Source: Paucibacter sp. DJ2R-2 (GTDB taxonomy: Bacteria > Pseudomonadota > Gammaproteobacteria > Burkholderiales > Burkholderiaceae_C). From it: DNA of 64,000 nt. Under the pieces are notes generated by a model. It saw only the letters and a program-made list of their open reading frames with translations. It was not told where the DNA came from and ran no database searches. Each line of letters starts with the position of its first letter. Positions within the stretch are counted from its first letter, which is position 1. Shown piece by piece: positions 1 through 64,000 of the stretch. Made by a program: the position numbers and the translations under genes. The DNA is taken from assembly GCF_025717675.1 (NCBI RefSeq), contig NZ_JAJIRT010000001.1, positions 868,001 to 932,000 on the forward strand, read 5' to 3'.

Positions 1-469
1 CAATGCCTCGAATGGCGCGACGGTGCTGGAACGCATCACGCCCTACAAGCTCGAGGTCGTCCAAGGCAATGTGCTGACCAAGGAGCTGGTGGCGCGCGTC
101 AAGCCCGGCATGCCGCGCGCCCAGGTGCGCGATCTGCTCGGCTCGCCCTTGCTGACCGACCCCTTCCATGCCGAGCGCTGGGACTATGTCTTCACCATCA
201 AGCGTCAAGGCACGATTTACCAGCAACGCAAGGTCGTGGCGCTGTTCGACGGCGAAACCTTGAAGTCGCTGGAAGTACCGGCGGATCTGCCGAGCGAAAA
301 CGAATTCGTGGCCGCCATCAGCTCCAAGGCTGAGCGCCGCGAGCCGCCCAAGCTGGAACTCAGCGAAGCCGAGCGCAAGGCCTTGCCGGTGCCGGTCAAG
401 CCGGCCGCCGCTGCCGCTGAAGCCATCGGGCCGGTGCGCGCCTACCCGCCGCTGGAGAACAAGTCTTGA
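1..469 (+). CDS. bamE: Outer membrane protein assembly factor BamE (5' end outside window)
   Basis: BamE (SmpA/OmlA) is the small lipoprotein of the BAM complex that inserts beta-barrel proteins into the outer membrane. The reading frame is open back to base 2, with no stop and no lipobox visible, so the N-terminal signal and lipid-anchor cysteine lie upstream of the window. The visible part has the family core: [18 protein letters not shown] followed by a W-D-Y-x-F strand. The C-terminal 50 residues are Ala/Pro-rich and less conserved. The gene overlaps the dapB start by 4 nt (TTGA), which suggests translational coupling. In many betaproteobacteria fur lies just upstream; that cannot be seen here. 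Confidence 0.9.
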
Positions 470-1290
470 CCGGCCGGGCCGCTCCTCTGCGCATCGCCAT
501 CGCCGGCAGTTCCGGCCGCATGGGCCGCATGCTGATTGAAGCCGTGATGCAAGCGCCCGATTGCCAGCTCAGCGCCGCCCTCGACCGCCCGGGCAGCCCC
601 GCGCTGGGCCAGGACGCCAGCGCGTTCCTGGGCCAGCCTAGTGGCGTTCTGATCAGCGATGACGTGCGCAGCGCGCTGCAGAGCAGCGATGTGCTGATCG
701 ATTTCACCCGCCCCGAGGGCACCCTGGCCCACCTGGCCATTTGCGCAGAGCTCGGCGTCAAACTGGTGATCGGCACCACCGGCTTCGATGCCCAGCAGAA
801 AGCCCAAATCGGCGCCCTGGCCGGCCGCGTCGGCGTGATGATGGCGCCCAATATGAGTGTCGGCGTCAATGTGGTGCTGGGCTTGCTGGACCGCGCCGCG
901 CGCGCGCTGAACGAAGGCTTTGACATCGAGATCGTCGAAGCCCACCACCGCCACAAGGTCGATGCCCCGAGCGGCACCGCCCTGGCCATGGGCGAGGCCG
1001 TGGCCCACGCCCTGGGCCGCGACCTCAAGGCCTGCGCCGTCTACGGCCGCGAAGGCGTCACCGGCGAGCGTGACCCCTCGACCATCGGCTTCGCCACCGT
1101 GCGCGGCGGCGACATCATCGGTGACCACACCGTGCTGTTCGCCGGCATCGGCGAGCGCATCGAGATCAGCCACAAGGCCAGCAGCCGCGCCACGTTTGCT
1201 CAGGGCAGCCTGCGCGCCGCGCGCTTCCTGGCCAGCCAGGGCCCGGGCCTCTACGACATGAATGATGTCCTGGGGCTCAAGGGATCATGA
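466..1290 (+). CDS. dapB: 4-hydroxy-tetrahydrodipicolinate reductase DapB
   Basis: Cytoplasmic NAD(P)H-dependent reductase of the lysine/diaminopimelate pathway, giving tetrahydrodipicolinate for lysine and peptidoglycan. The 274-residue product has normal family length. The N-terminal Rossmann motif [14 protein letters not shown] is present, as is the DFTRPEGT segment, the GTTGF loop, and the catalytic/substrate motif [15 protein letters not shown] (His-His and Lys). The start is TTG at 466, preceded by GGAG with 8 nt spacing and overlapping the bamE stop; no better in-frame start precedes the Rossmann strand. Its own TGA overlaps the next ATG (ATGA), so it is probably co-transcribed with the ExbB/ExbD pair. 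Confidence 0.97.
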
Positions 1291-1943
1291 GCAATTTCGA
1301 AGGCTTCTGGGCTCAGGGCGATGCGGTCACGCGAGGCGTCGCCTTGCTCATGCTGCTGATGTCGGTCAGCGCCTGGGTGCTGATCCTCTGGAAAAGCTGG
1401 ACGCTGCGCGGCGCACGCCGCAGCATCGCCCGTGCCGTGCCGGCCTTCTGGGACGCGGCCGACCTGGCATCGGGCCGTGCCGCCCTGCAGAACTTTGATG
1501 CCGAAGGCCTGCTCCTGCCCCTGCTGGACGCAGCCACCAGCGACACCCGCAGCGGCACCCTGGACGCCGCCGGCCATGCCCATTCGCGCTTGACCCGCCG
1601 CCTGCGCGACGCCTTGCACGGCGTGCTGCAGCGCCTGCAATTCGGCCAGGTGCTGCTCGCCTCGATCGGCAGCACCGCGCCCTTTGTCGGCCTGTTCGGC
1701 ACCGTCTGGGGCATCTACCACGCCCTGGTCAGCATCTCGGCCAGCGGCAATCTGAGCATGGACCGGGTCTCCGGCCCCGTGGGCGAGGCCTTGATCATGA
1801 CCGCCGCCGGTCTGGCCGTGGCGATTCCGGCCGTGCTGGCTTACAACGTCTTCGGCAAGCAGGTCGGCGCTTGCGAAGCCGAGCTGGAAGGCTTTGCGCA
1901 CGACCTGCGCGAGATGTTCAGTGATGCGCCTCAAGCGTCGTGA
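1287..1943 (+). CDS. exbB: MotA/TolQ/ExbB proton channel family protein
   Basis: Inner-membrane proton-channel subunit that, with the ExbD-like protein encoded next, would convert proton motive force into work on a TonB- or TolA-type partner. The 218-residue product has an N-terminal membrane helix (about residues 12-30) and the family's strongest signature in the C-terminal half, [18 protein letters not shown], followed by a helix with [17 protein letters not shown]. The start overlaps the dapB stop by 4 nt. No tonB lies next to it, so the partner is unknown. ExbB is favoured over TolQ because no tolA/tolB/pal follow. Confidence 0.9.
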
Positions 1944-1976
1944 GCGCCCGCCGGCCCCACCCTGCCGGAGCCTGAA

Positions 1977-2438
<462 letters not shown>

Positions 2439-2492
2439 GCGGCAGCCCGGCCCACGACTTTTACAATCGGCGCACTTCGCACCGAGCCCACC

Positions 2493-5126
2493 ATGAACGA
2501 AAAGTACACCCCCTCCGAGGTCGAACAGGCCGCACGCTCCCACTGGCAAGCCCGTGACGCTTACCGCGTGGTCGAGGACCAGAGCAAGCCCAAGTTCTAC
2601 GCCTGCTCCATGCTGCCCTACCCCAGCGGCAAGCTGCACATGGGCCATGTGCGCAACTACACGATCAACGACATGCTCACGCGCCAGCTGCGCATGAAGG
2701 GCTACAACGTGCTCATGCCCATGGGCTGGGACGCCTTCGGCCTGCCGGCCGAAAACGCCGCGATGAAGAACAAGGTGCCGCCTGCGCAGTGGACCTACGA
2801 CAACATCGCGTACATGAAAAAGCAGATGCAGGCCATGGGCCTTGCGATCGACTGGTCGCGCGAGATCGCCACCTGCACGCCCGAGTACTACAAATGGAAC
2901 CAGTGGCTGTTCCTGAAGATGCTGGAAGCCGGCATCGCCGAGCGCCGCACCCAGGTTGTGAACTGGGACCCGGTCGACCAGACCGTGCTGGCCAATGAGC
3001 AGGTGGTCGACGGCAAGGGCTGGCGCTCGGGCGCCGTGGTCGAGAAGCGCGAAATCCCCGGCTACTACCTGAACATCGTCAAGTACGCTGACGAGCTGCT
3101 CTCGGCCGTGGCCAACCCCGAAGACAAGAGCTATCTGAGCGGCTGGCCCGAGCGCGTGCGCCTGATGCAGGAGAACTGGATCGGCAAGAGCGAGGGCGTG
3201 CGCTTCGCCTTCCCGCACCAGATCGCCGGCGCCGACGGTCAGCTGATCCAGGACGGCAAGCTCTACGTCTTCACCACCCGTGCCGACACCCTCATGGGCG
3301 TGACCTTCTGCGCCGTGGCGCCGGAGCACCCGCTGGCCACGCACGCGGCCGCGTCGAACCCCGAACTGGCCGCCTTCATCGAAGAATGCAAGCGCGGCGG
3401 CACGACCGAGGCCGAACTGGCCACGCAGGAGAAGAAGGGCAAGCCCACCGGCTTGTTCGTCAGCCACCCGCTGACCGGCGCGCAGGTCGAGGTCTGGGTC
3501 GGCAACTATGTGCTGATCAGCTATGGCGACGGCGCCGTGATGGGCGTGCCGGCGCATGACGAGCGCGATTTCGAATTCGCCAACAAATACGGCCTGGCCA
3601 TCAAGCAAGTCGTGGCGGTCGAGGGCGAGAGCTTCAACGACAAGGTCTGGGCCGACTGGTACGGCGACAAGCAAAAAGGCGTCTGCATCGCTTCGGGCGA
3701 ACTGGATGGTCTGGGCCACAAGGCTGCTGTGACCAAGGTCGCCGAGCTGATGGCCGCCCGCGGCCTGGGCGAAAAGAAAACCACCTGGCGCCTGCGTGAC
3801 TGGGGCATCAGCCGCCAGCGCTACTGGGGCACGCCGATTCCCATCATCCACTGCGATGACTGCGGCGCCGTGCCCGTGCCAACACAAGACCTGCCCGTGG
3901 TGCTGCCGGAAGAGTGCATCCCCGATGGCAGCGGCAACCCGCTCAAAAAGCACGCCGGTTTCCTGAACGTGGCCTGCCCGACATGCGGCAAGCCGGCCCA
4001 GCGTGAAACCGACACCATGGACACCTTCGTGGATTCGTCCTGGTATTTCATGCGTTATTGCGACGCCAAGAACAGCGAGGCCATGGTCGGCGAAGGCAGC
4101 CAGTACTGGATGCCCATGGACCAGTACATCGGTGGCATCGAGCACGCGATTCTGCACCTGCTCTACGCGCGCTTCTGGACCAAGGTGATGCGCGACCTGA
4201 AGCTGATCAGCTTCGACGAGCCCTTCAAGAACCTGCTGACCCAGGGCATGGTGCTCAAGGGTGCGTTCTCGCACAAGCCTGCGGACGCCGGCAAGAACTA
4301 CTACTGGGAGCACGAGGTCAAGGTCCAGACCAACGAGCATGGCCAGGTCATCGGCGGCACGCTAAAGGCCGACGGCACGCCGCTCGAGTACGAGATGACG
4401 ACCATGTCCAAGTCCAAGAACAATGGCGTGGACCCGCAAGAGCTGATCAACCAGTACGGTGCCGACACGGCCCGCCTGTTCGTGATGTTCGCTTCGCCGC
4501 CGGAGCAGACCCTGGAGTGGAACGACGCCGGCGTTGAAGGCGCGCACCGCTTCCTCAAGCGCGTCTGGGGCTTTGGCGCCAAGAACGAAGCTGCCATTCA
4601 GAACGGCGGCCGCGACTACGCGGCCCTGAACGGTGAAGGCAAGTCCCTGCGCCGCGATTTGCATCTGGTGCTCAAGCAGATCAGCTACGACTACGAGCGC
4701 ATGCAGTACAACACCGTGGTGTCGGGCGCCATGAAGATGTTGAATGCACTGGAAGGCTTCAAGGCCCAAGGCCAGGACGCGGCCGTGCGTGAAGGCTTCT
4801 CGGTGCTGCTGCGCGTGCTCTACCCCGCCTGCCCGCACCTGACCCACGCCCTCTGGCAAGACCTGGGCTATGCCGCCGAGCTGGGTGACCTGCTCGACGC
4901 GCCCTGGCCGAGTGTGGACGAGGCCGCCCTGGTGCAGGACGAGATCGAGCTGATGCTGCAAGTCAACGGCAAGCTGCGCGGCGCCATCAAGGTGCCCGCC
5001 GCGGCCGACAAGGCGGCCATCGAGGCCCTGGCCCTGGCCAGCGAAGACTTCGCCAAGTTCAGCGAAGGCAAGGCGCCCAAGAAGGTCATCATCGTGCCGG
5101 GCCGCCTGGTCAATCTGGTCGTCTGA
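2493..5126 (+). CDS. leuS: Leucyl-tRNA synthetase
   Basis: Class I aminoacyl-tRNA synthetase charging tRNA-Leu in the cytoplasm. The 877-residue length is normal. The HIGH motif is seen as HMGH in [14 protein letters not shown] (about residue 48) and the KMSKS loop as [12 protein letters not shown] (about residue 636). The editing (CP1) domain lies between them with the [12 protein letters not shown] segment. A four-cysteine zinc-ribbon-like region (HCDDCG ... ACPTCG) follows the [12 protein letters not shown] motif. The C-terminal anticodon-binding and extension domains are intact. lptE begins 2 nt after the stop, so leuS-lptE-holA form a probable operon. Confidence 0.98.
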
Positions 5127-5128
5127 CG

Positions 5129-5629
5129 ATGAGCACCCTGCTGCAGCGCCGCCACCTGCTTCTGCTCGCCGCCGCCCCGCTGGCGGGCTGCGGCTTCGAG
5201 CTGCGCCGCGAGCCGGAGTTTCTGTTCCGCAGCCTGGCGCTGAGCGGCTTCAAGCCGGGCTCGCCGCTGGCGGTCGATCTGAAACGCCAGCTCTCGCGCA
5301 CCGCGCTGCTGCTGGTGGAGGACGCCAACCGCGCCGAGCTCGTGCTGGAGGCGTTGCGCGATGTGCGCGAGCGCTCGGTGGTGGTGTCCACCAGCGCCGG
5401 CCAAGTGCGGGAGTGGCAGTTGCGCGTCAACTTCGACTACCTGCTGCGCACGCCCTCGGGTGAGCTGCTGCTGCCACGCACCGAGCTGCGCATGACGCGC
5501 GAAATGAACTACACCGAGAGCACGGCCCTGGCCAAAGAGCAGGAAGAAGCCCAGCTCTACCGGGCCATGCAGTCCGACGCGGTGGCGCAGATCATGCGCC
5601 GCCTCTCGGCCGTGCGCCTGCCTGCCTGA
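5129..5629 (+). CDS. lptE: LPS-assembly lipoprotein LptE
   Basis: Outer-membrane lipoprotein that plugs the LptD barrel and is needed for delivery of lipopolysaccharide to the cell surface. The 166-residue product has a lipoprotein signal with lipobox LAGC (Cys about residue 17), followed by the family opening GFELRR. A later segment with PRTELRMTREMNYTES matches the conserved strand region. It starts 2 nt after leuS and ends 16 nt before holA, the leuS-lptE-holA order found in many proteobacteria. Its partner lptD is about 32 kb away in the same window. Confidence 0.93.
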   Translation: MSTLLQRRHLLLLAAAPLAGCGFELRREPEFLFRSLALSGFKPGSPLAVDLKRQLSRTALLLVEDANRAELVLEALRDVRERSVVVSTSAGQVREWQLRVNFDYLLRTPSGELLLPRTELRMTREMNYTESTALAKEQEEAQLYRAMQSDAVAQIMRRLSAVRLPA

Positions 5630-5645
5630 CACCGTCTCTTTAGAC

Positions 5646-6716
5646 ATGCAGCTGCGCTCCGACGCCCTCAAGCCCCAGCTCGCGAAAGCGCTGCGGCCCA
5701 TCTACACCGTCTACGGTGACGAGCCCCTGCTCGCCCAGGAGGCGGCCGACGCCATCCGCGCCGCGGCGCGGGCCCAAGGCTATGGCGAGCGCAAGGTCTT
5801 CACCGTCGCGGGCGCCTATTTCGACTGGGGCCCAGTGCTCGGTGCGGCGCAGGCCATGAGCCTGTTTGCCGAGCGCCAGCTGATTGAGATTCGCATCCCC
5901 AACGGCAAGCCGGGCAAGGACGGCTCCGAGGCGCTGCAGCGTTACTGCGCCCAGCTGCCCGAGGATGTGGTGACCCTGGTCACCCTGCCCAAGCTGGACA
6001 AGACGCAGATGAACAGCGCCTGGTTCCAGGCCCTGGACGGTGCCGGCGTCTGCGTGCGCGTGGACCCGATCGAGCGCCGCGCCCTGCCGCAATGGATCGC
6101 CCAGCGTCTGGTCCAGCAAGGCCAGCGCGTCGAAGACGGCGAGGCCGGTCAGCGCACCCTGGCCTTTTTTTCCGACCGGGTCGAGGGCAATCTGCTCGCC
6201 GCCCACCAGGAATTGCAGAAACTCGCCCTGCTGCATCCGCCGGGTCTGCTCAGTTTCGAGCAGATCGAGGCAGCCGTGCTCAATGTCGCACGCTACGACG
6301 TGTTCAAGCTCAGCGAAGCCGTGCTGGGCGGCCAGGTCGCCCGCGTGCTGCGCATGCTGGAAGGCCTGGAGGCCGAGGGCGAGGCTGCCGTGCTGGTGCA
6401 CTGGAGCCTGGCCGAGGACATCCGCGCACTCAAGCGCGTGCGCGACGCCGTCGATGCCGGCAAGCCCCTGCCCATGGCCATGCGTGAAGCACGCGTCTGG
6501 GGGCCCAAGGAGCGCTTGTTCGAGCGCATCGTGCCGGGCCTGCACAGCAGCGATCTGAGCCGCCTGGTGGCCGCCGCGCAAATTTGCGACGGCCTGGTCA
6601 AAGGCCTGCGCCACCCCGACTGGCCGCTGGAGCCCTGGGCCGGCCTGCGCCGCCTGGCCCTGATGCTGGTGGAGACCACGGCCACACGCACGCCGCGCCT
6701 GGCCTTGCGGGGCTGA
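5646..6716 (+). CDS. holA: DNA polymerase III subunit delta
   Basis: Clamp-loader subunit that opens the beta sliding clamp during replication. The 356-residue product has normal family length and the N-terminal VYGDEPLLAQEAADAIR motif, with the delta-family core LTLPKLDKTQ-type strand and the FFSDRVEGNLLAAHQELQKLALL helix typical of the AAA-like lid. It is the last gene of the leuS-lptE-holA unit; a DUF3034 gene on the other strand converges 15 nt after its stop. Nothing is unusual about it. Confidence 0.95.
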   Translation: MQLRSDALKPQLAKALRPIYTVYGDEPLLAQEAADAIRAAARAQGYGERKVFTVAGAYFDWGPVLGAAQAMSLFAERQLIEIRIPNGKPGKDGSEALQRYCAQLPEDVVTLVTLPKLDKTQMNSAWFQALDGAGVCVRVDPIERRALPQWIAQRLVQQGQRVEDGEAGQRTLAFFSDRVEGNLLAAHQELQKLALLHPPGLLSFEQIEAAVLNVARYDVFKLSEAVLGGQVARVLRMLEGLEAEGEAAVLVHWSLAEDIRALKRVRDAVDAGKPLPMAMREARVWGPKERLFERIVPGLHSSDLSRLVAAAQICDGLVKGLRHPDWPLEPWAGLRRLALMLVETTATRTPRLALRG

Positions 6717-6731
6717 GCGGCCTACGAAGTT

Positions 6732-7607
6732 TCAGAACTGCGCCTGCAGCGACAGGTAGCTGCTACGCTGCGCCGTCTTGTTGGCGATCTGGCCCAGGTC
6801 CAGGTAAGCCAGCGTCAAGCTCAGGCCCGGATAGGGCCACCAGGCCAGGAAGACATCGAGGGCGCGCGTTTCAGGCGCCGCGCTGAGCAGGCTGGGCTTG
6901 GCCCGCCACTCCACACCCAGGGCCAGCGCATCATGCGGCAGCACGGCCAAGGAGACCTCGGGCTGCAGGCGCAGGCGGTCGCCACGATCGCCGCCAAAAC
7001 CGAGCAGGCCCATCTGGTTGGCCCGCGTGCCGCGCAGGGTCAGATTGCCCAGGAGGTTGTAGCCGCCGGCGCCGCCCAGCCAGAGCTTGGTGGCCGAGAC
7101 ATAGGGCTCGGTATCGCTGCCGCGTCGGGCGCCCAGCAGCTCGGGCACGGCCAGGCCGCGGTTGCGCTTGTGCTGCAGGCCCAGCGCGATCTGGGGCCAG
7201 GGGCGGTCGGCGTCGTAGACGGCGTCGCCGAACACCCGCCATTTGAGGCCGAACACCTCCAGCCTCAGGCTCTGCCCCGGCACCGTGTCCGAGAGGCCAA
7301 AGCGCCAACGCGCGGCCGACAGCTCCACCGTGTCGTACAGACCCAGGGCCGCTCCCGCCGCCTCCAGCACATAGCCGCCGCGGGTCTGCACCCGGGTGGC
7401 GAAGGCGGAGGCGCCGATCTCGTCGCGGCTGCCGCCACCGGCGATCAAGGCCCAGGGGCTGAGGCCACCACCGGCCGCGCCTTCGACCTGGCTGACGCCG
7501 GACGTGGCCGGCAGGCGACTGCCCGCGCAGACCGGGTGGGCCGCCGCGGTGCCGACCAAAAACAGCGCCAGATGCGCGATCCAAATGGAGGGTGATTTTT
7601 TCTTCAT
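6732..7607 (-). CDS. DUF3034 family protein, probable outer-membrane barrel
   Basis: A 291-residue exported protein matching the DUF3034 family, whose function is unknown. It has an N-terminal signal (about residues 1-28, ending near HPVCAG), then a GLSPWALIAGGGSRDEIG segment typical of the family. The rest shows alternating-polarity strands (YVLEAAGA, VFGLKWRVFG, LGLQHKRNR, LFLAWWPY-like) and ends in aromatic SYLSLQAQF. A terminal Phe and such strands suggest an outer-membrane beta-barrel. It faces away from a truncated haemoglobin gene across a 131-nt gap, so the two may share control. Family assignment rests on recalled similarity; the barrel is inference. Confidence 0.75.
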   Translation of the reverse strand: MKKKSPSIWIAHLALFLVGTAAAHPVCAGSRLPATSGVSQVEGAAGGGLSPWALIAGGGSRDEIGASAFATRVQTRGGYVLEAAGAALGLYDTVELSAARWRFGLSDTVPGQSLRLEVFGLKWRVFGDAVYDADRPWPQIALGLQHKRNRGLAVPELLGARRGSDTEPYVSATKLWLGGAGGYNLLGNLTLRGTRANQMGLLGFGGDRGDRLRLQPEVSLAVLPHDALALGVEWRAKPSLLSAAPETRALDVFLAWWPYPGLSLTLAYLDLGQIANKTAQRSSYLSLQAQF

Positions 7608-7738
7608 GAGCAGGCCTGCAATGTTTCAAGTCGGGCCGGGCGGGAGCCGATACAGTCTTTGAGCCGCGAGATCGCAGGCTCGGCCCTGCGCCGACGCAGT
7701 GAGTTCTGCTTGTAGACCCAATCGAGAAACCCGGACGC
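7608..7738. promoter_or_regulatory. Divergent promoter region between DUF3034 gene and truncated haemoglobin gene
   Basis: A 131-nt gap separates the start of the DUF3034 gene (leftward) and the haemoglobin-cupredoxin-GGDEF/EAL unit (rightward). It must hold both promoters. I see no clear operator palindrome or consensus sigma-70 boxes. Confidence 0.4.
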
Positions 7739-8221
7739 ATGAAAACAAGGCTGTTGCGTGGAGTTTTTCTCCTCGCCCTGAGTGCCGCGGGGCTCACAGC
7801 CTGTGCGCCCATGGCCCCCAGCAGCAGCTTGTTCGAGCGCCTGGGCGGCACGGCCGGCATCGCCACCGTGGTGGACCGCACCCTGGAGCGCAGCGCCAGC
7901 GACCCGCGCACTCGGCGCAGCTTTGCCGGCATCAAGCTGGCCACCATCAAGACCAGCCTGGCCCAGCAGCTCTGCGCGCTCAGCGGCGGAGGCTGCGTCT
8001 ACGAAGGCGAAACCATGGCCCGCTCGCACCAGGACGCGCGCATCCAAGCCTCAGAATTCGATGTGCTGGTGCAAATCCTGCGTGAAGAGCTGGACCGTGC
8101 CGGCGTTTCGGCCGGCGCCAAGAACGAATTGCTGCGCCTGCTGGCGCCGATGAAGCGTGACATCGTCAGCCACGCCGCTCCGACCGCCGCGCCCGGCAAC
8201 ACCCAGGACCGCCCCCGATGA
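7739..8221 (+). CDS. Group 1 truncated haemoglobin, lipoprotein form
   Basis: A 160-residue protein with a lipoprotein signal (lipobox LTAC, Cys22) followed by a group 1 truncated haemoglobin fold: LFERLGGTAGIATVVD at the start and the proximal-histidine helix MARSHQDARIQ (His97) before EFDVLVQILREEL. The lipobox implies tethering at the membrane with the haem domain outside the cytoplasm, unusual because most truncated haemoglobins are cytoplasmic. Two further cysteines (79 and 86) flank a short glycine loop. Possible ligands are oxygen or nitric oxide. Its stop overlaps the next start by 4 nt, so it is coupled to the cupredoxin-like gene and probably to the GGDEF/EAL gene. Confidence 0.88.
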   Translation: MKTRLLRGVFLLALSAAGLTACAPMAPSSSLFERLGGTAGIATVVDRTLERSASDPRTRRSFAGIKLATIKTSLAQQLCALSGGGCVYEGETMARSHQDARIQASEFDVLVQILREELDRAGVSAGAKNELLRLLAPMKRDIVSHAAPTAAPGNTQDRPR

Positions 8222-8838
8222 ACCCACGCTTCAGTCCGGCCGCTCGGCCCCTCTCCCTCATTCTTTCGGCCCTGAGCGCCCTGTTGTGCGCCACAGCGGC
8301 CCAGGCTGCGAGCTGGACCCTCCGGGTGCAGAACGCAGCCGGCCAGCCCCTGGCCGATGCGGTGATCGCCGTCGAAGTGAAAGGGCAGACGGGTCAGGCG
8401 CCCGCAGGCACCCTGGCCCAGATGGAGCAACGCTCGCGACAGTTCTCACCCCCGATCCTGATCGTGCAGACCGGAACAGCCGTCAACTTCCCGAACTTCG
8501 ACACGGTGCGTCACCATGTCTACTCCTTCTCCGCGACCAAGAAGTTCGACCTCAAGCTCTACACCGGCACCCCGACCGCGCCGGTGCTGTTCGACAAAGC
8601 CGGCGTGGCCGCCTTGGGCTGCAATATCCACGACGATATGAGCGCCCACATCATCGTGGTCGACACGCCGCATTTCGCCAAGTCCGACGCCCAAGGCCTG
8701 CTGCGCCTGGAGCTGCCGGCCGGCGAGCATGTGCTCAAGGCCTGGCACCCCAGGCTGGGCAGTCCGCTGCTGAGCAGCTTCGCCCTGCGCCTGGTGGCCG
8801 GCAGCGAGCCGGCGCCGGTGCAGTTGCCGCTGCGCTGA
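8218..8838 (+). CDS. Exported cupredoxin-like protein (methylamine-utilisation type)
   Basis: A 206-residue protein with a signal peptide (about residues 1-30, ending AQA) and a plastocyanin-like fold. Candidate type-1 copper ligands are a histidine in VRHHVYSF (His99 or His100) and Cys135, His138 and Met141 in GCNIHDDM. Relatives are commonly labelled methylamine utilisation protein, but no other mau genes are seen here, so that role is not supported. An acidic/Ala-rich loop separates the first strand from the copper core. The position between a lipoprotein haemoglobin and a membrane c-di-GMP protein suggests an envelope redox or ligand-sensing role (inference). It overlaps the upstream gene by 4 nt and ends 9 nt before the next. 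Confidence 0.82.
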   Translation: MNPRFSPAARPLSLILSALSALLCATAAQAASWTLRVQNAAGQPLADAVIAVEVKGQTGQAPAGTLAQMEQRSRQFSPPILIVQTGTAVNFPNFDTVRHHVYSFSATKKFDLKLYTGTPTAPVLFDKAGVAALGCNIHDDMSAHIIVVDTPHFAKSDAQGLLRLELPAGEHVLKAWHPRLGSPLLSSFALRLVAGSEPAPVQLPLR

Positions 8839-8847
8839 ACCCTCATC

Positions 8848-11283
8848 ATGAAACGACCCGCCTTTCTCAATCTGCGTCGGCTCGAGGGCCGCATCGTTGC
8901 GCTCTTTCTGGCCTTGCTGGTGCTGGTGCAGCTGACCAGCTGGCTGATCACCTACGCCAATATCCGCCGCAGCACCGAGGTGGCGGTGGAGGCCGAGTTG
9001 AAGACCGGCCAGCGCATGCTCGCGCACCTGCTCGCCCAGGGCGCTCTGCAGCAAGTGGCCGTGCTGCGCCAGCTGGAGAACAACCACGGCATTCGCAGCG
9101 TGCTGGCCGAGGCTTCCGGCATGGCGCCGACCGAATTTGCCGAGACTTTGTTCAGCGCCCTCGACTCCAAGAACAAGCACCTGGTCGACGCCAGCGTGAT
9201 CGCCTACGTGGCGGCCGATTTCCACCTCGTCACCGCCACCCGGCCCCAGGCAGAGGCCTTTGCCGCCCTGCTGCCGGCGCTGATTCAGGCCAAGGAGGAC
9301 GAAGACGCCGGCAATATCGCTAGCGGCCGCGCCAGCCTGGTTTTGGTCGGTGGGCGGGCCTATCAACTGGTCTTCGTGCCGGTGAAGGCGGCCGGCCTGG
9401 GCGGTTGGCTGCTGATGGCCGTGGACCTGCAGGCCGAGCCGCTGCACGAACTGCAGACCCTGTCCGGCCTGAGCAGCACCTTCCTGCTACGCCAGGGCCA
9501 ACAAGCCTGGACACCGCTGGGCAGCGTGCTGGACCAGAACACCGCTGCCGCCGTGGCTGGCCAGGTGCAGGTCGGCACGCCGGCCTTTACCCTGCAGCTG
9601 GGCGAGGAAGAAATGCGCGGGCTCTATGTACCGCTGCTGCACTCGGGCGAGCAGCAACTGTCGGTGCTGTTGCTGCGCTCCTTCGATCAAGCCTTTGAGT
9701 CCTACCGCACCCTGCGCCAGACCCAAGGCTCGCTGACCGTGCTGGGCATCCTGGTCTTTGCCCTGGGCAGCGTGCTGACGGCGCGCCGCATCAGCCGGCC
9801 CATCAAGACCCTGGCCGACTCGGCCGAGCGCCTGGGCGCCGGTGACTACGACACGCCGGTGGCGCAAGACGGCAACGCCGACGAAGTAGGCGATCTGGCA
9901 CGTGCCTTCGAAGCCATGCGCCAAGGCATCCAGGAGCGCGACGCCAGTCTCAATGAACTCGCCTTCAAGGATCAGCTGACCGGCCTGCCCAACCGCGCCG
10001 GCTTTGTGCAGCAGCTGGAGCGCTGGCTCAGCGGCCATGCCGAGCAGCCCTGTGCGGTGCTGACCCTGGGCCTGGACCGTTTCAAGCATGTCAACGACGT
10101 GCAAGGCCATGACTTCGGCGACCTGCTGCTGCACAAGGTGGCCCTGCGCCTGCAGGAGCTGCTGCCCTCGACCGAGGACATCCTGGCCCGCTTGAGTGGC
10201 GACGAGTTTGCCGTGCTGCTCAGTGACGCCGACGAGACTTCGGCCCTGGCCCTGGCCGACGCCATCCACCGCGATTTCGAGCGCCCCCTGCGCCTCAAGG
10301 ACCAGACTGTGGACCTGAGCGCCGGCATCGGCATGGCGCTCTCGCCCGCCCATGGTCAAGACGCCAAGCTGCTGCTGAGCCGCGCCTCCCTGGCCATGTT
10401 CGAGGCCAAGAAGCGGCAAAGCGGCAGCGTGCTCTACAGCGCCAGCCTGGACGCCGGCAGCCAGGAATCGCTGTCCCTGCTGAGTGAGCTGCGCCACGCC
10501 GTGGAGGCCGGCGAGCTGCGCCTCTTCCTGCAGCCCAAGGTCGACCTGCAAAGCGGCCGCATCATCAGCGCCGAAGCCCTGGTGCGCTGGCAGCACCCGC
10601 AGCGCGGCCTGGTGCCGCCCATGCTCTTCATCCCCTTCGCCGAGCAGACCGGCTTCATCCGCACGCTGACGCGCTGGGTCATCGAGGCCTCTGCCGCCGC
10701 CTGGGCGCAAGCGCATGCACAAGGCCTGGCCTTGCGCATCAGCGTCAACCTGTCGACCCGCGACCTGCTCGACCAGGACCTGCCCGCCAAGATCCAGACC
10801 TTGCTCGACGCCCATGGCGCGCGCAGCGACGCCCTGTGCCTGGAGATCACCGAGAGCGCCATCATGGACGACCCGCAGCGCGCTCTGCACACCCTGGAGC
10901 AGTTGCACGCCCGCGGCTTCAAGCTGTCCATCGATGACTTCGGCACCGGCTACTCCTCGCTGGCCTACCTGAAGCGCCTGCCGGTGCATGAGCTGAAGAT
11001 CGACAAGAGCTTCGTCATGGCCATGGAGACCGATCTGGGTGACGCCAAGATCGTGCGCTCAACCGTCGAGCTGGCCCACAACCTGGGCCTCAGCGTGGTG
11101 GCCGAAGGCGTCGAGACGGCCAAGGCCTGGCGACTGCTGAGCGCACTCGGCTGCGATGAAGGTCAGGGTTACTTCATTGCCAAGCCCATGCCGCATGAGC
11201 AGTTCATCGCCTGGCTGCAGGCCTGGCGGGCGCCCGACTTGAGCGACAGCGACGCCGACACCATGCTGGACCAGCTCGGCTGA
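8848..11283 (+). CDS. Membrane sensor with HAMP, GGDEF and EAL domains
   Basis: An 811-residue c-di-GMP signalling protein. A helix at about residues 15-38 and another at 294-312 bracket a periplasmic sensor of some 255 residues (Cache-like by size and position). A HAMP segment follows (ARRISRPIKTLADSAERLG), then a GGDEF domain (372-535) whose signature is SGDEF (450-454), then an EAL domain. EAL (576-578), the SVNLS asparagine, EITE, DDFGTGYSS, the KIDKSF lysine and VVAEGVE are all present, so phosphodiesterase activity is expected; the Ser-for-Gly change leaves cyclase activity plausible. Being last in the haemoglobin-cupredoxin unit, it may report on a periplasmic redox or gas signal (inference). 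Confidence 0.93.
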   Translation: MKRPAFLNLRRLEGRIVALFLALLVLVQLTSWLITYANIRRSTEVAVEAELKTGQRMLAHLLAQGALQQVAVLRQLENNHGIRSVLAEASGMAPTEFAETLFSALDSKNKHLVDASVIAYVAADFHLVTATRPQAEAFAALLPALIQAKEDEDAGNIASGRASLVLVGGRAYQLVFVPVKAAGLGGWLLMAVDLQAEPLHELQTLSGLSSTFLLRQGQQAWTPLGSVLDQNTAAAVAGQVQVGTPAFTLQLGEEEMRGLYVPLLHSGEQQLSVLLLRSFDQAFESYRTLRQTQGSLTVLGILVFALGSVLTARRISRPIKTLADSAERLGAGDYDTPVAQDGNADEVGDLARAFEAMRQGIQERDASLNELAFKDQLTGLPNRAGFVQQLERWLSGHAEQPCAVLTLGLDRFKHVNDVQGHDFGDLLLHKVALRLQELLPSTEDILARLSGDEFAVLLSDADETSALALADAIHRDFERPLRLKDQTVDLSAGIGMALSPAHGQDAKLLLSRASLAMFEAKKRQSGSVLYSASLDAGSQESLSLLSELRHAVEAGELRLFLQPKVDLQSGRIISAEALVRWQHPQRGLVPPMLFIPFAEQTGFIRTLTRWVIEASAAAWAQAHAQGLALRISVNLSTRDLLDQDLPAKIQTLLDAHGARSDALCLEITESAIMDDPQRALHTLEQLHARGFKLSIDDFGTGYSSLAYLKRLPVHELKIDKSFVMAMETDLGDAKIVRSTVELAHNLGLSVVAEGVETAKAWRLLSALGCDEGQGYFIAKPMPHEQFIAWLQAWRAPDLSDSDADTMLDQLG

Positions 11284-11296
11284 AGGGCAGTGCCGA

Positions 11297-14098
<2,802 letters not shown>

Positions 14099-14116
14099 GA
14101 TGGCCCGCGCCTCGCC

Positions 14117-15058
14117 TCAGTAGCCCTGGCCGCGATCGACGCGGTGCATCAGTGGCTGACCGGCCCGCAGCGCCGCCAGATTGGCCCGCACCTGGGGCAC
14201 GGCCGTGCGCGGGTCGGTCTGCGCCGCGCAATGCGGCAGCACCGTCACGCGCGGATGGCGCCAGAACCCATGCTCGGGCGGCAGCGGTTCCTGCTGGAAC
14301 ACATCGAGCACCGCATGGCGCAGCTGGCCGCGGTCCAGGGCCGCCAGCAGTGCCGCCTCGTCGACATGGGCGCCGCGCGCCAGATTCACCAGGCAGGCCC
14401 CGGGCCGCATCTGCGCCAGGCGGGGCGCGTCGAAAAATCCGCGTGTTTGCGGCGTCAGCGGCAGGAGGTTGATGACGATATCGGCCGCGGCCAGGGCCGG
14501 CGCCAGCTCGGCCGCCCCTTGCCAGCGCTGCACGCCGGCCAGCTCGCTCGGCCGCCGGCTCCAGCCATGCACGGCGAAGCCCAGGCCGGCCAGGGTCTGG
14601 GCCGTGCGCCCGCCCAACTCGCCCAGGCCCAAGACCAGCACCGCGCATTCGGCCGCACGGCGCTGCGGCGGTGCCTGCCAGAGCGCCTCGCGCTGATGCG
14701 CCTGCAGCTCGAAAAACTGCCGGTGCAGAGACAGCACCGCCCACAGCGCCGTGTGCACCATGGCCTCGTTCATGGCCGGGTCCACCATGCGCGCCACGGG
14801 CACATCGGCCGGCAGGGTGGGGTCTTGCAGCAGGCGATCGACGCCGGCCCAGAGCGACTGGATCAGGCGCAGATTCGGCAGCCCGCTCAAGGCGCCCGGC
14901 TCGGGGTTGGCCACCACGGCCACCTCGACCGCGGCCGCCTCCGCCGCATCGCGCGGCGGCTGCAGCAGCCACTGCTCCTCGGGCATGGCCTCGTGCAAGA
15001 GCCGCGCCCAGCGCTCGCCCTCGGCGGCCGACCAGCGCCCGCTCAGCAGCACGGTCAT
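14117..15058 (-). CDS. ghrA: Glyoxylate/hydroxypyruvate reductase A-type dehydrogenase
   Basis: A 313-residue D-2-hydroxyacid dehydrogenase most like GhrA, which reduces glyoxylate and hydroxypyruvate with NADPH in the cytoplasm. The NAD(P) site is VLVLGLGELGGRTAQTLAGLGF, followed by WSRRPSE, where the arginines favour NADPH. The catalytic Arg lies in NLARGAHVDE, the Glu in DVFQQEPLPPEH and the His in VLPHCAAQTDP. The start is the ATG at 15058, which overlaps the upstream CinA-type stop as ATGA; a longer upstream reading would run into that gene. Exact substrate preference cannot be read from the sequence. Confidence 0.88.
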   Translation of the reverse strand: MTVLLSGRWSAAEGERWARLLHEAMPEEQWLLQPPRDAAEAAAVEVAVVANPEPGALSGLPNLRLIQSLWAGVDRLLQDPTLPADVPVARMVDPAMNEAMVHTALWAVLSLHRQFFELQAHQREALWQAPPQRRAAECAVLVLGLGELGGRTAQTLAGLGFAVHGWSRRPSELAGVQRWQGAAELAPALAAADIVINLLPLTPQTRGFFDAPRLAQMRPGACLVNLARGAHVDEAALLAALDRGQLRHAVLDVFQQEPLPPEHGFWRHPRVTVLPHCAAQTDPRTAVPQVRANLAALRAGQPLMHRVDRGQGY

Positions 15059-15555
15059 TGATCCTTGTCCTCCAGCGCCTCGCACAAGGCCATCAGGCCG
15101 GCGCGCAAGGTGGCAATGCGCACGGCATGACGGTCACCTGCGAAATGCTCGCGCCAGACGCGGGTGACGCTGCGGCCATGAACCAAGGCCAGCCAGACCG
15201 TGCCGACCGGCTTGTCGGTGCTGCCGCCGGTGGGGCCGGCGATGCCGGTCACGGCCAGGGCCCAGTCGATCGGCGCATGGGCCAGCAGGCCATGCGCCAT
15301 GTGCAGGGCCACCTCGCCGCTGACCGAGCCATGCAGGCCGATCAAGGCCGCCGGCACGCCGAGCAGCTCGGTCTTCGATTCATTGCTGTAGCTGACCACG
15401 CCGCGCTCGAACCACTGGCTGGAGCCCGACAGGCTGGTGCAGGCGGCGGCGATCAAGCCGCCGGTGCAGGACTCGGCCGTGCCCAGGCGCTCACGGCGCT
15501 GGATCAGGGCGACGGCAATGCGGTCGATCAGCTCTTGCTCTTCGGGAAACAGCAT
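15055..15555 (-). CDS. pncC: CinA-type nicotinamide-nucleotide amidohydrolase
   Basis: A 166-residue stand-alone CinA C-terminal domain. PncC-type proteins deamidate nicotinamide mononucleotide to recycle NAD. The signature is the nucleophile region GTAESCTGGLIAAACTSLSG, with the SGSSQWFERGVVSYSNESK strand and AVTGIAGPTGGSTDKPVGTVW loop, all conserved. The N-terminal MoCF-like domain of full-length CinA is absent, as is usual for proteobacterial PncC. It sits 40 nt after pgpA and overlaps ghrA by 4 nt. Confidence 0.92.
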   Translation of the reverse strand: MLFPEEQELIDRIAVALIQRRERLGTAESCTGGLIAAACTSLSGSSQWFERGVVSYSNESKTELLGVPAALIGLHGSVSGEVALHMAHGLLAHAPIDWALAVTGIAGPTGGSTDKPVGTVWLALVHGRSVTRVWREHFAGDRHAVRIATLRAGLMALCEALEDKDQ

Positions 15556-15595
15556 GGGGGACCTCCGACAGGTTCAAGCCAGACTCAGGCCGAAC

Positions 15596-16150
15596 TCAGG
15601 CCATGAGCGCGCGCCACAGCGCAATCACCACAAGCGTACATCCGGCGGCGACGAAATCATCAAACAAGATGCCGAAACCCTGGGCCCAGCTGACAGCTTT
15701 GCCACGCTCGCCCTTGAAGAGCTGGTCGGCCCAGCGCACCGGCCCCGGCTTGGCTGCGTCGAAGTAGCGGAACAGCGCAAAAGCCACGGCCTGGCCCCAG
15801 AAGCCGGCCGGCGTCACCAGCCAGAGGATGAGCCAGAAGGCCAGCACCTCGTCCCAGACGATGGCGCCGGGGTCAGGTGTTGCCAGGTGGCGCGCGGTCA
15901 TCGTGCAGGCCCACCAGCCGACCAGGGTGCCGCCGGCCAGCAGCCAGGCCCAGCTGCGGTCCGTCATCCAGGGGTTGAGGGCCAGAAAAGACACCCAGGC
16001 CCAGAGCGTGCCGACCGTGCCAGGCGCCTTGGGCGAGAGGCCGCTGCCGAAACCCAGGGCGATCCAATGCGCCGGATGAGGGAACATGAAGCGGGCCGTG
16101 GCGCGGCGCGGCACCAAGGGCGCCGTGGTGGGGGGTGAGGCGTCGCTCAT
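15596..16150 (-). CDS. pgpA: Phosphatidylglycerophosphatase A
   Basis: Inner-membrane phosphatase converting phosphatidylglycerol phosphate to phosphatidylglycerol. The 184-residue product has the PgpA opening WIALGFGSGLSPKAPGTVGTLW-type glycine-rich region (GFGSGLSPKAPGTVG), the conserved DPGAIVWDEVLAFW segment with acidic catalytic residues, and RYFDAAKPGPVRWADQLFKGE. Hydrophobic helices separate the motifs. Its start overlaps the thiL stop by 4 nt; thiL-pgpA is a widespread conserved pair. Translation is probably coupled. Confidence 0.94.
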   Translation of the reverse strand: MSDASPPTTAPLVPRRATARFMFPHPAHWIALGFGSGLSPKAPGTVGTLWAWVSFLALNPWMTDRSWAWLLAGGTLVGWWACTMTARHLATPDPGAIVWDEVLAFWLILWLVTPAGFWGQAVAFALFRYFDAAKPGPVRWADQLFKGERGKAVSWAQGFGILFDDFVAAGCTLVVIALWRALMA

Positions 16151-17127
16151 GGAGATTTGAAATGGTCAAAACTGTTGAACTGCAGGGCCAGCGCCTGACC
16201 GGCGCCGTCATACAGACGCAGGCCCGACTCGGCCTCGATGCTGCCGATGCGCTGCACCGGTGTGCCGCTGGCCGCCGCGGCAGCCGCGACCGCCGCGCGC
16301 CCGGCCGCATCGCCCGGCGCGCTGAAGACCAGCTCGTAGTCGTCGCCCCCGGCCAGGCCGCATTCGCGCTGCAGGGTCAGGTCTTGCGCTGCCAGCACCG
16401 CGCTGCGCGGCAGGGCATCGACATCGAGCCGTGCGCCGACACCCGAGGCCTTGAGGACGTGGCCCAGGTCACCGAGCAAGCCGTCCGAAACATCGATGGC
16501 ACTGTGCGCCAAGCCGCGCAAGGCCAGGCCCAGCTGAACACGAGGCTGCGGGCATTCCATGGCCCGGCGCACTTGCTCGAAATCCTGGCCGCTGGCCAGG
16601 CGCGCTGTGCCGCGAAAGACCTCGAGCGCCAGGCGCGCATCGCCCAGGGTCTGGCCCGTGACATAGATGTCGTCGCCGACCCGCGCGCCACTGCGCAGCA
16701 AGGCCTGACCCCGTGGCACTTCGCCCATCACCGTGATGCAAATATTCAGAGGCCCGGCGGTCGTGTCACCGCCGACCAGGGCGATGCCATGGGCTTGCGC
16801 CAGCGCGAACAAGCCCTGGGCGAAACCGCTCAGAAAGGTTTCGTCCACGCGCGGCAGGCTCAGCGCCAGCGTGAAGGCGCGCGGCGTGGCGCCGCAAGCG
16901 GCCAGATCGCTGAGGTTGACCGCCAAGGCCTTGTGCCCCAGGCGTTCCGGCGCCACCGTGGAGAGGAAATGCCGGCCCTCGACCAGCATGTCGGAGGACA
17001 CCAACCACTGCATGCCCGGCGTCGGGTTGATGACGGCGCAGTCATCGCCAATGCCCACGGGTACGGCTTCGGCCGCGGGGTGGCTTTGGCTCTTGAAATA
17101 GCGCTGGATCAGATCGAATTCGCCCAT
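16147..17127 (-). CDS. thiL: Thiamine-monophosphate kinase
   Basis: ATP-dependent kinase making thiamine diphosphate from thiamine monophosphate in the cytoplasm. The 326-residue product starts with MGEFDLIQRYF and has the nucleotide/metal motif GIGDDCAVI near residue 26, the SSDMLVEGRHF motif, LSDLAACGATPR, GGDTTAG and the C-terminal GGDDYELVF. These are all family hallmarks. It is the first gene of the leftward run thiL-pgpA-pncC-ghrA(-kinase) and faces a GGDEF-EAL gene across about 120 nt. Confidence 0.96.
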   Translation of the reverse strand: MGEFDLIQRYFKSQSHPAAEAVPVGIGDDCAVINPTPGMQWLVSSDMLVEGRHFLSTVAPERLGHKALAVNLSDLAACGATPRAFTLALSLPRVDETFLSGFAQGLFALAQAHGIALVGGDTTAGPLNICITVMGEVPRGQALLRSGARVGDDIYVTGQTLGDARLALEVFRGTARLASGQDFEQVRRAMECPQPRVQLGLALRGLAHSAIDVSDGLLGDLGHVLKASGVGARLDVDALPRSAVLAAQDLTLQRECGLAGGDDYELVFSAPGDAAGRAAVAAAAAASGTPVQRIGSIEAESGLRLYDGAGQALALQFNSFDHFKSP

Positions 17128-17250
17128 GGGGGGAGATTGTGTCAGTGCGCCAGACCGCCGGCACTGCAGGCGCGCGATTCCTAGCGCGCAGCGTGCCCGA
17201 GACTCAAGCCCATGGCCGCTCGGACGATAAGATCTTCAGGAGTCGGGTTG

Positions 17251-19359
17251 ATGGGCGTCCCGCCCCAAGCTGTCCCTTTCGTTGGACTCCCTTTGATGCG
17301 CGCAATCGAGACCGAAACGCGTGGAAGCCCAGACGCGATGGCTGTGACCGAGGCCGGCGCTGGCCCCGCCGCCCACCTGCCGCTGCAACTACTGCTGCGC
17401 TTTGCCGATGCCGCCTTCGAACAGCGCTTCATCCAGCACTACGTCGCCTTCTACTTTCGTTATGCCCAGATGAGCCTGCTGCTGGGGGCGCTGCTGATCA
17501 CGGGCGACTACCTGGTCGACCGCTTCGCCCACATCCACGGGCCGGCCAATCTGCTGCGCCTGACGCTGGCCGTGCCGGTGCTGCTGCTGGGCCTGGGTTT
17601 TTCGCTGCTGCCCAAGGCGCGCCAGCATTGGCAGCCGGTGATGGCCAGCTTCATCGTCACGGTGGCCCTGTGCCTGATGCTGATTCTGCTGCGCATCGAT
17701 CAGGAGGGCGGTGCCGGGCTGAAGAGCTGGGTCGGCGTGCTGAACTTCACCTTTCTGGAGTTCTACTGCTTTGTGATCCTGGGCGTGCAGTTCCGCCATG
17801 CCCTGGCTTCGGGCGCGCTGATCATGGCGGCCTTTCTCTACGCGCTGGGGTGGCATGCAGGCCTGCTCGCCCAGGAGGCCGGCTACTGGTCCTATCACGT
17901 GCTCACGGTCTTCATCCTCGCGGCCGGCATCGGCTGGTGGCGCGAGTACCTGCTGCGCAAGGAGTTCATGGCGCGCTCCGCCCTGGACGACTCGCTGCGC
18001 GCAGCCGAACAGCGGGCCCTGCGTCTGGCCCACTATGACGAGGTCACGGGCTTGCCCAACCGCCGGCTGTTCGCCGAGCTGGCCGCGCCGGCGCTGGAAC
18101 GCGCGCGGCACAGCGCCGGCGGCTGCGCCGTGCTGCATGTCGAGATCGACCGCTTCGGCGGCGTCCATGAGCTCTACGGCCATGGCCAGGGCGAGCTGGT
18201 GTTAGCCACCATCGCCCGGCGCTTGCGCGCCTGCCTGCGCGGCGGCAGCGACCTGGCGGCTGTCCCGGTGATGGACCAGGAACCCAGCCTGTTGGCGCGG
18301 CTGGGCGACCAGGCTTTCGCCATCCTGATCCCTGAACTCACGGGTCAGGAGCGCGCCTCGGCGGTCGCGCAGAGATTGCTCGCGGCGGTCGCCAAGCCGG
18401 TGGCGGTCGACGGCCAGCCGCTGCGCTTGTCGGCCAGCATCGGCATCGCGATGTTTCCCGGCGACGCCACGGACCTGCTCCATCTGAGCCGCTGCTCGGA
18501 ACAGACTGCACGTGTCGCCGCGGAGGCCGGCGGCGCCCGGCACAAGTTCTTCGACGAGGCGCTCAACGCCCGCGCCAGGAAGCGCGTGCTGCTGGAAGCT
18601 GAGTTGCGAGAAGCCCTGCAGGCCGGGCAACTGCGTCTGCACTACCAGCCCAAGGTGGACGCGCGCAGCGCCGGCCTGGTCGGCGCCGAGGCCTTGCTGC
18701 GCTGGCAACACCCGGAGCGCGGCCTGCTGCCGCCCGGCGATTTCATCGCCCTGGCCGAAGAAAGCGGCCTGATCACGCCGCTGACCGACTGGGTGCTACA
18801 CACGGCCTGCCAGAGCCTGCGTCGCTGGTCGGACCAGGGGCTGCCGGCCTTGCCGCTGTCGGTGAACCTGCCGGCTTCGAGCCTGGCCGATGCCGGCCTG
18901 CCTGAGCAACTCGAGGGCTTGGTGCGGCAGTACCAGCTCCATCCTGCCAGCCTGATGCTCGAACTGACCGAGACCATGGTCTTGCGCGATGTAGCCACCG
19001 CGGTCGGCGTGCTGGACCGTCTGCGCGCCCTGGGCTTTGGCCTGTCGCTGGACGACTTCGGGACCGGCTACTCCTCGCTGAGCCACCTCAAGCGCCTGCC
19101 CATGAGCGAACTGAAGATCGACCGCGCCTTCATCACCGACGTGGCCCGTGGCGGCCGCGACGCGGCCCTGGCCGCGGCCATCATCACCTTAGGAAACGAG
19201 CTCGGCCTGCAAGTGGTGGCCGAGGGGGTGGAGACCGCGGAACAGTCGCAGTTCCTGATCGGCCGAGGCTGCCCGCTGCAGCAAGGCTATCTCTTCTCCA
19301 GGCCCGTGCCAGGGGCGGATTTCGAACGCATGCTGCAGTCGGGAACGACCCGACGCTAG
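17251..19359 (+). CDS. Six-helix membrane protein with degenerate GGDEF and intact EAL domains
   Basis: A 702-residue protein with six predicted N-terminal membrane helices ending in WWREYLLRKEF, then GGDEF and EAL domains. The GGDEF signature is replaced by GDQAF (352-356), so cyclase activity is unlikely. The EAL domain is complete: EAL (480-482), SVNLPAS, ELTETM, DDFGTGYSS, ELKIDRAF and VVAEGVE. It is therefore best read as a c-di-GMP phosphodiesterase, perhaps using the GGDEF domain as a GTP sensor. The ATG at 17251 is chosen because AGGAG lies 8 nt before it; in-frame starts at 17212 and 17296 are possible. The 6-helix module resembles that of the protein at 53400. Confidence 0.9.
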   Translation: MGVPPQAVPFVGLPLMRAIETETRGSPDAMAVTEAGAGPAAHLPLQLLLRFADAAFEQRFIQHYVAFYFRYAQMSLLLGALLITGDYLVDRFAHIHGPANLLRLTLAVPVLLLGLGFSLLPKARQHWQPVMASFIVTVALCLMLILLRIDQEGGAGLKSWVGVLNFTFLEFYCFVILGVQFRHALASGALIMAAFLYALGWHAGLLAQEAGYWSYHVLTVFILAAGIGWWREYLLRKEFMARSALDDSLRAAEQRALRLAHYDEVTGLPNRRLFAELAAPALERARHSAGGCAVLHVEIDRFGGVHELYGHGQGELVLATIARRLRACLRGGSDLAAVPVMDQEPSLLARLGDQAFAILIPELTGQERASAVAQRLLAAVAKPVAVDGQPLRLSASIGIAMFPGDATDLLHLSRCSEQTARVAAEAGGARHKFFDEALNARARKRVLLEAELREALQAGQLRLHYQPKVDARSAGLVGAEALLRWQHPERGLLPPGDFIALAEESGLITPLTDWVLHTACQSLRRWSDQGLPALPLSVNLPASSLADAGLPEQLEGLVRQYQLHPASLMLELTETMVLRDVATAVGVLDRLRALGFGLSLDDFGTGYSSLSHLKRLPMSELKIDRAFITDVARGGRDAALAAAIITLGNELGLQVVAEGVETAEQSQFLIGRGCPLQQGYLFSRPVPGADFERMLQSGTTRR

Positions 19360-19392
19360 CGCCATCAGGGACACTCCTCCAGCGCCACCCCA

Positions 19393-19440
19393 GTTCACCC
19401 GTTCACCCGTTCACCCGTTCACCGTTCACCTATTCACCCC
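19393..19440. repeat. Short tandem GTTCACCC repeat
   Basis: Three perfect GTTCACCC units are followed by two GTTCACC units and a diverged TATTCACCCC, just before the M3 peptidase start. The core TTCAC is the reverse complement of GTGAA, which recurs in the heptamer arrays near 40.9 and 56.1 kb, so it may be a relic of the same family. Confidence 0.7.
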
Positions 19441-19455
19441 CACCACCACCCACCC

Positions 19456-21552
19456 ATGCGCCGCCTCCTGCTCCCCCTGCTGCTCGCCAGCGCCTTCACC
19501 GCCAGCGCCCGCGACAACCCCCTGCTCCAGCCCTCGACCCTGCCCTTGGGCTACCCGCATTTCGACCAAATCCAGGATAGCGACTTCGCCCCCGCCCTGG
19601 AGGCCGGCATGGCCCTGCATTGGCGCGAGGTCGATGCCATCTTGCGCAACCCGGCCGCGCCGAGCTTTGCCAACACGGTGGAAGCGCTGGAGCGGGCCGG
19701 ACGCCTGCTGAGCCGCACGCAGAACTTGCTCGGCAGCCTCAGCGGCACCGACAACAACCCGGCGCGCCAGGCTTTGCAACAGCGCTTTGCGACGGAGATG
19801 GCAGCGCACCGCGACCGCATCGCGCTGGACCCACGCCTGTTCGCGCGCCTGGACGCGCTGCTGGCGGCCAAGCCCAAGCTGGCCCCGGACCAGCAACGCC
19901 TGCTGGAACGCATGCACCGCAATCTGCGCCGCGCCGGCGCCGAGCTGCCGGCCGACAAGCAGCAGCGCCTGCGTGCCATCAACAGCGAGCTCGCGCAGAT
20001 GGGCGCCGAGTTCAACCGCAAGGTGCTGGCGGGCGTGAACGAGGCCGCGCTGTTCGTCAGCGAACGCGTCGAGCTCAAGGGCCTGCCTGAGAGCGAGATC
20101 GATGCGCTGAAGCAGCCAAGTGACGGGCGCTACAAGATCGCGTTGCTGAACACCACCGGCCAGCCCCTGCTTGAGCGCTTGCAACACCGCCCCTTGCGTG
20201 AGCGGCTCTACAAAGCCTCGATCGCGCGTGGCAGCCTCGGCGACGCCAACGACACCACCGCCTTGGTCAGCCGCTTTGCCGGCCTGCGCGCCGAGCGCGC
20301 GGCCTTGCTGGGCTTTGCCACCTATGCCGACTTCGAGTTGCAGGAGCAGACCGCCCGTGAGGTCAAGACGGTCAATGCGCTGCTGCGCCAGCTCGCCCCG
20401 GCTGCGCTGGCCTCGGCGCGCAAGGAGCAGGCGGCACTGCAAAGCCTGGCCGACCGCGAGCAGGACGCCGCCGGTCAGCCACGCTTCGCCTTGCAGGCCT
20501 GGGACTGGGCCTTCTACAGCGAGCGCCTGCGCGCGGTCCAGCACGGCTACGACGGCGAACAGCTGCGCCCCTACCTGGAGCTGCAGAACGTGCTCGAGCG
20601 CGGCGTCTTCCACGCCGCCCACGAGCTCTTCGGACTGAGCTTCAAGCGCCGCCACGACCTGCCGGTCTACCACCCCGATGTGCAGGTCTGGGAGGTCTTG
20701 GCGCCGAACGGCAAGACGCAAGCCCTGCTGCTGCTCGACCTCTATGCCCGCCCCAGCAAGCGCGGTGGCGCCTGGGCTAACGCTTATGTGCGACAGAGCC
20801 AGCTGTTCGGCGAGAAACCGGTGGTCGGCAACCATCTGAACATCGCCAAGCCGGCGGCCGGCCAGCCGACGCTGCTGAGCTGGGACGAGGCCAACACCTT
20901 GTTCCATGAGTTTGGCCACAATCTGCACAGCATGCTCAGCGACATCCGCTACCCCGGCCTGGGCGGCACCCCGCGCGACTATGTCGAGTTCCCTTCGCAG
21001 GTCAACGAGATGTGGTTGACCTGGCCCTCGGTGTTCAAGAACTACGCCCGCCATCACCAGACCGGCGCGCCCATGCCCGAGGCCTTGCTCAACAAGGTGC
21101 TCGGTGCCAAGACCTTCAACCAGGGCTTTGCGACCACCGAATACCTGGGCGCCACCCTGCTCGACCAGCGCTGGCACCAGCTCAGTGCCGCCGAGGTGCC
21201 CGCGCCTGAGCAGGTGATGGCCTTCGAGGCCCGCGTGCTGCAGCAAGAAGGCTTTGGCCCCGAGCAGACCCTGGTCGCGCCGCGCTACCGCACGCCTTAC
21301 TTCAGCCATATGGTCGGCGGCTACTCGGCCGGCTACTACAGCTATTTGTGGAGCGAGCTGCTCGACGCCACCACAGCCGAGTGGATCGAAAACCAGGGCG
21401 GCCTGAACCGCAAGACCGGTGAGCGGCTCAAGCGCCATGTCTTTGCCATTGGCGGCAGCAAGGACATCATGGCCGAGTTCGAGCAGATGGTCGGCTCCAA
21501 GCCCAAGCTCGAGCCCTATCTGAAACGACGAGGGCTGACGCTGAACCGCTGA
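19456..21552 (+). CDS. Exported M3 family metallopeptidase (Dcp/oligopeptidase A-like)
   Basis: A 698-residue zinc peptidase of family M3, cutting short peptides. The zinc motif HEFGHNLH lies at about residues 484-491, preceded by LLSWDEANTLF, and the downstream Glu ligand is in DYVEFPSQVNEMW. The substrate-gating segment PYFSHMVGGYSAGYYSYLW is also present. An N-terminal signal peptide (about residues 1-18, cut near SARD) predicts a periplasmic enzyme, as in some dipeptidyl carboxypeptidases. There is a helix-rich N-terminal half as usual. It has no obvious operon partner: the upstream gene ends 96 nt before and the next gene is on the other strand. Confidence 0.92.
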   Translation: MRRLLLPLLLASAFTASARDNPLLQPSTLPLGYPHFDQIQDSDFAPALEAGMALHWREVDAILRNPAAPSFANTVEALERAGRLLSRTQNLLGSLSGTDNNPARQALQQRFATEMAAHRDRIALDPRLFARLDALLAAKPKLAPDQQRLLERMHRNLRRAGAELPADKQQRLRAINSELAQMGAEFNRKVLAGVNEAALFVSERVELKGLPESEIDALKQPSDGRYKIALLNTTGQPLLERLQHRPLRERLYKASIARGSLGDANDTTALVSRFAGLRAERAALLGFATYADFELQEQTAREVKTVNALLRQLAPAALASARKEQAALQSLADREQDAAGQPRFALQAWDWAFYSERLRAVQHGYDGEQLRPYLELQNVLERGVFHAAHELFGLSFKRRHDLPVYHPDVQVWEVLAPNGKTQALLLLDLYARPSKRGGAWANAYVRQSQLFGEKPVVGNHLNIAKPAAGQPTLLSWDEANTLFHEFGHNLHSMLSDIRYPGLGGTPRDYVEFPSQVNEMWLTWPSVFKNYARHHQTGAPMPEALLNKVLGAKTFNQGFATTEYLGATLLDQRWHQLSAAEVPAPEQVMAFEARVLQQEGFGPEQTLVAPRYRTPYFSHMVGGYSAGYYSYLWSELLDATTAEWIENQGGLNRKTGERLKRHVFAIGGSKDIMAEFEQMVGSKPKLEPYLKRRGLTLNR

Positions 21553-21598
21553 ATCGGCACAGGCCGGCCTGGGCACGGCGAGAAGCTGAACCCAGGCC

Positions 21599-24500
21599 CT
21601 ATTTCGCCGAGTCTCCTGCCCGCAGCACCAGGCGCGTGTCCGCGAGGTCCCAAACGCTCAAATCCCTCGGTACCGATTTGGGCGCCAGATCCCGGGCCTC
21701 GACCGCGCCGACATAGCCATCGCGCCCTCGGTCCTTGGCGGCATACAGGGCCGAGTCGGCCAAGGCCAGCGTGGCCGGCCAGTCCCAGGCGCGCGGGCGT
21801 CGGGGGTCGAGCGGGAAAGCGGCAAAGCCGATCGACACGGTGACGGCCACGCTCTGACCAAAGCCGATGTCAAAAGGCAGATCGCGCACGGCGGCGCAGG
21901 CACGGGCGGCCAGTTCGGCGGCGTCTTCGCGCTGGGTTGCGCGCACCAGCACCAGCACCTCTTCGCCGCCCCAGCGCACCAGCGAATCGGTGGCGCGGAA
22001 GACATGGCGCAGGCGCTCGGCCAGGGTCACCAGCACGGCATCACCGGCGGCATGACCGTGGACATCATTGACTCGCTTGAAATGGTCGAGATCCAGCAGC
22101 ATCAGGACCAGATCGCTGTCCGGGCCGGGCAGCACATGGCCGGCATCGGCACCGGCCTCGAAACGACGCAGGCACAGAGGCAGGTCGTCCTGCAGACGCA
22201 GTTCCAGATAGCGCCGGTTGCGCAGCCCTGTCAGCGCATCGGTGAGGCTGGCTTCGCGCAGCTCGGCCGTTCGTTCGTTGACCAGGGCTTGCAACTCGGC
22301 CTCGCGGCGGCGCAGCACGCGGGTGCGCCAGCGCACAAAACCCCAGAGCGCCAGCAGCAGCAAGGCCGCGCCGGCCAGCCGCGCCCAGACGGTCTGCCAC
22401 CAGACAGGCAGCAGCTCGACCGGCAGCTCCAGCTGGGCCGGGCCCCAAAGCGTCGGGTGAGCGCTGACGCGCACCTGCAGGGCATAAGGCCCCGGCTGCA
22501 GCGGACCGAAGCTGGGGCTGCGCGCGCCGGGGTCGACGCTGGTCCAGTCGCTGTCCAGGCCGAGCAGTCGGTACTGGTAACGCAGGCGGCTGGGGTCGGC
22601 ATAGTCCAAGCCGGCAAACTCGACGCTGAAGGTGCGCGTGCCGGCCGGCAGGCGCAGGCGCATGGGCAGGTCGGGGCGCTCGGCCTGCGCCGCAGACTCA
22701 GGACGGTAGGGCTGGCCGTTGACGCGCAGGGCACTGATGACCAGGGGCAGCGCGCCTGCGCTGGGCTCGAACAGCTCGGGCTGCACCCGCAGAAGGCCGC
22801 GGCTGCCGCCAAACAACAGCGCGCCACCCGGCAGCTCGGCGCTGGCGAAGAACCAGAAGCTGCCGAAGGCCGCGCCCTCGGCCAAGCCGAAGCCGTCGAG
22901 GCGGTCGGTCTTGGGGTCGTAGACGTAGAGCTGGCTCCAGATGCGGCCGCGGCCGTCCTCGTGCAGATTGCCGCCGAACACGCCTTCGGTGCCATGGCGC
23001 TCGCCGATGCGGTCGTAGCGGGCCCGCCCCTCGGCATCCCAGCCGCGCAGGCGATGCAGGCCGGCGACCGGCGTGTCCAGCCAGAGCGTGCCGTCACGCG
23101 CCAGCAGCAGGCCCATCACCACCGGGCTGCCCAGGGTCTCACCCGGCGCCTGAGGCACGGCTTCCAGACGACCCGGCTCCTGCTGGCCACCCGGGCTCTC
23201 ACGGAACAGGCCTTGTTGGCCGCCGGCCCAGAGCCGGCCTGAGCCTGGGGCGCCAGACGGCACCTCGATCAGCGCATGGATGGCGCCGTGCAAGGGCGCA
23301 CCGTCGGCGCGCAGCACCCGTTGCAGGGCGGGCGCCGCCGGGCCGGCGAGGCGGTACAAGCCCTCCTGCATGCCGAGCCAGACCTCACCGTTGGCGCGCA
23401 GCAGCAAGCGCTGCGCGCGCCCGCCGTCCAGCGCCCAGTCGCGCAGGAGGCGGCCCTGGGCCGAGCGGTGCTCCAGACGGCCGGCAGCGGCCATCCACAG
23501 ACTGCCATCGGGCGCCTCAGCCAGCGACTCGACCACGCTGTTGCGCTCCCGCGGCCACAGGCCCAGCGTGGCCAGGTCCTGCCCGGGCCGGCCGTCCAGA
23601 CGGACCAGCCGGCCGCTCTGCGTGGGGGCCAGCACTTCGCCGCTGCGCAAGCGCAGCAAGGCGCGCACATCGGCATCGGCCAAGGGGGCGGCCGGATCGG
23701 GGTCGGGGCCACGCACGGCCAGCGCGGGATGCTGCTGGTGGCGCTGCAAGCCCAGACCATAGCCGCTAACCCACATGGCGCCGCTGGCGTCACGCAGAAG
23801 GCCGCTGATGTCGTTGCCGGCCAGGCCGCTGAGGCGGCGTGGGTCGTGGCGCAGCCGCGCTTCGATCTCACCATTGAGCGGGTTGACCCAGAGCAGGCCT
23901 ACCTTGCTGCCCACCCAGAGGCGCCCGTCGCTGGCCAAGGCCAGGGCTTGCAGCGGGGTGTGCAGCTCCTGCACCCAGCGCACCCGGCCCTGCTCGACCA
24001 CGCCCAGCCGGCCGTCCTGCGTGCCCAGCCAGATGCGGCCGGCCCGGTCTTCCGCCAGCGCCATCACCGGCGAGCCCGATTCAATGCCTGGCAGGGCCAG
24101 GGATTCCCAGACCCCGTTGGCCCGCCGGCGCGACAGGCCACGCCAATGGCCGGCCCAGACCGTGCCGTCGCGGGAGATCTGCAAGGCCAGCACACGCGCC
24201 TCTGGCGCGCCCTGCCAGCGCAAGTCCTGCGCCTCGAAGCGGCGGGTCGCCGGCGTGTAGCGCCACAGACCTTGGCCCAGGGTGCCGACCCAGACCTCGC
24301 CTTGCGCGTCTTCCGCCAGCGCCCGGATCGGTGCATGGGGGCCGGCAGCGCCGCGGGCGCTGCCCAGCGATTCGATGCGATCCTGTGCGGGGTCAAAGGC
24401 CATCAGGCCCAGAAATTCGGTGCCGATCCACATGCGGCCGTCGCGGCCGGGGCTCAAGGCGCGGACCCAACCCAGATTGCGCTGGGCACTGGTCGGGCCC

Positions 24501-24751
24501 GCCTGTTCAATGGGGCGAAGCCGGTAACCGTCGTAGCGGGTCAGGCCCTTGCTGGTGGCCACCCAGATGAAGCCGGCGCGGTCTTGCGCGATGGCCGGCA
24601 CCGTGCTCTGCGGCACCGTCACGCTGCGGAACTGCACCTCCATGGCGCTGCCACCCGGGCCGGCATGGGCAGGGCGCCAAAGAAGGGGAAGCAGCGCCAG
24701 CAGAAGCAGCAGACAGCGCAGGCCTGGCAGGCTGTCGAAGGGAGAGCGCAT
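21599..24751 (-). CDS. Two-component-regulator propeller diguanylate cyclase
   Basis: A 1050-residue membrane protein: signal peptide, a large periplasmic beta-propeller region made of repeated GxIWVAT/GRLWVG-type strands (about residues 30-700), a Y_Y_Y domain (FSVEFAGLDYADPSRLRYQYRL), one membrane helix (about 790-810), a short coiled linker and a C-terminal GGDEF domain. The GGDEF signature reads GGEEV (about 926-930), with Val replacing the final Phe; the metal- and catalytic-site acidic residues remain, so activity is plausible. The architecture binds an extracellular or periplasmic ligand and signals through c-di-GMP. No neighbour suggests the ligand. Confidence 0.92.
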   Translation of the reverse strand: MRSPFDSLPGLRCLLLLLALLPLLWRPAHAGPGGSAMEVQFRSVTVPQSTVPAIAQDRAGFIWVATSKGLTRYDGYRLRPIEQAGPTSAQRNLGWVRALSPGRDGRMWIGTEFLGLMAFDPAQDRIESLGSARGAAGPHAPIRALAEDAQGEVWVGTLGQGLWRYTPATRRFEAQDLRWQGAPEARVLALQISRDGTVWAGHWRGLSRRRANGVWESLALPGIESGSPVMALAEDRAGRIWLGTQDGRLGVVEQGRVRWVQELHTPLQALALASDGRLWVGSKVGLLWVNPLNGEIEARLRHDPRRLSGLAGNDISGLLRDASGAMWVSGYGLGLQRHQQHPALAVRGPDPDPAAPLADADVRALLRLRSGEVLAPTQSGRLVRLDGRPGQDLATLGLWPRERNSVVESLAEAPDGSLWMAAAGRLEHRSAQGRLLRDWALDGGRAQRLLLRANGEVWLGMQEGLYRLAGPAAPALQRVLRADGAPLHGAIHALIEVPSGAPGSGRLWAGGQQGLFRESPGGQQEPGRLEAVPQAPGETLGSPVVMGLLLARDGTLWLDTPVAGLHRLRGWDAEGRARYDRIGERHGTEGVFGGNLHEDGRGRIWSQLYVYDPKTDRLDGFGLAEGAAFGSFWFFASAELPGGALLFGGSRGLLRVQPELFEPSAGALPLVISALRVNGQPYRPESAAQAERPDLPMRLRLPAGTRTFSVEFAGLDYADPSRLRYQYRLLGLDSDWTSVDPGARSPSFGPLQPGPYALQVRVSAHPTLWGPAQLELPVELLPVWWQTVWARLAGAALLLLALWGFVRWRTRVLRRREAELQALVNERTAELREASLTDALTGLRNRRYLELRLQDDLPLCLRRFEAGADAGHVLPGPDSDLVLMLLDLDHFKRVNDVHGHAAGDAVLVTLAERLRHVFRATDSLVRWGGEEVLVLVRATQREDAAELAARACAAVRDLPFDIGFGQSVAVTVSIGFAAFPLDPRRPRAWDWPATLALADSALYAAKDRGRDGYVGAVEARDLAPKSVPRDLSVWDLADTRLVLRAGDSAK

Positions 24752-24808
24752 GGATGAAATTGTAAGCAGCGGCGCCAGCCCAGCCCGGCCGGAACGGCCA
24801 CCGCCGCC

Positions 24809-25315
24809 TCACTGATAGCCCACACCCATGACATAGTTGCGCAAGAGCTGCTCTTCCTGATCGCCGGCGGCCAGCAAAGCGCGCAGGCCATCGCGCAGAG
24901 TCAACACACCGAGCGGCTTGCGACCGGCGCCGATCAAGAAGGCATGGATCAGGCCGCGCTCATGCATGCGGTTCAAGACCTCACGCAGCAGGTCATCGGG
25001 GGCGCAGGAGGTGAACTCGCGCTGCATGACATCGGCAGCGCGGGTGGCGAAGAAGTCGGCGTGCCCCAGGCCCAGCTGCCGGATCAACAGGGTCTCGGTG
25101 ATGATGCCCTGGGCCACGCCGACGGCGTCGCAAACCACCACGGCGCTAATCTGGGCACTCGACAGCAGAGCCGCCACTTCGACCAGCAAGGCATCACCGC
25201 TCACGATGCGCAAGCGCGACGTGGCCACATCGGACATGCTGCCCAGGCGCAGCTGCTCGGCGCTGGCGGGCTGCTCGGCGGCGGCGACCAAGGGGGTTTC
25301 GACGGCGGGGCTCAT
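24809..25315 (-). CDS. CBS domain protein
   Basis: A 168-residue protein made of a tandem CBS pair, a module that commonly binds adenine nucleotides and regulates partner proteins. The segments VATSRLRIVSGDALLVEVAALL and VMQREFTSCAPDDLLREVLNRM open the two halves. The start is placed at the ATG at 25315, which overlaps the stop of the OsmC gene (ATGA); this removes a 24-residue extension that would lie inside osmC. It is probably co-transcribed with osmC. No enzymatic domain is attached, so the partner is unknown. Confidence 0.85.
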   Translation of the reverse strand: MSPAVETPLVAAAEQPASAEQLRLGSMSDVATSRLRIVSGDALLVEVAALLSSAQISAVVVCDAVGVAQGIITETLLIRQLGLGHADFFATRAADVMQREFTSCAPDDLLREVLNRMHERGLIHAFLIGAGRKPLGVLTLRDGLRALLAAGDQEEQLLRNYVMGVGYQ

Positions 25316-25758
25316 GTCGGCGCCTGCGTCAGCGTGGCCTGCAGGCTGATCTCGACCACGCTGGCCAGGGCCTTGGACAAGGGACACTCGCGCTTGGCGG
25401 TCTCGGCCAGGGCCTGGAAGCGGGCGTCGTCGAGGCCGGGCACCTCGGCGTGCAGCTGCAGGGCGATGCGGTCGATCACAAAGCCCTCGCCGGCGGCGCT
25501 CAGGCGCACGCTCGCCCGGGTGTCGACCGTGCGGGTGGCAAAACCGGCCTTCTCGCAGGCAAAGGAAAAGGCCATGGTGAAACAGGCGGCATGGGCCGCG
25601 CCCAGCAGCTCCTCGGGGTTGGAGCCGCGCCGCTCGTCACCGAAACGGCTGGCGAAGCCATAGGGGTGGTCCTGCAAAGCGCCGGACTCGGTGCTGATCT
25701 GGCCCAGGCCCTGCTTGCCGGCGCCGTTCCATAGAACACTGGCGGTCTTTTCGCTCAT
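25312..25758 (-). CDS. osmC: OsmC family peroxiredoxin
   Basis: A 148-residue OsmC-type thiol peroxidase that reduces organic hydroperoxides. Both redox cysteines are seen: one in HAACFTMAFS (about Cys59) and one in ECPLSKAL (about Cys124). The opening TASVLWNGAGKQGLGQIST and GSNPEELLGAAHA match the OsmC/YhfA group rather than the Ohr group, which usually starts differently. It overlaps the CBS gene by 4 nt. An oxidative-stress role is inferred from the family. Confidence 0.93.
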   Translation of the reverse strand: MSEKTASVLWNGAGKQGLGQISTESGALQDHPYGFASRFGDERRGSNPEELLGAAHAACFTMAFSFACEKAGFATRTVDTRASVRLSAAGEGFVIDRIALQLHAEVPGLDDARFQALAETAKRECPLSKALASVVEISLQATLTQAPT

Positions 25759-25842
25759 GGTGAATCCTTTCGTGGGTGCTGCAGGCAGCGAAGCTTCGAT
25801 GGCCGCACGGGCTCGCGCGGAGGCGAGACTGGTGCGGAGGGG

Positions 25843-26913
25843 TTATTTCGGGCGCGGCGGCTGGACCGGCGGGCCGCTCGGCTGCAGCCGCCCAGCGCGC
25901 AGGTCCTGAACGGCCTGCAGCAGGGCACGGGCGACATTGCGCACCTCTTCCTGCACTGCGCTGTCCGCGTCCAGCGCCTCATGGCTGTCGCAGTAGGGCT
26001 GGTAGTAGCCGATATAGCGGTCGAGCTTGGCCGCCGCGCCGGCGTCAAGCAGGCCCATCCATTCGAGCCAATCGCAGAGGCCACGCCGGTGCACCTCGAC
26101 GCCAGCCACATCGCCATGGACGACCACGCCAAACACCCGGCCGGCCAGATGCTTGGGATAGTCCCAGCCCTGGGCTTCGAGTTGCTTGGCCTCGACCAGA
26201 TGCTTGCCATGGGTGGAACTGGGGTCGGGGTTGCCGCCATCGGCGGCGACCAGGCGGTCCATCATCAGCTTGAGCGGGCTGGGCGACTGGTACCAATAGG
26301 TCGGCGCCAGAATGATGACCCCATGCGCAGCGACCCAGCGCTCGTAGATCTCGGCCATCCAGTCGTCGGCCTGAGCCAGCGCGTGGTTGGGGTAGCAGCT
26401 GCAGGGCCAATGGCACAGCGGCATGGCGCTGGACACGCAGCCCTTGCAAGGGTGGATGGTGCGGCCGTATTCGGAGGTCACCCGACTCAGATCCAGCAAG
26501 TCGACCTGCAGGCCGGCGGCCTCCAGCACCTCGCGGGCCAGGCCGCTCAGGCGCCAGGTCTTGGAAATCTCGCCAGGGCAGGTCCCGTCATTGCGCGCGC
26601 TGCCGCAGACCAAGAGCACGCGTGAGGGCGTGGCGGCTTCAGCCCAGTGCTGCTGCGCCGCCAGCAGGCGCTCGCGGGTCTCCAACCACTGCACCGAGAT
26701 CTCGTAGGCCGGGTCAGCAAAGCCGGGGCCACCGGGCCGGGTCAGCGGCGCTTTGCGGCCCTGCTCCAGGGCTTCCCAGGCGATGGCCTCCAGGCGATCG
26801 ATGGCGGCCTGCTCGCTGCGGTAGGCCGGGTCATAGAAGCGCAGCTGAAAGCGCTGCTGGAACTCGGCTCGCGTCAAGGGTGCGGCGGCCTGTCCGGTGC
26901 GGGGAATGCTCAT
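25843..26913 (-). CDS. Flavodoxin-like NAD(P)H-dependent FMN reductase with cysteine-rich loop
   Basis: A 356-residue protein with an N-terminal helical extension of about 95 residues before a flavodoxin-like fold. The FMN-binding loop is VLLVCGSARNDGTCPGEISKTW, shortened here to its key GSARNDGTCPG, and the second loop is APTYWYQSPSPLK. Between them is HPCKGCVSSAMPLCHWPCSCY, with five cysteines in 17 residues, suggestive of a metal or Fe-S site as in iron-sulfur flavoproteins. The ATG at 26913 has AGGA about 9 nt before it. The proline-rich tail is not conserved. Physiological substrate is unknown. Confidence 0.82.
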   Translation of the reverse strand: MSIPRTGQAAAPLTRAEFQQRFQLRFYDPAYRSEQAAIDRLEAIAWEALEQGRKAPLTRPGGPGFADPAYEISVQWLETRERLLAAQQHWAEAATPSRVLLVCGSARNDGTCPGEISKTWRLSGLAREVLEAAGLQVDLLDLSRVTSEYGRTIHPCKGCVSSAMPLCHWPCSCYPNHALAQADDWMAEIYERWVAAHGVIILAPTYWYQSPSPLKLMMDRLVAADGGNPDPSSTHGKHLVEAKQLEAQGWDYPKHLAGRVFGVVVHGDVAGVEVHRRGLCDWLEWMGLLDAGAAAKLDRYIGYYQPYCDSHEALDADSAVQEEVRNVARALLQAVQDLRAGRLQPSGPPVQPPRPK

Positions 26914-27070
26914 CACATGCGTCCTGGCCAGCAAAAGAGATGCCGCATCGTCCAGCGCCGCCGCCCGCGCGTCTGTTCGCTGTCAAACAATCGGGGCTTG
27001 GCGAGGTCTTGGCCACGAACCGCCCCGAGGCAACGACACTAGCGTTCTTTCCCCGCCATTCGCCGCCCCC

Positions 27071-28372
27071 TTGAAGCCACACGCCTCGCCCCGCTCCGCC
27101 ACCCAAGTCAGCCAACTCGCCAACGGCCTGCGCACCGTCGCCATCCCCATGCCCTGGCGCGAGACGATCAGCCTGAGCGTCTTCATCCGCACCGGCAGCC
27201 TCCATGAAAGCGCGCGATTGAATGGCATCAGCCATGTGGTCGAACACATGGCCTTCAAGGGCACGGCCAGCCGCGACTGCCAGCGCATCAATCTCGACGC
27301 CGAGGCCCTGGGCGCCGAACTCAATGCCCACACCGACAAGGACCACACGGCCTTTCACATCGAAGGCCTGCCGAGTGACCTGCCGGCCTTCATCGAGCTG
27401 CTGGCCGACATCGTGCTGAACAGCAGCTTCCCGGCCGAGGAGCTGGAGCGCGAGCGCGGCGTCATCGTGCAGGAATTCAGCGAGTTCGAGGACGACCCGA
27501 CCAGCGCCGCCTTCCAGTTGCTCGACCGCGCCTGCTACGGCGCCGCCCACGCGGCCGGCCGGCCCATCATCGGTACACGCGCCAACATCCTGCGCTTCAG
27601 CCGCGAGGACCTGCTGGCCTATGTGCGGTCGCAGTACAGCGCCAGCAATGTGGTGGTGGCGGTGGCCGGACCGATTGACGGCGCCGCCTTCGAGCGAGCG
27701 GTGGCCGCGGCCTTTGGCGCCATGCCAGCCGGCAGCCCCCACACCCTGAGCGCACCGAGCTGGCAGGGCGGGCTGAAGACGCGGCGCATGGCCGGCAGCG
27801 GCCAATGCCAGATCCTGCTCGGCTTCCCGGCGCCCAGCCTGGGCGATGTGCACAGCAATCAGCACCTGCCCCATGTGCTGGCCGCGGCCCTGCTGGGCGA
27901 GGGCATGAGCTCGCCCTTGTTGGATGAGATCCGCGAGCGCCGCGGCCTGGCCTACCACGTGGCATGTTCGGCCGACATCCTGCCGCTCTATGGCCAGTTC
28001 GTGATCGAGGGCGCCACCGCACCGGCCCAAGCCGAGGAGTTCTTGCAGGCGGTGCATGAGCTGCTGCACCACCAAGCCCAGGGCCCCTTGGACCCGGTGG
28101 CCTTGGCGCGCGCCCGCAAGCAGCTGCAGATGCGCGGCCTGCGTGCGCTGGAACAGCCGGCGCGGCGCATGGAAAGCGCGGCCCAGGAGCTGTTCAGCTT
28201 CGGCCGCCTGCGCGATGCGCATGAGGCGATGGCGCAGCTGCAGGCGGTCACGGCCGCGCAGGTTCAGGCGGTGTTTGAAACCCTGTTGCAGCCCGGGCAG
28301 CGGCCTGCGGTGGCGCTCGCTGGCAGCGTGCCGCAGCGGGTGCGGGCTCGGGCGGCCGACTTGTTCGCCTGA
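27071..28372 (+). CDS. M16 family zinc peptidase
   Basis: A roughly 433-residue processing-peptidase-like protein. The inverted zinc motif HVVEH lies about 50 residues from the proposed start, with the distal Glu in ERGVIVQEFSEFEDDP. The second half includes GLAYHVACSADIL, typical of the non-catalytic M16 half. The start is uncertain: TTG at 27071 immediately precedes the conserved QLANGLRTVAIP strand but has no clear ribosome site, and the frame stays open back to 26897, overlapping the divergent flavodoxin gene. The length fits the short bacterial PqqL/YmxG-type group. It converges on the response-regulator gene, 9 nt apart. Confidence 0.88.
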   Translation: MKPHASPRSATQVSQLANGLRTVAIPMPWRETISLSVFIRTGSLHESARLNGISHVVEHMAFKGTASRDCQRINLDAEALGAELNAHTDKDHTAFHIEGLPSDLPAFIELLADIVLNSSFPAEELERERGVIVQEFSEFEDDPTSAAFQLLDRACYGAAHAAGRPIIGTRANILRFSREDLLAYVRSQYSASNVVVAVAGPIDGAAFERAVAAAFGAMPAGSPHTLSAPSWQGGLKTRRMAGSGQCQILLGFPAPSLGDVHSNQHLPHVLAAALLGEGMSSPLLDEIRERRGLAYHVACSADILPLYGQFVIEGATAPAQAEEFLQAVHELLHHQAQGPLDPVALARARKQLQMRGLRALEQPARRMESAAQELFSFGRLRDAHEAMAQLQAVTAAQVQAVFETLLQPGQRPAVALAGSVPQRVRARAADLFA

Positions 28373-28381
28373 GTCAAAGAC

Positions 28382-29065
28382 TCAGCCGGCCTCGCTCTTG
28401 CGCAGCAGATTGCTGAGTTCGACCGCCGACTTGACGCTCATCTTCTCGAACACCCGCGCGCGGTGCACCTCGACCGTGCGCACGCTGATGTGCAGCTGGT
28501 CGGCGATCAGCTTGTTGGGCAGGGCCTGGATGACCAGCTGCATGACCTCGCGCTCGCGCTCGGTGAGCTCGGCCACACGCTGGGCCATCTGGCCGCGCTG
28601 CTGTCGCGCCTCGATCGCCTGGCCGCTCAGGGCCAGGGCTTGTTCGATGCGGTCGACCAGGCCGTTGTCAGAGAACGGCTTCTCCACAAAGTCGAATGCC
28701 CCGCGCTTGACGGCGGCCACGGCGGTGGGCACATCACCATGGCCGGTCAGAAAGATCACCGGCAGCAGCGGCGGCTGCACCACGCCCTGATCCAGGCCAC
28801 CACAGAGGCCGCGCTGCAGCAAGCGCTCGAACAAGGCCAGGCCGCTCATGCCGGGCATGCGCACATCGAGCAGCAGGCAGGACGGCGCGTCGGGCCAGTC
28901 GCGCGCCTGCCCGGGCCGCGCGTCCAGCATGGCTTCGAAGGCCTCGGCGCTGGCAAAGCCCTCGGACAGCAGTCGGCGCGAGCGCAGCAGCCAGCCCAGG
29001 GCGTCGCGCACCACGTCTTCGTCATCGACCAGGTAGACCACCGGCAGTTTGCGGCTGTTGTTCAT
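28382..29065 (-). CDS. FixJ/NarL-type response regulator (DctR-like)
   Basis: A 227-residue regulator with an N-terminal receiver domain (acidic pair in VDDEDVVRDAL, phosphoacceptor Asp in LLLDVRMPGMSG, Thr in FLTGHGDVP, Lys in VEKPFSD) and a C-terminal LuxR-type helix-turn-helix (LTEREREVMQLVIQ ... IADQLHISVRTVEVHRARVFEKM). The loop after the Asp strand carries about 12 extra residues. The ATG at 29065 is used because it directly follows the kinase stop. The gene is paired with a PAS sensor kinase and lies beside malic enzyme, a context resembling DctS/DctR C4-dicarboxylate systems; that role is inference. Its kinase partner is broken here. Confidence 0.9.
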   Translation of the reverse strand: MNNSRKLPVVYLVDDEDVVRDALGWLLRSRRLLSEGFASAEAFEAMLDARPGQARDWPDAPSCLLLDVRMPGMSGLALFERLLQRGLCGGLDQGVVQPPLLPVIFLTGHGDVPTAVAAVKRGAFDFVEKPFSDNGLVDRIEQALALSGQAIEARQQRGQMAQRVAELTEREREVMQLVIQALPNKLIADQLHISVRTVEVHRARVFEKMSVKSAVELSNLLRKSEAG

Positions 29066-29066
29066 C

Positions 29067-31138
29067 TCAGGACTCCGGACCGGCACTGGCGGCCGGCAAG
29101 GTGAAGCGGAACTCGGTGCCGCCAGGGGCGGCTTCGCGTTTGAAATAGTCCATGGCACCGCCGTGTTGCTCCACCACGGTGCGGCACAGGCTCAGGCCCA
29201 GGCCCATGCCCTCGGCCCGCGTGGTGAAGAAGGGGGTGTAAAGCTGACGGCCGACCTCAGGCGGAATGCCGGGGCCACAGAGATGCTGACCCAGCGGCTG
29301 TCGACCACGGCGGCGCGCAGGGTCAGCAGGCGCTGCGGCGCGGCTGTGTGCTCCTCCATGGCCTGGATGGCATTGCGCGTCAGGTTCAGCAGCACCTGCT
29401 CCACCATGGTGCGGTCACAGCGCACGCGCGGGCTGGGCTCGGGCAACTCCAGGGCGATGCGGGTGCCGCTTTTGCGCGCCTGCAAACGCACCAGCGGCAG
29501 CACGGCCTCGAACAGCTGGTCCACAGCGATCGTTTCGCGCGATTGCTCGCGCCGGCGCACAAAGCCATGCACGCTCTTGATCACGCGCCCGGCCCGCTCG
29601 GCCTGCTCGGCGATGCGCAGCGCGGCTTGGCGCACCAGGTCAGGTGTCTGCGGGTCGTCCGGCTCATTGGCGAGCAGATTGACCGAGGCGGTGGCATAGC
29701 TGGCGATGGCCGCCAGCGGCTGGTTCAGCTCATGGCTGAGCAGGGACGCCATTTCACCCATGGTGGCCAGGCGGGCCGTGGCCTGCAGACGCTCCTGCTG
29801 CTGGCGCGAGAGCTCTTCCATGCGACGCTGGTCGGAGACATCCAGCACGGCGCTCATCCAGCCGGTCTGTTGGCCCTGCGCATCGAGCAGGGGCGCTTCG
29901 AAGATCAGCACCGGAAAGCGCTCGCCATTGCGGCGCATGAAAACGGTCTCAAAACCCTGGCGCGGGTCCTGACCGCCGGGTCGGTTGTCGGCGGCCCAGC
30001 GAGCGCTGCGGTCGGCGTGCCTGCGCCGGTATTCTTCGACGAACTCGGGTGGCCAGTACGGCGGCGTGTCGTGGGGTCGGTCGGGCCGGGCCCCGTGGCC
30101 CAGCAGCTCCTCGGCCTTGAAGCCGACCATGGCGCAGAAGGCCGGGTTCACGTAGCTGATGCTGCCGGCCATGGTGCGAGCGCGCAGTCCGGTGATCAAG
30201 GAGTTCTCCATGGCATGGCGGAAGGCCAGCGATTCGGCCAGGGCCGACTCGGCGAGCGCCCGGCGCCGCCCATCGCGCGCCAGCAGGATCACCAGGGCGA
30301 ACAAGCTCAGCGACAGGCCCAGCACCAGGGCGGTGGCCAGGTTGGGAATCAGCTGGGGCCGGCCGGCCGTGGCGTCGACCTTGAGTTGCAAGGTCAGCCC
30401 CGGCAGGTCAACCAGGCGCTCGGCGAGGTAAACACCGGCGCCACGCGACACGCCGGTGCGCGCCAGCCGGGTGCCGTCGCCCTCCACAAAGCTGAGCTCG
30501 TGGCCACGCACGAGGTCCTGCGTAACGGCTTCCTCCAAGAGATGGCGCAGGCTCAGCGTGGCGACCAGATACGAGTCCACCGCCTTGGCGTTCAGCAGCG
30601 GCAGGCACAGGTCCACCACTTCCAGGCCCTCGCCGCCGGGCAAGGGGATGAAGTAGCTGCGCGAATAGAGCTGGGTGCCTTGGCGCTGCGCGGCAGAACA
30701 GGCCAGCTCCGTCTCCACTTGCATCTGGCCACGCGGCAGCTGCTTGAACAGGGGCGACACATAAGGCGACTCGGCCACGTCCAGCACCTGCAGATGGGCA
30801 TTACGGAATTCGATGCGCATCACGGCACGCAAGCGGCGCAGCAGCTCGGCCTCATCACCCATGCGGCGCGGTCGAGTCCGGTCCTGCCAGAGCAAGCCCT
30901 GCAGTGCTTGCAGGTCCTGCCCCGCCAATTGCCTGACGCGTGCCGCCACCTCGGTGGCCACCTGGTCCACATGCTCTTGCGCACGTGCGTCCTCATAGCT
31001 GAGCGTCAACGCGACCAACAGCGACTGCGCCACCACCAGCAGGCCCAACAAGGCGCCCCATAGCAAGGCGCGCCGCCAATTCCATGGGCGGGCAGCTTCG
31101 GCACGCGGGGTCGGGAACGGGGCGAAATTCAAATGCAA
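29067..31138 (-). pseudogene. PAS sensor histidine kinase (DctS-like), frameshifted in the ATP-binding G1 box
   Basis: The N-terminal part encodes two membrane helices around a periplasmic domain, a PAS domain and a HisKA motif SHELNQPLAAIASYA with an intact N box LLNLTRNAIQAM. After VSISV the frame is lost, reading into a stop. Another frame continues the kinase exactly: GPGIPPEVGRQLYTPFFTT, GMGLGLSLC and FRFTLP, ending at 29067, 1 nt before the regulator. A deletion of 1 mod 3 is needed; family consensus (V-x-D-x-G-P-G) fits a 10-nt loss around 29271-29276 removing the essential Asp. Restored, the product would be about 693 residues. The start (TTG 31138) is uncertain. A sequencing error is possible but a 10-nt loss makes it less likely. 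Confidence 0.82.
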
Positions 31139-31328
31139 CAGTCCTTCTGGCCTGAGAGGAGTATCGGGCTGAGGGTGGGGCCGGAAGATGCGCAGTTTCG
31201 CGTATCGCAGGGGCAAGTTTTCACGCCACACTCGATGCAGATCCCGCTCCTACAATCGCCGTCCCTTTGGCCGCAGCATGTGGCCAGCCCCGGCGGACTC
31301 CTCGCGAATTCCAAAGAGAGACAGCACC

Positions 31329-33647
31329 ATGCCCAATTCCGAACAGAAAACTGCGCAGCTGCGCCAAGCGGCGCTGGAATATCACGAGTTCCCGACGCCG
31401 GGCAAGATTGCCATCGCCGCGACCAAGCAGTTGGTCAACCAACGCGATCTGGCCCTGGCCTACTCGCCCGGTGTGGCCTTTGCCTGCGAAGAAATCGTCG
31501 CCGACCCGGCCAATGCCTTCCGCTACACCTCGCGCGGCAACTTGGTCGCCGTGGTCACCAACGGCACCGCCGTGCTGGGCCTGGGCAATATCGGCCCGCT
31601 GGCCTCCAAGCCGGTGATGGAAGGCAAGGGCGTGCTATTCAAGAAGTTCGCCGGCATCGACGTCTTCGACCTGGAAATCCAGGAGAACGACCTCGACAAG
31701 CTGGTCGACGTGATCGCCGCATTGGAGCCCACCTTCGGCGGCATCAACCTGGAAGACATCAAGGCGCCCGATTGCTTCTACGTCGAACGCAAGCTGCGCG
31801 AACGCATGAAGATCCCCGTCTTCCACGACGACCAGCACGGCACGGCCATCGTGGTGGGCGCCGCCTTCCTGAACGGTCTCAAGGTGCTGGGCAAGGACAT
31901 CAAGCAGGTCAAGCTGGTGACTTCGGGCGCCGGCGCGGCGGCCCTGGCCTGTCTGGGCTTGCTGGTCAAGCTGGGCCTGCCCAAGGAAAACATCTGGGTG
32001 ACCGACCTGGCCGGCCTGGTCTATGAAGGCCGCACCGAGCTGATGGACCCGGACAAGGCCGGTTTTGCGCAGAAGACCGAGGCCCGCAGCCTCAGCGAAG
32101 CCATCGAAGGCGCGGACATCTTCCTGGGCCTGTCGGCCGGCGGTGTGCTCAAGCCGGCCATGGTCGCCAAGATGGCGGCACGGCCGATGATCTTCGCGCT
32201 CGCCAACCCGACGCCGGAAATCCTGCCCGAGGAGGTCAAGGCGGTGCGCGACGACGCCATCATGGCCACTGGCCGCACCGACTACCCGAACCAGGTCAAC
32301 AACGTCCTGTGCTTCCCCTACATCTTCCGCGGCGCCCTGGACTGCGGCGCCGTCACCATCAATGACGAGATGGAAATCGCCGCGGTGCGCGCGATTGCCG
32401 AACTGGCCCAGGCCGAGCAGAGTGAGGTGGTGGCCGCGGCCTATGCCGGCGCCAACCTCAGCTTTGGCCCCGAGTACCTGATCCCCAAGCCCTTTGACCC
32501 GCGCCTGATGATGAAGATCGCGCCGGCCGTGGCGCTGGCGGCGCAAGAGTCAGGTGTGGCCTCGCGCCCCATCGCCGACATGGACGCCTACCGCGAGAAG
32601 CTGCAGAGCTTTGTCTACGCCTCGGGCACCACCATGAAGCCCATCTTCAATGTGGCCAAGCGGGCGGCGAACAAACGCGTGGCCTATGCCGAGGGCGAAG
32701 AAGAGCGCATTCTGCGCGCCGTGCAAGTGGTGGTGGACGAGGGCCTAGCCCGACCGACCCTGATCGGCCGCCCAGCCGTGATTGCCGAACGTTGCGAGCG
32801 CTTCGGCCTGCGCCTGCAGGAGGGCCGCGACTACGACGTCGTCAACGTCGAAAACGACCACCGCTACCGGGACTTCTGGCAGACCTACCACCAGATGACC
32901 GAGCGCAAGGGCGTGACGGTGCAGGTGGCCAAGATCGAAATGCGCCGCCGCCTGACCCTGATCGGCGCCATGCTGCTGCACAAAGGCGAGGTCGATGGCA
33001 TGCTCTGCGGCACTTGGGGCACCACCGCCAACCACCTGCACTACATCGATCAGGTGATCGGCAAACACGAAGGCGGCTGCCCGCGCACCCCGCAGGACGT
33101 GCCCGTCTATGCCTGCATGAACGGCCTGATGCTGCCCGGCCGCCAGGTGTTTTTGGTCGACACCCACGTCAACTACGACCCCTCGGCTGAGCAACTGGCC
33201 GAGATCACCGTGATGGCCGCCGAGGAAATGGTGCGATTCGGCATCCAGCCCAAGGTGGCCCTGCTCTCGCATTCCAACTTCGGCACCAGTGACCACCCCA
33301 GCGCGCTGAAGATGCGCCAGACCCTGGCCCTGCTGCGCGAGCAAGCGCCCTGGCTGGAGGTGGATGGCGAAATGCACGGTGATGCGGCGCTGGATCCAGC
33401 CAGCCGCGCGGTGACCATGCCGCGCTGCACGCTCAGCGGCGAAGCCAATCTGCTGGTGTTGCCCAATATCGACGCCGCCAACATCAGCTACAACCTGCTC
33501 AAGACGGCGGCCGGCGGCGGCATCGCCATCGGCCCGGTCTTGCTGGGCGCGGCCAAACCGGTCCATGTGCTGACACCCTCGGCCACCGTGCGGCGCATCG
33601 TCAACATGACGGCGCTGACCGTGGCGGACGCCAACGCTGCACGCTGA
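31329..33647 (+). CDS. maeB: NADP-dependent malic enzyme (MaeB type)
   Basis: A 772-residue multidomain malic enzyme, decarboxylating malate to pyruvate with NADP. Residues 1-430 form the malic enzyme core: [12 protein letters not shown], the metal/substrate region [12 protein letters not shown], and the nucleotide site [20 protein letters not shown]. The C-terminal 330 residues are a phosphotransacetylase-like domain ([16 protein letters not shown]), which in this family is regulatory. The ATG at 31329 follows an AGAGAGA-like purine run. It faces the broken DctS-like kinase gene, suggesting that C4-dicarboxylate sensing and malate use are linked (inference). Confidence 0.95.
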
Positions 33648-33940
33648 AACCGGCCTGCCAGCGGCTGGCTCACACACGGAAGTTCGCCTTGGCCGAAGGC
33701 CAAGGCGGGCCGCTGGAGCGCGGAAATCGGCTCGGTATGCGCCCGCAAGAGCGACTATTTACAAAAGTTTGTAGGAACTCACCCGTAGATTTCAGGACGA
33801 TGAAACAGCGTAATTGCGTGGAATTTTGAGACTGTGTGCGCACACTCACAAATCAATACCACGCACTGATCCGAGGGGTGGCCGCTTGAGGTTTTCGAGC
33901 GGTTTCGGTACCATCATGCTTTCAGGAACAGGGTAAACCC
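33648..33940. other. Intergenic region between maeB and the RNase gene, with a 10-bp hairpin
   Basis: After the malic enzyme stop there is a perfect 10-bp stem with a GAA loop at 33685-33707; it lacks a T-run on either side, so it is only a possible terminator. The rest is more AT-rich than its surroundings and has a 12-bp palindrome GTGTGCGCACAC near 33835. It should hold the promoter of the ribonuclease gene, but I see no clear -35/-10 pair. Confidence 0.45.
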
Positions 33941-34363
33941 GTGTCTTTGCTCTCTTGGCCGCCTCGGTGGCCCACTTGGCGCAAGTCAGGCTTTGCAGCG
34001 ATTTTGCTCGCTGCTGCGTCGATCGGCGCGCAAGTGCAGGCCAAAGAATCGGTAACCTCGCCGAATCCGTCACTGGATTCTGTGGCCTTGACGGCCTTGC
34101 CGCGCGAAGCCCAAACCACGCATCGTCTGATCCTCGCCGGGGGCCCTTTCCCCTACCGAAAAGACGGCACCGTGTTTGGCAATCGTGAGCGCATCTTGCC
34201 GCGCCAGGCCCGAGGCTACTACCACGAGTACACCGTCCGCACGCCCGGAGCCCGCAATCGCGGCGCCAGGCGTTTGGTCTGTGGCGGTTTGCCCCCGACT
34301 CGCCCTGATGTTTGCTACTACACCGACGACCACTACAGCAGTTTCAAGCGCGTCCAGCCTTGA
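33941..34363 (+). CDS. Secreted guanyl-specific ribonuclease (RNase Sa/N1 family)
   Basis: A 140-residue protein with a signal peptide (about residues 1-34, ending AQVQA) and a mature part that follows Streptomyces RNase Sa closely: LPREAQTT, GGPFPYRKDGTVFGNRE, YYHEYTV, TPGARNRGARRL and DDHYSSF. The catalytic Glu, Arg and His of RNase Sa correspond to Glu96, Arg111 and His131. It would cut RNA after guanine. The start is GTG at 33941 with AGGAA about 12 nt upstream. A barstar-type inhibitor follows 60 nt later, as expected for protecting the producer. Confidence 0.9.
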   Translation: MSLLSWPPRWPTWRKSGFAAILLAAASIGAQVQAKESVTSPNPSLDSVALTALPREAQTTHRLILAGGPFPYRKDGTVFGNRERILPRQARGYYHEYTVRTPGARNRGARRLVCGGLPPTRPDVCYYTDDHYSSFKRVQP

Positions 34364-34423
34364 AGCCCTGCAGCGAGTCGGCGGCGATAAAAAGTTCTGT
34401 GACTATATAGGAGGATCGCGACC

Positions 34424-34819
34424 ATGCTTTTGCAGACCGTCCGTCCCAATATCGTGCAGGCCATAAGGGCCTACCGCGTAGAGGACTTGATGCACGCCGC
34501 ACAGGATGCTGGCCAGCATTTTCTGTACGCCAATCTGAGCGAGGCACAGTCCAAGCAGGATGTGCTGGAAGCCATCGCCCAGGCCTTCCTGTTCCCCGCC
34601 CACTTCGGCAAGAACCTGGACGCCCTGCATGACTGCATGACCGATCTGGTTCACAAGTCTGGCGCTCAGCCCGGCTTTGTCGTGGTACTGGAACAGCTGC
34701 CCGACAACAGCAAGTTTGACCGCGAAGCGCGCGAGCAACTGCTCGATGTCTTCCGAGAAGCCGCTGACTACTGGGGCGACCGAAAAGTCCAGTTCAGGTG
34801 CTTCTATTCTTTTCAGTAG
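34424..34819 (+). CDS. Barstar family ribonuclease inhibitor
   Basis: A 131-residue cytoplasmic protein of the barstar family, which binds and blocks guanyl-specific RNases. The core is FLYANLSEAQSKQDVLEAIA, then FPAHFGKNLDALHDCMTDL, where the helix and acidic residues that fill the RNase active site in barstar lie, and GFVVVLEQL. A strong AGGAGG lies 9 nt before the ATG, stronger than that of the RNase, so inhibitor excess is likely. Its stop codon sits at the foot of a 12-bp hairpin. The cognate target is most likely the upstream secreted RNase. Confidence 0.93.
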   Translation: MLLQTVRPNIVQAIRAYRVEDLMHAAQDAGQHFLYANLSEAQSKQDVLEAIAQAFLFPAHFGKNLDALHDCMTDLVHKSGAQPGFVVVLEQLPDNSKFDREAREQLLDVFREAADYWGDRKVQFRCFYSFQ

Positions 34820-34854
34820 CCCGCTCCCAAGAAAACGGGTCATGGGAGCGGGCT
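34818..34854. terminator. Perfect 12-bp hairpin at the barstar stop codon
   Basis: AGCCCGCTCCCA and TGGGAGCGGGCT pair perfectly around a 13-nt loop; the left arm begins within the barstar TAG. No T-run follows, so it may protect the mRNA 3' end or be a repeat rather than a true intrinsic terminator. The following 160 nt contain no gene I can support. Confidence 0.5.
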
Positions 34855-35018
34855 GCTGAAGAGACCACCAGCGTTGCAGCGAAGCCAGCAGCAAAGAATT
34901 CCAAGGCGGCAGCCAATGCCAACTTCGGAACGAATATGCCGATGATGAGCAGCGCCTTCGATACCGCCATGTGGCTGAGCGCCGCCTGAGCCGGTAACGA
35001 AAACCAGCCAGCAAGATC

Positions 35019-35045
35019 AAAAAAGGGGCCGTGAGGCCCCTTTTG
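35019..35045. terminator. Bidirectional intrinsic terminator between barstar gene and rsmA
   Basis: A 10-bp stem, AAAAGGGGCC / GGCCCCTTTT, encloses a GTGA loop. On the - strand the hairpin is followed by six U residues, so it terminates the rsmA transcript well; on the + strand it has four, serving the RNase-barstar unit. Confidence 0.85.
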
Positions 35046-35081
35046 CATGTCCGCTTGAAGGACACCACGCCATGCGGTGCC

Positions 35082-35855
35082 TCAGGCGGCCTGTGTGCTC
35101 AGCTGCTGGGCCAGAGCCACATACTCGGCCACGGGCACTTCCTCAGCCCGGCGCTGCAGGTCGAACTGACCGGAGAAACCGCGCGCCGTTAGCCAGACAC
35201 CCAGGCTGTGACGCAACAGCTTGCGCCGCTGCGAGAAAGCAGCCGCGACCATCTCGCTGAACAAGACCTTGTCCAGCTGCGGCGGCTGCGCATAGGGTTG
35301 CATGCGCACGATCGCCGACATCACGCGCGGCGGCGGGTCGAAAGCCTCGGGCGGCACATCGAACACCGATTCGATCGCATAGCGCCACTGCAGCATCACG
35401 GTCAGGCGGCCATAGTCCTTGCAGCAGGGAGAAGCCGCCATGCGGTCCACGACCTCTTTCTGCAACATGAAGTGCTGGTCGACCACATGGTCCACCGCGC
35501 CCAGCAGATGAAAGAGGATGGGCGTGGAGATGTTGTAGGGCAGATTCCCGACGACACGCAGCTTCTGGCCCTTGGCCGCAGCCAGAGCGGCAAAGTCGAC
35601 CTTGAGCACATCGGACTCGATCACCTCGAGGCCGGGACGCTGGCGCAGGCGTGCGGCCAGATCACGGTCCAGCTCGATCACGCTGAAGGCCGGGATGCGG
35701 TTGAGCAAGGGCAGTGTCATGGCGCCCAAACCGGGGCCGATCTCGACCAAGGCTTCGCCGGATTGAGGGGCTATCGCATCACAAATGGACTCGATGATGT
35801 GGACATCGGTCAGGAAATGTTGACCGAAGCGCTTGCGGGCGATGTGTTGAGCCAT
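35082..35855 (-). CDS. rsmA: 16S rRNA dimethyladenosine transferase RsmA
   Basis: SAM-dependent enzyme (KsgA) dimethylating two adjacent adenines near the 3' end of 16S rRNA. The 257-residue product has normal length. The opening [13 protein letters not shown] site [14 protein letters not shown], acidic [10 protein letters not shown] and catalytic NLPYNIS are all present, with [10 protein letters not shown] in the C-terminal half. It is the last gene of the leftward lptD-surA-rsmA run, 12 nt after surA. pdxA, often found between surA and rsmA in gammaproteobacteria, is absent here. Confidence 0.97.
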
Positions 35856-35867
35856 TGTGTTCGCGAC

Positions 35868-37187
35868 TCAGTCCAGCCACTCGCGGACTTCAACGTAGGC
35901 GCGTGCCCGCAATTCCTTGATCCACTCCTGGTAAGCCTCTTCGTACTTGCTCTCACGCAAAGCCGCCTTGGCCTGCTCGCGCAACTGCTTGGGCTCGATC
36001 TCGACCGTGCGGCGCTCCTGAACCTGGATCAGATGCAGGCCGAAACGGGACTGCACCGGCTCGGACAAGCCACCCAGCGGCAAGGCATTCATGGCCTGCT
36101 CAAACTCGGGCACCAGCACGCCGGGCGCCATCCAACCGAGATCACCGCCTTCGGCGGCGCTGCCGTCTTCCGAGTTGTCCTTCGCGACCTGTTCAAAGGT
36201 GGCCCGGCCCGACTCGATGGCGCGCTTGAACTCCGCCAAGCGGCGCGCGGCCACCTCGGGGGTCAGCTGGGCCGAGGGGCGCAGCAGCACATGGCGCACA
36301 CGGGTCTGGACAATCGAGCTCAGCGACTCAGCGCCCTGGCGCTCCACGACCTTGAGCAGATGGAAGCCGGCGCCACTGCGCAGCAGACTGTCGGCCACCT
36401 GGCCCGTCTTCAAACCCTTGACCTGCTGCACGAAGACATCGGGCAGGCGGTCGGCCGGACGCAGGCCGATCTCACCACCGAGCTGCTTGTTGCCGTCCTC
36501 AGACACTTCCTTGGCCACCTTGGCGAAATCCTCGCCGGCCTTGATGCGGGCAGCGGCAGCTTCGGCGCGCGCCAGGCGCTCGGCCACGATGGCCTCCGAG
36601 GCGCCTTCTGGCACCGACACCAAAATCTGGGCCAGATTGAGCTGGCCCGAATTGGTCAGTTGCTCACGGCGCTTGTCCAAATAGTTGTCGATGTCGCCAT
36701 CGGTGATGCGGATGCGCGCTGGCACCTCGCGCTCGCGGGCGCGCTCGGTCATCATCTGGTCGCGCAGGCCTTCGCGGAAGGTGCGGAAGTCGAGGCCGTC
36801 GGTCTTCAGCCGCTCCAGCAGCTGGGGCATGGTCAGCTTGTTCTGCGCCGCCACATTGGCCACCACCCGGTCCAGTTCGGCCTCGTCGACCTTGGCGCCG
36901 GTTTCACGGGCGAAGGTGACCAGCACACGGTCTTCGATCATGGCCTCAAGCGCCTGCTTGTGCAGCGCCTCCAGGTCGGGCATACGGTCCCCTCGCTGGC
37001 GCGCCTCTTCGCGCAGACGTGCCTTGCGCTGGATGACCTCGCTGGCCGCCACCACATCCTGGTTCACCACCACGGCAATGTAGTCACCGGGCTTGAGGTC
37101 CGCAGCACGCGTCTGCGCCACGGCAAAACCGCTCGTCGACAGCAGGGCCAGCGCAAGAGAGAGGGTACGAATCGACATATCAGTCAT
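35868..37187 (-). CDS. surA: Periplasmic chaperone/peptidyl-prolyl isomerase SurA
   Basis: Chaperone escorting outer-membrane proteins, including LptD, to the BAM complex. The roughly 439-residue product has a signal peptide (SLALALLSTSGFAVAQ), a SurA N-terminal chaperone domain with VVVNQDVVAASEV, two parvulin-like PPIase domains (QILVSVPEGASE ... GGEIGLRPADRLPDVF and VRHVLLRPSAQLTPEVAARRL ... GGDLGWMAPGVLVPEFEQAM) and a C-terminal helix. The start is the ATG at 37187, overlapping the lptD stop region; a second ATG at 37178 is possible. Coupling with lptD fits their shared job. Confidence 0.95.
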   Translation of the reverse strand: MTDMSIRTLSLALALLSTSGFAVAQTRAADLKPGDYIAVVVNQDVVAASEVIQRKARLREEARQRGDRMPDLEALHKQALEAMIEDRVLVTFARETGAKVDEAELDRVVANVAAQNKLTMPQLLERLKTDGLDFRTFREGLRDQMMTERAREREVPARIRITDGDIDNYLDKRREQLTNSGQLNLAQILVSVPEGASEAIVAERLARAEAAAARIKAGEDFAKVAKEVSEDGNKQLGGEIGLRPADRLPDVFVQQVKGLKTGQVADSLLRSGAGFHLLKVVERQGAESLSSIVQTRVRHVLLRPSAQLTPEVAARRLAEFKRAIESGRATFEQVAKDNSEDGSAAEGGDLGWMAPGVLVPEFEQAMNALPLGGLSEPVQSRFGLHLIQVQERRTVEIEPKQLREQAKAALRESKYEEAYQEWIKELRARAYVEVREWLD

Positions 37188-39717
37188 AAGGGGCTTCAAG
37201 GCTTGCTGAGCGCTCGGAGCTCAGCTGTCGGTAACCAGGGATATTGTCCCTCAAGACCTTGAGCGCATTGGAGCCCAGCTGGGACAAACCCACCAACTCC
37301 ATTTGCAGCATCAAGCGCGTGTTCGTTTCGGCGCGTCCGGTGGACAAACGCTCGGCGCCGACCCGCAAAACCCAACAGCCGGCGTCATATTCAAAGCCCA
37401 GCACCGAGTCGGTCAGGCGCCGGTCGCGCAGGCTGTACTGCACCCGGCCGGCGCTGTACCAGGCACCGGAACAGCCACCGCCGCCTCGCGCGCTCTTGCC
37501 GAACAGCGGCCATTGCCAGGCCAGCTCCACCTGCTCGCTCTGCTGGCGCGCCAGGCGGTAGGCCACGCTGACGGTCTGGAAAGTGCCCGGCGAGTAGCGG
37601 GCGCGCAGCACGGCGCGCTCGGAGCGGCCGCTGTCGGAGTTGAACTGCAGAGCGCCGTCCAGCCACCAACGGGTGTCTAGATGCGCGGCGCCCAGCAGGA
37701 GCAGGTCAGAGAAACGCTGCTTGACCGGCACGTTGTCTGCAGTGATGCGCTGATCGCGGAACTGGAATCGCTGCACCAGACCCAAGCGCAGCACTTCGTC
37801 GCCATCATTGGCGTTGACCCAGCGGCTGGTGGCGCCGGCGGTCAGCTGGTGGGCATCCGACACGCGGTCGATGCCCGAAAACTGGTTGGCCGTGTAGATC
37901 GAGTCGAAATTGAAATCCTTGGCCGCCGAATCGAAGCGTGGCAGGTTCTCCTGCGCGCGATAGGGCGTGTTGACGTAGAGCAAGCGGGGCTCCAGGGTCT
38001 GGGTCAGGGCGCGGCCGAACAAGCGGGTGTCGCGCTCGAAGATCCAGCCATGGTCGAGGCTGAAGGTCGGCACCGTCCGCCCTTTGGAGCGCAGGCCGTC
38101 CGTGCCGGCCTGGTCGAGCACGTAATGGGCGACATTGACCTCGAAGCGCGGAATCAACCACCAGGCCGCCCCGCCCAAGGGGGCGCTCAGATGGGCCAGC
38201 ATATGGGTGCGCTGCCCACCGGCCCGGACCTGACTGGCCGGCGCCGAGTCGGGCAGATTGAAACGGTTGTACTCCAGCTCGATCGCCCCCTCCAGGCGGG
38301 CCTTGCGGCCCCAGGGCCGGAAGCCGTCCAAGACCGAATCGTCGGCCGAGGTATTCAAGCGCAGGCCGATCTGCGGAGAGCGCTGATAAGGCGAGTCAAA
38401 TCGGGCCAGCGCATCCTGGCCCTGCAGGGTCTGCCAGCGCTGCAGGCGCGCATAGGCGTGGCCCTCGCCCCAGGCCCATTCGCGCCGGCGATTCAGCTGC
38501 AGATCGGCCATCAAGAGGCGTTGCGCCTGGCTCTTGACCCGCTCGGGCAGGTCCTTCCAGTAGTCGTCGTCCGACACCCGCTCGGCGCGCACGTGGTAGC
38601 GCCAGTCCATGCCCAGTTCGCCGTCCTGCAGAACATTCAGGGCCCAACGCGTGCGCCGTGCGACACGATCCGAGGGCAGCAAGGCCAGATTCAGCTCGCC
38701 GGCATGCTGGGGCTCCAGATAGCGAAACTCGCTGTCCAGGCCAGGGCCGCGGCGCGTCATCAGGAAGGGCGTCAGCGTGGCATCGCGCTGGGGCGCCAGA
38801 TTCCAGTAATAAGGCAGGCCGAACTCGACGCCGCTGCGTTTGTCCAGCCGGATATTGGGCGGCAACCAGCCCGACTTGCGCTGCCCCGCGAGGGGAAAGC
38901 TCAGATTGGGCGCCGGCAGGATGGGAACGCCATAGAAACGCAGAACCGCGCCCTTGGCCACGCCCTCATTGGCGTCGAAATCCATGCTCAGGCTTTGCGC
39001 GCTGATCTCCCAGGCGGGCTGCGGCTGGTTCTCGTCGACCGGACAACTGCTGTAGGTGCCGCCCTCGGCCAGCATGCGCTTGGCGTCGATGAAGCGCAGA
39101 CGCGTGGCCTTGCCGCTGCCGCCGGTTTGCGAAAAGAAATAGCTGGGATTGAGGAACTCGCCTTCGAATCGGTTGACATAGAGGCTCAGCTCCGGGCCGC
39201 GGAAGACACTGCCGGCTCGGCTGATCTCGACCCCGCCGGTGGCGCGGGCCAAGTCATCGACCTGCTGGTAGCTCAGGCGCTGGGCGCGCAACAGCAGTTC
39301 GCCATAGCGCAATTCGGCATCACCTTCCGCCAGCGACTCCTGGTCGATGCGCGTCACTACGCTGCGAGCGCTCAGCACCAGGGCCGGCTTGTTCGACTCC
39401 TCGGCGCTCAGCTCGCTGCCCGTGACTCGCTTGCTCAGCACCATGGTCGGTCGCAAGCGCGTGCCCACAAGCGCAGCCGGCGCCGCGGCCGAGGCTGCCG
39501 CGGCGGACGGCGCAACTGCTGGCGTTCCGGTCGACAGAGTCTGCGCATGAGCCGACGTAGCAACACAGAGCCACACACAGCAGGGCCAGCAGCGGACAAG
39601 CGCCAGGAGGGAAGGTGTCAGGGTCAAGGGGCGCGGCACAGCGTCGGCAGGCGTCGTTAGGTGAGGCAGGATTGAGTGCTGCGGCCGGCGCGGCGCGGCG
39701 GCTTGCAAGCTCGGCAC
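37180..39717 (-). CDS. lptD: LPS-assembly protein LptD
   Basis: Outer-membrane barrel that, with LptE, inserts lipopolysaccharide in the outer leaflet. The 845-residue product has an N-terminal signal (ending TSAHAQ), an OstA-like beta-jellyroll with ADGDAELRYGELLLRAQRLSY-type strand pattern (SLAEGDAELRYGELLL), then a long barrel of aromatic strands. Cysteines in SSCPVDENQ and in the C-terminal GGCSGAW and YDAGCWVL are placed as expected for LptD disulfides. The annotated start is GTG; another GTG at 39639 directly before the signal sequence is equally possible. It diverges from the AmgK-type kinase gene. Confidence 0.94.
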   Translation of the reverse strand: MPSLQAAAPRRPQHSILPHLTTPADAVPRPLTLTPSLLALVRCWPCCVWLCVATSAHAQTLSTGTPAVAPSAAAASAAAPAALVGTRLRPTMVLSKRVTGSELSAEESNKPALVLSARSVVTRIDQESLAEGDAELRYGELLLRAQRLSYQQVDDLARATGGVEISRAGSVFRGPELSLYVNRFEGEFLNPSYFFSQTGGSGKATRLRFIDAKRMLAEGGTYSSCPVDENQPQPAWEISAQSLSMDFDANEGVAKGAVLRFYGVPILPAPNLSFPLAGQRKSGWLPPNIRLDKRSGVEFGLPYYWNLAPQRDATLTPFLMTRRGPGLDSEFRYLEPQHAGELNLALLPSDRVARRTRWALNVLQDGELGMDWRYHVRAERVSDDDYWKDLPERVKSQAQRLLMADLQLNRRREWAWGEGHAYARLQRWQTLQGQDALARFDSPYQRSPQIGLRLNTSADDSVLDGFRPWGRKARLEGAIELEYNRFNLPDSAPASQVRAGGQRTHMLAHLSAPLGGAAWWLIPRFEVNVAHYVLDQAGTDGLRSKGRTVPTFSLDHGWIFERDTRLFGRALTQTLEPRLLYVNTPYRAQENLPRFDSAAKDFNFDSIYTANQFSGIDRVSDAHQLTAGATSRWVNANDGDEVLRLGLVQRFQFRDQRITADNVPVKQRFSDLLLLGAAHLDTRWWLDGALQFNSDSGRSERAVLRARYSPGTFQTVSVAYRLARQQSEQVELAWQWPLFGKSARGGGGCSGAWYSAGRVQYSLRDRRLTDSVLGFEYDAGCWVLRVGAERLSTGRAETNTRLMLQMELVGLSQLGSNALKVLRDNIPGYRQLSSERSASLEAPYD

Positions 39718-39880
39718 CGAGCCAGGGCTCGCGGTTTGTAAAATCCATTATCCATGAGGCTGCGCCAAGCGCGGGCGCGACTCTCGCCCGCTCCGCGCGG
39801 CCACGAGCCGGCAAACCCTGTCCTAGAGCCCCGGCCCGCTCCGATCCCCCACACCCAAGAAGCGCTTGACGCTGCACTCC

Positions 39881-40933
39881 ATGACCTCCATCGCCTGGCC
39901 GAATCCGCAGCGTCAACACGCCTTTCAGACCTGGCTGCAAAGCCTGCAGCCGAGCTTCGGCCTGCTCGCCGAAACCCTGCGCGAAGCCAATGCCGATGCC
40001 AGTTCGCGCCGCTATCTGCGCGTTGCCGATGGCAACGGCCGCAGCTATATCGTCATGGACGCACCGCCCGAATCGAACGATGTGCGCCCCTTCCTGAAAG
40101 TGGGTGCTTTGATGGCCGGCTGCGGCCTGCATGTGCCGCAAGTGTTCGCGGCCGATGCCGAGCAGGGCTTCCTGCTCCTGGCCGACCTGGGAAATGAGCC
40201 GTACCTCCAGGCGCTGCTGGCAGCACAGCAAAATGACCCCAAAAAAGCGGAGCCGCTGATGCGTGCGGCCCTGCAAGCCCTGCTTCAGTGGCAGAGCCAG
40301 ATCGATGCCAGCCAGTTGCCGATCTATGACGAGGCCTTTGTGCGCCGAGAGCTGCAGATCTTCGTCGACTGGTGCGTGCAGCGCGAGTTCGGCAAGAGCT
40401 GGGACGAGACCCAGCAAAAGTGGTGGGAGCACAGCTGCCAGGTGCTGGTGCGCAATATGGTCGAGCAGCCACAAGTCGCCATGCACCGAGATTTCATGGT
40501 GCGCAATCTCATGGTCTGCCCCGAGGGCCCGGTCGGCATCCTGGACTTCCAGGACGCGGTGCGCGGTCCCATCGCCTACGACCTGGCTTCGCTGCTGCGC
40601 GACGCCTTCATTTCCTGGGACGAAGAGCAGGAGCTGGACTGGGCGGTTCGCTATTGGGAGCAAGCGCGCAAGGCCGGCCTGCCGGTGGATGAGGATTTCG
40701 GCGAGTTCTGGCGCCAGGTCGAGTGGAGTGGTCTGCAGCGCCACCTGAAGATCCTGGGCTTGTTCTGCCGCCTCAAGCACCGCGACGGCAAGCCGCGCTA
40801 TGCCGAGGACCTGCCGCGCCTGTTCGCTTATGCCATCAAGGTCAGCACCCGCTATGTGCAGCTGTCACCGCTGACCCATCTGTTGCAGGACCTGCAGGGG
40901 GGGATGGTGGATACGGGGTTTACGTTGCGGTGA
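39881..40933 (+). CDS. amgK: AmgK-like cell-wall sugar kinase (aminoglycoside phosphotransferase fold)
   Basis: A 350-residue kinase of the aminoglycoside-phosphotransferase fold. Next to lptD the best match is AmgK, which phosphorylates MurNAc/GlcNAc at the anomeric position for peptidoglycan recycling. The catalytic loop is HRDFMVRNLMV (Asp and Asn) and the metal site DFQDAVRGPIAYDLASLLRD. The ATG at 39881 is preferred to an upstream TTG. murU, the usual partner, does not follow: an M20 peptidase gene on the other strand is next. The stop codon TGA is the first base triplet of the heptamer repeat array downstream. Confidence 0.85.
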   Translation: MTSIAWPNPQRQHAFQTWLQSLQPSFGLLAETLREANADASSRRYLRVADGNGRSYIVMDAPPESNDVRPFLKVGALMAGCGLHVPQVFAADAEQGFLLLADLGNEPYLQALLAAQQNDPKKAEPLMRAALQALLQWQSQIDASQLPIYDEAFVRRELQIFVDWCVQREFGKSWDETQQKWWEHSCQVLVRNMVEQPQVAMHRDFMVRNLMVCPEGPVGILDFQDAVRGPIAYDLASLLRDAFISWDEEQELDWAVRYWEQARKAGLPVDEDFGEFWRQVEWSGLQRHLKILGLFCRLKHRDGKPRYAEDLPRLFAYAIKVSTRYVQLSPLTHLLQDLQGGMVDTGFTLR

Positions 40934-41036
40934 ATCGTGAATCGTGAGTCGTGAGTCGTGAGTCGTGAGTCGTGAGTCGTGATGGTGTCAACACCGCCAG
41001 CTCACGATTCACCAATCACCCATCACGATTCACTCT
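40931..41036. repeat. TGA(A/G)TCG heptamer array with inverted partner
   Basis: Seven tandem heptamers (two TGAATCG, five TGAGTCG) run from 40931, the first including the amgK stop codon. After an about 22-nt gap, diverged inverted units (CGATTCACC, ATCACCC, CGATTCAC) fill 41001-41036. The arms could fold into a long hairpin between two convergent genes and might act as a bidirectional transcription block. A second copy lies near 56.1 kb. Confidence 0.85.
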
Positions 41037-41040
41037 CCAC

Positions 41041-42516
41041 TCACGGATGCGCCGCCATCACCTGCGCCACCGCGGCCGTCAGGCGCTTGCCATAGGGCAC
41101 ATGCAGGAATTCGTTCGGGCCATGGGCATTGCTCTTGGGGCCGAGCACGCCGCAGACCACCATCTGGGCAGCCGGAAAGCCTTTCTGCAACATGCTCATC
41201 AGGGGAATGGTGCCGCCCTGGCCGATGTAGCCGACCGGCGCGCCGAAGTGGCTTTCGCTGGCCTCGTTGAGGGCGCGGCTGAGCCAAGGCGTGAGGTCAG
41301 GCGTGTTCCAGCCGGTGGCGCCATAAGCGCCGGCGCGGCCATCGGGCACGAAGGTGACCTTGGCGTTGTAAGGCGCGTTGTCTTCCAGCAGCGCCTTGAG
41401 GCGTAGCGCCGCCTCATTGCCGTCGATCAGCGGCGGCAGGCGCAAAGAGAGCTTGAAGGCGGTGTAGGGACGCAGCACATTGCCGGCGCTCTTCATTTCG
41501 GGGAAGCCGTCGACACCGGTCACCGACAGGGTCGGGCGCCAGGTGCGGTTGAGCAGCACCTCGACCGGCTCGGCCGTCATTGGCAGCACTGGGCCGCCAT
41601 CGGCACCGCAAGCCCAGGGCATGCGCTTGTAAACCTCGTCCTTGAGGATGGCGGCCGTGGCCTGGGCCTGTTCGACGCGGTCGGTCGGGATGTCGCAGTG
41701 GAAGCTCTCGGGCAGCAGACGGCCGGTCTTGGAGTCTTCCAGGCGGTCCAGCACCTGACGCAGGATGCGGAACGATGAGGGCACCACGCCCGAGGCATCG
41801 CCCGAGTGGATGCCCTCGCTGAGCACCTCGACCTTGAGCACGCCGCTGACCATGCCGCGCAGCGAGGTGGTCAGCCAGAGCTGGTTGTAGTCGCCGGCGC
41901 CGGAGTCCAGGCAGACGACCAGGGAGACATTGCCCAGGCGTTCCTTGAGCACGTCGAGGTAAGCCGGCAGGTCGTAGGAGCCCGACTCTTCGCAGGTCTC
42001 GATGATGCCGACGCAGCGCGGGCGCGGGATGCCCTGCTTGTCCAGCGCCATGATGGCGGTCAGCGAGGCATAGACGGCATAGCCATCGTCGGCGCCGCCG
42101 CGGCCGTAGAGCTTGCCATCCTCGTACTTGGGCGTCCAGGGGCCGAGGTCGTTGCGCCAGCCATTGAACTCGGGCTGCTTGTCCAGGTGGCCATAAAGGA
42201 CGATGGTGTCCTGGCAGTCCGTCTTGGTGGCGGGCACCTCGAAGAAGATCACCGGTGTGCGGCCTTCCAGGCGGATCACCTCCAGCTTGAGGCCGGCCAC
42301 TTTCTTGCTCTCCACCCAGCTGGCGGCATCACGCAGCACCTTTTCGATGTAACCGTTGGCGGCCCAGTCGGCGTCGAACATCGGGCTCTTGGCCGGGATG
42401 GCGATGTACTGGGTCAGCGCCGGGACGATCTCTTCATCCCAGACGCGCGAGGCGAACTCGCCCAGGGCGCTGGCCTGATCGGGCTGCAGGGGCAAGGAGG
42501 GGTCGCGAGCGTTCAT
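41041..42516 (-). CDS. M20 family metallopeptidase (dipeptidase)
   Basis: A 491-residue zinc peptidase of the M20 family. The metal/catalytic motifs are VLYGHLDKQPEF (His and Asp), GRGGADDGYAVYA (bridging Asp), ETCEESGSYD (catalytic Glu pair) and CLDSGAGDY; the C-terminal ligand is in NAHGPNEFLHV. The dimerisation insert between them is present. Relatives act on di- or tripeptides or on N-acyl amino acids; the substrate here is unknown. It lacks a signal peptide. It stands alone between the heptamer array and a terminator. Confidence 0.9.
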   Translation of the reverse strand: MNARDPSLPLQPDQASALGEFASRVWDEEIVPALTQYIAIPAKSPMFDADWAANGYIEKVLRDAASWVESKKVAGLKLEVIRLEGRTPVIFFEVPATKTDCQDTIVLYGHLDKQPEFNGWRNDLGPWTPKYEDGKLYGRGGADDGYAVYASLTAIMALDKQGIPRPRCVGIIETCEESGSYDLPAYLDVLKERLGNVSLVVCLDSGAGDYNQLWLTTSLRGMVSGVLKVEVLSEGIHSGDASGVVPSSFRILRQVLDRLEDSKTGRLLPESFHCDIPTDRVEQAQATAAILKDEVYKRMPWACGADGGPVLPMTAEPVEVLLNRTWRPTLSVTGVDGFPEMKSAGNVLRPYTAFKLSLRLPPLIDGNEAALRLKALLEDNAPYNAKVTFVPDGRAGAYGATGWNTPDLTPWLSRALNEASESHFGAPVGYIGQGGTIPLMSMLQKGFPAAQMVVCGVLGPKSNAHGPNEFLHVPYGKRLTAAVAQVMAAHP

Positions 42517-42603
42517 GGTGGTTTCCTGCTGCTTGTGGCGGAGAAGCTTGCAAGTTTAGGCCAAGGCCTGCCCGGGCTGCTGCCACTTGGCGCGCCCTGC
42601 GCC

Positions 42604-42635
42604 CCAAAAAAGAAATGCGCCCGAAGGCGCATTGA
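42604..42635 (-). terminator. Intrinsic terminator of the PEP-CTERM gene
   Basis: An 8-bp stem, AATGCGCC / GGCGCATT, with loop CGAA at 42614-42633. In the - strand transcript it is followed by a run of six U residues, 20 nt after the PEP-CTERM stop codon. It also separates that gene from the M20 peptidase. Confidence 0.85.
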
Positions 42636-42654
42636 CTGGGCGAGCGAACCAAAC

Positions 42655-43224
42655 TCAGGCGGGCTGACGACGGCGCCAAGCCACCAGTCCGGCCAGACCA
42701 GCGGCCAGCATCAGATAGGTCGAGGGCTCCGGCACGGCAGCGACGGTGTCCAGGGTGCGGCCGTTGAGCTGCACGGTGATGTCACCCAGGTTCGAATTCA
42801 GGAACAGGGCATCCGCAAACGACAAGGCACTGCTGCCGACGCTGTTGACGGAGAAGTTGATCCGGGCCAGCACACCGCTGCCGTTGGCGCCGGCGACATT
42901 GCCGATCAAGGTGTTGTTGAGGAAGCTGATCTGACCCGCGGCGTTGTCGATCACGCCGGCGTCGGCAAAGGTATTGCCCGCCGTACCCAAGAAGGCGCCT
43001 TCGCTGACGCCGGTGACTTGCAGGATGGCCGGATTGAAGTTCAGGCTGAACTGGTAGGCGTAAAGATCGCTGATGCCCGAAATCAGGACATCCAGGCTCA
43101 GGTTCGTGCCGACCACAGCCGGGTCCGGCTGCGCCACCAGGGTCACCGCAGGGTCAGCCCAGGCTTGCGACGCCAGAGCGCCCAAGAGCAGCGCGGCGGC
43201 AATGTTTTTCTTCTTCAACATCAT
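42655..43224 (-). CDS. Cohesin-like domain protein with PEP-CTERM sorting signal
   Basis: A 189-residue exported protein. It has a signal peptide (residues 1-22, ending SQAWA), a single beta-sandwich of about 130 residues with cohesin-type features (DVLISGISDLYAYQFSLNF, NPAILQVTGVSEGAFLG, SGVLARINFSV), and the C-terminal sorting signal VPEPST, hydrophobic helix and WRRR tail. PEP-CTERM proteins are processed by exosortase and released to or held at the surface; the exosortase is not in this window. The ATG at 43224 has AGGAG at 8-nt spacing. A dockerin-bearing protease is encoded about 900 nt away on the other strand. Confidence 0.88.
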   Translation of the reverse strand: MMLKKKNIAAALLLGALASQAWADPAVTLVAQPDPAVVGTNLSLDVLISGISDLYAYQFSLNFNPAILQVTGVSEGAFLGTAGNTFADAGVIDNAAGQISFLNNTLIGNVAGANGSGVLARINFSVNSVGSSALSFADALFLNSNLGDITVQLNGRTLDTVAAVPEPSTYLMLAAGLAGLVAWRRRQPA

Positions 43225-43414
43225 GACGATTTCTCCTCTGCCCTGAAGGCAATACATCCAAGCACGTGGTCTTGCGGCACCTGGCTCAGCAAACCCCGCA
43301 TGGACCTGAATCTGGCTCACAGATCGTGACGTATTTCGTGATCAGCAGTCTTTCATCAGCCACGATGCGGCGATACGGGGGGATTCCCCAGCTCTTGGCC
43401 ACCCTCCCCCTGTT

Positions 43415-43924
43415 TCAAGGCTCAGGGTTGAAGCGCAGCCGGGCTTGCAAGTCCGCCACGGCCGCGTCCAGGACCGCCAGCGCCTCCGGGCCGCAACCCC
43501 CTCGACGGAACACCTGCTTGACCTCGCCGTCGCGCTCGACCTGCCAATTGACCCAGGCGCCATCGCGCATCTCGGGGTCGTCATAGCTCTCGGCCATGGC
43601 AAAGAAGCCTTGCGCCTGCAGCAAGGCGGCCAGGGCCTCGAAGTCCGGCAGTGCCAATCTGGCACGCGAACGCTGATCCTGCGTGCCATGCCGGGCCTTG
43701 CCGCTCAGAGTCAGGAAGGCTGTGCCATTGCGGTGCAGGCTCAGGCGGCTGCTGTTCGCACAACCAAAACAATCGCGCTCCACGGTGACCACCTGAATGA
43801 GGGGGGTCGACCCGGCCGACCGGGGCTCGCCTGCCTGCGCCGAGCCACCCGCACTGAAGCCGCAAGACAGGGCCAACAGCCAAGCACGCCAGGGCTTACC
43901 CGGCTTGTCTATGGCGGTACTCAT
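43415..43924 (-). CDS. Exported DUF6438 domain protein
   Basis: A 169-residue protein with a probable signal peptide (about 1-31, ending GSAQA) and a DUF6438-like region: VVTVERDCFGCANSSRLSL with two cysteines, then the glycine strand NGTAFLTLSGKA and the LPDFEALAALLQAQGFF helix, and a third pair around RRGGCGPEAL. The domain's function is unknown. No enzyme motif is seen. It lies between the PEP-CTERM gene (same strand, 190 nt away) and the divergent protease gene, so it may belong to the same surface module (inference). Confidence 0.75.
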   Translation of the reverse strand: MSTAIDKPGKPWRAWLLALSCGFSAGGSAQAGEPRSAGSTPLIQVVTVERDCFGCANSSRLSLHRNGTAFLTLSGKARHGTQDQRSRARLALPDFEALAALLQAQGFFAMAESYDDPEMRDGAWVNWQVERDGEVKQVFRRGGCGPEALAVLDAAVADLQARLRFNPEP

Positions 43925-44097
43925 GAGGATTGACCCTCTATACAGGGTAAAGATTTGTCATCTATCTTCGTGCACTTGTTCACAGGCAGTCGCATGTCTG
44001 GTCCTCGGAAATCCAGCGTTACTGATTTTCAAGGCCGCCCGCTGTGACGCAGCGCCTCAAAGAACCCCAGCCAGTTTGCCCCGGAAAAGGACACTTC

Positions 44098-47000
44098 ATG
44101 AAACAGCATTCGTCTGCCCAAGGCCGCGCCACTTCCAAAACCGCAGTGCGCGACCTGCAGCGCCACGCCAGCAGCCTGCTTGTGCTGAGCATGGCCCTGG
44201 CTGGCACCATTGCCTTGCCGGCCGCCCACGCCGCGACCCTCAACGCCACGGCCGCCGCTCAGCCGACCGGAGCTTTCTGGCAAGACACCAAGGCCACCAA
44301 GGCCAGTGTCTCCGCCAAGGGTGCCATCGCCGCCGTTCAGCCGCGCAAGTACCGAGCCACCACCCTGGACCGCCTGGGCCTGAGCGCCTTTGCCGCCAAC
44401 GCTCCCCTGGAGCGTACGGCCGCTGCCCAACTGAGCCCGTTGACCATCTCCCTGCCCCATCCCGATGGCGGCTACCAGCGTTTCGCCATGGTCGAGTCGC
44501 CGGTGATGGAGCAGGCCCTGGCCGACAAGCACCCCGAAATCAAGACCTATGCCGGCAAGGGCATCGACGACCCCAATGCCAGCGTGCGCATGGACATCAC
44601 GCCGCAGGGCTTCCACGCCTCGGTGCGCTCACCCAAGGGTGCTTGGTACATCGACCCCTACTTCCACCTCGATGACAGCCTCTACGCCAGCTACCACGGC
44701 CGTGACCTGCCCAACCAGCATGGCACGCTGCGCGAACCGCTGCTGAATGAAGCCCACATCGACCTGACACGCGGCTTCTACCACGCCGCCGATGCTGTGG
44801 AAGTGCGCGGCTTCGGCTTCGTGCCGGGCGCCACCGTGACCATCACCGTACGCAACCCCGAAACCGACAGCAGCGCCCGCCAGACCGTGACCACGGTGGC
44901 CGACCAGGACGGCACCGTGAGCACCTCGGTGCAAGCCGATCCTTCGCGCAACCTCGGCGCCTACGAAGTCAGCGCCAGCGACGGAAACACCACCGCCACC
45001 GCCGCCTACCACGTGGTGGATGATTCGCAAAGCCCCACGGCCGCCTCGGGCACCCAGCTGCGCACCTACCGCCTGGCCTTGCTGTCCGACCCCGGTTATG
45101 CCAACTTCCACGGCGCGGCCAATGTGACGGCGGCCAAGGTCACGCTGATCAACCGCGTCACGCAAGTTTACGAAGACGAGACAGCGATCCGTCTGGTGCT
45201 GGTCGCCAACAACGATGCGCTGAACCTGAACACCGCAGCGCAGTTCTCCGGAGCCAACGGCCCCTGCGGCGGCACGGCCTGCTTCCCTACTGCCAGCGTC
45301 AGCTGCAGCTCGGCCACCTTGACTCGCACCCGGCAGGTCATCGGTCTGCTCGTGGGCGCCAGCAACTTTGACATCGGCCACATCGGCGTCGGCGCCGGTG
45401 GTGGTGGCATCGCCAGCCTCGGCGTGGTCGGCGGCAGCGCCAAGGCCCAGGGTTGCACGGGTCTGCCCACGCCCGTGGGCGACCTGTTCGCCGTGGACTA
45501 TGTGGCTCACGAAATGGGCCACCAGTTCGCCGGCAATCACACCTTCAACGGCGTGAGCGGCAGCTGCACCGGCGGCAACCGCAACCCAGGCACCTCGGTG
45601 GAGCCGGGCTCCGGTTCGTCCATCATGGCCTATGCCGGCATCTGCAGCACCGACGATCTGCAGCCGCACAGCGACGCTTACTGGTCGCAGCGCAGCTTCG
45701 ATGAAATCATGGCCTACACAACAGGCGCAGAAACCTTGATCAACGAAGTGCAGATGGGCGTGCTCAAGGGCTTCAACACCAACGGCCAGCAGTTCCAGCT
45801 GAGCTACGCCGGCAGTGACTCGGCACCGATCGTGCGTGGCACCAACTTCACCACGGCCGGCATCAAGGCCGCGCTGGAAGCTCTGCCCAGCTGGACCGCG
45901 GGCGGCACCGTCACCGTCAGCGCCCTGACCGACACCGCCTTCACCCTGACCTTCAGCGGCACCCTTGCCGGCACCAACCTTGACAAGGTGCAACTGGTCA
46001 ATGCGTCCGCCGGTGTCGAGGGTTATATCGGCGAAATCGCCGCTGGCGGCTCGACCACCCGCCGCGGCAGCACCTTCAGCGCCACCGGCAACACCGCACC
46101 GACCGTGACCGCCCCCACCGGCTACACCATCCCGGTACGCACGCCCTTCGCCCTGACCGGCAGCGCCATCGATGCCGAAGGCGACACCCTGACCTATATG
46201 TGGGAGCAAAACGACCGCGGCGCCGCCACCGGCACCGGCCTGCTGACCAATGGCAAGACCAACGGTCCGCTGTTCCGACAATTCGGCCTGCGCGCCGTGG
46301 TCAGCGAAGCCGACACGGTCAAGTACAACTCGCCCGGCGAGAACATCGTGTCGAACAACCCGACCCGCGTGCTCCCGGACCTGGCGCAGATCCTGGCCAA
46401 CAACACCAATGCCGAGACCGGCGCTTGCCCGACGGTGTCCGGCACCGCCACGGCCGAACAGATCGACTGCTACTCGGAGTACCTGCCGACCGCAGCCTAC
46501 GTCGGCTTTGCAGGCACCAACGCCAGCCCGGCCTCGTTGAACTTCCGCCTGACGGCACGTGATGGCCGCGGCGGTGTCAACAGCGCCAACACGCAGCTGG
46601 TGCTGGCCCCGAACGCCGGCCCCTTCCTGGTGACCTGGCCCAACAGCGCCCTGGTGCTGAACAGCGGCACGGCCTACACCGTGACCTGGAATGTCGCCAA
46701 CACCAATACGGCACCGGTCAACACCAGCCAGGTGAAGCTCAGCCTGTCCACCGATGGCGGCAACACCTTCCCCCACGTCCTGGCCGCCAGCGTACCCAAC
46801 AACGGCAGCGCCTCTGTGACCCTGCCGGTGCTGGCCGCCGACAAGGCCCGCATCAAGGTGGAAGCGGTCGACAACATCTTCTTTGACGTCTCGAATGCCG
46901 ACTTCAGCATCAAGCTCTACGGCGACGTCAACGGCGATGGCAGCATCAGCTGCGCCGATCTGTCCATCGTGCGCGCCTCCCTGGGCAAGCGCGCCGGCCA

Positions 47001-47109
47001 GCCGGGCTTTGACCCACGCGCCGATGTCAACGGCGACGGCGTGGTCGATATCCGCGACATGGCCGCCGTGTCCAAGAACGTGCCGGCCGCGAACACCTGC
47101 AACAAGTAA
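44098..47109 (+). CDS. Secreted reprolysin-like metalloprotease with C-terminal dockerin-like repeats
   Basis: A 1003-residue exported zinc protease. The N-terminal signal ends near residue 45 (LPAAHA). A propeptide-like region precedes the metzincin catalytic domain with HEMGHQFAGNH (His471, Glu472, His475, His481) and a Met-turn in SSIMAYAGIC, matching the reprolysin-like M12B group. Beta-rich accessory domains follow (about 560-930). The C-terminus has two calcium-loop repeats, DVNGDGSISCADLSIV (943) and DVNGDGVVDIRDMAAV (976), typical of type I dockerin. The ATG at 44098 has AAGGA with 7-nt spacing; a GTG at 44044 is less likely. A cohesin-like PEP-CTERM protein is encoded nearby. Confidence 0.92.
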   Translation: MKQHSSAQGRATSKTAVRDLQRHASSLLVLSMALAGTIALPAAHAATLNATAAAQPTGAFWQDTKATKASVSAKGAIAAVQPRKYRATTLDRLGLSAFAANAPLERTAAAQLSPLTISLPHPDGGYQRFAMVESPVMEQALADKHPEIKTYAGKGIDDPNASVRMDITPQGFHASVRSPKGAWYIDPYFHLDDSLYASYHGRDLPNQHGTLREPLLNEAHIDLTRGFYHAADAVEVRGFGFVPGATVTITVRNPETDSSARQTVTTVADQDGTVSTSVQADPSRNLGAYEVSASDGNTTATAAYHVVDDSQSPTAASGTQLRTYRLALLSDPGYANFHGAANVTAAKVTLINRVTQVYEDETAIRLVLVANNDALNLNTAAQFSGANGPCGGTACFPTASVSCSSATLTRTRQVIGLLVGASNFDIGHIGVGAGGGGIASLGVVGGSAKAQGCTGLPTPVGDLFAVDYVAHEMGHQFAGNHTFNGVSGSCTGGNRNPGTSVEPGSGSSIMAYAGICSTDDLQPHSDAYWSQRSFDEIMAYTTGAETLINEVQMGVLKGFNTNGQQFQLSYAGSDSAPIVRGTNFTTAGIKAALEALPSWTAGGTVTVSALTDTAFTLTFSGTLAGTNLDKVQLVNASAGVEGYIGEIAAGGSTTRRGSTFSATGNTAPTVTAPTGYTIPVRTPFALTGSAIDAEGDTLTYMWEQNDRGAATGTGLLTNGKTNGPLFRQFGLRAVVSEADTVKYNSPGENIVSNNPTRVLPDLAQILANNTNAETGACPTVSGTATAEQIDCYSEYLPTAAYVGFAGTNASPASLNFRLTARDGRGGVNSANTQLVLAPNAGPFLVTWPNSALVLNSGTAYTVTWNVANTNTAPVNTSQVKLSLSTDGGNTFPHVLAASVPNNGSASVTLPVLAADKARIKVEAVDNIFFDVSNADFSIKLYGDVNGDGSISCADLSIVRASLGKRAGQPGFDPRADVNGDGVVDIRDMAAVSKNVPAANTCNK

Positions 47110-47152
47110 GACGATCCGCGCAAGGCGCCACGAACGCAAGCTCGTGGCGCCA

Positions 47153-47419
47153 AGGGCCTGTTCACACTGCGGATGCCTGTGCGAGAGGGGCAGAAAGGGC
47201 CCCAAGCTAGGCGGACGACGAAGCCCAGGCTCGCCGCCTGGGCGAGGAGTTCAACGACGAATGGGGCCCTTTCTGCCCCTATCCCGAAGGGTTGCCACAC
47301 AAATCACCGTGCACGTTGTTGCAAAGCCTCGCCGGGGCGTGACCCCGGCTTCGTTTTGCGCCTAGTGCACGGTGATTTGTGAGGCAGCGCAGCTGGTATC
47401 CGCAGTGTGAGCAGGCCCT
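47153..47419. repeat. 267-bp nested palindromic element
   Basis: Outer 25-bp imperfect inverted repeats (47153-47177 and 47395-47419, two mismatches) enclose two further perfect inverted pairs: 18 bp at 47186-47203/47263-47280 and 17 bp at 47298-47314/47365-47381. Each inner pair holds its own smaller hairpin (47223-47243 and 47331-47349). There is no open frame with recognisable content. The layout, two hairpin domains inside terminal inverted repeats, resembles a small non-autonomous mobile element or a structured RNA. Confidence 0.8.
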
Positions 47420-47422
47420 ATC

Positions 47423-47457
47423 AAAAAGCCCCGCCTGGCAACAGGACGGGGCTTTTT
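47423..47457. terminator. Bidirectional intrinsic terminator
   Basis: AAAAAGCCCCG and CGGGGCTTTTT form an 11-bp stem around a 13-nt loop, with A and T runs on both sides. It sits between the protease gene (+) and the alpha/beta hydrolase gene (-), which converge here. Confidence 0.88.
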
Positions 47458-47479
47458 CTATGGGCGCGCAGCAAGCGGG

Positions 47480-48343
47480 CTAAAACCGGGACGCCAGCCA
47501 GCTTTGCAGCGCGGCAAACACTTGCTCGCGCTCGGGCTCATTGAAGATCTCATGGAAGAGCGGGCCGAAGCACTGCGCGCGCAGCACGGCCGGCGGCGCC
47601 TCGGCTGCAAACTCGGCGCTGCCGGCGGGCGCGACACAGCGGTCGCTGCCGGCCCACATGAGCAAGGTCGGCACCACCCAGTCGGCGGCATGCTGACGCA
47701 CCATTTCACCGGCATCGACAATCATGCGCGCCAGGGTCGGCGTCAGGCGATCGTGCACCATGGGGTCATCGATATAGGCTTGCACGACGGAGCGCTGACG
47801 CGAGATCCAGGCCGTCTTCAAGCCATTGCCGACCGCCAGATGCGGCGCCAAGGCCACGCCCAAGCCCAGTTGCAGGCGCTGCCAGGCCGACAGGCCCGGG
47901 TCCAGCGCCGGCGAGGACAGAACCAGGGCATCGACGGGCCGGAACCAGGCCGGCAGCTGGCCGCCGCTGATGGCCGCCAGGCCGCCTGCCACAAAGCGTG
48001 CGGCCACCAGGCCACCCATGCTGTGCCCGAGCAGCACCAAGGGACCACGGCCCAGCTGAGGGTCGGCGCGCAACTCATCAATGACCAGGGCCAGGTCTTG
48101 CAGCAAGCGCTCGGCATCGGGCACATCACCGCGTGGCCCGCCCGAGGCGCCGTGGCCGCGCTGGTCAAAGCCGGCAACATGCCAGCCCCAGCTGTTCAGC
48201 TTGCCGGCCAGGGCCTCGTAGCGACCGACATGCTCGCCCAGACCGTGCACCAACAAGACGGTGCCACGTGCCGGCTCCAGCCCCAGCTTGCTCCATTGCC
48301 GCCAGTGCAGCGGGATACCATCTTCTGTTCTCAGGGTTCGCAT
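47480..48343 (-). CDS. Monoacylglycerol lipase-like alpha/beta hydrolase
   Basis: A 287-residue serine hydrolase of the lysophospholipase/monoacylglycerol lipase group. The oxyanion loop is LLVHGLGEHVGRYE, FDQRGHGASGG follows, and the nucleophile is in GHSMGG; the acid is in WAGSDRCVAP and the catalytic His in PLFHEIFNEPER. No signal peptide is visible with the start at the ATG at 48343, chosen because the upstream in-frame extension is poorly conserved and lies in the divergent promoter region. It likely hydrolyses monoglycerides or lysophospholipids. Confidence 0.9.
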   Translation of the reverse strand: MRTLRTEDGIPLHWRQWSKLGLEPARGTVLLVHGLGEHVGRYEALAGKLNSWGWHVAGFDQRGHGASGGPRGDVPDAERLLQDLALVIDELRADPQLGRGPLVLLGHSMGGLVAARFVAGGLAAISGGQLPAWFRPVDALVLSSPALDPGLSAWQRLQLGLGVALAPHLAVGNGLKTAWISRQRSVVQAYIDDPMVHDRLTPTLARMIVDAGEMVRQHAADWVVPTLLMWAGSDRCVAPAGSAEFAAEAPPAVLRAQCFGPLFHEIFNEPEREQVFAALQSWLASRF

Positions 48344-48556
48344 GCGAGCCAGTGTAGGCAGGCCCGCTGCACGGCCAACCCAGGGCTTGCCCGGGGCGGT
48401 AAAACTACCCGGGCCTCGGTCTTTCGGCACGACGAGCGAGCCGCCCGCGGCCTGTTGCCGATGAACAATGGACGGCAGGCAGATCGCACCCGATTCCTCG
48501 GCCATGAAGCCCCCCTACACTGCAAACTTTTGTTACCACTTGAGCCGAGTTCCACG

Positions 48557-49888
48557 ATGAGAAATCTGCTTTCCTTGCTCATCTGTCTGATGCTGGCGGC
48601 CTGCGCCGGGCCCAAGTACACGGTCGATGACGGCCGCGCCGTCAACGAAACCCTGCTCGGCCACATCCGCAGCTATGGCATGGGCGAGCAGGCGATCCGC
48701 CCCGCAATTGCACGCAGCGCGGACCTCAAGGACCCCGAATGTGACAAACAGTGGGAGCTGCCCTTTGCCCTGGCCACCAGCAGCGGCTGGTCCGAGACCG
48801 ACCGGGTCGCCTGGGTGCGCGCCCTGCAGGTGGATGAGCGTCTGACCGTGGTGGCCACGGCACCGGGCTCGCCGCTGCAACTCGGCGACAAGGTGGCCGT
48901 GCTGGCAGGGCTGAAAACCGAAGACACCGAGCAAATGCTCAACGGCCTGGCCGAAATCCGCGACCGCGGCCGCCCTTTTTCTATCGTGCTGTCAACCGGC
49001 AAGCAGCATGTCATCACGCCCTTCGAGGTCTGCCGTGGCTACACCCGCCTGGCCCCGCCGAGCACGCCCGAGGTGCAGGACTACCACTGGCTGCTCAGCA
49101 TGCATTCCCTGGAGGTACCCAAGGTCGGGCTCAGCGATGACGAGGCACTCTGGGTGGTGCTTTGGACCCAGGGCCTGTCGGAAGAAGGCGGCGCCCGCAT
49201 GAAGACCTTCCACTACGGCAGCAAGATCGTCGGCACGCTCTACAACCTCGTCACCCTGGCCACCGGCCTCAAGGGTGCGGCGCTGGCGGCGGAAGCGGCC
49301 GTCACGGCTGCCAAAAGCGCGGCTCAGAGCGTGGTGACCGAAGTGCTCAAGCAGCAGCTGATCGAGCAAGGCAAGAGCCTGGCCATCCAGCGCATCCGCG
49401 AGGGCATCACCGACGCGGCCGAAAAGCTGACCCGCCAGCAAGTGGTCAACGCCCTGCAGGCGGCAGCCGCCAACCGCGGCTCACTGTCCGGCGTGGCCCG
49501 AGTCGGGGCCACGGTCTTCGACCGCGCCGACAGCTGGGCGTTCGAACGCGTGGCCAAGCTCGGTGGCAACCCGCTGGCCGGCTTTCGATTGCATCAAAAA
49601 TTGATCGAACGCAGCTTCACTGGCAACGCTTTCGCCTTTGATGCCGAACGACTGGATGCGCTGAGCAAATTGGCCGAAACCAAGGGGCTGGGCTACGAGG
49701 TGCAAGCCATCTTGAACGGTTTCAAACCGGAAGAGCTGCTGTTCGAAATCGGCGCCATGCCCCTGGCCTCGGCGCCGGCGGCCTTTTCCTTCTCTGGCCC
49801 CGAGGACCCAGGCCAGGGTCGCTTCGCACGCGGCCTGATTGATGCCATGCTGGACATGCCCATGGCCTCTGGCCCGGCCAAAAAATAA
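48557..49888 (+). CDS. Lipoprotein with PDZ-like domain, function unknown
   Basis: A 443-residue lipoprotein: the lipobox is LAAC (Cys16). Residues 90-160 resemble a PDZ-like fold (ERLTVVATAPGSPLQLGDKVAVLAG ... RPFSIVLSTGKQHVITPF). The same kind of N-terminal module is seen in some M48 peptidase-linked lipoproteins, but no HExxH motif is found here. A hydrophobic, Ala-rich helical stretch at about 230-275 could insert in or lie on a membrane, followed by a helical C-terminus. The next gene, a MORN-repeat protein, begins 2 nt after its stop, so the two are co-translated. I do not recognise the family as a whole. Confidence 0.7.
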   Translation: MRNLLSLLICLMLAACAGPKYTVDDGRAVNETLLGHIRSYGMGEQAIRPAIARSADLKDPECDKQWELPFALATSSGWSETDRVAWVRALQVDERLTVVATAPGSPLQLGDKVAVLAGLKTEDTEQMLNGLAEIRDRGRPFSIVLSTGKQHVITPFEVCRGYTRLAPPSTPEVQDYHWLLSMHSLEVPKVGLSDDEALWVVLWTQGLSEEGGARMKTFHYGSKIVGTLYNLVTLATGLKGAALAAEAAVTAAKSAAQSVVTEVLKQQLIEQGKSLAIQRIREGITDAAEKLTRQQVVNALQAAAANRGSLSGVARVGATVFDRADSWAFERVAKLGGNPLAGFRLHQKLIERSFTGNAFAFDAERLDALSKLAETKGLGYEVQAILNGFKPEELLFEIGAMPLASAPAAFSFSGPEDPGQGRFARGLIDAMLDMPMASGPAKK

Positions 49889-49890
49889 CG

Positions 49891-51849
49891 ATGAAAACGA
49901 AGGTCTTCTCGATGCGCTTGTCGATCGTTTGCCTGGCTCTGACCCTGTCGCTCGGCCTCGCCCCGCGTGCCGCGTGTGCACAAAGCACCTCAGCCCCACC
50001 CACCGGTGCACCTGTGCCCGCAGCGGCCCCTGCGGCTTCGGCCGCGGCCAGCCTGCCGGCGGACGCCGCCTCTGCCCCAGACGGAGCTGCATCCGCGCCG
50101 GCCGCCCCTCCGCCGCCCCCGCCACCAAGCTGTTCTTCGCTGACCGCCAAGGCCATGAGCAGCGACCTGCGCGCCGCCACCGCTCAAGCCCAGAACAAGC
50201 CCCTGGAAGAGCTGGCCCGAGCCTATGAGGAGGCTGTCTCCCTCTGGACCCAGGCCACGGGCGGCTGCACCGGCCGCGCTCAGGAACGCGCCCAGCGCGC
50301 TCTCGGTGACAACGAGCGCCAGCGGGCCGCCGTGGCCGAGCGCATGGCGGCTGGCTCGCAGTGCGAGCTTTCGCACCGCGATGCGGCCTCTCTGCAGGAA
50401 CTGGCTGCCAAGGCTTTTGGCGAGCGCCGCTTTGGCGATGCGGCCTCGCTCTACAGCAAGGCCGAAACCATGTGGGATCTGGCCGCCGAGCATTGCACCG
50501 GCAGCCAACAACAGATCGCCTTGCGGCGCCGCGAGCAGACCGAGATCGACGCCCACAACGCCGAGTTCTGCGCCCCTATCTTCGAAAAGGCGCGCGAGTT
50601 CGCGCAGAAGTTTCGCACCGCCGCACCGGGCCTCAATCCGACCGAGCGCCAGGCTCAGTCCATGATTGCCGAGACCGCCTGGCGGCGCGCCGCCACACTG
50701 TGCAAGGACGCCGCCCTCGAGAACGCCAACAGCTTCATTCAGACCCTGGCACGCGAGCGCGGCACCCCCTGGACCGCCGTGCCTTTGCCGGAAAGCTTTC
50801 AGGCGGTTATGCCCAAGCCGCCGGCGCCACGGCCCACCGCGGCCGCCAGCGCGCCCGGCGCGACGGCCAAAACGGCAGGCGCAACAACGGGAGCGGCGGG
50901 AGCAAGCGTGGCAGCAGCAGCAGCAACAACGGCTGCTGCGGCAGGTGCGACGGCCGGCGCGAAAGCCACCGGCGATACCGCGGCGAGTGGTCTGGGCGCG
51001 CTCGTCAGCGGCGCCATCGGTGCAGTGAAGAGCGCCACGCAGACCACCGGCAACGAAGCCGCGGCGGCACGCAACAACAGCCAATCGCGAACGACGGCCG
51101 AGGAAGCACCCAAGGAGCCGCCCAAGGAGATGGACATTCGCGCCGGCGACACCCGCTACAAAGGCCAGTTCGTGCGCGAGGAGGGTCAGGTCGTGAGCGG
51201 CACCGGGCGGGTCGAATGGTCGAACGGCGATGTCTACATCGGCAGCCTGGTGCGCAGCGTGCGCCAGGGCAAGGGCGAATTCATCTGGGCCAATGGCCAG
51301 CGCTATGAAGGCGACTGGGTTGAGAACAAAGCAACTGGCCAGGGCAAGCTCAGCTTTGCCAATGGCAACCAGTACGAAGGCTCGCTGATCGACGGAAGCC
51401 CCGAAGGCAGCGGACAGCTCAGCTTCGCCAGCGGCGACGTCTACAAGGGCCAGGTCAGCCAGGGCATGCCCCACGGCAAGGGCTTGTACCGCTGGGCCAA
51501 TGGTCAACAGTACGAGGGCGACTATGTCCGCTCGGCACCACAAGGCCGAGGCATCCTGCGCTATGCCAACGGCAACCGCTTTGAGGGCAGCATCCAAGCG
51601 GGGCAACCCCATGGACAAGGCCGTATGGAGATGGCCTCGGGCGACCGCTACGAAGGCGACTTCCAACTTGGCAAGCCACATGGCCAGGGCAGCTATTTCT
51701 GGAAGAGCGGCGAGCGTTATGTCGGTGCTTGGGCGGGAGGCCTCAAGCACGGCGAAGGTGTGTTTCACTGGCCCAACGGCGACCGCTGGGAAGGTTTGTT
51801 CAAGGCCGACGAGCGCACTGAGGAAGGTGTGATACACCGAAAGGATTGA
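49891..51849 (+). CDS. Exported MORN-repeat protein
   Basis: A 652-residue protein with a signal peptide (cut near ACAQ, residue 31) and Ala/Pro-rich segments including a seven-proline run. Residues 80-300 are helical with paired cysteines, reminiscent of TPR-like packing. A second Ala/Thr-rich linker follows. Residues 423-645 hold about ten MORN repeats of 23 residues (pattern YEGxxxxGxxxGxGxxxxxxG). MORN repeats elsewhere bind membranes or act as protein scaffolds. It starts 2 nt after the PDZ-like lipoprotein, so the two probably form one periplasmic or outer-membrane assembly (inference). Confidence 0.88.
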   Translation: MKTKVFSMRLSIVCLALTLSLGLAPRAACAQSTSAPPTGAPVPAAAPAASAAASLPADAASAPDGAASAPAAPPPPPPPSCSSLTAKAMSSDLRAATAQAQNKPLEELARAYEEAVSLWTQATGGCTGRAQERAQRALGDNERQRAAVAERMAAGSQCELSHRDAASLQELAAKAFGERRFGDAASLYSKAETMWDLAAEHCTGSQQQIALRRREQTEIDAHNAEFCAPIFEKAREFAQKFRTAAPGLNPTERQAQSMIAETAWRRAATLCKDAALENANSFIQTLARERGTPWTAVPLPESFQAVMPKPPAPRPTAAASAPGATAKTAGATTGAAGASVAAAAATTAAAAGATAGAKATGDTAASGLGALVSGAIGAVKSATQTTGNEAAAARNNSQSRTTAEEAPKEPPKEMDIRAGDTRYKGQFVREEGQVVSGTGRVEWSNGDVYIGSLVRSVRQGKGEFIWANGQRYEGDWVENKATGQGKLSFANGNQYEGSLIDGSPEGSGQLSFASGDVYKGQVSQGMPHGKGLYRWANGQQYEGDYVRSAPQGRGILRYANGNRFEGSIQAGQPHGQGRMEMASGDRYEGDFQLGKPHGQGSYFWKSGERYVGAWAGGLKHGEGVFHWPNGDRWEGLFKADERTEEGVIHRKD

Positions 51850-51899
51850 GTAGGTGAATGCACGGATGAGTCATCGGGGTTTGGGTGGAGCTAGCTTGT

Positions 51900-52871
51900 A
51901 TGAACGGACACATGGCTGTTGAACTGAGCCCGCCGGACATCGGCATTTACCGGGAGGGTGGCAGCGGCGTGGACTATGTTCATGTGCTGGACTCCGGCCG
52001 CCCCGGGCCCACCGTCATGGTGCAAGCCCTGACCCATGGCAATGAGCTCTGCGGCGCCATTGCCCTCGACTGGCTGTTCCAGCAAGGCATGGGGCGATCA
52101 CTGCAGCCGCTGCAAGGGCGCTTGATCCTGAGCTTTGCAAATGTCGAGGCCTACACGCGCTTCGACCCGGCCGACCCGAATGCCTCGCGCTGTGTCGATG
52201 AAGACTTGAACCGGGTCTGGAGCGACGCGCAGCTGTTTGGCTCGCGTGACTCGCTGGAGCTGCGTCGCGCTCGCGCCCTGCGCCCCTTCGTCGACAGCGC
52301 TGATTTCCTCTTTGACATCCACTCGATGCAAGACGCCTGTCGGCCCTTGATGGTCTGCGGCCTGCTGGACAAGGGCGCCGCCTTTGCGCGAGAGCTGGGC
52401 ATGCCCGGTGACTTGCTGATCGACACCGGCCACCCCTCGGGCCTGCGCATGCGCGACCGCGGTGGCTTTGGCGACCCAGCCAGCCCAAAGAACGCCTTGC
52501 TGATCGAATGCGGTCAGCACTGGGAGCAGCGCTCGGCCGAGGTGGCCATCGATGGCTTGGTGCGATTCCTACGCCTGACCGGCATGGTCAGCGCCGACTG
52601 GGCCGAAGCCCGCCTGCGCTTGCCCCTGCCGGAGCGTCAACGCACCATCCGGGTCGACGAAGCCATCACCGCCTTGAGCAGCGACTTCCACTTCACCCTG
52701 CCGGCGCCCGTACGCGGCCTCGATGTCATCCCCGAAGCGGGCACTGTGTTCGCAGCCGATGGCGACTCCGTCTTCAAGACACGTTATGCCAACACGGTGC
52801 TGGTCATGCCCAGCCTCAAGCATGGGCTGCCGGGGAACACGATGGTGAGGCTGGGGCGGTTTGAGGACTGA
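51900..52871 (+). CDS. Succinylglutamate desuccinylase/aspartoacylase family protein
   Basis: A 323-residue zinc-dependent deacylase of the M14-related AstE/AspA family. The first zinc motif is ALTHGNELCG (His and Glu) and the second His is in LFDIHSMQD; the conserved DEDLNRVW segment lies between them and ALLIECGQH carries the catalytic Glu. The C-terminal beta domain (residues 225-320) ends in VLVMPSLKHGLPGNTMVRLG. The ATG at 51900 has GGAG about 10 nt before it. No arginine-catabolism genes are nearby, so the acyl-amino-acid substrate is unknown. Confidence 0.85.
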   Translation: MNGHMAVELSPPDIGIYREGGSGVDYVHVLDSGRPGPTVMVQALTHGNELCGAIALDWLFQQGMGRSLQPLQGRLILSFANVEAYTRFDPADPNASRCVDEDLNRVWSDAQLFGSRDSLELRRARALRPFVDSADFLFDIHSMQDACRPLMVCGLLDKGAAFARELGMPGDLLIDTGHPSGLRMRDRGGFGDPASPKNALLIECGQHWEQRSAEVAIDGLVRFLRLTGMVSADWAEARLRLPLPERQRTIRVDEAITALSSDFHFTLPAPVRGLDVIPEAGTVFAADGDSVFKTRYANTVLVMPSLKHGLPGNTMVRLGRFED

Positions 52872-52892
52872 GGGCTGGCTCTGGGCTGTCGT

Positions 52893-53267
52893 TCAGGCCG
52901 CCTTCACACAAAAAGCATTGAGCTTGTTGCCATCCAGATCGCGGAAGTAGGCCGCATAGAAGCCGCCGCCTCGCGGGCCCGGCGCGCCCTCGTCCTGGGC
53001 GCCCAGAGCCAAGGCCTTGGCATGCAGGGCCTGGACTTTCTCTTCGCTGTCCAGGGCCAGGGCGACCATGGTGCCGTTGCCGGCCGTGGCGGGCTGCTCG
53101 TCGTAAGGCTTCATGACGGCAAAGCCGGGCTTGTCCATGCCGGTGCCCCAGGCATAGCCGCGGCCGAAGTCCATCATCCGTTTGATACCGAGGACGGCGA
53201 ACAGCTCGTCATAGAAAGCTGCCGCGCGCGGCAGATCGTTGGTGCCCAGGGTGGTGTAGCCGATCAT
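52893..53267 (-). CDS. VOC (glyoxalase/dioxygenase fold) family protein
   Basis: A 124-residue single-domain vicinal-oxygen-chelate protein. The family opening IGYTTLGTNDLPRAAAFYDELF is present and the C-terminal strand is YFRDLDGNKLNAFC, where the Glu often serving as metal ligand is replaced by Asn. The first-strand His typical of glyoxalase I is also missing (Thr instead), so a metal enzyme role is doubtful. It faces the 6-helix diguanylate cyclase gene across about 130 nt. Function unknown. Confidence 0.85.
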   Translation of the reverse strand: MIGYTTLGTNDLPRAAAFYDELFAVLGIKRMMDFGRGYAWGTGMDKPGFAVMKPYDEQPATAGNGTMVALALDSEEKVQALHAKALALGAQDEGAPGPRGGGFYAAYFRDLDGNKLNAFCVKAA

Positions 53268-53399
53268 GGGTTTCGCTCCTCGGGTTGGGGTGTTCGGAGT
53301 ATCGGCCAGGCCCTTGATACCAGTGCGAGTTCAGGTCGCTGGCTCTGGAAATTTGTGCGATGCTGGCCCCCACACCGCCCCATCGCCCACCGCAGTACC

Positions 53400-54587
53400 A
53401 TGGACGAGCCCCATGCCAACAGTCTGTACAGCGAACAGCTGAAACGGGGTTTGGGCCGCCTGAATTTCTTGCCGCCGCTGGAGCTGGAATACCGACGCTA
53501 CTGTGCCCAGGGCATACGTTGGCGCTTCATCAGTACCGCCTTGCTGGCCCTGCTGATTTGGGCCGTTTTCTGGTGGACGGATGGCTGGCGCCTGCAGGCG
53601 CTCACCGAACCGGCGCAGTTCCAGCCCCTGATCGACCAGCTGCAGCAGCTGCGCCTCGGCGTGATGCTGGTGCTGCTGCTGGCCCTGGCCGTGTTGGCCC
53701 TGGTTCGCGACACCGAGCGGGCACTGTGGGCCGTGTTCCTGATGGCGCTGGCCACGGCCGACGGCGCCACGCTGGCCTTGATGTGCTATCAGCGCATGGG
53801 CCTGCCGACCGAGAGCAGCGTGCTGGTGCTGGCCATGGTGACCCATTTCATGCCCATCGGCGCGCGCTTCCGATGGCATCTGGCCCTGGCGATCAGCTTT
53901 TTGGCCTCGGTGTTGATCATCGCCTTCCTGACGCCCGAACAGGCCCTGCGCGACGCGCTGCTGCGCATCTGTCTGGTGTTGCTGCTGACCTTGCTGACCT
54001 GTGCTTTTGGCGCCTATTGGCGCGAGTACCTGCGGCGCGAGCAGTTCCTGCACCGCGGCCTGGCCCAATGGCTGGCCCTGCATGACGAGCTCACCGGCCT
54101 GAGCAACCGCCGCCTGTTCAAGCAGCATCTGCAAATCGCCATGGCTCAGGCCAGCCGCGACGGCCGCGCCCTGGCCCTGCTGCTGATCGACGTCGACCAT
54201 TTCAAGCGCTACAACGACCGCTACGGCCACGACGCCGGCGACCACGCCCTGCAGCGCGTGGCCGCCGTGCTGGCGCGCCTGGCCCAACGCCCCATGGACC
54301 TGGCCGCGCGCATGGGCGGCGAAGAAATGGCACTGCTGCTCTACGACATCCGGCCCGAGCATCTGGGCGAACACGCGAACGCGGTGGTCGCCGCCATGGC
54401 CGCGGAAGGCTTGCCGCATGAGGACTCCCCGACAGCGCCGGTGCTGACCCTCAGCCTGGGCGCCGCGCTGATGCGGCCGGGCGAGGGCCCGGAGCGCTTG
54501 TACCAACGTGCTGATGCCCTTCTGTACCAGGCCAAGAACGCGGGGCGGAACTGTGCATGCTTGGAGGGCGGCCCACGGGGCGGATGA
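53400..54587 (+). CDS. Six-helix membrane diguanylate cyclase
   Basis: A 395-residue protein with six N-terminal membrane helices (about residues 45-215) ending in YWREYLRREQFL, followed by a GGDEF domain. The signature is GGEEM (about 305-309); metal and catalytic acidic residues are retained and the conserved FKRYNDRYGHDAGD substrate region is present, so diguanylate cyclase activity is expected. The helical module resembles that of the EAL protein at 17251 (shared WREYL-x-R motif at the membrane exit). The start is the ATG at 53400, since conserved sequence begins there. Confidence 0.9.
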   Translation: MDEPHANSLYSEQLKRGLGRLNFLPPLELEYRRYCAQGIRWRFISTALLALLIWAVFWWTDGWRLQALTEPAQFQPLIDQLQQLRLGVMLVLLLALAVLALVRDTERALWAVFLMALATADGATLALMCYQRMGLPTESSVLVLAMVTHFMPIGARFRWHLALAISFLASVLIIAFLTPEQALRDALLRICLVLLLTLLTCAFGAYWREYLRREQFLHRGLAQWLALHDELTGLSNRRLFKQHLQIAMAQASRDGRALALLLIDVDHFKRYNDRYGHDAGDHALQRVAAVLARLAQRPMDLAARMGGEEMALLLYDIRPEHLGEHANAVVAAMAAEGLPHEDSPTAPVLTLSLGAALMRPGEGPERLYQRADALLYQAKNAGRNCACLEGGPRGG

Positions 54588-54717
54588 GCCCAGCCGGAAA
54601 GGCCTGGCCTGCGGTCGAACCGTCGCCGCTTCTGTCGATCCGTCGCCCAGGCCCGGCAGCGCCGCTCCGCCTTGGCGAGACTGCATCCATCAACTCCCCC
54701 CACTGATGGAGCCACCC

Positions 54718-56109
54718 ATGCCAAGCACCCTGAACCGAGTCACCCTGGCCTTGAGTCTGAGCCTCGCCGCTTCGCTCGCGGCCGCCTACCAACTTGCAGC
54801 CGCGCCGGCAGCCGCGGTTCTGGAAGGCGAAGCCCAGACCCTGTCACTCAGCGGCGCCAAGCCGGGCGAGCGAATCACCCTGCGCCTGAACCGTCGCGCC
54901 GATCTGCCTGGCATGGGCCCCTCGCTGCTGCGCGCCGAAGCCATCTTCCAGGCCGATGCGCAAGGCCGCATTGACACCAGCCGCCAAGCGCCGCTTTCGG
55001 GCAGCTACGGCGGCATCGATGCCAGCGGCCTGTTCTGGTCGGCGCTGCCGGTGCGCGGCGGACCAGCGCCCGCCGCCGCGACCGATGCCGATGGCACTCG
55101 CTTGCAATTGGAAGCCTGGGGCCAAGACGCAGCCGGTGCGCCCAAGTCCCTGGCCGAACAAACGCTGCACTGGCTGCCGGCCCAGGCGCGGATCGAAAGC
55201 CGCACCGCCGAGCCCCTGCCCGGCGCACAGCTCCTGCTGCCGCGGGTACATGCGGCCAAGCTACCGGTGGTGATCGTCTTGGGCGGATCGGAAGGCGGAT
55301 CCCTCATGTCCCGCCGCCTGGCCGAGGCCCTGGCGGCGCGCGGCTTCGCCGCCCTGGCCCTGCCCTACTACTCACCGCCGCGCTGGGGCGCTCAAGGCCC
55401 GATGGCGCCGGAACTGCCCGCTTTGCCGGCCAGCTTTGCACGGATCGAACTGGGCCAGCTGGAAACGGCACGCGACTGGCTGCGTCAACAGCCCGAGGTG
55501 GACGCCAGCCGCATCGCGCTCTGGGGCGCCTCCAAGGGCGCGGAATTCGTGCTGGCCGGCGCCAGCCGCATCGCCGGCTTCAAGGGCGTGGTCGCGGTGG
55601 TGCCCAGCGATGTGATCTGGGAAGGCTTCGACATGATGCAAGGCGCCATGGCCCAGCCCTCTTTCAGCTGGCATGGCGAAGCCCTGGCTTTCGTGCCCTA
55701 CAAGGGCTACCAGGAAGAGGTGGCCGGCTTCATGAGCGGCCAGCCCGTGCGCCTGCGCCGCCCGCACGACGCCGGCCGCGCAGCGCAGCCAGAACGTGCC
55801 AGCGCGGCACGCATCGAGGTCGAGAAGATCGCCGCGCCGCTGCTGCTGATTGCTGGCAGTGACGACCAAGTCTGGGATTCCGGCGGCATGGCCCGTGCCA
55901 TCGCGTCCCGCCGTGCTGCCGCTGAACTGCCCACCGAGTTGCTGGTCTTCGAAGGCGCCGGCCACGGCATCATTGGCCTGGGCACCCTGCCCACCACACT
56001 GAACAATGCCGGCCCGATGAAGATGGGCGGCCAAGCCGCCGCCGATGCCAAGGCCCAGCAGCAAGGCTGGGTGCGCACTTTGATTTTTTTGCGTGAGGTA
56101 TTGAGGTGA
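54718..56109 (+). CDS. Exported BAAT-like acyl-thioesterase/dienelactone hydrolase
   Basis: A 463-residue protein with a signal peptide or N-terminal anchor (about 1-22), an immunoglobulin-like N-terminal domain (LSGAKPGERITLRLNRRADLPG) typical of the acyl-CoA thioester hydrolase/BAAT family, and a C-terminal alpha/beta hydrolase. The nucleophile is in WGASKGAEF (Ser), the acid in LLIAGSDDQVWDS and the His in FEGAGHGI. The conserved VIVLGGSEGG strand is present. An exported member would not meet CoA, so the real substrate may be another ester (inference). The ATG at 54718 has GGAG at 6-nt spacing. Confidence 0.85.
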   Translation: MPSTLNRVTLALSLSLAASLAAAYQLAAAPAAAVLEGEAQTLSLSGAKPGERITLRLNRRADLPGMGPSLLRAEAIFQADAQGRIDTSRQAPLSGSYGGIDASGLFWSALPVRGGPAPAAATDADGTRLQLEAWGQDAAGAPKSLAEQTLHWLPAQARIESRTAEPLPGAQLLLPRVHAAKLPVVIVLGGSEGGSLMSRRLAEALAARGFAALALPYYSPPRWGAQGPMAPELPALPASFARIELGQLETARDWLRQQPEVDASRIALWGASKGAEFVLAGASRIAGFKGVVAVVPSDVIWEGFDMMQGAMAQPSFSWHGEALAFVPYKGYQEEVAGFMSGQPVRLRRPHDAGRAAQPERASAARIEVEKIAAPLLLIAGSDDQVWDSGGMARAIASRRAAAELPTELLVFEGAGHGIIGLGTLPTTLNNAGPMKMGGQAAADAKAQQQGWVRTLIFLREVLR

Positions 56110-56116
56110 GGGTGGG

Positions 56117-56242
56117 TGAATCGTGAATCGTGAATCGTGAATCGTGAATTTTGAGTCGTGAATCGTGACGGCCGCCCTTGCTCGCGACATTTACCTGTTC
56201 ACCCAACCATTCACGACTCACCAATCACGATTCACCCTCCCC
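56117..56242. repeat. Second TGAATCG heptamer array with inverted partner
   Basis: Seven heptamers run from 56117 to 56165 (mostly TGAATCG, one TGAATTT, one TGAGTCG). Inverted units (CATTCACGACTCACC, CGATTCACC) occupy about 56207-56242. As at 40.9 kb, the element fills the gap between two convergent genes, here the BAAT-like hydrolase and metW. Confidence 0.85.
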
Positions 56243-56817
56243 TCACCCCCGATCGAACTTGAACACCGCCATGCTCGCCAGCAGATTCGGAAAAGTCCGC
56301 ACGGTCTGGCCGTTCTGGATGCCAAAGCTGTCCAGCACGCGCAGGCGGTTCTTGCGCGCCAGTACCTCAAAGTCAGCGTAGGTGCCGACGCGGATATTGG
56401 GCGTGTCGTACCACTCATAAGGCAGCACGCGCGTCACCGGCATGCGGCCCATCAGCACCTGGGCGCGGTTGGCCCAGTGGGCGAAGTTGGGGAAGCTGAC
56501 GATGCCCATGCGGCCGACACGCGCGGTCTCGCGCAGCATGGCCTCGGTATTGCGCAGATGCTGCAGCGTTTCCAGTTGCAGCACCACGTCAAAGCTCTGG
56601 TCCTCGAAGATGGACAAGCCTTCTTCCAGATTGAGCTGAATGACGTTGACGCCACGCTGGGCGCAGGCCAGCAGATTGGCGTCGTCGAGCTCGACGCCGT
56701 AGCCGCTGCAGCCTTTGTGGCGGATCAGGTGATCGAGCAAGGCGCCGGTGCCGCAACCGAGGTCGAGCACGCGCGAGCCTTCGGGCACCAGGGCGGCAAT
56801 CTGTTGCAGGACCGAGC

Positions 56818-56821
<4 letters not shown>
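56243..56821 (-). CDS. metW: Methionine biosynthesis protein MetW
   Basis: A 192-residue class I methyltransferase-fold protein. MetW works with MetX in homoserine acylation for methionine synthesis in many betaproteobacteria. The SAM motif is [17 protein letters not shown], followed by GVELDDAN and the conserved [13 protein letters not shown]. It starts inside the metX stop (4-nt overlap) and is thus under the same riboswitch. Its 3' end is at the edge of the heptamer array. Confidence 0.95.
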
Positions 56822-57957
<1,136 letters not shown>

Positions 57958-57970
57958 GGAGAGACTCCTG

Positions 57971-58014
57971 AAAAAACAAAACCGGCGCCGCTGTAAGGAA
58001 AGCGGACGCCGGCT
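57971..58014 (-). terminator. Attenuator terminator in the metX leader
   Basis: In the metX transcript GCCGGCGTCCGCT pairs with AGCGGCGCCGG around a short loop, followed by UUUUGUUUUUU, ending just before the metX ribosome site. A terminator here, in the leader rather than after a gene, indicates control by premature termination. Confidence 0.88.
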
Positions 58015-58022
58015 GCGCGGAG

Positions 58023-58078
58023 TCCCTCTTTAGCGGCATTTTTTGAGCGCCCGCAATTCGGAACAAATCGGCGCTGAG
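58023..58078 (-). promoter_or_regulatory. SAM-II riboswitch aptamer upstream of metX
   Basis: The leader matches the SAM-II aptamer: AGCGC pairs with GCGCT as P1, the loop begins CGATTTGTTCCG and continues AATTGCGG, then AAAAAATGCCGCTAAAGAGGG closes the pseudoknot (compare GCTAAAAAGGG in the SAM-II crystal construct). All conserved blocks are in order with similar spacing. SAM binding should favour the downstream terminator. Confidence 0.92.
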
Positions 58079-58083
58079 CTGCA

Positions 58084-58089
58084 ATTATA
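58084..58089 (-). promoter_or_regulatory. Probable -10 box of the metXW promoter
   Basis: A perfect TATAAT on the - strand. A start about 7 nt further on would fall at the first base of the aptamer. No good -35 box is seen at 17-nt spacing. Confidence 0.65.
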
Positions 58090-58127
58090 GGGAAGCGCCG
58101 AGCGGCGCCCCCTTCACATCGCCATCT

Positions 58128-59999
58128 TCAGGGCGCCGTGCACAAGCAATGAACAAAGGTGCTGAAGGGCCGGCCGCCCTCGGCGCGTTCGCTGACAAAG
58201 GCCAGATCGCGCTGCAAGTCCAGCGCCGCCTTGGGCAGCAAGGCCGCGCCCTCGCCCAGGCCCAGCTCGGCACGCACGGCGGCGGCGATCGATGGCGCGA
58301 CGATCTGGTCCAGGCTGGACAGCAGGCGTTCGACACGACCCATCTCGCGCTCGACATAGATCAGCTTGGGCGCGCCCTCGAGCTTGGCCAGGCGCGCGGC
58401 CGCGCGCACGGCGTCGTCGAAGCTGCCCAGGCGGTCGATCAGGCCGCGCTGCTTGGCTTGCGCACCGGTCCAGACGCGGCCCTGCGCCACAGCGTCGATC
58501 TCGGCCACGCTCTTCTTGCGCGCGGCCGCCGTCTTGGCCGTGAACTCGGCGTAAATGTGGTTGATGCCTTGCTGCACCGTCGCCGCCATGCGTGGGTCCA
58601 GGGGCCGGCGCGGGTCGAAGCCGCCGGCCGTCCAGTTCGTGGTGTAACCGCCGGTGTGGATGGACAGCTTGTCCAGCAGCTTGTCGCCGGTGGGCAGCAT
58701 GCCGAAGACGCCGATGGAGCCGGTGATGGTGGCCGGGTCGGCAATCACCTGGTCCGAGGACATGGACACCCAGTAGCCGCCCGAGGCCGCCACATCGCCC
58801 ATGGAGATGACCACGGGCTTGCCGGCCTTCTGCGTCAGCTCCAGCTCGCGGCGGATGATCTCGGACGCGAAGGCGCTGCCGCCGGGCGAATTGACGCGCA
58901 GCACCACGGCCTTGACCTTGTCGTCCTCGCGCGCCTGGCGGATCAGGCGTGCGGTCGAGTCACCACCGATGCGGCCGGCCGAGGCGTCGCCATCGACGAT
59001 CTCGCCCTCGGCCACGACCACGCCCACCGAGTCACCCTGCGGGCTCTTGGGCTTGATATAGGCCTGGTAGTCGGACATGGACACCTGACGGAAGCTCTTG
59101 CCCTTCTCGTCCTTGGCGCCGCGCTCCATCAGCAGCTCGCGCATCTCGTCGCGGGTCTTGAGGCCATCGACCAGCTTGGCCTGCAAAGCCAGCTGCGCCG
59201 TGTCGCCCTTGAGCGCGGTGAGGGTCTCGGGCAGGGTATCAATGCCTTTGGCGAGGCTGCCCTTGGGCAGCTTGCGCGCCGTTTCGACCGCGCCGGTGTA
59301 ACGCTCCCAAAGGTCGCCGTAGAGGTACGCCTCCGCCTCCAGCGCTTCCTTGGACGGGCCGTTGGCGAAGTAAGGTTCGGCGGCGTTCTTGAAGGCGCCC
59401 ACACGCAGCACATTGGCGCTGACGCCCAAACGGTCGAGCGCGTCCTTGTAATAGGTCCGGTAACGACCGAAGCCTTCGATCATCACCATGCCCATGGGGT
59501 GCAGATAGACCTCGTTGGCATGCGCGGCCAGGTAGTAGCCACGCTGGTTGTAGCCGTCGCCATAGGCCAGCACCGGCTTGCCCTTGGCCTTGAAGCGATC
59601 GAGAGCCGCCGCCACTTCGCCAAGTCCGGCCAGGCCGGCGCCCGAGAACTCATCCAGCTGCAGCAGCACGCTGCCGATCTGCGGGTCGAGCGCGGCCGCT
59701 TCCAGGGTGGCCAGCACATCGCGCAAACGGGTCTGTTGCTGGTGCTTGCCCTGCAGCTGGGCCATGGCCTGGTCGCGCGCCGAGCCCGAGAACTGCTCGA
59801 CCAAGGGGCCTTGCAGGTTCAGCACCAGCGTGGTCTTGTCCTTCAGCGGCGCTGGGCCACGCGAAAACAAGCCCACCAGGAGCAGCACGACCAGCAAGAG
59901 CAAGAACAGGTTGAGCAAGGCGCGCCGGCTGGCATCGAGCAGCCACCAGAATTTGCCCACCACCCACCACAGGCCCGAAAACACTTGCTTGACTGCCAT
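58128..59999 (-). CDS. sppA: Signal peptide peptidase SppA (long form)
   Basis: Inner-membrane serine protease that degrades cleaved signal peptides. The 623-residue product is the long, two-domain form. A single N-terminal membrane helix lies at about residues 28-48. The catalytic Lys is in RVGAFKNAAEPY (about 203) in the first half and the Ser in GDVAASGGYWVS (about 405) in the second, as in Escherichia coli SppA. The gene ends about 40 nt before the metX promoter. Nothing is unusual except the neighbourhood. Confidence 0.95.
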   Translation of the reverse strand: MAVKQVFSGLWWVVGKFWWLLDASRRALLNLFLLLLVVLLLVGLFSRGPAPLKDKTTLVLNLQGPLVEQFSGSARDQAMAQLQGKHQQQTRLRDVLATLEAAALDPQIGSVLLQLDEFSGAGLAGLGEVAAALDRFKAKGKPVLAYGDGYNQRGYYLAAHANEVYLHPMGMVMIEGFGRYRTYYKDALDRLGVSANVLRVGAFKNAAEPYFANGPSKEALEAEAYLYGDLWERYTGAVETARKLPKGSLAKGIDTLPETLTALKGDTAQLALQAKLVDGLKTRDEMRELLMERGAKDEKGKSFRQVSMSDYQAYIKPKSPQGDSVGVVVAEGEIVDGDASAGRIGGDSTARLIRQAREDDKVKAVVLRVNSPGGSAFASEIIRRELELTQKAGKPVVISMGDVAASGGYWVSMSSDQVIADPATITGSIGVFGMLPTGDKLLDKLSIHTGGYTTNWTAGGFDPRRPLDPRMAATVQQGINHIYAEFTAKTAAARKKSVAEIDAVAQGRVWTGAQAKQRGLIDRLGSFDDAVRAAARLAKLEGAPKLIYVEREMGRVERLLSSLDQIVAPSIAAAVRAELGLGEGAALLPKAALDLQRDLAFVSERAEGGRPFSTFVHCLCTAP

Positions 60000-60099
60000 G
60001 CCGGCTCTCTCTTTCGAAGGACGCGCAGTGCCCTCACTGCCATGCAGTTGATTGTGCAGCAGGCCCTTAGCCCGCGCCGGAAGCCACGGCAGGCGCAGT

Positions 60100-60759
60100 T
60101 CAGCTCAGCTCTTCTGCCTCGCGCCAGACGGGCAGCTTCACCATCACCGCCTCGAACAGCGGCGTGGCCAGCAAGCGCTGCAGCCAGGCCTGAACAGCAG
60201 GCAAGGGCGCCGCCGCAAAAGCCAGCGGGTCCACCGCCGCAAACTGGCGCACAAAAGGCAGCAGCGCCATATCGGCCAGGCCACAACGCGGCCCGCAGAG
60301 AAAAGCCTGCGCTTGCAAGGCCTGCTCCATGGGACGCAGCTGCAGGGCCAGGGCGGCCTCGAACATGGCCGCCGGCTGGTCGGGCGGATCCTGGCGCTGC
60401 GGGTATTTGTAGCGGTCCAGCAGGCGCTTGAATGGCCCATCGTTGCGCTCGACCCAGGCCAGCTGCTGCTCACTGGGCGCTGCGCTCAGCCAGGCGTCCG
60501 GGTCGGCCTGCCCCAATGCCCAACGCATGATGTCCAGGCTTTGCTCCAACACCTGGCCGTCCGGCAGGACCAGTACCGGTACCGTGCCCTTGGGCGAGGC
60601 CTGCAGCATGGCAGCGGGCTTGGCGCGCAGCTCGATCTCGCGCGCCTGCACAGCAACCCCGGCCTGATGCAGGGCCAGGCGAGCCCGGATGGCGTAAGGG
60701 CAGCGCCGGAAGGTGTAGAGCACAGGCAGGGGCACGGGCAATGTCTGGGGCTGGGTCAT
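60100..60759 (-). CDS. Glutathione S-transferase family protein
   Basis: A 219-residue GST-fold protein. The N-terminal thioredoxin-like domain has YTFRRCPYAIRARLAL, a Cys-Pro site as in glutaredoxin-like and omega/beta GSTs, and the conserved cis-Pro and glutathione loop SPKGTVPVLVLPDG with EQSLDIMRW. The C-terminal domain is helical. The active residue is probably Cys20. Substrate unknown. It lies upstream of sppA on the same strand with about 100 nt between. Confidence 0.9.
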   Translation of the reverse strand: MTQPQTLPVPLPVLYTFRRCPYAIRARLALHQAGVAVQAREIELRAKPAAMLQASPKGTVPVLVLPDGQVLEQSLDIMRWALGQADPDAWLSAAPSEQQLAWVERNDGPFKRLLDRYKYPQRQDPPDQPAAMFEAALALQLRPMEQALQAQAFLCGPRCGLADMALLPFVRQFAAVDPLAFAAAPLPAVQAWLQRLLATPLFEAVMVKLPVWREAEELS

Positions 60760-60888
60760 GGTGGCGGCCGATTGTGCGGCAAGTGCATCAATCGACTGCG
60801 CGAGGCCGCCAGATGGGTTTCAACACCCCGGATCGCGGGATTGCTGCCCCGGGAGGGCACTGCACAATGCAGCGCTTGCCCCCTGCCC

Positions 60889-61584
60889 ATGCCCATGTCC
60901 TCCGTCTTCCTGCTGCGCCGCGCTGCCAAAACCCTCGAGACTTCGCGCGCTTCCCTGTTGGCAGATGGCCGCTGGGAGCTTGCCGGTAGCAGCGAACGGG
61001 CGACCGATTGCATGGCCGCGCTGCGCAACAGCGATGCACAGTACCTGGCCTGTGACCTGCGTCTGGCCGACGGCCATGTGCGCCGCCTGCTGCAGCAACT
61101 GCGCCGCTTGCCGCAAGCCCCCAAGGTGCTGCTGCTCAGTTCCTGTGCCCACGACACCATGCTCTTCGACACCCTGGCCGATGGCGCGCATGGCTATATG
61201 GTCGAGTGCGAGCGCGGCAGCAGCCTGCCTCAGGCCTTGAGCCAGCTGCAAGCCGGCCAAGCCCTGATGTCCCCCGAACTGGCCCGCCAGACCCTGCACA
61301 GCATGGGGCTGAGCCGCATCAGCCTGGAGCGCGCCCAGGCCCTGTCTGCCGCGCAAGACCTGAGCCCCGCAATCGGCTCTGCCTGCGAGCCTGAGCAGGC
61401 CTTCAACGAACTGACCCGGGCCGAACAACATCTGCTGAGCCTGATCGCCCTGGGCCGCCTGCCCGGCGAAGTCGCGCAGCTCTGGCGCCTCGCCAGTGAA
61501 GACGTGGGCCGCCGCATCAGCGCCATCTACGGCAAGCTGCACCGCTGGCAATCGGCTCGCAACCTGGATCTGGCATTGGCCTGA
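60889..61584 (+). CDS. Response-regulator-like protein with degenerate LuxR-type HTH
   Basis: A 231-residue protein. The first 120 residues resemble a receiver domain: CDLRLADGHV carries a possible phosphoacceptor Asp, VLLLSSCAHD the next strand and HGYMVE the switch region, but the usual Asp-Asp pair and Lys are unclear. The C-terminal 60 residues (LTRAEQHLLSLIALGRLPGEVAQLW ... VGRRISAIYGKL) look like a LuxR-type helix-turn-helix with a changed recognition helix. Two start codons (60889 and 60895) are possible. No kinase is nearby. The regulatory role is inference. Confidence 0.7.
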   Translation: MPMSSVFLLRRAAKTLETSRASLLADGRWELAGSSERATDCMAALRNSDAQYLACDLRLADGHVRRLLQQLRRLPQAPKVLLLSSCAHDTMLFDTLADGAHGYMVECERGSSLPQALSQLQAGQALMSPELARQTLHSMGLSRISLERAQALSAAQDLSPAIGSACEPEQAFNELTRAEQHLLSLIALGRLPGEVAQLWRLASEDVGRRISAIYGKLHRWQSARNLDLALA

Positions 61585-61646
61585 TGAGAGGCGGCTGACG
61601 GCACAAAGCTGTCGCTCAGATTGGGCGGCGATCGGGCCGACTGGGC

Positions 61647-61868
61647 ACTCTGCTCCGTTCATGTCCCCCGGCGCCAGCCTTCGGCTGGCGCCTCCTCCTT
61701 TACTTCACTTCGCAGAGCACCCAGCCGTCCCGATCCAGCAAGGCGTGACCGCTTCGACGAAGGCGCCGACCGTTTGAACTGACAAGGGGTGTCGGGTGAG
61801 TGCTGAAGCGAAGTTAAGGAGGAGGTCCGCGCGCAGCGCGGGCCGGGGGACATGAGCGGAAGCACTCG
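61647..61868. repeat. 222-bp nested palindromic element
   Basis: Outer imperfect inverted repeats (61652-61672 and 61842-61863, sharing CATGTCCCCCGGC) enclose a second imperfect pair (61692-61720 and 61800-61824, sharing CTCCTCCTT). Small hairpins sit at the shoulders: GCGCCAGCC-TTC-GGCTGGCGC at 61671-61691 and CCGCGC-GCA-GCGCGG at 61828-61842. No gene is present in the 410-nt gap between the regulator-like gene and the GST gene. It differs in sequence from the 47.2-kb element. Confidence 0.75.
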
Positions 61869-61948
61869 CCCGGCGCCCCTTGGCACCAGCCCTAGAGTCA
61901 AGGTCTGCTATGTGCCAGAAGCGTCCTTCAACCTTCAAAGCCCAAACG

Positions 61949-61979
61949 AAAAAGGCCTTGCATCTGCAAGGCCTGTTTT
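61949..61979 (-). terminator. Intrinsic terminator downstream of the GST gene
   Basis: AGGCCTTGC and GCAAGGCCT form a 9-bp stem with an ATCT loop; on the - strand the stem is followed by a U-run of five. It also has GTTTTG on the + side. It lies 16 nt after the GST stop. Confidence 0.82.
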
Positions 61980-61994
61980 GCTGCGACCTAACGA

Positions 61995-62624
61995 TCAGGC
62001 TGCAGGTGGTGCGGTGTCGACGAAGCTGGCGCGGGTGCTCAGTTTCTCAAAGTGGCGGGCCAGATTGGCATGTTCGTTGCGCCAGTCCAGTTGAGGAAAG
62101 CGGAAGTCGAGGTAGCCGAGGGCGCAACCGACCGCGATATCGGCCAACGAGAAATGCGTGCCCGAGCACCAGGCGCGCTCGCCCAGGCCCTGGTTCATGG
62201 CGACCAAGGCAGCCCCAACCTTGTCCATCTGGCGCTGCACCCAGGCCGCGCTGCGTTGCTCGGGCGTGCGGCCGGCCCAGTGCTCTTCCAGGCGCGCAGC
62301 CACGCAGGCATCGAGCACACCGTCGGCCAAGGCTTCCCAGGTGCGCACCTCGGTACGCTCACGGCCGCGCTCGGGGATCAGGCGACCGACCGGCGACAGG
62401 GTGTCGACGTACTCGACGATCACCCGCGAGTCGAACACCGCGCCGGTGATGGAGTCCTGGCCTTCCATCACCAGGCAGGGCACCTTGCCCAAAGGATTCA
62501 TCTTCAGGATGGCATCACTGGCCCAGACGTCTTCCAGCACGAACTGGTAGTCGAGCTTTTTCTCGGCCATCACGATGCGCACTTTGCGAACGTAAGGACT
62601 GCTGAGTGAACCGATCAATTTCAT
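61995..62624 (-). CDS. Glutathione S-transferase family protein
   Basis: A 209-residue GST-like protein. The N-terminus MKLIGSLSSPYVRKVRIVMAEK has the Ser-Ser-Pro-Tyr active-site arrangement of the YfcF/YibF-like group; the glutathione loop is NPLGKVPCLVMEGQ and the DSRVIVEYVD segment follows. The C-terminal helical domain includes SLADIAVGCALGYLDFR. The first Ser (about residue 8) is the likely catalytic residue. It is separate from the GST at 60100 and not closely alike. Substrate unknown. Confidence 0.92.
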   Translation of the reverse strand: MKLIGSLSSPYVRKVRIVMAEKKLDYQFVLEDVWASDAILKMNPLGKVPCLVMEGQDSITGAVFDSRVIVEYVDTLSPVGRLIPERGRERTEVRTWEALADGVLDACVAARLEEHWAGRTPEQRSAAWVQRQMDKVGAALVAMNQGLGERAWCSGTHFSLADIAVGCALGYLDFRFPQLDWRNEHANLARHFEKLSTRASFVDTAPPAA

Positions 62625-62827
62625 AGCGTTTACATCCCTCTCGGATTCATTCTAGCCATGGGACTGTTGCTCCCCAGCCTGTACAAACGCCCCGGACTCG
62701 GGCAGGCAAGGCTTTCATGCGCGCGACACAGAAAGAAAGAAGCACAGCATCGCCGCCACCGGCTCGCGAGCAGCGCAAGAAGTAGCGGTAAAAATGCCGC
62801 CACTCACAAAAAGCTGGAGGGATTGCC

Positions 62828-63664
62828 ATGACACAGCCGGACGCCGCACAGACGAGCCAGCAAGCCCTGCAGAGCAGCTTCAGCAGCGAAGCGGGCGGCG
62901 TGGCCGCCGTCTTCTCCGGCAAGGCGGCCGACTACCAGGCTGCCCGGCCCGACTACCCCCTGGCCCTGCTGCAGCACTTGCGCCAAGGCCTGCCAGCCGC
63001 GGCCCATGTGGTGGACCTGGGCGCGGGCACCGGCCTGCTGAGTGCCGGCCTGCTGCAGCAAGGCCTGCGCGTGACGGCCGTGGAACCCAGCGCCGCGATG
63101 CGCAGCGCGGCCGAGCAGGCACTGGGCCAAGAACCCGGTTTTGCCAGCAGCGCTGGCAGCGCCGAGGCCACCGGCCTCGCCCAGGGTTGTGCTGATCTGA
63201 TCACCGCGGCCCAGTCCTTCCACTGGTTTGACATCGAGGCTGCACGGCGCGAATGCCTGCGCCTGCTCAAGCCCGGCGCTCAGGTGGCCCTGATCTGGAA
63301 CGACCGCGTGCGCGAAGACCCGCTGCAACGAGAACTCGACGCGCTCTTCGATGCCTTCGGCGGCGCACGCCGTGCCGCCCAGAAACATCATATGGGCCAG
63401 GGCGACGAGGCCGAACGCGCCGGCCTGCCCCAGTTCTTCGGCGGCGCCGTACCGGCCAGCCTGCATTGGCCTCACACGCATTGGCTGGACGAGGCGGGCC
63501 TGGCCAGCCTGGCCTTCTCGCGTTCCTACATTCCGGCCCGCGCCAGCGACGAGGGTCAGATCTTGCTCGGGCAACTGAAGCAGTTGTTCGCCCGCTTTGC
63601 GAACGGCCCGAAGCTGGCGATGCGCTACCGCACACTGGCCGTGATCGGTCGGCCGGCCGAATGA
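62828..63664 (+). CDS. Class I SAM-dependent methyltransferase
   Basis: A 278-residue methyltransferase. FSGKAADYQAARPDYP opens the fold, VVDLGAGTGLLSAGLLQQG is motif I, VTAVEPSAAMR motif II, and AAQSFHWFD the acidic/aromatic motif shared with trans-aconitate- and UbiE-like enzymes of the type 11 group. The target molecule cannot be read. It diverges from the GST gene across about 200 nt and is followed by a cytochrome b gene. Confidence 0.9.
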   Translation: MTQPDAAQTSQQALQSSFSSEAGGVAAVFSGKAADYQAARPDYPLALLQHLRQGLPAAAHVVDLGAGTGLLSAGLLQQGLRVTAVEPSAAMRSAAEQALGQEPGFASSAGSAEATGLAQGCADLITAAQSFHWFDIEAARRECLRLLKPGAQVALIWNDRVREDPLQRELDALFDAFGGARRAAQKHHMGQGDEAERAGLPQFFGGAVPASLHWPHTHWLDEAGLASLAFSRSYIPARASDEGQILLGQLKQLFARFANGPKLAMRYRTLAVIGRPAE

Positions 63665-63792
63665 GGCGACAAGGGACGAGGCTTGGTCCCAGCGCCCCGG
63701 TCCCTCGCCCCATGACCTTCGTGCCAGCGCCCGCCCCGGGGCCAGAATCGCCCACCCTCAACCTCACCCCGGCTGCCGCGCCCCTGCCCCAC

Positions 63793-64000
63793 ATGAACAC
63801 CGCCACCGCACCCCTGAGCCGCACCACCGTCACCCTGCACTGGCTGATGGCGCTGGCCATGATCGGCCTCACATCCGTCGGCCTCTATATGGCCGAGTTC
63901 GAAGTCTGGGCCCTCTACCCCATCCACAAATCGGTCGGCATTCTGGTGCTGCTGCTGGCCGTGCTGCGCGCGGCATGGCGGCTCAAGGAAGGCTGGCCGA
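63793..64000 (+). CDS. Cytochrome b561 family protein (3' end outside window)
   Basis: The first 69 codons of a membrane di-haem cytochrome. TVTLHWLMALAMIGLTSVGLYMA is a membrane helix with the first haem-ligand His (16), and PIHKSVGILVLLLAVLRAAWRL carries the next His. This matches the CybB-type cytochrome b561 family, which accepts electrons in the inner membrane. A longer start at 63712 (ATG) is in frame. The rest lies beyond the window. Confidence 0.88.
   Translation, partial: MNTATAPLSRTTVTLHWLMALAMIGLTSVGLYMAEFEVWALYPIHKSVGILVLLLAVLRAAWRLKEGWP

Follow-up and report, generated by a model that had tools for sequence, protein, structure and literature searches.

The window analysed here, a stretch of 64,000 nt from the genome of Paucibacter sp. 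DJ2R-2, harbours two divergently oriented genes, one for a small PEP-CTERM protein with a cohesin domain (the socket) and one for a reprolysin-like metalloprotease that ends in a type I dockerin (the plug), with a small DUF6438-like gene lying between them (Table 1). The cohesin gene was listed as an ORF of 221 aa with an alternative GTG start (42655–43320, −); translation probably begins at the ATG at 43224, which is preceded by GAGGAG. Scores for both of its domains lie above the Pfam cut-offs (24.1 bits for PF00963 and 20.7 bits for PF07589), bearing out the original prediction of a small exported protein composed of a cohesin-like domain and a PEP-CTERM signal. A Pfam scan of this protein detected neither a scaffoldin nor a carbohydrate-binding module, and the cohesin domain is single. 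Together, the signal peptide (assigned by eye), the C-terminal tail and the exosortases of the genome mark the protein as a putative PEP-CTERM/exosortase substrate. Directly 3′ of the gene is a terminator-like stem–loop with a T run, of a consensus that matches 7 times in the region against 4.4 expected.

The protease, listed as an ORF at 44044–47109 (+), is placed in the M12B family by its Reprolysin_2 profile match and its zinc-site motif, HEMGHQFAGNH. Its dockerin (ORF residues 959–1012) consists of two duplicated calcium loops, DVNGDGSISCAD and DVNGDGVVDIRD, the first of which holds a Cys, with a second Cys near the C-terminus; the anticipated 1003-residue protease with two terminal dockerin loops is thus present as described. 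The cysteines are conserved and may form a disulfide clasp. By sequence, the best solved relative of the dockerin is 2y3n_B (6.9e-10). Dockerins of one clostridial group carry a Ser-Thr recognition pair at loop positions 10–11; this pair is absent from those positions here, which are occupied by Cys-Ala and Ile-Arg. As Ser-Thr marks one clostridial group, and not the whole family, the specificity of this dockerin need not be clostridial.

Table 1. Features of the cohesin–dockerin locus (window coordinates)
Feature	Position	Strand	Details
Terminator-like stem–loop and T run, directly 3′ of cohesin gene	42614..42633	−	consensus match alone
PEP-CTERM cohesin gene (socket)	42655..43224	−	189 aa from ATG at 43224
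PEP-CTERM sorting signal, PF07589	42667..42738	−	33.3 bits
Cohesin domain, PF00963	42775..43116	−	residues 69–182 of 221-aa ORF; 51.8 bits
Signal peptide of cohesin protein	43156..43224	−	by eye; end ...SQAWA
DUF6438-like small protein gene, 5′ of cohesin gene, same strand	43415..43924	−	25.9 bits
Divergent intergenic stretch, DUF6438–cohesin genes vs protease gene	43925..44097	.	
Secreted reprolysin-like (M12B) metalloprotease with dockerin tail	44098..47109	+	1003 aa from ATG at 44098
Reprolysin_2 catalytic domain	45118..45675	+	108.5 bits, cut-off 27; HExxHxxGxxH
Type I dockerin (plug), PF00404 Dockerin_1	46918..47079	+	43.5 bits, cut-off 22.9

The gap between the cohesin and protease genes is approximately 0.87 kb, in agreement with the predicted spacing of about 900 nt, and the distance from domain to domain is 3.8 kb. 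With regard to the DUF6438 protein said to sit between them, its score falls below the Pfam cut-off of 30 bits, leaving the family assignment below threshold, but its position is well conserved, with a relative located between the two genes in 15/15 of the divergent loci compared. The start of this protein resembles a signal peptide by eye. No sigma-70-like promoter was found within the intergenic stretch that separates it from the protease gene.

A profile search of the whole 5.8 Mb genome returned one cohesin match over the Pfam cut-off, that of the window, and three dockerin matches (E up to 1), amongst which that of the window is the strongest and the one that passes the cut-off alone, with one other passing only with its in-frame neighbours. 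These dockerins are carried by the protease, by a protein that resembles a propeller by eye and by one of phospholipase C-like type. On another contig, the second dockerin is followed immediately by a second PEP-CTERM cohesin, and the two clear pairs of the genome belong to different cohesin–dockerin classes. Similarly, the third dockerin, that of the phospholipase C-like protein, is directly upstream of a PEP-CTERM protein with a weak cohesin-profile score (11.5 bits, second of 48 frames tested), making a third, weaker pair likely. Three exosortase matches were found, two of them above 240 bits, along with 77 PEP-CTERM matches, 75 of which are over the cut-off. Chance neighbourhood was rejected, as a dockerin ORF occurs within ~1.5 kb at 0/30 of the best of the 77 PEP-CTERM loci, a range that is shorter than the spacing of the window pair itself.

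The co-occurrence of the two genes in relatives was assessed at loci with window-type cohesins and in surveys of 150, 399 and 398 genomes, which are overlapping draws. Both genes are present at 53 of the 56 loci found with window-type cohesins, or 51 of 53 when three Poribacteria loci are left out. Across the three surveys a dockerin gene adjoins 29 of the 35 small cohesin genes examined, a tally that takes in one small cohesin in a long frame beside a dockerin ORF (G143:C1:1037907). A neighbouring dockerin is absent for the other six (G056, G369, two in G398 and two in G181 (contig ends)), and for the G398:C25 cohesin, which stands outside this tally, none was found in the 3.1 kb of flanking sequence examined. 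The idea that cohesin matches are generally dockerin-linked was rejected, as no dockerin ORF lies within ~1.5 kb at any of the 28 secretin-sized cohesin loci checked, two of which (L012 and L031) are secretins by Pfam, while the remainder were assigned from size and motif alone. The cohesin matches of L029 and L030 are false, being reductase-like by eye. Viewed from the dockerin the association is weaker, with a separate neighbouring cohesin gene at 16/58 loci (12/30 for the family and 4/28 for the order), many of the 42 dockerin loci that lack one lying in giant ORFs or being partial matches. Conservation of the gene pair is, therefore, very strong on the cohesin side and partial on the dockerin side.

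The class of the cohesin mostly continues to match that of the dockerin while the cargo changes, with M12B, C25, M20, GH10, lipase, phospholipase C and propeller domains all represented across the pairs. Taken by themselves, the window-type dockerins are fused to M12B, GH10, M20, GDSL, VWA7-like and propeller cargo, and each scanned fusion of this kind is adjoined by a window-type cohesin; near one GH10 dockerin (G119, window-type by eye) a cohesin was not found. The order of the genes varies as well: some pairs are divergent and flank DUF6438, and in others the cargo precedes the cohesin or follows it. The pairing of cohesin and dockerin genes is not local chance.

Structure prediction, a check put forward with the original prediction, was performed with AlphaFold2 on a relative, L212, in which a natural in-frame dockerin–stop–cohesin stretch was modelled as a single chain of 265 residues with the stop read through. 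The resulting model has a pTM of 0.77, with pLDDT values of 89–97 for the dockerin blocks and 85–98 for the cohesin blocks, whilst a first, baseline model built with four dockerin rows only had an unfolded dockerin and a pTM of 0.56. The value of 0.77 is identical to the ordered share of the chain, (65+140)/265, and agrees with a joint placement of the two domains, a predicted arrangement to be read with the caveat that AlphaFold2 may dock a dockerin on a cohesin whatever their origin. The chain modelled is that of L212, the window protein being an alignment row only, and the two cohesins are 48 % identical. The L212 cohesin has the jelly-roll cohesin fold (Z 14.3 to 2xdh, 126 residues at 1.8 Å), and a Foldseek and VIA search with the model gave only cohesins among the matches listed, with the dockerin part barely probed.

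Co-variation between the two partners was examined in several ways. In a mirror-tree comparison covering 76 pairs, the distances among cohesins correlate with those among dockerins at an r of 0.89, a value reached in 0/2000 permutations; survey-species repeats, near relatives and truncated entries (L197, L223, L224, L225, L228, L233 and L247) were dropped beforehand. This is not counted as proof of binding, because the partial correlations given cargo are far lower. For pairs with HExGHQ cargo (33 pairs, 32 kept after near-duplicates) the partial r is 0.09 (p 0.12), the correlation being gone once descent shared with the cargo is removed, and across the whole set of window-type pairs, of which 44 were kept, it reaches 0.23 (p 0.0012). 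Inter-protein mutual information is at chance, with a maximum of 0.978 against a permutation maximum of 0.982 (51 window-type pairs, 60 permutations).

Taken as a whole, these data support the original interpretation of a cohesin–dockerin pair. The small cohesin protein would be exported by its signal peptide, and its PEP-CTERM tail recognised and processed by an exosortase of the genome, leaving the cohesin domain fixed at, or delivered to, the outer surface or exopolysaccharide. The protease would be secreted separately and captured through calcium-dependent binding of its C-terminal dockerin to the cohesin, keeping it at the cell when it would otherwise diffuse away. We think it probable that an exosortase-sorted single cohesin holds the dockerin-tailed enzyme of its neighbour at the cell surface or in exopolysaccharide. 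The analysis shows the domains, their proximity, a pairing conserved over unrelated cargo and differing gene orders, the exosortases and, in a relative, a predicted packing; actual binding, its calcium dependence, which pairs are specific and the final location are what we infer. The window pair would then exemplify a recurrent two-gene module, in which the gene for a single-cohesin anchor adjoins that for its own dockerin-tailed cargo, and one genome could hold several such modules that differ in specificity class. On two points our view differs from the original prediction. Such display would not be confined to proteases, since dockerin tails occur on many types of cargo, and the build is not cellulosome-like, with one cohesin serving one neighbouring cargo and no multi-cohesin scaffold.

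The low partial correlations bear on the proposal that the genes are neighbours by co-inheritance and do not bind each other, with the dockerin acting as a calcium-stabilised end cap and the cohesin binding something else. The partial Mantel test in protease pairs, which reveals no excess cohesin–dockerin signal, the negative mutual-information test and the 42/58 dockerin loci without a nearby cohesin all accord with this; however, the pairing survives cargo swaps to unrelated domains and changes of gene order, cohesins are known to bind dockerins, and the predicted packing (pTM 0.77) points the same way, so that we regard this explanation as very unlikely. Even less credible is a small cellulosome-type system, with several dockerin enzymes on shared cohesins. 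The modules are indeed those of cellulosomes, and GH10 enzymes feature among the cargo, but each anchor has one cohesin, the genome has one over the cut-off, its two clear dockerin genes each have a cohesin of their own (the third likely so), and the clear pairs are of different classes. The whole-genome profile search found no multi-cohesin scaffoldin and, in place of many dockerin-bearing plant-cell-wall enzymes, the three dockerin matches already described; neither a scaffoldin nor a carbohydrate-binding module was found in the cohesin protein itself. In the absence of a scaffoldin, the cellulosome reading was rejected.

Less readily dismissed, albeit still improbable, is that the proteins bind for a purpose other than surface retention, such as holding in the periplasm or at the inner membrane, partnership in maturation or secretion, or loading onto released exopolysaccharide. 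A link of PEP-CTERM proteins to exopolysaccharide and to the formation of flocs has been reported (Haft 2006, PMC1569441; PMC9850573), and divergent loci have DUF6438 as a conserved third partner. Set against this, most of the cargo with named domains are hydrolases whose catalytic domains differ greatly, and display fits these better than a dedicated maturation partner would.

With regard to known systems, the Clostridium/Acetivibrio cellulosome uses the same two module families, with the cohesin model of the relative giving a Z of ~14 to solved cohesins, and is anchored by S-layer or sortase. The present arrangement differs in its single cohesin, its PEP-CTERM/exosortase sorting, its one neighbouring cargo per anchor, its mostly non-cellulolytic cargo and its lack of a scaffoldin. 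Non-cellulosomal cohesins and dockerins were reportedly noted by Peer et al. in 2009 in Archaeoglobus fulgidus and in glycoside hydrolases of Clostridium perfringens. Cohesins of both organisms are among the top structural matches of the relative's cohesin model (2xdh being that from A. fulgidus), and we know of no coupling of these systems to exosortase sorting.

The 'planctosome' of freshwater Planctomycetes, outlined as a hypothetical cohesin–dockerin assembly tethered outside the cell, likewise includes M12B reprolysin-like peptidases in non-cellulolytic bacteria (PMC6461901, ISME J 2019). Its anchor, as given there, is a large lamin-tail-domain protein plus an adaptor, whereas here a minimal PEP-CTERM cohesin is encoded beside its cargo, an arrangement that spans many genera and numerous types of cargo. 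In the Gram-negative Saccharophagus degradans, dockerin-like and cohesin-like ORFs occur in one organism and binding is said to merit testing, with neither gene pairing nor a PEP-CTERM link described in the portions available of that source (PMC2386152). The signal peptide, PEP-TM-basic tail and EpsH/exosortase of the present system follow PEP-CTERM sorting as set out by Haft et al. 2006 (PMC1569441), although the protein sorted here would serve solely as an adaptor for bringing in a second, unsorted one. No paper joining PEP-CTERM with cohesin or dockerin was found among the open-licence PMC papers searched.

Beyond this locus, we lean, by a small measure, towards the view that exosortase-bearing Gram-negatives hold a general, undescribed enzyme-display device, in which single PEP-CTERM cohesins, each with its own dockerin-tailed cargo encoded alongside, would be the surface sockets, orthogonal classes (protease/GH10, propeller, C25 and possibly more) would operate in parallel in one cell, each socket would take only its neighbour's plug, and complete plug–socket units would be passed between unrelated enzymes. 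If true, protein engineers would gain new, possibly orthogonal, cohesin–dockerin pairs with which to display proteins on the surface of Gram-negative hosts. Both modules have also been noted outside cellulosomes, in all domains of life, in a role not known according to one source (PMC5244752), and this role is open to direct test where the two genes are repeatedly paired one to one and the cohesin carries a sorting signal. The pairing also suggests a use for some of the many PEP-CTERM proteins of this genome, as adaptors that may carry other proteins to the surface.

The original prediction of a small protein consisting of a cohesin domain and a PEP-CTERM sorting signal, close to a 1003-aa reprolysin-like protease with a two-loop dockerin at its end, is borne out by profile matches. 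The true start of the cohesin gene is probably the ATG at 43224, which is preceded by GAGGAG; translation from there would yield 189 aa beginning with a signal peptide. A small protein does lie between the two genes as proposed, but its assignment to DUF6438 falls short of the profile cut-off.

Features of the window bearing on the cohesin–dockerin pair, and one adjoining gene
Feature	Position	Strand	Evidence
Cohesin frame	42655-43320	-	PF00963, 51.8 bits (cut-off 24.1)
PEP-CTERM tail	after the cohesin domain in the 42655-43320 frame	-	33.3 bits (cut-off 20.7)
Terminator-like hairpin 3′ of cohesin gene	42633-42614	-	consensus match only
Small DUF6438-like protein	43415-43924, between cohesin and protease genes	-	weak, 25.9 bits (cut-off 30)
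Protease frame	44044-47109	+	reprolysin-like metalloprotease domain, HEMGHQFAGNH; 1003 aa from ATG at 44098
Dockerin at protease end	46918-47106	+	two calcium loops, 43.5 bits (cut-off 22.9)
MORN-repeat protein (apparently unrelated)	49891-51849		652 aa; eight MORN repeats, 138.5 bits

Across the DJ2R-2 genome (5.8 Mb, 47 contigs), PF00963 returns one match over the Pfam cut-off and one weak match, and dockerin matches at E-values of up to 1 number three, these being that of the window (49.3 bits in the whole-genome search) and one on each of contigs C5 and C12. The C5 dockerin scores 14.9 bits alone and passes the cut-off only when summed with its neighbours in frame (22.9 bits); its cargo is beta-propeller-like by eye, with no Pfam domain named. 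Directly downstream of this gene is the weak cohesin, which ends in a PEP-CTERM tail and scores 142 bits against a cohesin profile built from relatives, of which it and the window cohesin are themselves rows. The C12 dockerin is weak (16.6 bits) and forms the end of a phospholipase C-like protein, with the next gene directly encoding another PEP-CTERM protein, in which Pfam recognises the PEP-CTERM motif only. At 11.5 bits, this neighbour has the second-highest cohesin-profile score of 48 frames (itself and 47 PEP-like frames drawn from the top 30 PEP-CTERM loci), after the window cohesin (151 bits, a profile row) and ahead of the others listed (≤4.5 bits). Thus, all three dockerins of this genome adjoin a PEP-CTERM protein; two pairs (window and C5) are clear and one (C12) is likely. 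The 30 best-scoring of the genome's 77 PEP-CTERM loci (75 over cut-off) served as a control, and a dockerin ORF within ~1.5 kb, a distance narrower than the spacing of the window pair, was found at none of them. The genome also holds three exosortase matches over cut-off, two of which exceed 240 bits.

The pairing recurs in relatives, most clearly when approached from small cohesins, defined as open frames of <400 aa, or short genes within longer open frames, with a PEP-CTERM or similar tail. In the family survey (150 genomes), the 33 PF00963 matches were spread over 24 genomes, with 14 classed as small and 13 of these having a dockerin gene ≤4 kb away (the exception is in G056). The other 19 comprise three in the same ORF as a dockerin and 16 with no dockerin within 20 kb among the 56 best family dockerin matches and one from the DJ2R-2 genome, the weakest matches, none on cohesin-bearing contigs, being omitted. 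A weak cohesin match in G086, lying in a 477-aa frame whose tail is similar, stands outside the count; the 2.3 kb examined there contain no dockerin. The order survey (399 genomes), using profile A2, built from relatives, and scoring up to 10 candidates per genome, gave at least 60 matches, 17 in frames of <400 aa, including the two from DJ2R-2; leaving out G444 from the 15 new small cohesins, a dockerin gene lies beside 9 of the 14 examined. The remainder, with no adjoining dockerin, are G398:C34, G398:C29, G369:C26, G181:C31 and G181:C35, the two from G181 reaching contig ends. Of 11 small cohesins in the phylum survey (398 genomes), seven were new, belonging to f53 and f62, two further families within the same class, and all seven lie directly behind a dockerin-ended ORF, some with tails that are PEP-CTERM variants. 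Summed over the three surveys, whose genome draws overlap, a dockerin partner accompanies 29 of the 35 small cohesins examined, those dockerins beside the G203, G181:C17 and G143:C1 cohesins being detected only by a custom dockerin profile. Separately from this tally, a search of ten chosen genomes added two further pairs in G077 and one unpaired cohesin (G398:C25). At secretin-sized cohesin loci (8 family and 20 order), a dockerin ORF within ~1.5 kb was found in 0 of 28.

Other cohesin arrangements were also encountered. Secretins of the order carry a C-terminal cohesin domain, as at L012:1-1887 in G028 (Secretin 138 bits, Cohesin 39.9 bits) and L031 in G066; the other 26 of the 28 loci are secretin-sized. 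Cohesin and dockerin share one protein at G082:C33:272070-272591, G069:C176:31997-32506 and G051:C67:1636-2751 (ORFs of 7160 and 8437 aa, plus a 992-aa ORF), a sequence arrangement that could permit head-to-tail self-assembly. G398 encodes very similar cohesin proteins on two contigs (L271 on C25 and L181 on C6); that on C6 adjoins a dockerin-bearing RHS-repeat ORF, and the 3.1 kb examined on C25 contain no dockerin. Several more cohesin and dockerin matches occur in this genome.

Viewed from the dockerins, co-occurrence holds only in part, with a separate cohesin gene in the vicinity at 12 of 30 family loci (9 within ~1.5 kb, 3 farther) and 4 of 28 order loci (3 and 1, respectively). Small cohesins therefore mostly occur with a dockerin, whereas dockerin matches often occur without a small cohesin. 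Loci without a separate cohesin gene include giant ORFs, partial matches and dockerin-tailed genes with no anchor close by, such as those of G119 and G053. Dockerins did reveal pairs with cohesins overlooked by Pfam, in G034, G082, G133, G075 and, as a second pair, G007. No small cohesin was present within the 12 kb examined at L188 (G119, GH10), L187 (G053, S9/esterase), L190 (G034) or L193 (G177), and profile A2 found no convincing cohesin across the G119 and G053 genomes. Another layout, in G013 and G077 (L157:9317-10513 and L186:9321-10295), has a weak cohesin-like protein in a frame of 325-399 aa, with a 613-aa dockerin protein 1.4-1.5 kb away and a PEP-CTERM match just below cut-off in one of the two.

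A scan of a species-genome collection with seven window-type cohesins and one peptide pattern, the results of which do not include the DJ2R-2 genome, returned 56 loci, and at 53 of them custom profiles detect a dockerin ORF together with a cohesin, either as an ORF or as a domain. Setting aside three Poribacteria loci of different layout (L246, L248 and L249), both genes occur in 51 of 53, the misses (L237 and L238) being on short contigs (5.5 and 4.5 kb). Most belong to Burkholderiales (Roseateles, Paucibacter, Rubrivivax, Massilia, Duganella, Rugamonas, Pelomonas and others); L245 and L247 (Acidobacteria-type bins) and L229 (assigned to Methylomirabilota) all come from metagenome assemblies. 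All 15 divergent loci (Roseateles, Paucibacter, Rubrivivax and similar) have a DUF6438-like gene between the partners, as in the window, and no such match occurs in the non-divergent loci of the set; in this divergent arrangement the protein may act as a secreted helper or inhibitor. Massilia, Duganella and others carry the protease and cohesin genes in tandem, and the cohesin gene comes first at both GH10 loci scanned with a cohesin (L161 and L162). Window-type dockerins beside window-type cohesins are carried by, among others, reprolysins (window, G013, G204, L194 and L212), GH10 enzymes (G069 and G078), an M20 peptidase (G094), a GDSL lipase (L236), a VWA7-like protein (L234) and a PD40 propeller (L244). 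Cargo of other classes includes C25 peptidases, a metallo-beta-lactamase-fold protein, a metallophosphatase, a GDSL lipase, and sorbosone-dehydrogenase-like, IgGFc-binding-domain, cadherin/PKD-type repeat and propeller-like proteins. The pairing thus outlasts both rearrangement and change of cargo.

Clustering of 76 pairs gave four cohesin and four dockerin clusters, with cohesin cluster 3 matching dockerin cluster 1 (51 pairs), 2 matching 3 (15), 1 matching 2 (3), and 4 matching 1 (6) or 4 (1). As the C25-type and window classes have a dockerin cluster in common, the class match is close, not complete. In DJ2R-2, G078 and G853, each module is nearer to its class elsewhere than to its genome mate; both G007 pairs are of one class. 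Such matching may reflect co-inheritance alone: among protease pairs, the partial correlation of cohesin with dockerin given cargo is 0.09 (p 0.12), and mutual information between the modules is at chance level. In 50 of 51 window-type dockerins, including that of the window (exception L229), position 10 of loop 1 is a cysteine and a second cysteine lies close to the C-terminus; from their positions one might guess at a disulfide clasp. Several propeller-class dockerins have a C-x3-C-x4-C ending instead.

The proposed binding was approached through L212, a locus of an Oxalobacteraceae strain where dockerin and cohesin genes share one frame with a single stop between them, and the stretch was folded with the stop as glutamine. 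A first AlphaFold2 model, with four dockerin rows, left the dockerin unfolded (pTM 0.56), and a second, with 70 rows, reached pTM 0.77, with block scores of 89 to 97 for the dockerin, 85 to 98 for the cohesin and 44 to 65 for the linker. Independent domains of these sizes would be expected to give ~0.55; the value obtained equals the ordered share ((65+140)/265 = 0.77), and the two domains therefore appear, judged by pTM, to be confidently positioned relative to each other in this single-chain model of a relative. AlphaFold2 may carry a family-level bias to join cohesin and dockerin modules. The modelled cohesin best matches 2xdh (Z 14.3; 126 residues, 1.8 A, 19% identity), followed by cellulosomal cohesins at Z about 14.

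The modules and sorting signal are known families; no paper combining PEP-CTERM with cohesin or dockerin was found in the open-licence literature. With one cohesin, no scaffoldin and few dockerins, the system falls outside the definition of a cellulosome. Among the literature found, the nearest published idea is the hypothetical planctosome (PMC6461901), which likewise has M12B peptidases but an anchor that differs from the PEP-CTERM cohesin described here. The domains, their pairing and the sorting machinery are present, and capture is, as a whole, the most likely mechanism; we infer cohesin–dockerin binding, its calcium dependence and the location of the proteins. An exosortase would sort the exported cohesin protein, which would then be anchored on the cell surface or within exopolysaccharide, and the protease, once secreted, would be caught by its dockerin.
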